IMG/VR virus record: IMGVR_UViG_3300034375_002172
Span: 1-29,799 of that record
Direction: 5' to 3' (one strand)
Length of the DNA: 29,799 bases
DNA from: a virus
Shown: positions 1 through 29,799 of the stretch, piece by piece
Layout: the number at the start of each line of letters is the position of its first letter
Numbering within the stretch: position 1 is the first letter of the stretch
Position numbers and translations under genes: made by a program
Notes under the pieces: generated by a model
Database searches by the model: none
Seen by the model: the letters and a program-made list of their open reading frames with translations, nothing else
What the model was told of the DNA's origin: nothing

Positions 1-465
1 GACGTTGATCGATGCAGTGTGCTTGTATCTACTGCGCGCCACTGCGTCTGGTGTAGTGCAACCATTTTTACACCATAATCTATAAGCATCTGCTACCTGA
101 GAAAAAGACCAAGACGCATCGTAGCTATTAAAGAAGTTTACTCGGAACTTAACGTAGTCACCGACATCTGGTTCAATAACAATGTTATTAAATAGTATCT
201 CACCTCTTAGCTTGCGACCGTCTTCAAGCACATCGACGCTGACTTCATAATCGTCTGATAGATCTGCTGACTTTACTCCGTCGAGAACTGAGTTGACTAC
301 ATCATCGTGTGATACAATCTTGTAGCGTGACCCGTGTACGCCCAACACTTGATCGGTGTCGGTACGCACAACAGCTTGATGACCAGCAATGATATTGCCA
401 AGCTGGTCATGGATTGGTTGTTGTTCAACGGGAAAGTTGAAGTCGTTCATTGAGAAATGTTTCAT
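1..465 (-). CDS. DUF932-type phage protein (C-terminus beyond window)
   Basis: The reading frame is open from the ATG at 465 down to base 1, giving 155 residues with the C-terminus missing. The stretch GHQAVVRTDTDQVLGVHG at about residues 29-46, followed by RYKIVSHDDVV, and then NFFNSYDASWSF and RLWCKNGC, match the pattern of DUF932 (phage/plasmid-like) proteins: an RTDT..LGV..RY core followed by a 'C.NG' segment. The biochemical function of that family is not known. It is often found among phage early genes near recombination or replication functions. A ribosome site (GGGAG, 8 bases before the ATG) lies inside the end of the upstream gene, and the ATGA overlap with that gene suggests translational coupling. 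The family call rests on motif memory, without an alignment. Confidence 0.7.
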   Translation of the reverse strand, partial: MKHFSMNDFNFPVEQQPIHDQLGNIIAGHQAVVRTDTDQVLGVHGSRYKIVSHDDVVNSVLDGVKSADLSDDYEVSVDVLEDGRKLRGEILFNNIVIEPDVGDYVKFRVNFFNSYDASWSFSQVADAYRLWCKNGCTTPDAVARSRYKHTASINV

Positions 466-659
466 GCTGCGTTCTCCCTTATGTCTTCTATTGGATTATA
501 ATTAAATGTTAATGCATTACGATCATCTGCAAAAAGGGTAACAAAAGCTTGGTCACCATTTTTATCTGTCATTGTTAGTTTTCTAGTTACATAGGTTTTG
601 CTTACACGCTCATCTATTGTGATGTTAGTGATGTCGTGCAGTGATAAAGTTGTATACAT
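462..659 (-). CDS. Small hypothetical early protein (65 aa)
   Basis: This 65-residue frame starts at the ATG at 659, with GGAG seven bases upstream. It ends in an ATGA overlap with the DUF932-type gene, so the two are probably co-translated. It is a small soluble protein with alternating hydrophobic residues (TYVTRKLTMTD and QAFVTLFADD), which suggests a few beta strands. I do not recognise a family. Upstream, at 683-696, is a short palindrome (CTGCA, 4-base centre, TGCAG) that could be an operator. A motif shared with the main intergenic region lies at 716-733. Confidence 0.65.
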   Translation of the reverse strand: MYTTLSLHDITNITIDERVSKTYVTRKLTMTDKNGDQAFVTLFADDRNALTFNYNPIEDIRENAA

Positions 660-715
660 GTTAGTTCTCCGTGGGTTATGCCCTGCATTATTGCAGTGAC
701 AATAGTTAAAGTCAT

Positions 716-733
716 TAGTTACGTTACGTCACT
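716..733. repeat. Copy 1 of an 18-bp motif shared with 2091-2108
   Basis: TAGTTACGTTACGTCACT differs at one base from TAGTTACGTAACGTCACT in the divergent intergenic region. This copy overlaps the stop codon of the 52-residue gene and precedes the 65-residue gene. A shared binding site for a phage regulator or replication protein is an inference. Confidence 0.5.
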
Positions 734-887
734 TTGGTTTTCGTTTTGGTTTTATTGCTGGCACCTCATGTTTATGAATGACGCATTGTATTTCACCATG
801 AACAAGTGACGGATTCTTTTTTACAAACTGATCGCAATCTTCTGGTGAACTGAATGCAACGAATGCAATCCAAACTGTTTTTAACAT
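729..887 (-). CDS. Small basic-tailed hypothetical protein (52 aa)
   Basis: The best start is the ATG at 887 because AGGAAG lies four bases upstream. A longer frame reaching 989 would run through the neighbouring non-coding stretch and lacks such a site. The product has a hydrophobic N-terminal strand (MLKTVWIAFVAF), a middle with SPEDCDQFVKKNP, and a very basic tail (KPKRKPK). The layout looks like a short beta-alpha unit with a nucleic-acid-binding tail, but no family is recognised. It lies downstream of the terminator at 992-1016, so it is read either by read-through or from its own unrecognised promoter. Its stop codon sits inside the 18-bp motif at 716-733. Confidence 0.5.
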   Translation of the reverse strand: MLKTVWIAFVAFSSPEDCDQFVKKNPSLVHGEIQCVIHKHEVPAIKPKRKPK

Positions 888-991
888 TTGGCTTCCTTTT
901 TTAATTTTGATTTTGCTGATGACTGCATGCAGCTTACTGCTGCACACACTTACCCCTCTTGGCGTGCCTCCTAGAAGTGACCTTAGCAAAA

Positions 992-1016
992 TAAAAAAGG
1001 GGGCTGATGCCCCCTT
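992..1016 (-). terminator. Intrinsic terminator of the first minus-strand gene
   Basis: Read on the minus strand, an 8-bp perfect stem (AAGGGGGC / GCCCCCTT, arms 1009-1016 and 997-1004) with a 4-base ATCA loop is followed at once by a T-rich tract (993-998 on the minus strand). It begins four bases after the stop codon of the 175-residue gene, which is classic rho-independent placement. Confidence 0.85.
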
Positions 1017-1019
1017 CTG

Positions 1020-1547
1020 TTAAGCTTTCTTCTTCTTCGACGGTTCAATTAGGTCGTTAGCAACCTCAACGTTGATGCCCATTTCTGCATCCATGTCCAA
1101 CAGTTCTTGCGGGATGTCTACCTCCTGTTGAGTTACGTTCTGTGATCCGTATGAATATCCAACAGGTGCGCCGTATGGTGTGTACCATTCGCCATTGGCA
1201 TCAAACCATGCCATCTGCATATCCTTGTACATATCGTCAAGTTGTTCGTGCTTGTATTGTGCCGCTTGAGCCGCTCCAAATGATCCGCGTATCCGCTGAG
1301 TGCTTATCTCAGTGCCATCGAACAACTTGCGATCAGCCTCGTAACGGTTCTTCTTGTTGTTAGCGTTGACTTCTGAATCAACGCCGTTCTTGCCGCCGTA
1401 TCGTAAGAAGAATAATCCGTCGAGCATCTTCTCCATTAGTACTTTGCGGGCAAAGCTCATCTCATCATGCGGCAAGAAGTCCTTTGTCTCATAGTCAAAG
1501 CGGTCATATTCAAAGCTTAGTTCGTTAATCAAAGTAGCGATAGTCAT
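1020..1547 (-). CDS. Hypothetical early protein (175 aa), first gene of leftward unit
   Basis: The gene begins at the ATG at 1547, with AGGAG eight bases upstream, and ends beside a strong terminator. It is therefore the first and possibly the only gene of its transcript, which suggests a well-expressed early product. The protein is mixed charged and aromatic. It has an acidic N-terminal third (LSFEYDRFDYETKDFLPHDEM), a basic middle (NANNKKNRYEADRK), a Tyr/Gly patch (EWYTPYGAPVGYSYG), an acidic segment, and a lysine tail (PSKKKKA). No membrane segment or catalytic motif is visible, and I do not recognise a family. Its position next to the divergent control region would suit a host-takeover or regulatory role, but that is inference. 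Confidence 0.75.
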   Translation of the reverse strand: MTIATLINELSFEYDRFDYETKDFLPHDEMSFARKVLMEKMLDGLFFLRYGGKNGVDSEVNANNKKNRYEADRKLFDGTEISTQRIRGSFGAAQAAQYKHEQLDDMYKDMQMAWFDANGEWYTPYGAPVGYSYGSQNVTQQEVDIPQELLDMDAEMGINVEVANDLIEPSKKKKA

Positions 1548-1588
1548 GTTATATTCTCCTATATCTATCGTTCATACACAGTCTTCTA

Positions 1589-1620
1589 TGTATACAGATT
1601 AGACGCCATAAGGATTTCAA
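1589..1620 (-). promoter_or_regulatory. Possible sigma-70-like promoter, leftward
   Basis: On the minus strand TTGAAA (1620-1615) is followed after 18 bases by TGTATA, or after 20 by TATACA. This is a rough match to bacterial -35 and -10 boxes, about 45 bases before the start of the 175-residue gene. Spacing and match are imperfect. Confidence 0.25.
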
Positions 1621-1662
1621 CTGTGTCAAAGACGCGTAAGCGCCAGCTCTGCTGGTGATATG

Positions 1663-1693
1663 GATGCAGCGTCAGCTTGTCTGATGCAGCGTC
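1663..1693. repeat. Direct repeat pair GATGCAGCGTC, 20-bp period
   Basis: GATGCAGCGTC occurs at 1663-1673 and again at 1683-1693. The 20-bp period is about two helical turns, so a protein binding both copies would sit on one face of the DNA. Confidence 0.6.
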
Positions 1694-1912
1694 CATGTCA
1701 TCATTGACTCAGATGAAATACGGTGGCCCAACTGGAAGTTATAATTCATAGATTGTGTGTGAGGGAGAGATGCATCGCTGATAAGGTGTCATGCAGACAT
1801 ACAAGAGCCTCCTGTGATTATAAGCAGCAAGCCAGCTTTGCCAAAGCAAAGTGGCAGCTGTGAGATAATCATAGGCAGGGTCTGTGACTGCAATGACGCC
1901 GCAGAAGCGATT

Positions 1913-1952
1913 GTTGCATGACTCAACAGACAGATAATAAGTGTCATGCAAC
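1913..1952. repeat. Perfect 10-bp inverted repeat with 20-base spacer
   Basis: GTTGCATGAC (1913-1922) and its exact reverse complement GTCATGCAAC (1943-1952) flank a 20-base spacer. The core GTCATGCA recurs at 1788-1795. This could be an operator or a cruciform/stem-loop element. Confidence 0.6.
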
Positions 1953-2090
1953 TCTTCTTGCAATGACCCTACCGCGAGCTGAGAAAAGACATGGAGAGAC
2001 TGACTAAGGTGGCTGTTCTACGGTATCGCAGCAAAGGTCATTGCCACCCTGTCAACTGTAATAATCAGGTGTGACGTAGGGTAATTAGTA

Positions 2091-2108
2091 TAGTTACGTA
2101 ACGTCACT
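2091..2108. repeat. Copy 2 of the 18-bp motif, with GTTACGTAAC palindrome
   Basis: TAGTTACGTAACGTCACT matches 716-733 at 17 of 18 positions and contains the perfect 10-bp palindrome GTTACGTAAC. Its end ACGTCAC is the inverse of GTGACGT at 2071-2077, making a wider inverted repeat. Confidence 0.55.
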
Positions 2109-2109
2109 A

Positions 2110-2140
2110 TTGACAGCCATATAAGAAATGGTGTCGTAAT
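2110..2140 (+). promoter_or_regulatory. Possible rightward promoter (consensus -35, weak -10)
   Basis: TTGACA at 2110-2115 is an exact sigma-70 -35 box. The nearest -10-like hexamer at a usable distance is CGTAAT (2135-2140, 19-base spacing), which is weak. It lies just upstream of the homopurine tract and the small terminase gene. Confidence 0.2.
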
Positions 2141-2163
2141 GGGGGGAGAGAGGGAGAGGGGGG
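2141..2163 (+). other. G-rich homopurine tract upstream of terminase
   Basis: There are 23 consecutive purines here, with G6 at each end, a G3 in the middle and AGA spacers, forming a near mirror repeat. Such tracts can form triplex or G-quadruplex-like structures. The position 63 bases before the small terminase start makes a packaging recognition role conceivable but unproven. Confidence 0.5.
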
Positions 2164-2225
2164 CTAGCGAATGAGACATACGATAGATGTTTTAATATTG
2201 ACTGAGCTTAGAAAACAGGGGTGAC

Positions 2226-2600
2226 ATGGTTCCAGCAAACAAGAAGCTGACTGATAAACAGACGGCGTTAGTAGACACGATTGTAGCAAAAGGTTGTACG
2301 ATAGCACAAGCAGCAGAGTTGGCTGGATATGCTAAGGGTGAATCTGGAAGAGTGACTGCAACCAAGACAATGAAGTTACCACATGTGCAGCAGTACCTGA
2401 TGCAGCGGATGAATGATGAGTTTGGATTGAGTGCTACTCTGGCTGTTGGTACAGTGCGTAGGTTAGCTACGAGTGCTAAGTCTGAGTACGTTCAGCTTGA
2501 GGCTAGTAAGGATTTGCTGGATCGTGCTGGCTATAAACCTATTGATCGCTCTCAGGTGCAAGTGGCGGGGGACATTAAAGTCTCAATTGATCTAGGGTAA
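2226..2600 (+). CDS. terS: Terminase small subunit (DNA recognition)
   Basis: This 124-residue protein is a probable small terminase, which recognises phage DNA and loads the packaging motor. The N-terminal part (LTDKQTALVDTIV followed by IAQAAELAGYAKG) has the helix-turn-helix pattern typical of phage small terminases. The middle (EFGLSATLAVGTVRRLATSA, then EYVQLEASKDLLDRAGY) has the conserved helical repeat with 'A...LLDRAGY' seen in many such proteins, and the tail ends in beta-like residues (GDIKVSIDLG). The ATG at 2226 is preceded by AGGGGTG. It is the first gene of the rightward unit, about 2 kb ahead of the large terminase, an order common in podoviruses. The intervening mini-genes are unusual in number. 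Confidence 0.8.
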   Translation: MVPANKKLTDKQTALVDTIVAKGCTIAQAAELAGYAKGESGRVTATKTMKLPHVQQYLMQRMNDEFGLSATLAVGTVRRLATSAKSEYVQLEASKDLLDRAGYKPIDRSQVQVAGDIKVSIDLG

Positions 2601-2705
2601 GGGGTGGGGGGAAAAACTCTATGCTCACGCTATGTTACTGATCCCCTACTCACATTTTTCTTAAAAAAGGTTCTCAAAAAATATTTTATCTGTTAAGGGT
2701 GAGAA

Positions 2706-2816
2706 ATGAGATATTCTAAGAAGCCTGAGAAGATGCCTATTCGGAAGTCTAATTCCAAGGCGAAGCTTTTATTGAAGAGTAAAGGTTATGGTCGCAAAAA
2801 AATATCAGAATCCTGA
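2706..2816 (+). CDS. Basic mini-protein (36 aa)
   Basis: This small frame opens with ATG after AAGGGTGA and ends at the TGA at 2814-2816, overlapping the next gene by 29 bases in another frame. The product is 36 residues and about one-third Lys or Arg (for example YSKKPEKMPIRKS and KSKGYGRKK). Nothing in it is catalytic. It resembles its neighbours in being tiny and cationic, which suggests nucleic-acid contact. It follows a gap of about 105 bases after the terminase gene, rich in A/T runs, where I see no clear terminator. Confidence 0.5.
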   Translation: MRYSKKPEKMPIRKSNSKAKLLLKSKGYGRKKISES

Positions 2817-3009
2817 GGGTGGTTTAAACGCTGCTGGTCGCAGGTATTTTAATCGAACCCAAGGCTCTAATCTACAGCCGCCTCAACCTAAGGGCGGACC
2901 TAGAAAGAAATCTTTCTGCGCTAGAATGAGTGGTGTAAAGGGGCCGATGAAAGATGAGAAGGGCCGTCCGACTAGAAAGGCTTTAGCTTTACGAAAGTGG
3001 AAGTGTTAA
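2788..3009 (+). CDS. DUF6321-like small basic protein (73 aa)
   Basis: The ATG at 2788 lies within the end of the preceding mini-gene. The sequence has an N-terminal GGLNAAGRRYFNR segment, a Pro-rich linker, and a C-terminal block KKSFCARMSGVKGPMKDEKG continuing through PTRKALALRKWKC. This block is close to the pattern I associate with DUF6321 proteins of marine phages. The conserved Cys residues in 'SFCARM' and the terminal 'KWKC' are both kept. Family function is unknown. The strong positive charge and the place between the two terminase genes suggest a DNA- or RNA-binding or packaging-linked role, which is inference. The family name is from memory. Confidence 0.7.
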   Translation: MVAKKYQNPEGGLNAAGRRYFNRTQGSNLQPPQPKGGPRKKSFCARMSGVKGPMKDEKGRPTRKALALRKWKC

Positions 3010-3027
3010 TGCGGGAAAGGTATAGTT

Positions 3028-3213
3028 ATGTGTTTTGGAAATAGTGGGCCTAGCGCCTCAGCTCTGTATGCGGCTCAGAAGCCTGAGTTTGGTGAGTTAC
3101 CTTCTTTGGCTATGGATAAGGTTAAGAGGGATAAGCCTAAGTTGGAAGATGTAAAGCGAAAGGGTTATCAGGCTCGTTCTTTGCTGATGCCCACTAACAT
3201 GGGGGATTACTAA
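3028..3213 (+). CDS. MCFG-type small protein (61 aa)
   Basis: The product begins MCFGNSGPSAS, nearly the same N-terminus as the 78-residue gene at 6149 (MCFGGGGPSS), and then diverges completely. The remainder is charged (KVKRDKPKLEDVKRKGYQ) and ends NMGDY. Small proteins starting MCFG with Gly/Pro/Ser are common in marine podoviruses near terminase and portal genes. Their function is not known to me. The conserved Cys at position 2 could serve acylation or disulfide contact, but it lacks a lipobox signal peptide. A GGGAAAGG stretch lies upstream, and its TAA overlaps the next ATG by one base. Confidence 0.7.
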   Translation: MCFGNSGPSASALYAAQKPEFGELPSLAMDKVKRDKPKLEDVKRKGYQARSLLMPTNMGDY

Positions 3214-3290
3214 TGCCAAAGGGTAAGGGAACTTATGGATCTAAGGTTGGGCGTCCTCCCAAGCAGAAGCCAAGTGGAAAGAAGAAATAG
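3213..3290 (+). CDS. 25-aa Lys-rich peptide with AT-hook-like GRPPK
   Basis: This mini-gene starts in a TAATG junction with the previous gene and ends in a TAGTG junction with the next, so it is likely translated by reinitiation. The 25 residues are Gly/Lys-rich. The run GSKVGRPPKQKPSGKKK contains a GRP core flanked by basic residues, resembling an AT-hook that binds the minor groove of A/T-rich DNA. I recall very similar MPKGKGTYG...VGRPPK peptides in other marine phages, which supports a real gene despite its size. Confidence 0.6.
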   Translation: MPKGKGTYGSKVGRPPKQKPSGKKK

Positions 3291-3538
3291 TGGCTGAAAC
3301 TGTAGAGCAGCGTTATGATCGGCTTTCTAAGGAGATGGCTAAGTTCGAGGAGATGGTTCCTGACGTTGAGCGTGACGAACCTGATGCCTCTATGTCAGAC
3401 AAGATGAAGCGTAGATATATTAATGTTACTGGCAATGCCGTTAAGTACATTAGGGATAAGCATCCTAGATATAAGAGTTTATTAAAGCAGCTTGAGTCTA
3501 TTGAGGCCAAGTGGGACAAAGAAGGGAAGCATATGTAA
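3290..3538 (+). CDS. Hypothetical helical protein (82 aa, GTG start)
   Basis: The GTG at 3290 overlaps the last base of the preceding stop codon, giving a coupled start. The product is charged and mostly helical. It starts with a possible coiled-coil helix (VEQRYDRLSKEMAKFEEMV), then an acidic segment (ERDEPDAS), then helices ending in LLKQLESIEAKWDKEGKHM. No membrane segment or known motif is seen. I do not recognise the family. Confidence 0.65.
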   Translation: MAETVEQRYDRLSKEMAKFEEMVPDVERDEPDASMSDKMKRRYINVTGNAVKYIRDKHPRYKSLLKQLESIEAKWDKEGKHM

Positions 3539-3705
3539 TGGCCGTTAATGCTGCTGGTAATTATACCAAGCCTAAGATGCGGAAGTCTTTGTTTAACAGG
3601 ATAAAGGCTGCGAATGTTCAAGGCACTGCTGCTGGCAAGTGGTCGGCAAGGAAAGCGCAGTTGCTTGCTAAGAGGTATAAAGCTGCTGGTGGCGGCTACA
3701 GATGA
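3538..3705 (+). CDS. Basic small protein, WSARKAQ motif (55 aa)
   Basis: The ATG at 3538 overlaps the previous TAA by one base (TAATG), which fits the junction style of the cluster better than a possible in-frame start upstream at 3511. The product is strongly basic, with MAVNAAGNYTKP at the N-terminus and KWSARKAQLLAKRYKAAGGGYR at the C-terminus. That C-terminal pattern (WSARKAQ.LAK.YK..GGGY) is one I recall in many marine phage and environmental viral sequences. Function is unknown. It is paired by a 4-base overlap with the DUF5872-like gene, and the two may act together. Confidence 0.65.
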   Translation: MAVNAAGNYTKPKMRKSLFNRIKAANVQGTAAGKWSARKAQLLAKRYKAAGGGYR

Positions 3706-3938
3706 AGGCTCCGCAGAAGTCATTACTTAACTGGGGCAAGCAGAAATGGCGCACCAAGTCTGGCAAAAAGTCCAGTGAGACTGGTGAGCGTTATCTTCCT
3801 AGTAAGGCTATTGCTGCTCTTAGTGATTCTGAATATGCAGCTACAACCGCAGCTAAACGAAAGGGTAAGGCAGCAGGTAAGCAGCATGTGGCTCAACCGA
3901 AAGCTATTGCCAACAAAGTGAGGAGGTATAGAACATGA
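3702..3938 (+). CDS. DUF5872-like small basic protein (78 aa)
   Basis: The start ATG overlaps the previous stop as ATGA. The sequence KQKWRTKSGKKSSETGERYL, followed by PSKAIAALSDSEYAAT and KRKGKAAGKQHVAQPKAIA, fits the DUF5872 pattern (KW...SG..S....RYLP..A...LS..E...T...K). This is a short cationic family shared by phages and some giant viruses. No biochemical role is established that I know of. Two of its parts look helical and the tail is basic (NKVRRYRT), so nucleic-acid binding is plausible. The family name is from memory. Confidence 0.7.
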   Translation: MKAPQKSLLNWGKQKWRTKSGKKSSETGERYLPSKAIAALSDSEYAATTAAKRKGKAAGKQHVAQPKAIANKVRRYRT

Positions 3939-4099
3939 ATGAAGTAACTCAAGTATGGAGATTTAAACAGATGGCAAGTGCCGTCTTAAAGTGTGACAGC
4001 TTTAAAGATCAATTAGAAATGATTGAGGCTATGTATGAGGAAGCAAAGCCTTGTATTGGTCAGCCGCTTCAAGAGCTTTTAGAAAAAGATTTAGGGTAA
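3935..4099 (+). CDS. Hypothetical helical protein (54 aa)
   Basis: A clean Shine-Dalgarno (GAGGAGG) lies a few bases before the ATG, which also overlaps the preceding TGA as ATGA. The product has an amphipathic helix (QVWRFKQMASAVLKCDSFKD) and an acidic helix (LEMIEAMYEEAKP), with two cysteines, and ends in LQELLEKDLG. Unlike its neighbours it is acidic. No family is recognised. The strong ribosome site and tight junction support it as a gene. Confidence 0.6.
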   Translation: MNEVTQVWRFKQMASAVLKCDSFKDQLEMIEAMYEEAKPCIGQPLQELLEKDLG

Positions 4100-4101
4100 C
4101 A

Positions 4102-4302
4102 GTGAGCTTTATAACTACCATTAAGCAGCAAGACTTAGATCTTCTTCGCGGCATTGTTCGCAAGGTTCACTTTGCTTACATAGAAGAAAAGCATGGCAAG
4201 TCTTTTGTTACCAATGCTGAGTGCGATAAGCTTATTGAAAGCATTGCGCCAGAAGTTGTGGAAGACATGATTCGTTTTGGAGTCAACAGGGGTTTAAGAT
4301 AA
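4102..4302 (+). CDS. Conserved small phage protein (66 aa, GTG start)
   Basis: The GTG at 4102 is two bases after the previous stop and has AGGG seven bases upstream. It is preferred over an in-frame ATG at 4051, which would sit deep inside the upstream gene. The protein is helical: TIKQQDLDLLRGIVRKVHF, then the motif FVTNAECDKLIESIAPEVVE and a short tail. The pattern 'LRGIV.KVH....' plus 'T..ECDKLIE.I' is one I recall from other marine phages, without known function. It ends in a TAATG junction. Confidence 0.6.
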   Translation: MSFITTIKQQDLDLLRGIVRKVHFAYIEEKHGKSFVTNAECDKLIESIAPEVVEDMIRFGVNRGLR

Positions 4303-4619
4303 TGGCTGATTTAATTCCATTTGATCCTAAAAAACACAAGCCTATAAAAACTGTTGGCGGTAGATCTGCTACAGAATACTTAGCAAGTGAGAAGTCTCCA
4401 GAAGGAAAAGCGTGGAACATACCAACAATATGGTTTGATTCAAAAACAAAGCAGCCCAAATTCCTTAAAGGAGATAAGGCTTGGAATGAAGCTAAGTCAT
4501 TTGAGGATAGAACAGGTAAAAAATTTCCTAGATATAATACTATAGAGCTTGCCGTAGAAGCAGCAAAAACAAGAAGTAAAAGAGGCGGGGCAACTAAAAA
4601 GAGTTTGCTGCAAAAATGA
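4302..4619 (+). CDS. Conserved hypothetical protein upstream of large terminase (105 aa)
   Basis: The ATG shares one base with the preceding TAA and the gene ends in an ATGA overlap with the large terminase. The sequence has a basic N-terminus, then AWNIPTIWFDSKTKQPKFL, KFPRYNTIELAVEAAKTRSK and a basic GG-containing tail (RGGATKKSLLQK). Similar 'PTIW' ... 'FPR..TI..A..AA..RS' segments occur in other phages, sometimes inside large virion proteins. No catalytic residues are evident. The tight coupling to the terminase suggests shared late expression. Confidence 0.6.
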   Translation: MADLIPFDPKKHKPIKTVGGRSATEYLASEKSPEGKAWNIPTIWFDSKTKQPKFLKGDKAWNEAKSFEDRTGKKFPRYNTIELAVEAAKTRSKRGGATKKSLLQK

Positions 4620-6139
4620 CTGACTTCAAGTACAAACCAGATGGTGACGTACTCAAAGCCTTTATGAAAGACGATACGTTTTTTCGTGGCGTAAGAGGCC
4701 CAGTTGGTTCTGGTAAATCTGTTGGTTGCTGTGTTGAAGTATTTCGCCGCGCACTTTCTCAAAAGAAATCAGAAGGCGGTATACGCAAAAGCCGCTGGGC
4801 TATTATTCGTAATACCAACCCGCAGCTAAGAACCACCACTATTAAGACTTGGCTTGATTGGTTTCCCGAAAGCGACTGGGGTAGATTCACTTGGTCTGTT
4901 CCGTACACTCACCGCATTAAAAAGGGAGACATAGACCTTGAGGTTATTTTCCTTGCACTTGATAGGCCAGAAGATGTTAAGAAACTCTTATCTTTGGAAC
5001 TTACCGGCATCTGGATTAACGAGGCGCGAGAAATTCCTAAAAGTATTATTGACGCATGTACGATGCGTGTTGGGCGGTTTCCTTCTATGCGTGATGGTGG
5101 CCCTAGTTGGACTGGCGTTATTGCCGATACCAACGCCCCTGAGGAAGATCATTGGTGGCCCATTATGGCTGGAGAGGTTCCAATCCCAGATCATATTCCG
5201 CGTGAGCAAGCTAAGATGCTGGTTAAACCAGACAACTGGTCTTTCTATACGCAGCCCTCTGGGATGGTGGCGCAGAAGAATGAAGAAGGTGAAGTAGAGG
5301 GTTACACTCCAAACTCCAAGGCTGAGAACACAAAGCATATGTTAAAGTCTTATTACCCTAATTTAATTCAAGGTAAGACAAAAAGTTGGATAGATGTTTA
5401 TGTAATGAACCAGCTTGGAACCATTCAAGATGGCAAACCTATATACCCAATGTTCGCAGCAGACACGCATGTTGCAAAAGAAGAAATCGCCATTGCCGCT
5501 TCGTTGCCCCTTTATGTCGGCTTAGACTTTGGCCTAACCCCCGCCGCCGTGCTAGGGCAAAAGGTAAGGGGAAGATGGCTAATCCAAGCTGAAGTCGTTG
5601 CATTTGATATGGGTATTGTAAGATTTGCAGAAGTATTGCGACAGGAAATAGCCACAAGATTTTCAGAATGTTCTGATGTATATATTTACGGCGATCCAGC
5701 GGGAGACTTTAGAGCGCAGACTGATGAATCGACTCCTTTTCATATTCTGCGCGGTGCTGGCTTGAAGGCGTTTCCAGCGCCCTCCAACTCTGTTGACCTA
5801 CGTCTTGAATCAGTTAGCTCCCAGCTGAACAAGATGACCGAAGGTAAGCCAGCATTTTTAATTGATAGGCGCTGTCCACAGCTTATTAAGGGCTTTGAGG
5901 GTGGCTATCAGTATAAGCGCATGGAAGTGTCTGGTGAAAGATATGCTGACAAACCAGATAAAAACATGTATTCGCATATTCATGACGCACTTCAATACCT
6001 CTTGTTAGGTGCTGGCGAAGGACGAGCCTTGATGAATAATCAGAAACCGTCTAAGCCTGTGGTAGCTAAAAGAAACTTTGATGTGTTTAACAAAGGCCCA
6101 CGCGCACGCAGATCCGCTGGCGTTTGGTCTAGAATGTAG
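4616..6139 (+). CDS. terL: Terminase large subunit (packaging ATPase-nuclease)
   Basis: This 507-residue protein is the packaging motor. The N-terminal ATPase has a Walker A motif GPVGSGKS at residues 28-35 and a Walker B-like segment IWINEAR at 132-138 carrying the catalytic acidic pair region. DTNAPEEDHW at 171-180 fits the coupling motif area. The C-terminal RNase H-like nuclease begins at LYVGLDFGLTP (Asp304). It continues with YIYGDPAGDF and the late acidic motif HIHDALQYLL. These are the usual nuclease positions of large terminases that cut concatemers. Length is typical. It overlaps the upstream gene by ATGA and is followed 9 bases later by the MCFG gene. Confidence 0.95.
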   Translation: MTDFKYKPDGDVLKAFMKDDTFFRGVRGPVGSGKSVGCCVEVFRRALSQKKSEGGIRKSRWAIIRNTNPQLRTTTIKTWLDWFPESDWGRFTWSVPYTHRIKKGDIDLEVIFLALDRPEDVKKLLSLELTGIWINEAREIPKSIIDACTMRVGRFPSMRDGGPSWTGVIADTNAPEEDHWWPIMAGEVPIPDHIPREQAKMLVKPDNWSFYTQPSGMVAQKNEEGEVEGYTPNSKAENTKHMLKSYYPNLIQGKTKSWIDVYVMNQLGTIQDGKPIYPMFAADTHVAKEEIAIAASLPLYVGLDFGLTPAAVLGQKVRGRWLIQAEVVAFDMGIVRFAEVLRQEIATRFSECSDVYIYGDPAGDFRAQTDESTPFHILRGAGLKAFPAPSNSVDLRLESVSSQLNKMTEGKPAFLIDRRCPQLIKGFEGGYQYKRMEVSGERYADKPDKNMYSHIHDALQYLLLGAGEGRALMNNQKPSKPVVAKRNFDVFNKGPRARRSAGVWSRM

Positions 6140-6148
6140 GAGATAGCT

Positions 6149-6385
6149 ATGTGTTTTGGTGGTGGTGGCCCCTCTAGTGACGAAAAGCAAGCAGCAGCAG
6201 ATCAAAGGGTTGAAGCAGATATTGCTAAACGAGAAGAAGTAGAAAAACGCGCAGAGAGTAAACGCGAAGATATTAGCGAAGCTTTATCTGCAAGAACGCA
6301 GCAGCGCGGTATGCGCGGCGGTCGTGGTCGAAGATCTTTGTTTCGCTCTGGTGGCGCTGGATTCTTAGGACGGTTTAACTCATGA
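6149..6385 (+). CDS. MCFG-type charged linker protein before portal (78 aa)
   Basis: A strong ribosome site (GGAGATAGCT before ATG) marks the start. The N-terminus MCFGGGGPSS repeats that of the gene at 3028. A long charged helix (EADIAKREEVEKRAESKRED) follows, then an Arg/Gly-rich region (QQRGMRGGRGRRSLFRSGGAG) ending FLGRFNS. Arg-Gly stretches of this kind often contact nucleic acid. Placement between terminase and portal, with an ATGA overlap into the portal, suggests a small head-assembly or packaging factor. No function is established that I know of. Confidence 0.75.
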   Translation: MCFGGGGPSSDEKQAAADQRVEADIAKREEVEKRAESKREDISEALSARTQQRGMRGGRGRRSLFRSGGAGFLGRFNS

Positions 6386-7926
6386 ATACATTGGCAGAGC
6401 AAAAACTAAAGAAGTACCAGAAGGCAAAAGCCTTTCGGGAAAACTGGGTTCCTCTCTTTGAGGAGTGTTATGAATACGCTCTGCCTCAACGTGAGTCGTT
6501 TTATTATGAAGAAGCTGGGCAACGCAGGGATGAAAAGATCTTTGATGAAACAGCAGTAGTTGGTGTTCAAGAGTTTGCTAGCAGATTGCAGTCTGGCATT
6601 GTGCCTAACTTTGCTAGGTGGGCTGATCTTGTGTCTGGCAGTGAGGTGCCAAAGGATCAGCGTGAAGCAATTGATAATGAGCTAGATGAAGTTACTGAAT
6701 ATGTATTCGAGGTATTGCAGAACTCCAATTTCAGCCAAGAGGTTCATGAATCCTTTATGGACTTGGCTGTTGGTACTGGTGTCTTGTGCGTCGAAGAAGG
6801 GGATTCAATTAATCCAGTAAACTTTACCGCAATACCCCTTCCACATGTCGTACTTGATACTGGGCCAGACGATAAAATTGACCATGTATTTAGAGAGCGT
6901 AAGAAGATTCCGTTTGATGATCTAAGGATTCTCTTTCCTGATGGTAAGTTTGATCCAAAGGTCGAGCAACAAATGGGCAAGGACAGAGAAACTACTGTTC
7001 TTGAACTTGTATGCCGCGACTACAGTAAGCGAAACGAGGAGGCTTACTATCACTATGCATTCTGCATGAGTACCAAAACAACGCTATACGAAAAACAAAT
7101 GAAGGGCGTCGGATCTAATCCCTTTATTTGTTTTAGGTGGTCTAAGTGTTCTGGCGAGGTGTATGGTCGTGGGCCTATTCTTAATGCTCTGTCTGCTATT
7201 AAAACTACAAACTTAACCATTGAGCTTATTCTTGAAAATGCTCAGATGTCTATCTCTGGTATATATCAGATGGAAGATGATGGCGTAGTTAATGTTGATA
7301 CAATTAATTTAGTCCCAGGGACTATTATACCAAAAGCTATGGGTTCTGCTGGCTTGCAGCCTATACAAGCAGCGGGTCGCTTTGATGTAGCGCAGCTTGT
7401 TCTTAATGATATGCGCCTTAATATTCGCAAGGCTTTGTTCATGGATATGCTTGCTGATCCTAACAAAACTCCTGCGACTGCAACTGAGGTGGCCGAAAGA
7501 ATGGCTGACTTATCTAGGAGAATGGGTTCTTCATTTGGGAGATTGCAAGCTGAACTCGTGCAGCCCGTACTTCAACGTGTAATTTACATCCTAAAGAAGC
7601 AGGGCCGCATAGAAGTACCTACAGTAAATGGTAGGGAAGTTAAAGTGCGATCTGTATCTCCGCTCGCTCAAGCACAAGCAAATGAGGATATCTCAAGTGT
7701 TGCGCGTTTCTTAGAGCTTGTTGGTGGAGCCTTTGGCCCTGAGATGATGCAAATGTTAATTGACTCAGAAAAGACTGCTATATTCCTATCTAAAAAGTTT
7801 GGTGTACCAGAGAGCTTGATTCGTGACGAAGAACAGCGTAGACAAATAGCTGCGGTTGCGCAGCAAATGGCTCAACAGCAAATGGCTCAACAGCAACAAG
7901 GAATGCAAGTTGGCGACGAAGGCTAA
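6382..7926 (+). CDS. Portal / head-tail connector protein (T7 gp8-like)
   Basis: At 514 residues this has the length of T7-type connectors (536 in T7). The N-terminus EECYEYALPQRESFY and the segments FDETAVVGVQEFASRLQSG, NPFICFRW and KTTNLTIELILENAQ follow the pattern of the Head-tail_con family. ADPNKTPATATEVAERM, with its following helix, corresponds to the late conserved region. Twelve copies would form the ring through which DNA enters and leaves the capsid. The C-terminus is Gln-rich, with an exact 15-base tandem repeat at 7861-7890 coding QQMAQ units, which is likely flexible. It overlaps its upstream neighbour by ATGA. Confidence 0.92.
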   Translation: MNTLAEQKLKKYQKAKAFRENWVPLFEECYEYALPQRESFYYEEAGQRRDEKIFDETAVVGVQEFASRLQSGIVPNFARWADLVSGSEVPKDQREAIDNELDEVTEYVFEVLQNSNFSQEVHESFMDLAVGTGVLCVEEGDSINPVNFTAIPLPHVVLDTGPDDKIDHVFRERKKIPFDDLRILFPDGKFDPKVEQQMGKDRETTVLELVCRDYSKRNEEAYYHYAFCMSTKTTLYEKQMKGVGSNPFICFRWSKCSGEVYGRGPILNALSAIKTTNLTIELILENAQMSISGIYQMEDDGVVNVDTINLVPGTIIPKAMGSAGLQPIQAAGRFDVAQLVLNDMRLNIRKALFMDMLADPNKTPATATEVAERMADLSRRMGSSFGRLQAELVQPVLQRVIYILKKQGRIEVPTVNGREVKVRSVSPLAQAQANEDISSVARFLELVGGAFGPEMMQMLIDSEKTAIFLSKKFGVPESLIRDEEQRRQIAAVAQQMAQQQMAQQQQGMQVGDEG

Positions 7927-8170
7927 TATTGGCATAGACGGAATACAGCGTCACATAGATAGAGACGTTGAAATAAGCAAGAATATAGCTCAGATATTTA
8001 ACACGCCTACTGGAAAGGCTGTGCTTCAATATCTCAGGTCTGTAACTATTGAGATGGTTAATGGGCCTAATGTATCTACAGAAGAGCTAAGACATATAGA
8101 GGGGCAGCGGTATATAGTTGGCCTTCTTGAACAGCGCATATCACATGCACATAGGAGTAAAGACAAATGA
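7910..8170 (+). CDS. Bbp19-like small structural protein (86 aa, TTG start)
   Basis: The likely start is the TTG at 7910, with AAGGA seven bases upstream. An in-frame ATG at 7856 would read the portal's Gln repeat in another frame as SKWLNSKWLNSN, which looks like a shadow. The protein has FNTPTGKAVLQYLRS near the middle and later LRHIEGQRYIVGLLEQRI. This matches the short Bbp19-type family (F..P.G..VL.YL ... EG.R..V..I) found between portal and scaffold genes of podoviruses. Its role in the head is not defined. It overlaps the scaffold gene by ATGA. Confidence 0.65.
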   Translation: MATKANIGIDGIQRHIDRDVEISKNIAQIFNTPTGKAVLQYLRSVTIEMVNGPNVSTEELRHIEGQRYIVGLLEQRISHAHRSKDK

Positions 8171-8904
8171 GTGATGAAGCAGCAATTGAAGCAGCAGAAG
8201 CAGATGGCCGTGATTTTGTAATTCAAGAAGATGTAGATCAGGCGGCTGCGCCTGAGCGTCCAGAGTGGTTGCCTGAGAAATATAAAACAGGTGAGGATTT
8301 AGCAAAGGCGTATAAGGAACTTGAATCTAAGCTTGGCGGCAAGGATGAAGAAATACGAGAAGCTTTGCTTGAAGAAATAAAAACAGAAGCTTTTGCTGAT
8401 AGGCCAGAAACTGCTGGTGATTATCAGCTTCCAGATATTGTTGATGATGATCTTGCTGTTGATAATGAACTCTTGCAGTGGTGGTCTGAGCATTCTTTTG
8501 AAAACGGATATGGTCAAGAAGAGTTTCAAAAAGGCATAGAAATGTATGCTCAGGCAATTAATGGAAGCCAACCAGATATAGAAGCTGAGTCGGCAAAGCT
8601 TGGTGATAATGCCAGCACAAGAATTGAAGCTGCATCTATGTTTGCTAATAAGTTTTTCCCAGAGGATGCACTGCCAGCTATTGAGCGTATGTGCGAATCT
8701 CATGAGGGGATTTTAGCTTTAGAAACTATTATGGAAAAAATGAAAGATGGTAATTTTGCTGGCAATACTAGCCCATCTCCATCTGTAACAGAAGCAAGCT
8801 TGCAAGAAATGATGAAAGACCCAAGGTATTGGGAGCCTAGAAATAGAGATCCAAACTTTATAAAGCAGGTAGATGATGGATTTAAATTACTCTACAGAGG
8901 TTAA
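8167..8904 (+). CDS. Capsid assembly scaffold protein
   Basis: This 245-residue protein is acidic and Glu/Ala/Asp-rich, with no hydrophobic core signature, as expected for a podovirus scaffold that templates the procapsid and then exits. The N-terminus is very acidic. RPEWLPEKYKTGEDLAKAYK near residue 40 is a conserved start of the structured part. The C-terminal block DPRYWEPRNRDPNFIKQVDD, followed by GFKLLY, is basic enough to bind the capsid and is typical of this family in marine podoviruses. Position between portal and capsid genes fits. It starts in an ATGA overlap. Confidence 0.85.
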   Translation: MSDEAAIEAAEADGRDFVIQEDVDQAAAPERPEWLPEKYKTGEDLAKAYKELESKLGGKDEEIREALLEEIKTEAFADRPETAGDYQLPDIVDDDLAVDNELLQWWSEHSFENGYGQEEFQKGIEMYAQAINGSQPDIEAESAKLGDNASTRIEAASMFANKFFPEDALPAIERMCESHEGILALETIMEKMKDGNFAGNTSPSPSVTEASLQEMMKDPRYWEPRNRDPNFIKQVDDGFKLLYRG

Positions 8905-8911
8905 GATTATA

Positions 8912-8941
8912 AAAAGGGGGAGTTATTATTTGACTCCCCTT
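8912..8941 (+). promoter_or_regulatory. Hairpin that sequesters the ribosome site of the gp13-like gene
   Basis: GGGGAGT (8917-8923) pairs perfectly with ACTCCCC (8933-8939). The flanking AA and TT add pairs after a one-base bulge. The left arm is the Shine-Dalgarno (AGGGGGAG) and the loop holds the TTG start codon at 8930. Folding would therefore block initiation unless a ribosome finishing the scaffold gene (stop at 8904) opens it. No T-run follows, so a terminator is less likely. Confidence 0.5.
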
Positions 8942-9415
8942 AGATCTTTTCACATTGATGAGCTTGAAAGAGTTCTTTCAAAAGAAAATCGCAGAGAAAT
9001 AAAATTACTTGGTTACTGCGATGTAAGGACTGCATTAGAAGTAATGAGCAAAACATCTGAGGCTTATGTTTGTCGTAAAGATGGAGGTGAACTTTTGTTT
9101 GTTGGCGGTCTTTGGTTTTGTGAGGATCAGGATTGGCCTCAAATGTTTGCAATGTTTTCCAATAAAATAAAGGAAAACTTTACTATGCTAGCACGCGGAT
9201 CGAAGATGTTAGTAGAGTTTTTTGATCAAAGCCAATCGCATATGTCTATGACAATTCTTGCTGATTATGAGGGCATGGTAAGCTGGGCAACATGGCTAGG
9301 ATTTGATCCTGTTGGCGTTTCTACACAGAACGGAAATAAGTATGTTGAATTTGTTCGTTGCAATTTAGATCAAAATTGTGTTTATGATGAACCACGACAG
9401 CCCGTAATACATTGA
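8930..9415 (+). CDS. gp13-like GNAT-fold virion assembly protein
   Basis: The product of about 161 residues resembles T7 gp13 and related 'Gp13 acetyltransferase-like' proteins. It has YCDVRTALEVMSKTSEAYVC, then GELLFVGGLW, a glycine-containing central strand, and the late segment YEGMVSWATWLGFDPVGVST, which is typical of GNAT C-termini (W...LGF). I see no clear acetyl-CoA loop, so enzymatic activity is doubtful. In T7, gp13 is needed for virion maturation. Start choice: TTG at 8930 has AAGGGGGAG seven bases upstream. An ATG at 8873 is also possible but overlaps the scaffold gene by 32 bases and has a weaker site. Confidence 0.65.
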   Translation: MTPLRSFHIDELERVLSKENRREIKLLGYCDVRTALEVMSKTSEAYVCRKDGGELLFVGGLWFCEDQDWPQMFAMFSNKIKENFTMLARGSKMLVEFFDQSQSHMSMTILADYEGMVSWATWLGFDPVGVSTQNGNKYVEFVRCNLDQNCVYDEPRQPVIH

Positions 9416-9494
9416 GAGGCCCGTAAGGATACCCTTGTTGAGATAGAAAAGCGGATACCTGTGATTAACTGAAACTTCTAATAGGACTGTAAAA

Positions 9495-10304
9495 ATGGCT
9501 AATACTATTGATCAAGCCTTTATCAAGCAGTTTGAAACTGAAGTACATATGGCGTATCAGCGTATGGGTTCCAAGTTACGGAACACTGTGCGTACGACAA
9601 ATGTCACAGGTTCAACTGCTCGTTTCCAAGTAATCGGAAAAGGCACTGCAACTACTAAATCTCGCAATGGCAACGTAACTCCAATGGAGTTAGCGCATAC
9701 CAATGTTGAAGTAACAATGGCTGACTTCTATGCTTCAGAGTATATGGACAAGCTTGATGAATTAAAGATTAACATCAACGAGCGTCAAGCTGTAGCACAA
9801 TCTGCTGCTGCTGCACTCGGTCGTAAGACTGATGAAATCTTAATCACAGCAATGGATGCTGGTGCTAACAGCACTCAGATTGGTGCAACTGGCAGCGCAG
9901 TAAGCAAAGCTGACTTGTTGTCATTGTTTGAAACTCTTGGGAATGCTGACGTTCCAGAAGACGGACAACGCTACTTAGCTATGTCTCCTTCTGGTTTTGC
10001 TGACTTGTTTAACATTAACGAGTTTGCTTCTTCTGATTACGTTGGCCCTCAGAACTTGCCGTTTGCTGGCGGTATGACAATGAAAGAGTTCTTGGGATTC
10101 AAGATCTTTTCAACGTCTGCTGTAGCTGGTGGTAAAAACTTTTCGTACCATACATCTTCAGTAGGGCTTGGCGTAAATGCTGATGTTCAAACTGAGGTAA
10201 ACTATATTGCGGAAAAAGTCTCACACCTTGCCACATCAATGATGTCTATGGGTGCTGTCGTTATTGATAGCGATGGTATCTATGAAGTCCTTGATAATAA
10301 CTAA
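9495..10304 (+). CDS. Major capsid protein
   Basis: This 269-residue protein follows scaffold and gp13-like genes and is the expected capsid subunit. It begins MANTIDQAFIKQFETEVHMA, has a beta-rich N-terminal arm region (TGSTARFQVIGKG), and a long helix (LKININERQAVAQSAAAALG). An A-domain-like part contains YLAMSPSGFADL, and the end is strand-rich (MGAVVIDSDGIYEVLDNN). It is shorter than T7 gp10 (about 345) and reads like the compact Phage_capsid_2-like proteins of other podoviruses. That family call is tentative. A leader of 79 bases with no gene precedes it and contains two GGATACC copies (9427-9433, 9453-9459). High expression is expected. Confidence 0.88.
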   Translation: MANTIDQAFIKQFETEVHMAYQRMGSKLRNTVRTTNVTGSTARFQVIGKGTATTKSRNGNVTPMELAHTNVEVTMADFYASEYMDKLDELKININERQAVAQSAAAALGRKTDEILITAMDAGANSTQIGATGSAVSKADLLSLFETLGNADVPEDGQRYLAMSPSGFADLFNINEFASSDYVGPQNLPFAGGMTMKEFLGFKIFSTSAVAGGKNFSYHTSSVGLGVNADVQTEVNYIAEKVSHLATSMMSMGAVVIDSDGIYEVLDNN

Positions 10305-10315
10305 GAGGATTAATC

Positions 10316-10582
10316 ATGGCTTATAATTCAGCAAACCTTACTCGTTTGAGTGGTGCTTCTGGTGTTTCTTTGTGGCACTATACTACAACAGATGCTTTTT
10401 CTGTTGTTCGTGCAGAAGATTACTTTGAAGATGCTCACCCGATGCTAAATATTAACGATGTTATTTTCGTTATTTCTGCATCAGGCGGCACACCAGTAGC
10501 TACATTGACTTACTTTAACGGCGTTGCAACCACTGCGGTTGACGTTGTTGATGGTAATACAATTAGCGCAACTGATACCTAA
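10316..10582 (+). CDS. Small protein after capsid, possible decoration protein (88 aa)
   Basis: AGAGGA lies seven bases before the ATG, and the gene follows the capsid gene by 11 bases. The protein is beta-rich and neutral to acidic. It has LTRLSGASGVSLWHYTTTDA, then a region ending in DVIFVISASGG and a Thr/Val-rich tail. The SLWHYTTTDA motif is one I recall after capsid genes in marine podoviruses. Being next to the capsid gene suggests a head decoration or stabilising protein, without direct evidence. Confidence 0.7.
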   Translation: MAYNSANLTRLSGASGVSLWHYTTTDAFSVVRAEDYFEDAHPMLNINDVIFVISASGGTPVATLTYFNGVATTAVDVVDGNTISATDT

Positions 10583-10612
10583 AGGAGTGGGGGCTTCGGC
10601 CCCCAAACCAAC
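10583..10612 (+). promoter_or_regulatory. CUUCGG hairpin between Shine-Dalgarno and start of tail tubular A
   Basis: AGGAG at 10583-10587 is followed by a 7-bp perfect stem (TGGGGGC 10588-10594 / GCCCCCA 10599-10605) capped by a TTCG loop, then seven bases to the ATG at 10613. Unfolded, the spacing is 25 bases, too long for initiation. Folded, it is seven. No T-run follows on either strand, so this is not a normal terminator. It may also protect the 3' end of capsid mRNA. Confidence 0.75.
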
Positions 10613-11197
10613 ATGCCAAGAGTAGCTGATTCATCATTAGAAGTTGCAAGCAACGCATTATATCTTATTGGTGCTGACGGGATTACCGACTTTGCAGCTA
10701 GTACATCTGAAGCAAAAGTAGCTAATGCTTTATATGAAGACATAATACAAACTTCATTTGCTTCTTTTCGTTGGCGCTTTGCTACAACTCAGATAAATCT
10801 TACACGCTTAGCAACCGCTCCAAAGGGTAGGTTCTCAGCGTCTTATCATATTCCTGCATCTTGCGTTACGGTAATAGGCATAACTATTAACGATGCACTG
10901 ATTAAGTACGATATCTATAGTAATAAAATATTCTGTGACGCGGATGCAAGCGATACCGTTGTCTTAGATTATGTTGAGAGAGCGCCTGAGTCTAGCTGGC
11001 CTTCTTACTTTACTACAGCAATTGAGTTTACTCTTGCTGGTTCCTTTGCAATCTCTTTAGCTAGAGATGCACAGCTTGCTCAGTTAATGGAGCAGAAAGC
11101 TGCGGCATTGTTTATGAAGGCTAGGAACATTGATTCTCAGCAGCAAACAACGCGCAAGCTAACAACATCGAGGTTTATTGCTGAAAGGCGCAGTTAA
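10613..11197 (+). CDS. Tail tubular protein A (T7 gp11-like)
   Basis: This 194-residue protein matches T7 gp11 (196 residues) in length and pattern. The N-terminus has SNALYLIGADGI, then ANALYEDIIQTSFASFRWRF, LTRLATAPKGRFSASYHIP, and a late helical part with LAGSFAISLARDAQLAQLM. Twelve copies form the adaptor ring between portal and nozzle. No alternative in-frame start exists, because the upstream frame is closed at 10580-10582. The only ribosome site is beyond the hairpin described above. It ends in a TAATG junction with tail tubular B. Confidence 0.88.
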   Translation: MPRVADSSLEVASNALYLIGADGITDFAASTSEAKVANALYEDIIQTSFASFRWRFATTQINLTRLATAPKGRFSASYHIPASCVTVIGITINDALIKYDIYSNKIFCDADASDTVVLDYVERAPESSWPSYFTTAIEFTLAGSFAISLARDAQLAQLMEQKAAALFMKARNIDSQQQTTRKLTTSRFIAERRS

Positions 11198-14052
11198 TGC
11201 AGAAAGTAAGAGTTCCAATTAACAGCTTTCAGTATGGAGAAATCAGTGACTCATTAATAATGAGAACGGATTCACCTGTTTATGGACAGTCGGCTCAACG
11301 ATTAGAAAACTTAATTGTTATGAGCGAAGGTTCTGTAAAGAAGAGAACTGGCCTAAAGCATATATATAATTATGGAATTACTTTTAATTCGACTTATCCA
11401 GAGCAATCTCATTTATACAAATTTATATTTGATGACAATGAAGAGTATATAATATCTATTGAGCATCAAAAAGTAAGATGTTTTCAACTTGAGACAAATG
11501 GCAATGTAACTTTAGTTCAGACGCTTACTACTGATGTTGATTCAGTAGCACTTCCATTTGATCAGCAATATTTGCAAGAATATACAGCTGCTCAATATGG
11601 CGATGTTATGTTTATATCGCATCCTTTGTTTGCACCTAGAATGCTTACAAGAACAAGCCTTACTTCTTTTGAAATAGATACTTATTCATTTGATGCGCGA
11701 GCAGATAATAAGGTTACTTATCAACCGTACTCAAGATTTCAAAGCTCTAGTCTTTTGTTTGACCCAAGTGCAGTAAGTGGATCAATTACAGGGTTTGTAT
11801 ATTATGATGTAACCGCAGTAGCGCTTGACACAGGCATTGGATATACACCTTGGGTTCCTACTCCTGCGGCAGCATCAGAATTTGGAAAAACTGGAATATT
11901 TCCAGAAGCAAGGCAAATAGTAATTACGCCTTCTATAAGTTCTACAAGAACACATACAATCAATGGCACTAATATAAGCGGAACATCTATTAGTGAAACC
12001 ATTAATACAACTAGCAACTCAGCAGCAACTTCAACAAAGTATTTTAAAACAGTTACCAGTATTACTACAACCTCTGCTACGGGAGGTTATAGAATAGATA
12101 CTGGAGTTAAAGGCAGTCCAGCTTATTTTTCATCAGGCCATGTTGGTACAATAATTAGATATCACGAACAGGAAATAGAAATTACAGCAGTAACAGATGC
12201 AGCAACAATAGCAGGTACTGTTGTTGATGAGCTTGTTGCACGTTTATCTGTTCTTAATCCACTTAGAACAAGAGACGGCTCAAGCACGGTTGAAGTTACT
12301 CAAATTAATCATGGCCTTAATGTTGGTGATGCAATTACAGTACAAGATGCTTCTGCAACAGGTGGTATTAATAGTGGTAATTTAAATGTTACAGATCAGG
12401 TTAGAGAAATAATAGATGATAATACTTACACATATCAGGCTGGTGGCTCCGCATCTAGCAGCGAAGATGGTGGCGGTCATGTGTCTATATCCTGTCATGC
12501 TCCAACAACAACATGGGATGAGCAATCATTCTCTGCTGTAAGGGGATATCCTGCTGCTGTTGTATTCCATGAAAACAGGTTGTGTTTTGGCGGCACGTTA
12601 TCTGAGCCTGATACAATATGGATGAGTAAGATTGGTAGCTTTTTTAACTTTGATGTAGGTGAAGCTGCTGATGATGATTCAATTAACTTGGTCGCTGCAA
12701 CTGGTGATTCTCATGAAATAAGATACATGATTTCTAATCGTGATCTTCAAGTGTTTACTTCTACTGGTGAACTATATGTTCCTACTTACTTGAATCAAGC
12801 AATTACTCCGACTAACGCTCAGATAAGAATGCAAACACCATATGGTACAGAGTTTGTAACACCAACATCTATAGATGGTGCGACTATATTTGTGCAGAAG
12901 AATGGTAGGATTATTAGAGAATATTTATACAGTGATTCTGAAGATGCATATACAGCATCTGCTATTTCGACTTTAGCTTCTCACTTAATTGATTCTCCAA
13001 AGTATTTATCTGTGGCTCATAGTGGATTTAATCTTGCAGATTCATATGCCGCTTTCTCACTAACTAATGGTGATTTAATTCTGTTTACCTCTAATAGGGC
13101 TGAGAAGAGAGCGGCTTGGACTAGGGTTAGCACGTCTGGTAGCTTTGGATCTGTTATAGCAATACACAGTAGATTGTTTGCAAATGTATATGACAGCAAT
13201 GGTAAGTTACATCTTTGTGAGTTTGATACAGATAGAGGCTTAGATTTATGGCAAAGTAAATCTGTTGTTGCCAATAAAGTAGATGCAAGTGACGTTTATA
13301 GCAATGGAGATGTAGTTGATGTATATGGGTATGCTTCTTCTAGCGGCTATACTTACTTAAATCAGTTCACTGTAGATAGTAATGATGACATTGATTTGTC
13401 TGCATATGCTACTCCCTCAACAGTAAATTATACAGTTACTGTAGTAAATGATGGCGGCAATAAGTATGCAATAGCTGGCATATCTGGTTCTGCTCCTACT
13501 CTTAGTTTTTCTCGCGGTAATACATATGTGTTTGATCTTTCAGATTCATCAAACTCTGGGCATCCTTTTGCATTTAGAACAAGCGCAGATGCGTCTTACA
13601 CAACTGGTGTAACAACAACAGGAACCGCTGGGCAAGCTGGAGCAAAGGTTACTATAGTAGTGGCTAGTGATGCGCCAGCTTCTTTAAAGTATTATTGCAC
13701 AGTTCATGGTAATTCTATGGGCAATACAATTGCGGTTAGTGATTTTGTTAATACTTATGAGAGCGCTGAGTTTGGCAAGAAGTTTACCGCTAAGTTAGTA
13801 AGCAATCCAATAGATGCAAACATGGGCAATGGGCCTTCGACTGGCACAACAAGAGGAATTACCAACATTGTTGTTGATGTTAAATCAACGGAATCAATGA
13901 AGGTAAATTCAAACGATGTTGTTAGTTCAAGTTTTACTGGCAAAAAAGAAATAAAGACTTTGGGTTACAATAGGAATCCACAGATAACTATTGAGCAAGA
14001 CAAGCCACTAGGCTTACAGATTAATGGAATAGTAGCGGAGTTAATAGTCTAA
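11197..14052 (+). CDS. Tail tubular protein B / nozzle with cupredoxin-like insert
   Basis: The N-terminus (FQYGEISDSLIMRTDSPVY, then NLIVMSEGSVKKRTGLKHI) is typical of T7 gp12-type nozzle proteins. So is the central part with YPAAVVFHENRLCFGGT and IWMSKIGSFFNFD. At 951 residues it is longer than T7 gp12 (794). Much of the excess is an insert at about residues 742-850. This insert has SFSRGNTYVFDLSD, GHPFAF and YYCTVHGNSMGN. It looks like a cupredoxin domain with His789, Cys834, His837 and Met841 in place as copper ligands. A Ser/Thr-rich region around residues 245-290 may be a second loop insertion. The C-terminus resumes the nozzle pattern (YNRNPQITIEQDKPLGLQI). Confidence 0.9.
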   Translation: MQKVRVPINSFQYGEISDSLIMRTDSPVYGQSAQRLENLIVMSEGSVKKRTGLKHIYNYGITFNSTYPEQSHLYKFIFDDNEEYIISIEHQKVRCFQLETNGNVTLVQTLTTDVDSVALPFDQQYLQEYTAAQYGDVMFISHPLFAPRMLTRTSLTSFEIDTYSFDARADNKVTYQPYSRFQSSSLLFDPSAVSGSITGFVYYDVTAVALDTGIGYTPWVPTPAAASEFGKTGIFPEARQIVITPSISSTRTHTINGTNISGTSISETINTTSNSAATSTKYFKTVTSITTTSATGGYRIDTGVKGSPAYFSSGHVGTIIRYHEQEIEITAVTDAATIAGTVVDELVARLSVLNPLRTRDGSSTVEVTQINHGLNVGDAITVQDASATGGINSGNLNVTDQVREIIDDNTYTYQAGGSASSSEDGGGHVSISCHAPTTTWDEQSFSAVRGYPAAVVFHENRLCFGGTLSEPDTIWMSKIGSFFNFDVGEAADDDSINLVAATGDSHEIRYMISNRDLQVFTSTGELYVPTYLNQAITPTNAQIRMQTPYGTEFVTPTSIDGATIFVQKNGRIIREYLYSDSEDAYTASAISTLASHLIDSPKYLSVAHSGFNLADSYAAFSLTNGDLILFTSNRAEKRAAWTRVSTSGSFGSVIAIHSRLFANVYDSNGKLHLCEFDTDRGLDLWQSKSVVANKVDASDVYSNGDVVDVYGYASSSGYTYLNQFTVDSNDDIDLSAYATPSTVNYTVTVVNDGGNKYAIAGISGSAPTLSFSRGNTYVFDLSDSSNSGHPFAFRTSADASYTTGVTTTGTAGQAGAKVTIVVASDAPASLKYYCTVHGNSMGNTIAVSDFVNTYESAEFGKKFTAKLVSNPIDANMGNGPSTGTTRGITNIVVDVKSTESMKVNSNDVVSSSFTGKKEIKTLGYNRNPQITIEQDKPLGLQINGIVAELIV

Positions 14053-14537
14053 TGGAACCAATAACAATGGCTATGATTGGAGCAAGTGCATTAAGTGTAT
14101 TTGGTCAAATATCTGCTGGTGTTGCTCAACGAGAAGCATCTAAATTAAATGCTTTTCAAATTAAAACAGATCAAGCCTTAAATAAAACTCAAGCTATGCA
14201 AATGTCTAGGGCAAGAAAGGAAGAGTATGACTTAGCAACATCAGCTAATATAGCTGCATTTGCTGCTGCTGGTCGTGATGTTGGTTCTGATAGAAGTGTT
14301 CAAGCATTCTTAGATAGACAAAAGGAAATTATTGCTCAAGACACTGGTCGCATAGATCAACAAATTCAGTTTCAAAATATGAAGTCTAAATCAGCAGCTA
14401 TGGCTGAAAGAAGACGTGGAGACAATGCTTTAACTGCGTCTTTATTTAGTGCTGTTGGCACTGCTTCTCAGGGTATTTATCAATATCAAACTGTAAAAGC
14501 GCCAGCCGCACCGCGCGGTGGTGGAGGAGGCAAGTAA
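14052..14537 (+). CDS. Internal virion protein B-like (T7 gp14-type)
   Basis: This 161-residue protein begins with a hydrophobic helix (MAMIGASALSVFGQISAGVA), then a long helical, Gln/Ala-rich part (AAAGRDVGSDRSVQAFLDRQ). It ends with an Ala/Gly-rich tail (KAPAAPRGGGGGK). The AFAAAGRDVG...SV..FLDR.K pattern and the place right after the nozzle gene fit T7 gp14-type proteins. In T7 these pass into the cell at infection and form a pore in the outer membrane. It starts in a TAATG junction, and the next ATG follows its stop directly. Confidence 0.8.
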   Translation: MEPITMAMIGASALSVFGQISAGVAQREASKLNAFQIKTDQALNKTQAMQMSRARKEEYDLATSANIAAFAAAGRDVGSDRSVQAFLDRQKEIIAQDTGRIDQQIQFQNMKSKSAAMAERRRGDNALTASLFSAVGTASQGIYQYQTVKAPAAPRGGGGGK

Positions 14538-17500
14538 ATGGCTGTTATTAGACAAAGAACTCAAGTCTTTAATCAGCCTGTTGGTGTTGTGCGCTCAGAT
14601 GCTGGCGGCGCGCAAGTAGGTGAAGCTATTAGTAACGCAGCTTCAAGGATTTCTCAACTTGCATATAGAGAAGCTGCTCAAAATGCAGAGGCTGCTGGTA
14701 AAAAAGCTGCTCAATCTCAACCATCTGATAAAATAATTGCTATTGATCCTACTACTAATATGCCTGTGGCTTACACGCCGCCTGCTTCATTTGGAACTAT
14801 TGCTGCTAGATCATATCAAAACATGATTGATCGTAGATTTGAAGAATCTATTCTTAGTGAGTTTGCTGCTAAGGGTTCAGAGTTTGCGTCTAGCTCTTCA
14901 AGTGCAGATCAATATAAATCCCGTATAAGTAATTACATACAGGAAATGTACAACTCAGAAGGTGAAGCAACTCCTTATAGTAGATACATTGAAGAAGCTG
15001 GAAAAGAATATGTAGCTAGCACATATGCATCTTTAGCAAAAAAACAGGCTGAAGCGGCAAAGAAAGCATTAATAAATCAGCAGTTAATGTCTGGTTATCT
15101 TGATGAAAAAAAGCTGGTTAATCTTATTGGGGCTGGTGCATCTAATGAAGACATAACAAGTTTAGCAAACTCTCTTCGCGCTAGGTATTTAGATTTAAAA
15201 GACACAGACAGCATGACATTTAAACAATGGAGATCAGCCAATGATCGCATTGATGGGCTTGAAGGGTTATATGCTAACAATAATCTTATAGATATATACT
15301 CTACGCTGTCGCCTTCAGATCAATCTTTATTTAAGCTTGGCCTTACTAAGCCAAATATTATGAGTAGCTTGGCTAATAAAATAGGCAGTAATAACTTAGA
15401 GACTTTAGCTTTAGAAGCCAAGACAACAACAAGCATACCTACTTTGCTTGCTGGTTTAGATTCTTTTGCCTCTATTGCTGATGAATATGTAGAGAACCAG
15501 ACTAATAGCATTCTATCTGAAGTAGGTTCAACTATAAGCGCTTCGACATTGGTAGCAGATATAGAAGCTATGGGAGCAAAAATTGAAGACAAGTCTGTTA
15601 AAAATGAAGTAATGTCAGAGTTGCTAGCAAAATGGGTGGAAAAAAACCTAGACGCGGCTGGCAAAAAAGCATCTGATATAGACATTATTTCTGAAGCTCT
15701 TTTAGATGAATCCTCACCAGATTATCAAGCAATAGCTGATTTAATTGGTGGTGATCAAGGTGAGTCTGTAGCAAGACAAATACAAGGAATGACTCAAGAG
15801 CAAAGATCTAATCTTGCAACTGAGATTAGCGAAAGACGAGCGGCTTTAACTCGGATGGAAAGTAAAGCTGACTTAGAAAAAGAAAATAGATTACGTCAAA
15901 GCTTAATTGATTTTAAAAATTCTACTGATTTAAATGCAAGCTTTCAGTCTGCTTTATCAAACATAGAAGCATCTGGATTAGATGAAACAATTCAGCAAAC
16001 TTTAATAGGACTTGCTAGGCAAAACTTTGCCGAACAATCTAGAATAAAAGTAGACAGAATAAAGTTAAGCAAGGTAGATATTCAAAACTTAAAAAATTCT
16101 GTAACTCAAGAAAGAACAGATTTAAAAGGCAATGTTAAAGAAGCTTACAATTTGCTTAGAGAGGTTTACAAGTTTGATGCTTCAAGCACTTCTGCTTATT
16201 TAGATAGAAAACTAGAAGCAGTTACAGAGCAAAACGATAGATATATTATTGGTATGAAGATAGATGCTATTCAAAGCAATCTTTCTACTGCTAGCCCTAA
16301 TGATTTAGCAGAGTATGATTCTTATTTATTTAAAGATGAGTTTATAAATGCTGCTAATATGCTTGAGTTTCCTCAAATCGTAGAAGCTCTTAATCAAGGC
16401 GTTGTACTTCCATCTGTTAAAGTAGCTATGGAATCTGCCCTTACTTCAAATAGTGAAGATGTTTTAAATAATGCAATCCAAGTGTTTGATAAATTTTCTA
16501 ATCTTGAAGCTACTACCGAAGATGGTCGACGCACTAATTTAGATATAATGCGTAAAAATCTTAGTCCAGAAACATACGCATTATATTCTGCAATGAACTT
16601 TGTTGCTCGCGAACAAGGCGTAGAGCCATTGTCTATTGCTCTTGAGTTTAGAAACTACGATGGAAATGTTGATAATGACATTAAGGCAGATCTTGATTTG
16701 CCAAAAAATGGAAATATCAACAGAGCATTAGACACTTATCCAATGAGTAGTAATTATAAAAAAGAAATATTAGCAACTCTTCGGATGCAAAAAGTAAGGG
16801 GTAATGTAATTACTGAGGATTTAATATCTTCTGTAATAAATACCTACACTTCAAAGATGAAAAAAGATCCTAGTGTTGTTGGGCCTTATATTGGTGATAG
16901 CACTGCATTCCCTAGGAATAATTATTTTTCAAATGATGAAATTATAGCAAACAGAAACCAGCTAACAAATCTTCTTGCTGATTCAGGTCAGTTTAATGAT
17001 CTTTTAAAAGGAGATAATGCACTTGATACAATGGCTTTTACTTTAGGTGGTATTCTTGGTGGGGATGTAATGCTTACGTCAAGAGCTATTGTTGAAATGT
17101 TTACTACTGGAGTAGGTGCTAATGAAGAGCTGTCTGATAGAAATAGAATAAGACAAGGTTTAGCTGCTTTAAATATAGATTTAAAATACAATCCTGTTGT
17201 TTCGTCTATTGAGTCAGGTGTTCCTATGTATGAAGTTGGATATCTAGATCAGTTTGATAGCTTCCAACCTATTATGATTAATGACCAAACTTGGACTTTA
17301 GAAAAAACTGAATCAACAAGAAAACAAGATCTAACTCTTCAGTCTTTTAATAATTTAACTGTAGCTAACAATGCAGACGCTCCAAAAGCTGAAAGGGCTA
17401 TTGCAGAAATAAATTACTTAGCAAGCCTTCCTCACATGGATGAAGAAACATTTATTAATAATCCTTCTAACATGGCAACGTACAAAGAAATTTTTGGTGA

Positions 17501-17981
17501 TAATACAACAGCATTAAATATTTTTAGAAGTCGGCGCGAAGTTTATACAGGATCTAAGAATGCTAAAGATTTAAATTTGTCTTTGCAGGAAATAGAAGAA
17601 ATACAAAACTTGCCTACTAATGTACCACCAAGGCCAAATCGAGATCCTAAATATACTGATACAGAAATTATGACAATGAATAGAAGTCAGTTAGCGTCTG
17701 CATTTTCTAATATAGAAGCATGGGATTCTAGATATGGAAATTACTATAATCTTGATGGTTCTTTAAAAGAACAATATGCAGCTGCTCATGCTGTTCCACC
17801 GCGTCCATTACGCACTGAGCTTTATCCACAGTACACTGATACTGAAATAATGACCATGACCGTACAACAACAGCTTTCTGCATTTCCAGAGCTATATGCA
17901 TGGGACAAGCTTTATACAAACACACACAATAATGATGGAAGCCTGAGAAAGCAGCCAATAATAACTGGTTTAAATAAATGA
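14538..17981 (+). CDS. Large internal virion protein (T7 gp15-type)
   Basis: This 1147-residue protein is almost wholly helical and lacks signal peptide or clear membrane segments, as expected for the gp15-type part of the ejection channel. The N-terminus has TQVFNQPVGVVRSDAG and an Ala-rich helix (YREAAQNAEAAGKKAAQ). It is longer than T7 gp15 (747). The last 119 residues are a tandem duplication of a 57-residue unit beginning VPPRP and containing YTDTEIMTM, starting at residues 1029 and 1086. It sits between gp14-like and gp16-like genes and overlaps the latter by ATGA. I see no lytic enzyme motif. Confidence 0.8.
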   Translation: MAVIRQRTQVFNQPVGVVRSDAGGAQVGEAISNAASRISQLAYREAAQNAEAAGKKAAQSQPSDKIIAIDPTTNMPVAYTPPASFGTIAARSYQNMIDRRFEESILSEFAAKGSEFASSSSSADQYKSRISNYIQEMYNSEGEATPYSRYIEEAGKEYVASTYASLAKKQAEAAKKALINQQLMSGYLDEKKLVNLIGAGASNEDITSLANSLRARYLDLKDTDSMTFKQWRSANDRIDGLEGLYANNNLIDIYSTLSPSDQSLFKLGLTKPNIMSSLANKIGSNNLETLALEAKTTTSIPTLLAGLDSFASIADEYVENQTNSILSEVGSTISASTLVADIEAMGAKIEDKSVKNEVMSELLAKWVEKNLDAAGKKASDIDIISEALLDESSPDYQAIADLIGGDQGESVARQIQGMTQEQRSNLATEISERRAALTRMESKADLEKENRLRQSLIDFKNSTDLNASFQSALSNIEASGLDETIQQTLIGLARQNFAEQSRIKVDRIKLSKVDIQNLKNSVTQERTDLKGNVKEAYNLLREVYKFDASSTSAYLDRKLEAVTEQNDRYIIGMKIDAIQSNLSTASPNDLAEYDSYLFKDEFINAANMLEFPQIVEALNQGVVLPSVKVAMESALTSNSEDVLNNAIQVFDKFSNLEATTEDGRRTNLDIMRKNLSPETYALYSAMNFVAREQGVEPLSIALEFRNYDGNVDNDIKADLDLPKNGNINRALDTYPMSSNYKKEILATLRMQKVRGNVITEDLISSVINTYTSKMKKDPSVVGPYIGDSTAFPRNNYFSNDEIIANRNQLTNLLADSGQFNDLLKGDNALDTMAFTLGGILGGDVMLTSRAIVEMFTTGVGANEELSDRNRIRQGLAALNIDLKYNPVVSSIESGVPMYEVGYLDQFDSFQPIMINDQTWTLEKTESTRKQDLTLQSFNNLTVANNADAPKAERAIAEINYLASLPHMDEETFINNPSNMATYKEIFGDNTTALNIFRSRREVYTGSKNAKDLNLSLQEIEEIQNLPTNVPPRPNRDPKYTDTEIMTMNRSQLASAFSNIEAWDSRYGNYYNLDGSLKEQYAAAHAVPPRPLRTELYPQYTDTEIMTMTVQQQLSAFPELYAWDKLYTNTHNNDGSLRKQPIITGLNK
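17622..17960 (+). repeat. C-terminal tandem duplication (57-aa unit) in gp15-type protein
   Basis: Two protein units begin VPPRP, share YTDTEIMTM, then Q/S.LSAF or LASAF, AWD..Y, and DGSL(K/R).Q. They start at 17622 and 17793. The DNA has diverged clearly more than the protein, so the duplication is old and maintained. Confidence 0.75.
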
Positions 17982-20900
17982 AGATAACTGTTCCAGAGGC
18001 AAGACCTTTTAATATTGGCAGACAGCCAATGCAGTCTACAGTGCCAACAATAGGGCAAACAGGTAATGCTCAGTATGGAAGAATATTTAATCCAATAAAA
18101 AATCAATTAAATTTCTATTCTAGGATTTCTACTTACGATCCAGAGTCAATTGATCGTGTTGAAACAGTAATAGAAAAACAAGGGTTTAATGAAGAAGATG
18201 CCCGTTATCTTCGTTTGTTTGGAATTGGTTCTCAAGATAACTTTATTTCTGCGCTAGAGTTTATACAAAAGCGTAGAGATAATTATAGCGTATTAAATCG
18301 CTCTACTGGTCTTAATTTATTTCTTACCGATCCTAGCCTTCATGCATCTATTGCTATTCCTTACGGCGGTGTTGCTGCTTCTTTGCATCTTGGCAAAGGG
18401 CTTAACGCTTTAGGCTTTCAAGGCAGCGTTAGACAAATTGCGCGCGCAAAACAATTAATGCAAGGTAAAAATCTTACTGCTCAAAACCTTGCCAAAATAG
18501 GCGCTCTAGATGCAGCAGTTGTAGATGGCAGTATTACGCTTACTGAGGCGCTTACTGAGATTAGTGAGGGTAAAGACCCAATAGCTGAAATAGGAGACGC
18601 AGCGCTTTATACAATGGGTACAGCGGCTGTTGGCGGTTTACTCGGATATGGTATAGGAGCAGCGCTTAATAGACCTATTTCTGCGCAAGCTAGGCAAGCA
18701 ACCTTTGGTCGTAGATACAAAGAATATCTTAATAGTGTATCTGACGAGCCAGCAAAAAGAGGCGAAGATTTATCTTTTACTGGTGAGTGGTTTACTAATT
18801 CTTGGTTTATGAAAGCAATACCAACGCCTCTTCGTGTAACAATACAAGATAAGTTATTACCAGACTGGGCTAAGATGGATATGCTTCAGCTTGGTGGCGA
18901 TAATGGAATGCCCTTTGCTATGAATCAACTTGGCAAAAGTGTAGGCAGTTCTGCGTTTACTGAATCTGCAAGACGTCAAGGTGATTGGTTTAAGGCGCTT
19001 GATGTTATTAATCAAAGCTATCGTGAAGTAAGCTCGCGTAATCCTACTGCTGAGTTCTTTAATGTTCCTGTTGGAGAATATTATGAGCGTATTCGTCGCA
19101 AGTTAGGTAAGGATAGCTTTGCACCTGATGAGTGGTACAATCACATTGGTCGCTTAATGGTTGATGAAGTGCCATATGATAAGATGACGCCACAAGAGGC
19201 TGCGTCTGTTCAAGCTGCGCGTGGATTCTTTGAGCAATATGGAAAAGAGTTAGAAGAAGTTGGACTTATTAATCCAAAAGATCTTTTTGAAGACAACTAT
19301 TTAAAAAATGTTGGTCGGCAAATGGAACTTCAAAGCGTTACTAGAAGTATTATTGAGCAAAACAAACGTTGGATGCGTCCACAGCAAGATAGACTTTCAA
19401 CAGATATAGAAAAAATAACTAATAAGTTAAAGAGTTTACAAAAAACCGCTACAACTAGAGGCTTAACAAATAAACAAGTTAAATTTAAAGCTGATTTAGA
19501 AAAAGATCTTGTCGGAAAACAAAACTTAATAGCTCAGTTTGATGATGCATTTGATAAAATACAAAACGCAAAATCAATTGATGAGTTAGCTTTGCTTTAT
19601 AAAGAATTAGATCTTACAGCAGATATGCGTAATGCCTTGCAAGACTTAGCAAAGGCTATGGATGATACAAGAGCTAGAATTAATAATGCTATGGATATGA
19701 TTGATGAAATGCCATCGGTTAAATCACCTAGCAATTATCTTATGCGTATCTTTAATCGCCGCAAGATTGAATCAGACCGAGAAGGTTTAAAGAATATCTT
19801 AATGAATTGGTATCGTGAGAATCCTCAGATTATTGTTAAGGGCGATGACAATCTATTTAAAAGACAAGAGCTAGCAACTGATCCTGTTTCTGTTGAGCGT
19901 AGAGCCAACGAAACTATAGACAACATTCTTGGAGAAACAGACGAGGATGCTGTTGATGCAATCTTTACTGGGTTTGGTCGCAGCGGCCCGCTTGTATCTC
20001 GTCGCCTTAATATTCCCAATCACTTAATTAAAGACTACATTGTGACTGACATTAAGGAAGTTATGATTGCTTACACCAATCGTGTTGGCCCCCGACTGGA
20101 ATATCATAAACGCTTTCGTGATCCAGAAACTGGCAAGCTAATGCCACTAGAAGCGCGAATAGATTATTACAGATCTAGGTTAATTAAAGATGGCGTTAAT
20201 GAGCAGACAATAAATAAGTTTATTAAAAACTTTGTTGCTATTTATGATCAAGTTGTTGGAACAACGCTTAAACGTCCTGATGCTATAGATACAAAAATAG
20301 CTGACTTTCTTAGAACAGCAACAAGTTGGACATTTCTTGGTGGCTCTGGATTAGCAGCTATTGGTGATACTGCTTCTATTTTTATGGATCATGAGCTTAA
20401 ATCTATTGGTATGTCAGTGCTTGGCTCAATGGATGATATATCTTTAAAACTTTCTAAAAGAGAACTTAATCTTGCTGGCGAAGGTTTAGAAATTACACGC
20501 GGTATAACGCATTTAAAATACATGGAGAGCCTTACTAACGATGTGTTTAGTAAAACTATTCCCGATAAGTTAAACAATGCTTTTTATATTATGAATGGTT
20601 TAGCGCCTATAACTGTAGCTATTAAAACTTTTGATGGTTTAGTTCGAGGTCATACTATTATTGACTCAGCGATTAAGTTGGGTGTTGGCAAGGCTAGTAA
20701 GTTTGAACAAGAGTTTTTAGCTAGGTATAATATTACTCCTAAGCTTGCTAAGCAAATAGCTGACTCACCTTATGAAAAAAGTCAGGGTGGTTTGTTTTTA
20801 CCTAATACAGAGGCTTGGACTGATGAAGCCGCTGTTAAAGCATTTAGAAATGCGTTGTCATCTGGTGTTATGAATAGAGTTATTATGGGTACGCCAGCAG

Positions 20901-21550
20901 ATAAACCAATTGTAATGAGCGGTGTTGCTTATATTCCAGAGCATTTAGCTAGAATGTTACCTTTTGAAACATCTGTTGATCCAAGAGTTAAAGGATATCG
21001 CAGAGTAGAAAGTGGATTGCTTGCTTTACCGTTTACTTTTTACAGCTATACAATGGGCGCTTTAAGCAAAATTACTGCTAACCATGCTTCTGGTGCAGTT
21101 CGCAATCGGTTGTCTCATATAGCTGTTGCTATGGGTCTTGGCTATATGATTGTAAACACACGCACCCCAAACTGGGCTTGGAAGGATATGGATTTAGAGG
21201 ATAAGATTATGAGATCTTTTGACTTCTCAGGTCTTGCTGCAATTTATAGTGATGCGGTTTATCGGGGTATAGCAATGGCTAGTGAAATGGGATTTGAAAA
21301 CAACTTTCCCATCCAACCAAAGTTTCAAGCTCCACCAGATAAGATTGGTGCATTAGTTTCTTTAGGTGGTGCTCCTGCTGATTGGAGTTATGAAGTATTA
21401 AGCTCTATAGGGCAGATGCTTTCTGGTGATGTGCAAGACGGAGCTAAAGGTCTTATTCGCATGACGCCTCTTATAGAAACTATGGCTACTGGTGATGTAA
21501 TTAAAGATACAGCGAAAGATCTGACTGGGTATTTACCCAACAGACAGTAA
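17978..21550 (+). CDS. Large internal virion protein (T7 gp16-type)
   Basis: At 1190 residues this is the largest product, close to T7 gp16 (1318). It has Gly/Ala-rich hydrophobic stretches (ASIAIPYGGVAASLHLGKG and MGTAAVGGLLGYGIGAALN), then a long coiled-coil region around residues 460-590 (DIEKITNKLKSLQKTA onward). A conserved-looking C-terminal part holds RVESGLLALPFTFYSYTMGA and HIAVAMGLGYMIVNT. Such proteins line the ejection channel through the inner membrane. The T7 protein carries an N-terminal lytic transglycosylase. I do not see its E-S-G and Q motifs here. It starts in an ATGA overlap. Confidence 0.8.
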   Translation: MKITVPEARPFNIGRQPMQSTVPTIGQTGNAQYGRIFNPIKNQLNFYSRISTYDPESIDRVETVIEKQGFNEEDARYLRLFGIGSQDNFISALEFIQKRRDNYSVLNRSTGLNLFLTDPSLHASIAIPYGGVAASLHLGKGLNALGFQGSVRQIARAKQLMQGKNLTAQNLAKIGALDAAVVDGSITLTEALTEISEGKDPIAEIGDAALYTMGTAAVGGLLGYGIGAALNRPISAQARQATFGRRYKEYLNSVSDEPAKRGEDLSFTGEWFTNSWFMKAIPTPLRVTIQDKLLPDWAKMDMLQLGGDNGMPFAMNQLGKSVGSSAFTESARRQGDWFKALDVINQSYREVSSRNPTAEFFNVPVGEYYERIRRKLGKDSFAPDEWYNHIGRLMVDEVPYDKMTPQEAASVQAARGFFEQYGKELEEVGLINPKDLFEDNYLKNVGRQMELQSVTRSIIEQNKRWMRPQQDRLSTDIEKITNKLKSLQKTATTRGLTNKQVKFKADLEKDLVGKQNLIAQFDDAFDKIQNAKSIDELALLYKELDLTADMRNALQDLAKAMDDTRARINNAMDMIDEMPSVKSPSNYLMRIFNRRKIESDREGLKNILMNWYRENPQIIVKGDDNLFKRQELATDPVSVERRANETIDNILGETDEDAVDAIFTGFGRSGPLVSRRLNIPNHLIKDYIVTDIKEVMIAYTNRVGPRLEYHKRFRDPETGKLMPLEARIDYYRSRLIKDGVNEQTINKFIKNFVAIYDQVVGTTLKRPDAIDTKIADFLRTATSWTFLGGSGLAAIGDTASIFMDHELKSIGMSVLGSMDDISLKLSKRELNLAGEGLEITRGITHLKYMESLTNDVFSKTIPDKLNNAFYIMNGLAPITVAIKTFDGLVRGHTIIDSAIKLGVGKASKFEQEFLARYNITPKLAKQIADSPYEKSQGGLFLPNTEAWTDEAAVKAFRNALSSGVMNRVIMGTPADKPIVMSGVAYIPEHLARMLPFETSVDPRVKGYRRVESGLLALPFTFYSYTMGALSKITANHASGAVRNRLSHIAVAMGLGYMIVNTRTPNWAWKDMDLEDKIMRSFDFSGLAAIYSDAVYRGIAMASEMGFENNFPIQPKFQAPPDKIGALVSLGGAPADWSYEVLSSIGQMLSGDVQDGAKGLIRMTPLIETMATGDVIKDTAKDLTGYLPNRQ

Positions 21551-21607
21551 GGTTTGAAATTAATTAGTAACTATGGTAACGAAAGCTAAGCCAGATAGGA
21601 GATAGAT

Positions 21608-22039
21608 ATGGCAACCTTTGTTAAAATAAACGACTTCGTTGACTACGCAGTTGAGGCTATGAACTTGGGAAGTGATTCTCTTGTAATTGCTCTCTCAAAT
21701 ACAGCGCCGGGTTCTGAAAGTTCTAACCCAACTGCTGATGGTAATGGTATTTTAGGCAATGTAACTCAGATTAGTTACAGCAACTTGTCTTCAAGAAGCC
21801 TGACAAGAACTTCATCCAGCCAATCAGGTGGTGTTTATAAGCTTGTTCTTGCGGATCTAACGCTTACTGCGTCAGGCGGCTCTGTTGCTGCGTTCCGTTA
21901 TGTTTACATTTATAATGACACTGTAACAAATGACCCTCTTATTGGTTATTATGACTATGGTTCAAGCTTAACGCTCAACGATGGCGATACGTTTACTATC
22001 GACTTCAGCCCATCAAACGGTGTTATTCAGCTAACCTAA
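21608..22039 (+). CDS. Conserved phage structural protein, tail-associated (143 aa)
   Basis: AGGAGATAGAT before the ATG is a clear ribosome site, and a non-coding spacer of 57 bases precedes it. The protein is beta-rich: an N-terminal helix-strand region (ATFVKINDFVDYAVEAMNLG), a middle with LALSN-type strands, and FRYVYIYNDTVTNDPLIGYY followed by a DYG turn near the end. The last pattern (YNDTVTNDPLIG) is widespread in phage proteins lying before tail-fibre genes. It probably forms a small ring or collar at the tail tip, but the exact role is not known. Confidence 0.7.
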   Translation: MATFVKINDFVDYAVEAMNLGSDSLVIALSNTAPGSESSNPTADGNGILGNVTQISYSNLSSRSLTRTSSSQSGGVYKLVLADLTLTASGGSVAAFRYVYIYNDTVTNDPLIGYYDYGSSLTLNDGDTFTIDFSPSNGVIQLT

Positions 22040-22052
22040 TAAGGAGTAGCTT

Positions 22053-22514
22053 ATGGCTGTTCTTGTAAATAGGGCAAAGGTAGCAACCAGCACAACTGGG
22101 ACTGGCACAATTACGCTTGGCTCTGCGGAGGATGGATATCAAACCTTCGCAGATGCTGGCGTAGCAAATGGAGACGTTGTAAGGTACATTATAGAAGATG
22201 GCAGTAATTTTGAGATAGGCACAGGAACCTACACAGCTTCTGGAACTACTCTTACACGCACCGTAAGCGAAAGCAGCAACTCAAATAATGCTATTAATCT
22301 TAGCGGATCTGCTACTGTATTTATTGGTGCTACTGCACAAGATTTAAGCCCTTTGGGCGGCGGCTCTAATAAGGTTTTCTTTGAGAACGATACGAATGTA
22401 ACCGCTAACTATACGATTACTGATGGCAAGAATGCTATGTCTGCTGGCCCTATTACAATAGATAGCGGTGTTACGGTTACAGTTGGCACTGGTGAAACAT
22501 GGACGGTGGTTTAG
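22053..22514 (+). CDS. Tail fibre-type protein (153 aa)
   Basis: The protein starts NRAKVATSTTGTGTITLGSA after MAVLV and continues with YQTFADAGVANGDVVRYIIE and GTYTASGTTLTRTVSESSNS. This is a module I recall at the start of many marine phage tail fibres. The C-terminal part (NDTNVTANYTITDGKNAMSA, ending ETWTVV) is another standard fibre module. Elsewhere these modules belong to longer fibres. Here they form one short gene. All strands, no enzyme motif. A ribosome site AAGGAG lies upstream. Confidence 0.8.
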   Translation: MAVLVNRAKVATSTTGTGTITLGSAEDGYQTFADAGVANGDVVRYIIEDGSNFEIGTGTYTASGTTLTRTVSESSNSNNAINLSGSATVFIGATAQDLSPLGGGSNKVFFENDTNVTANYTITDGKNAMSAGPITIDSGVTVTVGTGETWTVV

Positions 22515-22943
22515 ATGGCATCAATTAAAATTCAAAGTAGTTCATCAGGTGGTGGCAGCATAACGCTTACCGCGCCTACTACTTCGTCTAATAGAACCGT
22601 AACGCTTCCTGATGCCGATGTAACTTTAGGCGCTCCATATGATCCTACGGGAACATTTCCAGCAAAAGCTTGGGTAAACATTAATGGAGCTAACGGCTCA
22701 ATTAGAGGTAATGGAAATGTTTCAAGTGTAACTGATAATGGGTCTTCACGCTTTACTGTTAATTATACTAATTCAATTTCTAGTGCTGATTGTTCTGTTA
22801 CGGCATCTGTATCTAATACATCGTACAGCTATTTAATGGGGGTTGACTTGTATTCTTTTGGTACAGCAAATTGTTCAGTAAGAACACATGACTATAATTC
22901 GTTACAAGATGTTACATACCTTTCTGTAACTGTTCACGTTTAA
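22515..22943 (+). CDS. Tail fibre tip protein A (142 aa)
   Basis: The gene begins on the base after the previous stop. The N-terminal module (SITLTAPTTSSNRTVTLPDA) is a common phage fibre attachment segment. The C-terminal domain (AKAWVNINGANGSIRGNGNV then SSVTDNGS) is a fibre-tip fold also present in the gene at 23357 (ARAWVNFNGSG...). The strand-rich C-terminus ending TYLSVTVHV would be the host-contacting part. Direct host binding is inference from family context. Confidence 0.75.
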   Translation: MASIKIQSSSSGGGSITLTAPTTSSNRTVTLPDADVTLGAPYDPTGTFPAKAWVNINGANGSIRGNGNVSSVTDNGSSRFTVNYTNSISSADCSVTASVSNTSYSYLMGVDLYSFGTANCSVRTHDYNSLQDVTYLSVTVHV

Positions 22944-22967
22944 TGCGTTATAACTAGGAGATTAAAA

Positions 22968-23360
22968 ATGACAAAATATCGTGTTATCTTTGATGATCCT
23001 GATGCTCTTGATGAGCCTACCAAGGTGCTTGTGCCTTCACAAAATTGGCTAGACGAAGCTATGTCTGGTGGGTTGCCCCCTATCTGGGTGTATTGGCAGC
23101 TTCAAGATGATGAGCAGCAAGCTATTAAAGAAGGGCGTCATAGCACGTTTCGACATGATCCAGACAAACATGCTTTGCAATGGACTGCGCCTCGCATTGG
23201 GCCTCTAACGGAAGAGGAAGCTATGGAATATTTGTGTATGAAAGACTTACCTCGCAAGTGCTGGGCAGAAGAACACAACCGCCCAATGTTCAAGATTGTA
23301 CGCACAGAAGAAGTGCCAAGCGATAGGCAGTTTCGCAATGCTTGGGAGATGGCAGCATGA
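22968..23360 (+). CDS. Tail fibre chaperone-like protein, probably truncated (130 aa)
   Basis: AGGAG lies seven bases before the ATG. The protein is acidic and Trp-rich (QNWLDEAM, PPIWVYWQLQDDEQQAI). It ends with EEVPSDRQFRNAWEMAA. The motif P(S/A)(D/E)R.FR(N/D).WE also occurs near the start of the gene at 23740, where it is followed by a long helix. Here the protein stops right after the motif, at the ATGA junction with the next fibre-tip gene. It looks like the front of a chaperone whose helical C-terminus was lost or moved by recombination. Confidence 0.6.
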   Translation: MTKYRVIFDDPDALDEPTKVLVPSQNWLDEAMSGGLPPIWVYWQLQDDEQQAIKEGRHSTFRHDPDKHALQWTAPRIGPLTEEEAMEYLCMKDLPRKCWAEEHNRPMFKIVRTEEVPSDRQFRNAWEMAA

Positions 23361-23719
23361 GCACTATTAAGGTTAATGCGCTGCAAGATACAAGCGGTAA
23401 TGGATATTACCCTGCTAGGGCTTGGGTAAACTTTAACGGCTCTGGAACTGTAGCTATACGCAATGACGAAAATGTTGCTTCTATAACTGATAGTGGAACA
23501 GGTGGTTATATCGTAAATTTTTCAAACAATCTTTCAACTGCAACCTACTCTGCTTTATCTACATGGGGGGGGAACCAGTTGGGTGGCGCTCAATACGGCA
23601 GCGGCATAGGCAATTATAATTTTAATGTCTCGATCCTTACTACGGGCTGTAGGGTTGTAGGTGGAGCTGGTTCTAGTGCTGATGACATTCCATATTTATG
23701 TTTTGCAGCGCATGATTAG
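23357..23719 (+). CDS. Tail fibre tip protein B (120 aa), paralogue of tip A
   Basis: The start is the ATG at 23357 in an ATGA overlap. An upstream in-frame ATG at 23342 lies inside the previous gene and lacks a site. The N-terminus MSTIKVNALQDTSGNG is a known fibre module, different from that of tip A. The next part, PARAWVNFNGSGTVAIRNDE followed by NVASITDSGTGGY, is clearly related to tip A (PAKAWVNINGANGSIRGNGN). The remainder is Gly/Tyr-rich and divergent. Two related tips behind different attachment modules suggest mosaic exchange. Confidence 0.72.
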   Translation: MSTIKVNALQDTSGNGYYPARAWVNFNGSGTVAIRNDENVASITDSGTGGYIVNFSNNLSTATYSALSTWGGNQLGGAQYGSGIGNYNFNVSILTTGCRVVGGAGSSADDIPYLCFAAHD

Positions 23720-23739
23720 TATTTTAAAGGAGTAAACAA

Positions 23740-24096
23740 ATGACAACTTTTATTAAAATAGGCGCAACATCTTATAACGCTGCTGATTATACAATCCCAG
23801 CGGAGCGCACGTTTCGTGATGGATGGGAAGCCAATACAGATACAAATGTAATCTCTGTTAATATGGCAAAGGCCAAGGATATTTGGCGCGATAAGATACG
23901 CGCAGCTAGGATTGAACCGCTGGCTGCTTTGGACACTGCGTTTATGAAGGCGCAAGAAACAAGCGCAAGCACAACTCAGATTGTAGCTGACAAGCAAGCA
24001 CTGCGTGATGCCCCTGCATTATCAAGCATTGATAACGCCACAACGCCTGATGAGCTAAAAGCCATCCAGCCAATCCCAAATATAACGGTGGAATAA
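23740..24096 (+). CDS. Tail fibre assembly chaperone-like protein (118 aa)
   Basis: AAAGGAG before the ATG is the strongest ribosome site in this stretch. The protein has a short beta start (TTFIKIGATSYNAADY), then IPAERTFRDGWEAN and a helix with MAKAKDIWRDKIRAARIEPL and DTAFMKAQETSAS. It ends with a helix and a Pro-rich tail. The pattern (R.FR..W, then M.KA..I.RD.IR..R...L..LD..F..A) is that of phage tail-assembly/fibre chaperone proteins common in marine phages. It would assist folding of a neighbouring tip. Confidence 0.65.
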   Translation: MTTFIKIGATSYNAADYTIPAERTFRDGWEANTDTNVISVNMAKAKDIWRDKIRAARIEPLAALDTAFMKAQETSASTTQIVADKQALRDAPALSSIDNATTPDELKAIQPIPNITVE

Positions 24097-24636
24097 ATGA
24101 CTAGCGTAATTCGTGGCAGTGATAATTTTGACAGTGGAGTTTCGGCAACTGTTGGTTTTACTACAGTAACTGATACTCAAAGTAGCTCGTTTACTAAACC
24201 AAACGATGCCTATGACCTTGAAAGTACTTTTTTTGGTGATAGTTTTTTTAACGAAGTAAGTGGAGTGCCTAGTTCTAGTTATGAGGTAATGGCAGGAAGT
24301 GCCCAATCATCATCCACATTATTCAATGTAACTTTTACTATATCAAGTGCTAGTACGCACACGAGAAGAGAAAGTTATTGGGGTGATCTTTTATTAGTGG
24401 GTAAGAAAAACACTGTAACTAATAAGTCTATGGCATTTTACAATATGGCTAACGGTTGGCCAAACCAAACTATTTTTCCAGTATCATATGCCACTGGTGT
24501 TATAATATTAAATGTAAATGAACAATTATGTATATGGGCTTCAGATGTTTACGGAGGAGGAGGGATATATAACTCTAATCTTGTACTCGCAAGCGGTGCT
24601 TCCACTATAGTAAGTAAAAAACTAAGTTTATCGTAA
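24097..24636 (+). CDS. Tail fibre tip protein C (179 aa)
   Basis: The ATG follows the previous stop directly. The N-terminus TSVIRGSDNFDSGVSATVGF is a widespread phage fibre segment. The rest is Ser/Thr/Gly-rich beta sequence, with no similarity to tips A and B that I can see by eye. It contains ESYWGDLLLVGKKNT and a Tyr/Gly patch (ASDVYGGGGIYNS). It is probably a receptor-contact domain served by the chaperone-like gene that follows it. The exact fold is not recognised. Confidence 0.65.
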   Translation: MTSVIRGSDNFDSGVSATVGFTTVTDTQSSSFTKPNDAYDLESTFFGDSFFNEVSGVPSSSYEVMAGSAQSSSTLFNVTFTISSASTHTRRESYWGDLLLVGKKNTVTNKSMAFYNMANGWPNQTIFPVSYATGVIILNVNEQLCIWASDVYGGGGIYNSNLVLASGASTIVSKKLSLS

Positions 24637-24648
24637 AAAGGTATTACT

Positions 24649-24828
24649 ATGATAACTGAAAAACAAGTGCGGGAATACAGAGACACCTTTTTGCTCGAAA
24701 CAGATTGGTGGGCTGTATCAGATCGTACAATGACAGATGCCCAAACAGCTTATCGTCAAGCTTTGCGCGATATCCCAGCGCAATCAGACTTTCCAGACAA
24801 TGTGACTTGGCCCACTAAACCGGAGTAA
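24649..24828 (+). CDS. Short tail fibre chaperone-like protein (59 aa)
   Basis: A frame of 59 residues begins at ATG 24649 after AAAAAGG. It has TEKQVREYRDTFLLETDWWA, then SDRTMTDAQTAYRQALRDIP, AQSDFP and VTWPTKPE. This is the compact 'R..L..TDW......YRQALRD...Q..FP..V.WP..P' signature of small tail-fibre assembly proteins (DUF4376/Caudo_TAP-like). The match is strong for its size. It stands between tip C and the repeat-fibre gene, so either could be its client. Confidence 0.75.
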   Translation: MITEKQVREYRDTFLLETDWWAVSDRTMTDAQTAYRQALRDIPAQSDFPDNVTWPTKPE

Positions 24829-24831
24829 TAG

Positions 24832-26610
24832 ATGTTAGGTTTTTCCCCACTAGCTTCTGCGCCACTAGCGGATAGTGGGGTTACATCTGTTGACTATGCT
24901 TTAACGGCAGATGCTGGGAGCTTTGCGCTTACGGGGCAGACTGCGGATCTTAACGTAGGTTACAATCTTTCTGCAAATGCTAGGCTGTCTACTTTTCAGT
25001 TTAAAGACGCTGACTTTGTTAAAGCGTTAAATGTTGCAGCGGGAACAGGCAGCTTTACAGTCACGGGTCAAACTGTTGCTCTTAATAAAGCTGTAAACTT
25101 AGCGGGTGGCGCAGGATCTTTTGCTCTTACGGGGCAAGCCGCTGATTTCGCTAAGGCTTTAAATGTAAGCGGTGGAACAGGCAGCTTTACGCTTACTGGG
25201 CAAGACGCTGGCATTTTAATCGGAGAAATCTTTGAGACAGGAGCCTTTGCGCTTACTGGTCAGACGGTCGGCCTTAATAAAGCTGTTGTTATGTCAGCAG
25301 CGACAGGCAGTTTTGCAGCCACAGGACAAGCAGTTGATTTAAATAAAGCAGTAAAAGTTTCTGGTGGCACAGGTAGTTTTGTACTGACAGGCCAGACGGT
25401 TACATTTGGTAATGCTTACTTGTTGGCCGCAGCTACTGGATCGTTTGCTCTTACTGGCAGCGCGGTAGACTTTGGCATTGGTGAAGCATTTGGAACGGGG
25501 AGCTTTGCGCTTACGGGTCAAGGCATTAATATTAATAAGGCTGTCCGTATCTCAGCAGATGCTGGCAGCTTTGCTTTGTCTGGACAGGCGGCTGTGCTTG
25601 ATCCAAACTTTGGCAACAAAATTATTGCACAAGTCGGAAGCTTTGCTCTCACAGGACAAACTGCACAGATAACAAAAACAATGTCTGTTGATTTGGGTGC
25701 AGGATCTTTTGCGCTGACGGGTCAAGCGGCAAGTATTGCAGCAGGTAGGTTGCTTACAGCAAGCACAGGATCGTTTAGTTTATCTGGGCAAGCGGTAGAT
25801 TTTAACAAGCAGCTTAATGTAAGCGCAGCAACAGGATCGTTTACGCTCACTGGTCAGAGTGTAAGCTTTGTTGCTGGTGCGCTGATTGCTGCTGGTACTG
25901 GTACGTTTGCAACGAGCGGCCAAGATGTAAGCATTGCTGTTGCTAGATTGCTTGAAGCTAGCGCGGGATCGTTTGGATTAACTGGTCAGGCTGTTACGAT
26001 AAACCGCACAGTAAAAATGACTGCTGATGTCGGTGCGTTTATTCTGACTGGTCAAGATGCTGGCGTACTTATCGGCGAGATCTTTGAGACTGGTGGTTTT
26101 AGTTTATCTGGGCAAGCTGTTGGTTTAAACAAGGCTGTAAAACTATCGGCTGGTACTGGTTCGTTTGCTTTGACAGGGCAAGATGTTTCTATTGTTGCTG
26201 GCGCAAGGCTTGTTGCTGATGCAGGATCGTTTGCTCTTACGGGGCAAGATGTATCTATTAAAAGATCTATAACTGAAAGCTTTGGCGCGGGTTCGTTTGC
26301 CTTAACTGGTCAAGATGCTGGCTTAGCTCAAGCTAGAAACTATAATCTTACAGCAAGTCATGCTTCGTTTGCTCTGACTGGGCAAAGCGTTGTCTTTATA
26401 AACGGCAAGTCAATTGTTGCAGATGTCGGAAGCTTTGCCTTAACAGGACAGGATTCTTCTCTAATTTATATTAAGGCTATTGTTGCTAACCCAGATATAG
26501 ATGTCGCTACTGAAGCAATAATTTATAACTCTACTTCTCAGGTTTTAATAACAACAAGCTTCAATGATGTTATTCTTCATGAAGATATAGTGTTTGCAAA
26601 TGTAGCTTAA
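24832..26610 (+). CDS. GSFALTGQ-repeat fibre protein (592 aa)
   Basis: The start MLGFSPLASAPLADSG is a common marine phage virion-protein N-terminus. From residue 29 to about 540 the protein is about 23 copies of a unit near 22 residues long with consensus GSFALTGQ, then two variable hydrophobic strands (for example AVDLNKAVKVSGGT). A degenerate extra copy lies between units 1 and 2. Each unit is likely a pair of strands with a turn, so the whole may form a long beta-solenoid or trimeric fibre shaft. The last 50 residues (ANPDIDVATEAIIYNSTS onward) are non-repetitive and could be a tip. A role in host contact is inference. Confidence 0.8.
   Translation: MLGFSPLASAPLADSGVTSVDYALTADAGSFALTGQTADLNVGYNLSANARLSTFQFKDADFVKALNVAAGTGSFTVTGQTVALNKAVNLAGGAGSFALTGQAADFAKALNVSGGTGSFTLTGQDAGILIGEIFETGAFALTGQTVGLNKAVVMSAATGSFAATGQAVDLNKAVKVSGGTGSFVLTGQTVTFGNAYLLAAATGSFALTGSAVDFGIGEAFGTGSFALTGQGININKAVRISADAGSFALSGQAAVLDPNFGNKIIAQVGSFALTGQTAQITKTMSVDLGAGSFALTGQAASIAAGRLLTASTGSFSLSGQAVDFNKQLNVSAATGSFTLTGQSVSFVAGALIAAGTGTFATSGQDVSIAVARLLEASAGSFGLTGQAVTINRTVKMTADVGAFILTGQDAGVLIGEIFETGGFSLSGQAVGLNKAVKLSAGTGSFALTGQDVSIVAGARLVADAGSFALTGQDVSIKRSITESFGAGSFALTGQDAGLAQARNYNLTASHASFALTGQSVVFINGKSIVADVGSFALTGQDSSLIYIKAIVANPDIDVATEAIIYNSTSQVLITTSFNDVILHEDIVFANVA
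24910..26460 (+). repeat. About 23 tandem repeats of a ~66-base coding unit
   Basis: The protein motif G(S/A/T/G)F..(T/S)GQ recurs with an average period of about 22 codons. DNA copies vary in synonymous sites (for example ACGGGGCAG, ACTGGTCAA, ACAGGACAG), so protein sequence is held while codons drift. Confidence 0.85.
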
Positions 26611-26642
26611 ACTATTGTAGTTAAGAGAAAAGGACTGAGGTT

Positions 26643-26966
26643 ATGACATTTTACATAAAGCAAAATGATACAAGGCCCATCTTGTCAGCCACTCTAGTTA
26701 ATAGTGATGGTAGTGTGCCAGACTTAACTGGCTCTACTGTTGTGTTTAAGATGAGAAAATTAGGTGAATCTTCAGCTAAAGTAGATGCGGCTGCTGCTGT
26801 AACTGGGGCAACAACAGGCGATATCCAGTACACTTGGATTGCAACTAACACAGATACTGTTGGAAGTTATGAAGGCGAGATTCAAGTTACCTTTGCTGGT
26901 GGTGGGGTGCAGACTTATCCAAATAGTAGATACATAGAAATAGAAATTGTGGATGACATAGCATGA
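26643..26966 (+). CDS. BppU N-terminal-like baseplate/fibre adaptor protein (107 aa)
   Basis: The sequence has FYIKQNDTRPILSATLVNSD, then PDLTGSTVVFKMRK, GDIQYTWIATNTDTVGSYEG, and a final IEIEIVDD strand. This is the beta-sandwich pattern of BppU N-terminal-type domains, which attach receptor-binding proteins to a baseplate in siphoviruses. They are also found as short stand-alone proteins in marine phages. In a short-tailed phage it may anchor a fibre. AAGGACTGAGG precedes the ATG. It overlaps the next gene by ATGA. Confidence 0.7.
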   Translation: MTFYIKQNDTRPILSATLVNSDGSVPDLTGSTVVFKMRKLGESSAKVDAAAAVTGATTGDIQYTWIATNTDTVGSYEGEIQVTFAGGGVQTYPNSRYIEIEIVDDIA

Positions 26967-27154
26967 CTAAACAAACTGTTGCCTCTGCACATAATAGAAT
27001 TGACGCTGTTGAGAAGCAGTTAATAGCTATGAAGACTGAGATGGATATCCAATTCAAAGATTTGTTTAATCGTGTAAAGCGGCTTGAAGCTATTATGATT
27101 GCAACTAGTGCATTCATTATTGCTTTGCTTTTGCGAATGAACATGATGAGCTAA
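26963..27154 (+). CDS. XhlA-like coiled-coil membrane protein (63 aa)
   Basis: The N-terminal two-thirds form a heptad-type helix (HNRIDAVEKQLIAMKTEMDI continuing through FKDLFNRVKRLE). One hydrophobic segment (AIMIATSAFIIALLLRM) at about residues 43-59 follows. This layout matches XhlA-type proteins, which sit on the inner membrane and work with holin and endolysin in lysis. It is the first gene of the lysis cassette and starts in an ATGA overlap with the adaptor gene. Confidence 0.6.
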   Translation: MTKQTVASAHNRIDAVEKQLIAMKTEMDIQFKDLFNRVKRLEAIMIATSAFIIALLLRMNMMS

Positions 27155-27157
27155 GTC

Positions 27158-27619
27158 ATGTTAGCTGAGTTAGCCGCAGCCAACGCAGCTTATTCCACAA
27201 TTAAAAAGTTTGTATCTAATGGCAAAGAAGTTAGTGACTTTCTTTCGCCTCTTAAAAATCTTGTTGGCGCAGAAGAAGATCTAAGGGCAAGGGGCAATCG
27301 TAAGAAAGACGGTTTGTTTTCTAAAGTTATGGGCAAGTCTGCTGATGACTTTGATGAGTTCATTGCTTTGCAACAGATACAAGAGCAACGAAAAGAATTA
27401 GAATCTATTTGTCGTTTGTATGGCAAGCCCGGCACTTGGGATTCTTTCTTGGCTTTTGAGGCTAAGATGCGCGTTCAGCGAAAGAAAGAAGCTGAACAAA
27501 GGCAGAAGCAAATAGCTGCTACAATTAAATATATTTCTTGGGGCGTAATTGCTTCGTTAAGTATTGGCGGCTTTGCTGTTCTATATTTCTTAACTGAATT
27601 TTTGAAAGGGATGAAATGA
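27158..27619 (+). CDS. Lysis-cassette protein with C-terminal membrane helix (153 aa)
   Basis: The protein has an N-terminal helical region (LAELAAANAAYSTIKKFVSN), a charged middle (AEEDLRARGNRKKDGLFSKV), a coiled-coil-like part (EFIALQQIQEQRKELESI), and a hydrophobic helix near the end (WGVIASLSIGGFAVLYFL). I recall similar proteins with the 'IKK....GKEVSDF..PL' start in marine podoviruses near lysis genes, without known function. It could be an Rz/spanin-like or regulator protein. The membrane helix is at the C-terminus rather than the N-terminus, so a classical i-spanin is unlikely. Confidence 0.6.
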   Translation: MLAELAAANAAYSTIKKFVSNGKEVSDFLSPLKNLVGAEEDLRARGNRKKDGLFSKVMGKSADDFDEFIALQQIQEQRKELESICRLYGKPGTWDSFLAFEAKMRVQRKKEAEQRQKQIAATIKYISWGVIASLSIGGFAVLYFLTEFLKGMK

Positions 27620-27822
27620 CAATAGCTATGGAAAAGATATTGGCATGGAAGATAATGCCGCGTGTTATGATGCTAGTTATGACTGTTATGTATATACGTG
27701 TTATAGAATGGTTTATGTCTTTGCCGCAGGATGTGGTTAGCACACAGGCTACCGCGCTTACAGCAACGGTTACGGGCGCTCTAACAGGTGCGTTTGCAGT
27801 ATGGGTAGGATCTGAGAAATGA
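27616..27822 (+). CDS. Small two-helix membrane protein, candidate holin (68 aa)
   Basis: Two hydrophobic segments are visible. The first is IMPRVMMLVMTVMYIRVIEW and the second, with a short turn between, is ATVTGALTGAFAVWVG. They are followed by the charged end SEK. The small size, two membrane helices and position just before the 3-TM holin and endolysin suggest a class II-type holin or antiholin. The pattern 'MPR.MM..M......EWFM.LP......Q......VTGALTGAFAVW' is one I recall among marine podoviruses. It starts in an ATGA overlap and ends in one. Confidence 0.6.
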   Translation: MTIAMEKILAWKIMPRVMMLVMTVMYIRVIEWFMSLPQDVVSTQATALTATVTGALTGAFAVWVGSEK

Positions 27823-28163
27823 TTGGTCAGATTATAGGTGCAGTTGGTGGGCTAGCTACCAGTTATTTAGACGGTAAGGCTGCTGTCCAGAAAGCTAATG
27901 CAGAGATCAAGCTCAAGCAAGCTACTGGTGAGATGGACTGGGAGCAGTCAGCTATAGAAGCATCGAAGGATTCTTGGAAAGATGAGCTATGGACTATAGT
28001 TTTTGTAGCTATTCTTTGCATGAACTTTATTCCTTCTATGCAGGAAGTAATGGCTATTGGGTTTGCTAACTTAGAAACCACACCGCTCTGGGTGCAGTGG
28101 GGAATGTATGCCTCAATAGCAGCCAGCTTTGGTATCCGTACAATGAAGGGGTTAAAGAAATGA
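27819..28163 (+). CDS. Holin, 3-TM type (114 aa)
   Basis: This protein fits the 'holin of 3TMs' family (GTA/HP1-like). It has an N-terminal Gly-rich hydrophobic segment (IGQIIGAVGGLATSYLDG), a charged linker (AAVQKANAEIKLKQATGEMD), and DSWKDELWTIVFVAILCMNF into a central membrane helix. A last hydrophobic helix (WGMYASIAASFGIRTMKGLK) follows. The DSWKDE segment before the second helix is typical of this family. Holins open the inner membrane so that endolysin reaches the cell wall. It is joined to the endolysin gene by ATGA. Confidence 0.75.
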   Translation: MIGQIIGAVGGLATSYLDGKAAVQKANAEIKLKQATGEMDWEQSAIEASKDSWKDELWTIVFVAILCMNFIPSMQEVMAIGFANLETTPLWVQWGMYASIAASFGIRTMKGLKK

Positions 28164-28615
28164 GTTTTAAATTATCGCAGCGCAGCCTTGATAGAATGCA
28201 GGGCATAGATGAGCGCATGATTTCTGTAGTTAAGTTTGCAATCACAGCAACTAAGACAGACTTTGGTGTTATTCAAGGCATGCGTACTCTTGAAATGCAG
28301 AAGGCATTAGTAGCCAAGGGCGCTAGTCAGACTATGAAGTCAAAGCATTTAGATGGATTGGCTGTTGATCTGATGGCTTACATTGAGGGCCGTGGTTCTT
28401 GGGAGCTTAATCTGTATGACGATTTGGCTGACGCCATGAAGGAAGGCGCTGAAGCTGCTGGTGTTGCTGTGCGCTGGGGTGCTGCTTGGCATGTGCCTGA
28501 CATCCGTAAGTGGGAAGGTACTATGGAAGAGGCTATGAATGCTTATGTTGATAGGCGAAGAGAGCAAGGGCGAAGGCCATTCATTGATGGCCCTCACTTT
28601 GAGTTAATGCTTTAG
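28160..28615 (+). CDS. Endolysin: M15-type L-Ala-D-Glu peptidase (151 aa)
   Basis: The start is the ATG at 28160 in an ATGA overlap. An upstream in-frame start at 28097 would sit inside the holin gene. The product is a zinc M15 peptidase that cuts the peptide stem of peptidoglycan. The zinc ligands are in SKHLDGLAVD (His63, Asp70) and GPHFEL (His146), with Asp143 as likely catalytic residue. RWGAAW at 105-110 is the usual substrate-side motif. No signal peptide is seen, so export depends on the holin. The last 12 bases overlap the end of the opposite-strand gene. Confidence 0.88.
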   Translation: MSFKLSQRSLDRMQGIDERMISVVKFAITATKTDFGVIQGMRTLEMQKALVAKGASQTMKSKHLDGLAVDLMAYIEGRGSWELNLYDDLADAMKEGAEAAGVAVRWGAAWHVPDIRKWEGTMEEAMNAYVDRRREQGRRPFIDGPHFELML

Positions 28616-28888
28616 ACTATTAATCTTATCTGCGTGACGAGATAAAGTTTTTAAAGTTAGGGTGCGACTGTATCCCATAAAGGACATGCGTCTACATATA
28701 TGCTCTCTGCTTTTGCCTTCTAAGGCCAGTCTGATTATTTCTTTTGTTTCTGGCTTGGCATCTTTGCCGCCCATATAATAATTAGTATTGTTTTGTTTTA
28801 AGAATCTGCTTTGGCCATCTCTTTCTTTAGCTCTTTTATTAACTTGCTTTGCGTCTTCAAGCATTGCAGCTAGTAATGTTTCATTCAT
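28604..28888 (-). CDS. Small HTH-like hypothetical protein (94 aa)
   Basis: The ATG at 28888 overlaps the preceding TGA as ATGA. The product is basic and helical, with AAMLEDAKQVNKRAKERDGQ, then KPETKEIIRLALEGKSREHI and MSFMGYSRTLTLKTLSRH. The region from ETKEIIRLALEGKSREHI to SRTLTLKTLSRH reads like a helix-turn-helix (A.EGKS...I...M..S..T....). DNA binding is therefore possible. I do not recognise the family. The 3' end overlaps the endolysin gene tail-to-tail by 12 bases. Confidence 0.6.
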   Translation of the reverse strand: MNETLLAAMLEDAKQVNKRAKERDGQSRFLKQNNTNYYMGGKDAKPETKEIIRLALEGKSREHICRRMSFMGYSRTLTLKTLSRHADKINSLKH

Positions 28889-29079
28889 AATTGTTTTCTC
28901 CCCTGCTCTATTACTGGCCAGAATATATTGTTGCGGTGAATAAAATTATTTAGACCAGATAGTTTTACGTCAAGTATTTTTGCTGCTTGTGTTTGAGTGC
29001 AGCGAGATTTTGCCAGTGCTTTTACTAGCTCTACTTTTTCTCGGCGATGTCGAGCTTCCATTTGTTTCCATGTTTCCAT
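28885..29079 (-). CDS. Fis-type HTH DNA-binding protein (64 aa)
   Basis: AAGGA lies seven bases before the ATG. After a charged helix (METWKQMEARHRREKVELVK) comes ALAKSRCTQTQAAKILDVKL then SGLNNFIHRNNI. The pattern E..L..AL......TQ.QAAK.L.....GL...I.R..I matches the HTH_8 (Fis-type) motif found in small phage regulators. It is the first of two coupled genes downstream of a terminator, so it may be expressed by partial read-through from the SSB-like gene. A role in switching early and late transcription is inference. Confidence 0.65.
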   Translation of the reverse strand: METWKQMEARHRREKVELVKALAKSRCTQTQAAKILDVKLSGLNNFIHRNNIFWPVIEQGRKQL

Positions 29080-29094
29080 GCTGTTTCCTTTAGG

Positions 29095-29141
29095 TAAAAA
29101 AAAGCCCCACTTAAACAGTGCGAAACCTAATTAAGCGGGGC
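29095..29141 (-). terminator. Intrinsic terminator after the SSB-like gene
   Basis: On the minus strand GCCCCGCTTAA (29141-29131) pairs with TTAAGTGGGGC (29114-29104), 11 pairs with one G-T. It has a 16-base loop and is followed by eight T residues (29103-29096). It ends 17 bases before the start of the Fis-type gene. Confidence 0.88.
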
Positions 29142-29150
29142 AGTTGTGAG

Positions 29151-29183
29151 GAGGGCAGGACGTCCCTCGAGTTCTGGAGAACT
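29151..29183. repeat. Two adjacent short inverted repeats
   Basis: GAGGG...CCCTC (29151-29168, containing the palindrome GGACGTCC) and AGTTCT-GG-AGAACT (29170-29183) lie between the SSB-like stop and the terminator. They could be operator sites or mRNA stem-loops. Confidence 0.45.
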
Positions 29184-29191
29184 AATCCAGC

Positions 29192-29563
29192 TTAGAACGG
29201 AATGCTATCTTCTGACAAGGGGGAAGATGCAGTTTGTTGACCTTGTTGTTTGTCGCTTATCTGAAAGGACATGTAAGGCTTACCATCCTTCATGCGTCTC
29301 CATCCAGCAATCCGTTTCTCCTCACCAACAGGGCCAGAGTAATCGGGTGCTGCATCATTGCCTTTCTTGTCATTGTCAAACATGACTGCCATCTTTTGAT
29401 AGACCTCGACAATACCGCGACCGTCTTTGGTCTGGTCTTTGACAAGAACTACTTTTGAATCCACGCCTTCGACGTTGACCTTACCTTGTAAGATCATTTG
29501 CTGTGTTGGAAATGGTGTAAAGGCTGCGCCTCTGTTTGTATCATCGTACTGTTGATCTGCCAT
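29192..29563 (-). CDS. SSB-like / DUF736-like DNA-binding protein (123 aa)
   Basis: AGGAG lies nine bases before the ATG. The protein has a beta-rich core (MILQGKVNVEGVDSKVVLVK and GIVEVYQKMAVMF), then EEKRIAGWRRMKDGKPYMSF as a final strand pair. It ends with a Gln/Ser linker and SPLSEDSIPF. The terminal acidic-plus-IPF peptide is the hallmark of single-stranded DNA-binding protein tails that recruit replication partners. The GW...DGKPYMSF part also recalls DUF736. The likely role is covering single-stranded phage DNA in replication and recombination. It lies next to a probable annealing protein. Confidence 0.6.
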   Translation of the reverse strand: MADQQYDDTNRGAAFTPFPTQQMILQGKVNVEGVDSKVVLVKDQTKDGRGIVEVYQKMAVMFDNDKKGNDAAPDYSGPVGEEKRIAGWRRMKDGKPYMSFQISDKQQGQQTASSPLSEDSIPF

Positions 29564-29587
29564 GCTTCTGGCTCCTGTGTTATGTGA

Positions 29588-29799
29588 CTACCAGCCACTG
29601 CTCTTGCTTTCACTGTCTTGATCGTACTTGTTGCCATCCATCTTACCTAAGAAGATGTCAGCATCACAGCCAATGTGCGACAGTGCTTTGGTCAGGCCAT
29701 CAGTGATAGCCATCTTCGGTGCATCCTCGGCCATACGACCTTTAGCTGCATCAAAGAACTTACGGCACCCTGTGAAGGGGCCAAATGAATTTGCTGGTG
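29588..29799 (-). CDS. Probable single-strand-annealing recombinase, C-terminal part only
   Basis: The frame is open from the window edge (first full codon at 29797) to the TAG at 29590-29588, giving the last 69 residues. It has PANSFGPFTGCRKFFDAAKG, then APKMAITDGLTKALSHIGCD, ADIFLGKMDGNKY, and an acidic Ser-rich tail ending SSGW. The segment A..KMAITDGL.KAL...G matches the Rad52-like annealing helix (K.AVTDGLKRAL..FG in Rad52). That makes a phage annealing protein of the Rad52/Erf superfamily likely. Alternatives are other conserved recombination-linked phage proteins. The N-terminal part needed for a firm call lies outside the window. Confidence 0.5.
   Translation of the reverse strand, partial: PANSFGPFTGCRKFFDAAKGRMAEDAPKMAITDGLTKALSHIGCDADIFLGKMDGNKYDQDSESKSSGW

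Follow-up and report, generated by a model that had tools for sequence, protein, structure and literature searches.

The window analysed here is the whole 29,799-nt stretch of DNA from the IMG/VR virus record IMGVR_UViG_3300034375_002172. It encodes a T7-type tail nozzle that carries an additional domain, predicted to be a cupredoxin, with four candidate metal ligands. The features of the locus are:

10613..11197, plus strand: gp11-like tail gene, just upstream of the nozzle (phrog_394 tail protein, E = 2e-35).
11197..14052, plus strand: T7 gp12-like tail nozzle, the carrier of the predicted cupredoxin domain (951-aa ORF).
13411..13749, plus strand: extra domain, predicted cupredoxin, residues about 739-851 (limits from siblings without the domain; AlphaFold2 fold).
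13561..13563, plus strand: His789, first candidate type-1 ligand, in GHPF (profile-aligned on the plastocyanin ligand His).
13696..13698, plus strand: Cys834, sole Cys of the domain and candidate ligand, in YYCTVHGNSM (sequence; plastocyanin profile alignment).
13705..13707, plus strand: His837, second candidate His ligand (sequence; plastocyanin profile alignment).
13717..13719, plus strand: Met841, candidate axial ligand (sequence; plastocyanin profile alignment).
13750..14049, plus strand: nozzle C-terminal region beyond the domain, with 56-91% identity in the 18 siblings that lack it.
14052..14537, plus strand: internal virion protein gene, just downstream of the nozzle (phrog_418, E = 9e-7).

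The carrier belongs to the T7 gp12-type nozzles by sequence, as the first-pass annotation had proposed, matching the PHROGs tail protein family phrog_376 (E = 1.2e-84) and the PDB entry 8ck1, 'Tail Nozzle' (E = 1.1e-29). A Foldseek search with the full-length model placed phage entries at ranks 1 to 16, mostly with tail or portal-tail titles and with T7 6r21 included; this model was too poor overall (pLDDT of 57) to place the domain within the nozzle. Gene order followed the arrangement of adaptor, nozzle, and internal virion proteins; upstream of these, the window also encodes head-tail connector and major head proteins. A phrog_342 match was found in the third gene after the nozzle, beyond an intervening 1147-aa ORF (14538-17981); neither this ORF nor a 592-aa ORF at 24832-26610 matched a PHROG at E <= 1e-3. 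Nozzle residues 364-422 (12286-12462) had a weak match, below the cut-off, to the endosialidase beta-barrel PF12195 (E = 0.0034).

The limits of the additional domain were drawn from sibling nozzles, which were fetched by the C-terminal flank alone. These came from 27 loci, with 26 ORFs examined (L002, already seen, was left out); the domain was present in eight and absent in 18. Alignment with the domain-less siblings put it at about residues 739-851, with borders at ...DLSAYA on one side and NTYESAEFGKKF... on the other, giving a domain of about 113 residues (12 kDa). The insert proposed earlier is real, with the ORF reading in frame through 13420-13745, but is slightly longer than the 105 or so residues first given. 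The query for domain searches was 13393-13752. In one sibling (L347), a different, longer sequence stood where the window nozzle has the domain. We tentatively take the domain to be a gain in the carriers rather than a loss in the siblings. The nozzle profile aligned to the solved nozzles 8ck1 and 9efk as far as its positions 557 and 622, respectively, out of 738, which is short of the insertion site. Because of the domain order of T7 gp12, which includes a fibre dock and a platform in the passages of PMC6702177 that describe it, the domain would lie on the outside of the nozzle, in one of these two parts.

AlphaFold2, run on an alignment of 37 close relatives, predicted the domain with high confidence (pLDDT of 93.0, pTM of 0.85) as beta strands and one short helical turn, arranged in the Greek-key beta barrel of cupredoxins. 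Searched against the PDB with Foldseek, the model had eight matches at E <= 0.001, with rusticyanin best (2.1e-4), followed by a three-domain nitrite reductase, laccases, and AcoP. The best VIA-align match was 2dv6, the N-terminal domain of the Hyphomicrobium denitrificans nitrite reductase (Z of 10.2, 2.5 A over 103 residues, 21% identity). Z was at least 8 in 126 of 999 chains, and the best 50 of these were nitrite reductases, two-domain laccases, and coagulation factor VIII, all of which are cupredoxin-fold proteins. One structural match was titled 'Immunoglobulin domain-containing protein'. Amicyanin was not among the matches listed by Foldseek against the PDB, by VIA-align, or by the profile of 57 relatives described below, which excludes nothing. 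The cupredoxin fold first suspected from the strand pattern is borne out by these models, and the domain is predicted at high confidence to be a cupredoxin, of plastocyanin-like shape.

Translation confirmed the four residues named by the first-pass annotation (His789, Cys834, His837, and Met841), their motifs GHPF and YYCTVHGNSM, the 45-residue distance from His to Cys, and the spacing C-x2-H-x3-M. At the level of sequence, the type-1 set of His, Cys, His, and Met is therefore complete. An HxH motif was absent from the domain sequence, in which His occurs only at 789 and 837.

A profile built from 57 diverse relatives and searched against the PDB ranked 9cck first, a Nitrosopumilus maritimus enzyme with a C-terminal cupredoxin, with a whole-protein E value of 6.5e-4 that sums two stretches scoring 2.7 and 12 separately, neither of them significant. 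Cyanobacterial plastocyanins came next at a weak E value of 0.02, and in the plastocyanin alignments listed the His, Cys, His, and Met of the family fell on the His, Cys, His, and Met of plastocyanin. These matches owe much to the YYC-x2-H...M...G motif, and the same list contained antibody chains bearing YYC. Because of the antibody chains and the two weak stretches summed for 9cck, this profile is insufficient by itself to carry the cupredoxin claim. With a profile of the 37 close relatives, the PDB matches included a multicopper oxidase (0.042), and no cupredoxin fell below 0.01. No cupredoxin model in Pfam or NCBIfam reached its cut-off with the window domain; Pfam PF00127 (Copper-bind) matched four of the 57 relatives at E <= 1 (best 0.003) and the window domain not at all. 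A single-sequence phmmer search of the PDB returned TAL effector repeats, ribosomal protein L31, and a few others, with no cupredoxin; the TAL effector rows were judged spurious, being sums of many stretches of which none passed singly.

Conservation of the ligands was assessed in a ligand-blind sample, for which two DNA motifs without ligand codons, one located before the first His and one between His and Cys, were scanned in IMG/VR (at least 120 stretches each). Duplicate domains were removed before counting, as were rows that covered under 85 model positions or lacked the Cys region. His, Cys, and His were all kept in 206 of the 226 distinct domains; 14 more scored as having lost all three, some of these being rows in which the local match breaks off close to the Cys, three as Cys only, and three as first His only. 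Under a stricter cut, with the ligand region fully covered, all three were present in 203 of 219 domains, none in 11, the Cys only in three, and the first His only in two. One partial-ligand case (L257) is a contig end. Met followed the second His at x2 in 168 of the 206 complete domains and at x3 in 34, and was absent at x2 to x4 in four, such that the x3 spacing in the window is the minority form of the family. When the sample was thinned at 80% identity, 103 of 120 domains kept the set and 11 had lost all three; at 50% identity, these numbers were 18 and four of 24.

Deviation at the Cys correlated in the blind sample with deviation at the second His (0.92), the first His (0.81), and the Met (0.51), with 0.26 for the best other column. 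As a control, other column triples were scored for joint loss equalling that of the ligands; there were none among 2,300 at full depth, 32 among 1,771 at 80% identity, and seven among 220 at 60%, the thinned control being weaker since decay of a domain affects several of its conserved residues at once. These alignments partly demonstrate that the ligands are lost as a set, a claim that we keep moderate. The clearest losses were in proteins starting with MATITFTVTV or similar (e.g., L159, L161, L120, L171, and L186), in which barrel residues were kept and the ligand residues had changed to differing letters. Since ligand-less domains retain the fold pattern, some uses of the domain would not require the metal.

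Pooling all samples, a single Cys was present in 265 of 268 domains with the ligand set, and none in 16 of 17 that lacked the ligand Cys. A disulphide inside the domain was rejected on these counts, the ligand Cys being the lone Cys in those 265. The set was also kept in all 37 close relatives and in 57 of 57 domains from the candidate IMG/VR stretches; these figures are not our main evidence because one search pattern covered the Cys-His-Met region, and the invariant H, C, and H of the 57-relative alignment arose by construction, ligand-less representatives having been left out. Altogether, the survey bears out the retention of the four residues in related phage proteins, chiefly through the ligand-blind sample. 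Two ORFs (L191, residues 1066-1182, and L259, residues 1102-1217) had Tyr in place of both His and the Met while keeping the Cys (GYPF ... YYCSLYSGYG), possibly an altered site.

At the codon level, the window domain differed from its copies in L334, L337, and L338 by 26 to 30 synonymous and no nonsynonymous changes across 110 codons. The same pairs had 5.5 to 10 nonsynonymous changes in nozzle residues 431-732 (302 codons) and two to six in residues 852-951, the 100 codons after the domain. The three comparisons are not independent, owing to shared history (dS of 0.09 in the domain between L334 and L337). A second domain allele (L335 and L339) had 24 nonsynonymous differences with all ligands kept. 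Judged from these sequences, the pattern in the closest copies is unlike that of a diversifying receptor-binding domain.

Relatives of the domain were found well beyond nozzles. The window domain, searched by tblastn, had matches in 66 of 50,697 phage records at E <= 1e-5, and the version in S-B68 in 176 of these records at E <= 1e-3. By the first word of the record name, from which all host and marine groupings here are taken, the 176 comprised Synechococcus (131), Cyanophage (16), Prochlorococcus (16), Pelagibacter (4), Methylophilales (4), Marine (3), uncultured (1), and phage (1). Among uncultured viruses, 199 of 222 candidate IMG/VR stretches had the domain, and against PHROG tail families it reached E values down to 2.1e-20. 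Together with the ligand retention in the blind sample, these matches speak against a chance pattern. In ten named phage loci, His, Cys, His, and Met were present in all 12 domain copies counted. Annotated carriers included tail fibres, baseplate wedge tail fibre connectors, baseplate wedge subunits, structural proteins, and hypothetical proteins; of ten uncultured carriers scanned, three belonged to phrog_376 (nozzle), two to phrog_3287 (virion structural), and the rest to tail or tail fibre families. The module family thus spans several kinds of tail protein in phages of unrelated hosts. The idea of a metal site special to the ejection nozzle is weakened, given the same module in other tail proteins.

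Some carriers combined the domain with other modules. The 1600-aa protein of S-B68 (L083:2333-7132) has four DUF7483 stretches besides the cupredoxin domain, and in the gp6-like baseplate wedge of S-SSM4 (L089:4298-7759) a match to the YHYH domain PF14240 (best stretch, residues 456-507) adjoins the cupredoxin (312-461). Cellular genome records contributed few relatives, at nine loci, with SAR86, SAR116, and Flavobacteriales among them, and in two of the nine the proteins had LTD or dockerin domains. These are a 754-aa protein from a SAR86 record that matches lamin-tail domains and ends in the cupredoxin (L331:3051-5312) and a 235-aa protein from a Flavobacteriales record with the domain and a dockerin (L329:4770-5474).

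The predicted fold and the ligand survey support the first-pass reading that an intact type-1 set argues for a metal site over a bare scaffold. A selected metal site is well supported by sequence and model, and copper is its most likely metal because of the ligand set. We put first, with moderate confidence, the explanation that the domain is a cupredoxin with an intact, selected type-1 site serving as a metal-locked external tail module with a generic job. Under this explanation, the plastocyanin-like domain would be an accessory module of the nozzle's C-terminal part, presumably present six times in each virion by analogy with hexameric T7 gp12. The barrel would hold a single metal ion, with copper the likeliest, between His789, Cys834, His837, and Met841, an occupancy and identity that we infer from the residues; the bound metal would lock the barrel loops into a rigid, degradation-resistant module on the outside of the tail. 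Its job would be cell-envelope spacing or docking, or tail stability, and not host-specific receptor recognition, since the closest copies had no amino-acid change and since the module occurs in varied tail proteins and across a wide host range. Across phages of Synechococcus, Prochlorococcus, Pelagibacter, and Methylophilales, the same ligand set recurs in fibres, fibre connectors, and wedges.

Zinc and redox chemistry are the main rivals to a metal-locked stability or docking module. Known type-1 sites are adapted to electron transfer, an adaptation that a mere structural lock would not need; this counts against our preferred explanation and in favour of a true blue-copper redox centre, cycling between Cu(I) and Cu(II) on the tail and serving envelope sensing or the trigger of a tail change, for example by electron exchange with host envelope proteins or by oxidant scavenging. 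The complete ligand set, with Met at x2 or x3 in 202 of the 206 His, Cys, and His domains, and the electron-transfer cupredoxins (e.g., rusticyanin) among the top fold matches also speak for this reading, which we nevertheless consider unlikely: no partner or conduit has been identified, and a module at differing places in differing tail proteins fits poorly with the trigger of one machine. A structural Zn(II) or other metal, acquired because the protein folds in the cytosol, which offers little free copper, seems to us a little less unlikely than the redox centre. Zn uptake can occur in cupredoxins produced in the E. coli cytosol, and Zn also binds to His2-Cys sites. The axial Met, by contrast, should be unneeded for Zn and is retained at the frequency just given. 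A Zn-binding YHYH domain, a predicted Zn hydrolase, has itself been predicted in phage tails in the portions of PMC7824862 that treat it, and one such domain follows the cupredoxin in the S-SSM4 wedge.

Behind these we put a copper Trojan horse and a bare scaffold, both of which we regard as quite improbable. In the former, host metal-uptake proteins would recognize the tail metal, a copper counterpart of the Ferrojan Horse hypothesis, which takes as its basis the HxH iron sites of T4 gp37 and of tail fibres from marine phages, as outlined in passages of PMC11705849. The names of the 176 phage records, those of picocyanobacterial, Pelagibacter, Methylophilales, and marine phages, agree with such a role, but no host receptor is known, one module serves hosts as unlike as cyanobacteria and SAR11, and the lack of amino-acid change in the closest copies is unlike a receptor arms race. 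For a bare scaffold, the domain would be a spacer or binding module of Ig-like type, its His, Cys, His, and Met being relics or packing residues, as might be suggested by the 11 of 219 fully covered domains without all three ligands and by the structural match with an immunoglobulin title. Retention in 206 of 226 domains over deep divergence, joint loss, and the occurrence in 265 of 268 domains of a Cys with two His nearby and no second Cys speak against it and are consistent with the metal-locked module.

Naming the domain has consequences beyond this locus, as in PHROGs, Pfam, and phage records the module has so far been fibre, wedge, structural, or hypothetical; it now gains a name and a testable function. 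Iron is a known phage-tail metal, according to the relevant passages of PMC11705849, and a cupredoxin with a full type-1 set, shared by several families of tail protein in marine phages, would bring copper, and perhaps redox chemistry as well, into virion biology. If copper is bound, the copper dependence of infection becomes testable in cultured Synechococcus and Pelagibacter, and phage particles would be a class of copper ligand to count in seawater. Whether marine phages of cyanobacteria, SAR11, and OM43 share true type-1 copper centres, with redox or copper-sensing roles at the envelope, is a larger proposal that we hold only tentatively and think rather doubtful; if true, the tails of ocean phages would be copper-dependent machines and a pool of seawater copper ligands. 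Among the papers listed, we found no description of a cupredoxin in a phage tail, the literature searched being mostly open-access with few subscription journals or preprints.

Among known systems, the domain most resembles the plastocyanin- and azurin-like cupredoxins (PF00127), sharing the predicted fold, the four aligned ligands, and the YYC-x-x-H...M.G.I.V end. Unlike plastocyanin, it is part of a virion tail protein; the first His is followed by P in the phage family (HP in 206 of 268) and by N in plastocyanin (HN), and the loop from His to Met is shorter (x2 or x3). The best structural match, the N-terminal cupredoxin of the nitrite reductase in 2dv6 (Z of 10.2), and the cupredoxin of 9cck are enzyme domains, whereas no enzyme was recognized in the phage carriers. 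The end of 9cck (C-T-L-H-P-W-M, that is, C-x2-H-x2-M) is like that of the family, in a stretch that is not significant alone. Amicyanin also has the spacing C-x2-H-x2-M, the main form in the phage family, and is set beside it by spacing alone. Outside the cupredoxins, the iron sites of T4 gp37 and marine phage fibres likewise place metal on a phage tail, where the site described here is a candidate; HxH sites combine a fibre trimer with iron, in the account given in parts of PMC11705849, whereas the phage domain is predicted as a single-chain beta barrel with a His2-Cys-Met set. The YHYH domain (PF14240), to judge from the sections of PMC7824862 concerned with it, is similarly a predicted metal domain of tail proteins and differs in belonging to another family and in being a predicted Zn hydrolase.

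Follow-up and report, generated by a model that had tools for sequence, protein, structure and literature searches.

We found that six consecutive genes in a marine phage fragment form a recurrent cassette of three tip genes interleaved with three small genes (C1, C2 and C3). The gene order, the slot-specific N-termini of the tips, the exchange of their C-terminal heads, the obligate linkage of C1 to C2 and the dependence of C3 on the class of head were each observed computationally across related loci. On balance we favor reading this locus as a tip cassette with three slots and exchangeable heads, in which the assembly genes depend on head class, C1-C2 for one class (W) and C3 for another.

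Composition and recurrence of the cassette

The window, the whole 29.8-kb stretch that we analyzed, is a metagenomic virus fragment from IMG/VR and represents a marine phage known from sequence alone. DNA similarity of the window to isolated phages consisted of short matches only. Its left part encodes terminase, a podovirus-type head-tail connector, capsid, tail tubular-type and internal-virion-type proteins, and the cassette lies where a T7-like phage would have its tail fiber gene. W-type heads take their name from the conserved AWVNFNG with which they begin. The features of the cassette are as follows.

21608..22039, + strand: g1, small protein at the cassette start, downstream of an internal-virion-type gene (ORF, good ribosome-binding site)
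22053..22514, + strand: g2, fiber C-terminal-type module (PHROG matches)
22515..22943, + strand: tip A, slot-A protein with a MASIKIQSSSSGGGS... N-terminus and a W-type head (PHROGs, W-tip profile, slot before C1)
22968..23360, + strand: C1, 130 aa, undescribed family, ending in DRQFRNAW (co-occurrence with C2)
23322..23345, + strand: FRxAW motif of C1 (DRQFRNAW; R120, R123 and W126 invariant in 28 sequences)
23357..23360, + strand: ATGA overlap, tip B start over the C1 stop (-4 spacing)
23357..23719, + strand: tip B, slot-B protein with a MSTIKVNALQDTSGNG N-terminus and a W-type head (phrog_11355, tail fiber, E 6e-12)
23740..24096, + strand: C2, FRxAW motif plus Phage_tail_APC-like helices (phrog_20196, phrog_4912)
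23803..23826, + strand: FRxAW motif of C2 (ERTFRDGW; R23, F25, R26 and W29 invariant in 34 sequences)
24097..24636, + strand: tip C, slot-C protein with a MTSVIRGSDNFDSG N-terminus, common to 63 distinct proteins, and a non-W head
24649..24828, + strand: C3, Phage_tail_APC family, 59 aa (PF16778, E 9e-18)
24832..26610, + strand: REP, 592 aa, about 20 GSFALTGQ-type repeats (repeat count)
26643..26966, + strand: BppU_N-like domain protein at the cassette end (PF10651, E 5e-5, just above the cut-off)

The genes flanking the six were also seen in relatives. In related loci g1 lay upstream of g2 or the fiber, and the g2 module was part of long fibers that reach about 1,400 aa; in the window g2 matched the C-terminus of phrog_34255 (E 7e-17) and the tail fiber family phrog_5342 (E 4e-7), and had a DNA match to the P-SSP7 gp17 tail fiber gene. 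REP came after slot C in relatives; its repeats recur roughly every 22 residues, and it is probably an elongated beta-structured fiber or adhesin. A different content of the same region was observed in six loci (L007, L008, L009, L011, L013, L015) with a homologue of the upstream 1,190-aa protein about 91% identical to that of the window. There, one long ORF (about 770-1,580 aa), in some loci with a few smaller ones, replaced the whole multi-tip cassette, which by sequence comparison is a wholesale exchange of the host-recognition region; across relatives of this kind the replacing ORFs, one or a few, spanned about 740-1,580 aa.

All six ORFs proposed in the sequence-only reading proved real, at the coordinates listed above and in the order tip A-C1-tip B-C2-tip C-C3. 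Good ribosome-binding sites were present for C1 (AGGAG), C2 (AAAGGAG) and C3 (AAAGG), and tips A, B and C each started at or over the stop codon of the preceding gene. The best start for tip B was the ATG at 23357, in the ATGA where its gene overlaps the C1 stop. All 32 distinct junctions of C1 with tip B showed the same -4 overlap; in 23 tip-less loci it was C2 that used it. The constancy of the overlap with or without a tip indicates that insertion or loss of a tip here is precise and involves no chaperone.

The internal virion protein, C1, C2, C3 and tip C served as scan queries, along with a DNA pattern of the slot-C N-terminal end, and retrieved more than 300 loci; these are kin, so their counts are not independent events. 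A W-type tip directly preceded C1 in 76 of 83 distinct IMG/VR loci. The gene before C2 (83 distinct loci) was C1 in 44, a W-type tip in 31 and C3 in 5, and of 93 distinct C3 loci, 90 had a gene for a non-W fiber or tip in front of C3. The six-gene order is far from chance. Twenty-five distinct loci had the order tip-C1-tip-C2, with 10 of these also carrying tip C-C3, and a related array is present in HMO-2011, an isolate belonging to a widespread marine type. With the full order in 10 distinct loci and the HMO-2011 array, the arrangement is a common one and no exception, and the description of it as unusual at such a phage size did not hold up.

Tips, slots and the exchange of heads

Tips A and B can be placed among fiber-type C-terminal domains through phrog_11355, a sequence family annotated as tail fiber; tip A matched this family with E 8e-9 and also matched phrog_3484, another tail fiber PHROG. 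The head of tip C had no relatives past near-identical contigs in our relative scans, and a solved-structure sequence search with the W-tip profiles gave nothing credible. An AlphaFold2 model of tip B was all beta (pLDDT 79, pTM 0.71), and Foldseek returned nothing significant with it (E above 0.5). Seven of the eight best VIA-align matches to the model were parts of phage or pyocin fibers, depolymerases or tailspikes; with one exception these aligned at or close to the C-termini of the structures, and Z was 5.0-7.5, values that unrelated folds can also reach. These included the phiAB6 tailspike (Z 7.5), the receptor-binding domain of the tailspike of cyanophage Pam1 (Z 7.3) and AP22 gp53 (Z 5.9), and K64-1 depolymerase and R2 pyocin fibers were also among the best eight. 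Given the range of Z, the fold evidence is suggestive of a tip B fold like the C-terminal domains of phage fibers and tailspikes. The PHROG matches, the tip B model and the low identity among heads support the earlier proposal that the first, third and fifth genes are of fiber or tip type, and their heads are hypervariable.

The N-terminus of a tip followed its slot, typically of MSTLKVNDIEEATSGGG type before C1, of MSTIKVDNLQTTSG type before C2 and IRGxDNFDS in slot C. The MASIKIQSSSSGGGS N-terminus of tip A in the window is less common and was also observed in slot A of L112, L107 and L109. Each tip would then combine this short slot-typical N-terminus, probably its docking end, with a C-terminal head that is replaced through recombination and may bind the receptor.

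Heads were found to move between slots. The slot-A head of L066 and the slot-B head of L047 shared 304 bp at 94% DNA identity, with the similarity running from just inside the gene, after the N-terminus, to the stop codon, and with C1 aligning apart. Likewise, the slot-A heads of L042 and L112 were about 84% identical over 288 bp to the slot-B head of L127. C1 was 80-98% conserved in loci where the heads were mostly 19-38% identical to those of the window, near-identical contigs aside. In each of 23 phages the A head differed from the B head (median 30%, maximum 50% identity). As near-identical heads occur before either C1 or C2, while both of these genes and the slot ends stay unchanged, neither C1 nor C2 is head-specific. 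All three tips may be present in one virion, and several specificities in a single virion are plausible.

Genes accompanying the tips

C1 and C2 were observed together in 123 loci, and any C1 seen without C2 was at a contig end; by this co-occurrence the two are one obligate two-gene module. The layout of this module was a W-type tip upstream and, often, a second W-type tip between C1 and C2. Among 80 distinct loci the C1-C2 interval contained nothing in 44, one tip in 29 and more in 7. The presence or absence of tip B implied at least 9 changes on the C1 tree and 12 on the C2 tree, both trees being poorly resolved. C1 and C2 were also considered as one split gene, and this found no backing, with no ORF bearing both profiles. 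Profile comparison (hhalign) of C1 and C2 gave one common stretch of 16 residues around VPSDRxFRNAW (E 3e-6); C1 against C3 gave E 0.45, and C2 against C3 was weak (E 0.004 at 8% probability).

C1 had no convincing match in Pfam, PHROG or NCBIfam, and no chaperone family among these. Its model was a confident, compact alpha/beta fold (pLDDT 86.5). Fold searches of viral and PDB libraries with this model gave nothing informative (best Foldseek E 0.007, to an unnamed phage protein; none in the PDB), and a solved-structure sequence search with the C1 and C2 profiles gave nothing credible. C2 matched phrog_20196, of unknown function (E 2e-25), and weakly phrog_4912, annotated as tail fiber assembly (E 1e-4). 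Against PF16778 the C2 of the window scored 16 bits, under the cut-off of 26.6 for membership, and 12 of 34 members of the C2 family reached E 0.01 or better (best 3e-4); C2 is possibly remote kin of PF16778. C3 is a full member of PF16778, scoring 64.3 bits (cut-off 26.6) over model positions 3-60 of 60. It also matched several PHROGs annotated as tail fiber assembly, and its family matched the solved structure 2kz6 (E 5e-11). In the literature searched we found no experimental test of PF16778 (Phage_tail_APC) as a chaperone, and 'chaperone' is here the name of the family. Tail-assembly features had been ascribed to all three interleaved genes, and homology or structural kinship to chaperones was the point on which this ascription turned. 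It stood for C3 and, weakly, for C2 (phrog_4912, sub-threshold PF16778); C1, without a match, had the FRxAW motif and its position only.

C3 went with the class of head. Among distinct slot-C proteins, 32 of 50 with non-W heads were followed by C3, versus none of the 8 W-headed ones (Fisher p 8e-4, uncorrected for relatedness). L028 and L109, whose slot-A tip has a non-W head, had a C3 inserted before C1. The C1-C2 gap was wider in seven loci, and those inspected held a slot-C tip plus C3 between tip B and C2. These slot-C counts, the two slot-A cases and the relocated tip plus C3 indicate that C3 tracks head class, and tip C plus C3 behaves like a mobile pair with C3 as the candidate class-specific partner. 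Exceptions to this rule were L051 and L237, with non-W slot-A tips and no C3. The slot-A protein of L140 has a C-terminal end that we take to resemble an S74-type intramolecular chaperone. C3 was absent after 18 of the 50 non-W slot-C tips, including a group with C1q-like-looking heads (L251, L258, L304 and similar slot-C tips), which suggests that such heads are a third class needing neither helper.

Short FRxAW proteins were also observed after W-type heads in other phages, including cyanophages 9515-10a and NATL2A-133, Vibrio phage 1.052.A and Pseudomonas phage PotUPM1. In loci fetched without C1 or C2, an FRxAW ORF adjoined 56 of 95 W tips, against a background of 4% of all ORFs in which the C1 and C2 genes themselves are counted. 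Some W heads, in isolates of an Octadecabacter virus and a Rhizobium phage, had no FRxAW gene directly after them, so C1/C2 are not universally needed. Several further occurrences were recorded. MW202867 holds an unannotated FRxAW homologue (L321:15-188), and the cyanomyovirus S-CAM9 encodes a C2-like protein (L155:3983-4273) amid hli, plastocyanin and psbA, with no fiber gene in the 8 kb seen. Relatives of C1 and C2 are also present, with an ERF-family gene, in 'Dunaliella viridis virus SI2' (L153:4896-5752), which looks like a phage of associated bacteria and not an algal virus. In PotUPM1 (L324:2830-3833) the W-type tip is followed by an FRxAW protein and then by a DUF4376 protein, all annotated as hypothetical.

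Competing explanations and known systems

In the cassette as we envisage it, C1-C2 would be an inseparable unit with a common FRxAW motif that serves W-class heads in any slot, and C3, a Phage_tail_APC protein, would accompany and move with a different class of head. C1, C2 and C3 would all aid folding or assembly. For C1-C2 we lean, from their sequences and positions, toward such a role as folding helpers. They might instead be adaptors in the virion that mount the small tips on the fiber or tail, with FRxAW as a shared docking element, and would stay with the slot and not the head because they bind the conserved part of the tips. The retention of C1/C2 with the slot while heads swap agrees with this, as do the same short motif in both proteins, the compact folded model of C1 and the slot-specific N-termini of the slot A and B tips, which need partners. 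However, C2 is remotely similar to Phage_tail_APC and to PHROG profiles for tail fiber assembly, a position after fiber genes is typical of assembly factors, and W tips fused to long fibers (up to about 1,200 aa), where no separate docking is needed, keep C1 and C2. We regard adaptors as a serious but rather unlikely alternative.

The arrangement had been read as three autonomous pairs of tip and chaperone, perhaps acquired serially. In the window every tip does precede an assembly-like gene, and tip C-C3 was found after C2 and, in the wide-gap loci inspected, between tip B and C2 instead, so that it moves as a pair. This much of the reading was retained for tip C-C3. It failed for the rest of the cassette, since C1 and C2 stay together throughout, as direct neighbors in 44 of 80 loci, since tip B comes and goes on its own, and since the same head can precede C1 or C2; as an account of all six genes we consider it improbable. 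Movement of heads between slots would also be expected if the cassette were a reservoir of spare tips, with one tip built in at a time and the others silent until recombined into the active slot. All tips have intact frames and coupled starts, though, with 32 of 32 tip B genes starting in the C1-stop overlap; the N-termini are distinct by slot, not one expressed and one silent version; and no invertase or recombinase gene was seen in or beside the cassette. We hold this last explanation to be very improbable.

The exchangeable-head cassette could be carried further, to an address system in which three slots with their own docking ends and interchangeable heads give a single virion three specificities at once, and in which C1-C2 acts as a new assembly factor (or adaptor) of two components for a whole head class in any slot, so that heads could change while the helper stays. 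This we put forward tentatively, as a real possibility short of an expectation. Fiber and chaperone pairs are usually thought to coevolve, limiting the free exchange of receptor-binding tips. If C1-C2 serves a whole head class, this would explain free head exchange in abundant marine phages, and it would name the FRxAW family, now hypothetical in cyanophages, Vibrio phages and HMO-2011-type phages.

Among known systems, gp26/gp27 of Alteromonas phage V22 and gp8/gp9 of A5 (PMC7289586, PMC10579305) are, like the cassette, marine, with a receptor-binding fiber and a small assembly gene directly downstream. Unlike the cassette, they consist of one fiber and one chaperone, with DUF4376 and no FRxAW. 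The V22 chaperone is a DUF4376 protein whose function was shown by co-expression (PMC7289586). This domain was absent from C1, C2 and C3 in Pfam searches (positive control V22 gp27, E 3e-21), and profile comparisons of the three with V22 gp27 and A5 gp9 found no homology. With V22 gp27 and A5 gp9 lacking FRxAW and any match to C1, C2 or C3, the DUF4376 link in PotUPM1 is contextual and not one of homology. Metaviromic islands of marine phages (PMC3909814) share with the cassette the exchange of hypervariable host-recognition genes, but involve whole-gene recruitment, and slots and assembly genes were not resolved there.

The array of Puniceispirillum phage HMO-2011 (gp28-gp43), annotated only as hypothetical or putative tail fiber proteins, resembles the cassette in that C1 (gp36) adjoins C2 (gp35), a C3-type gene is present, and runs of small 'putative tail fiber' genes lie on either side of gp35/gp36. 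It differs in having no tip between C1 and C2, which are 41% and 47% identical, respectively, to those of the window. With respect to Phage_tail_APC (PF16778, 2kz6), C3 is a full member, the C2 helices match weakly and C1 is unrelated. In T4 gp37/gp38, Mu S/U (Tfa) and lambda Stf/Tfa, a small assembly gene comes after the fiber gene, the C-terminal specificity domains are exchangeable, and the assembly partner is specific for the fiber tip. In the cassette, by contrast, C1 and C2 stay while the heads swap, and three tip genes stand together.
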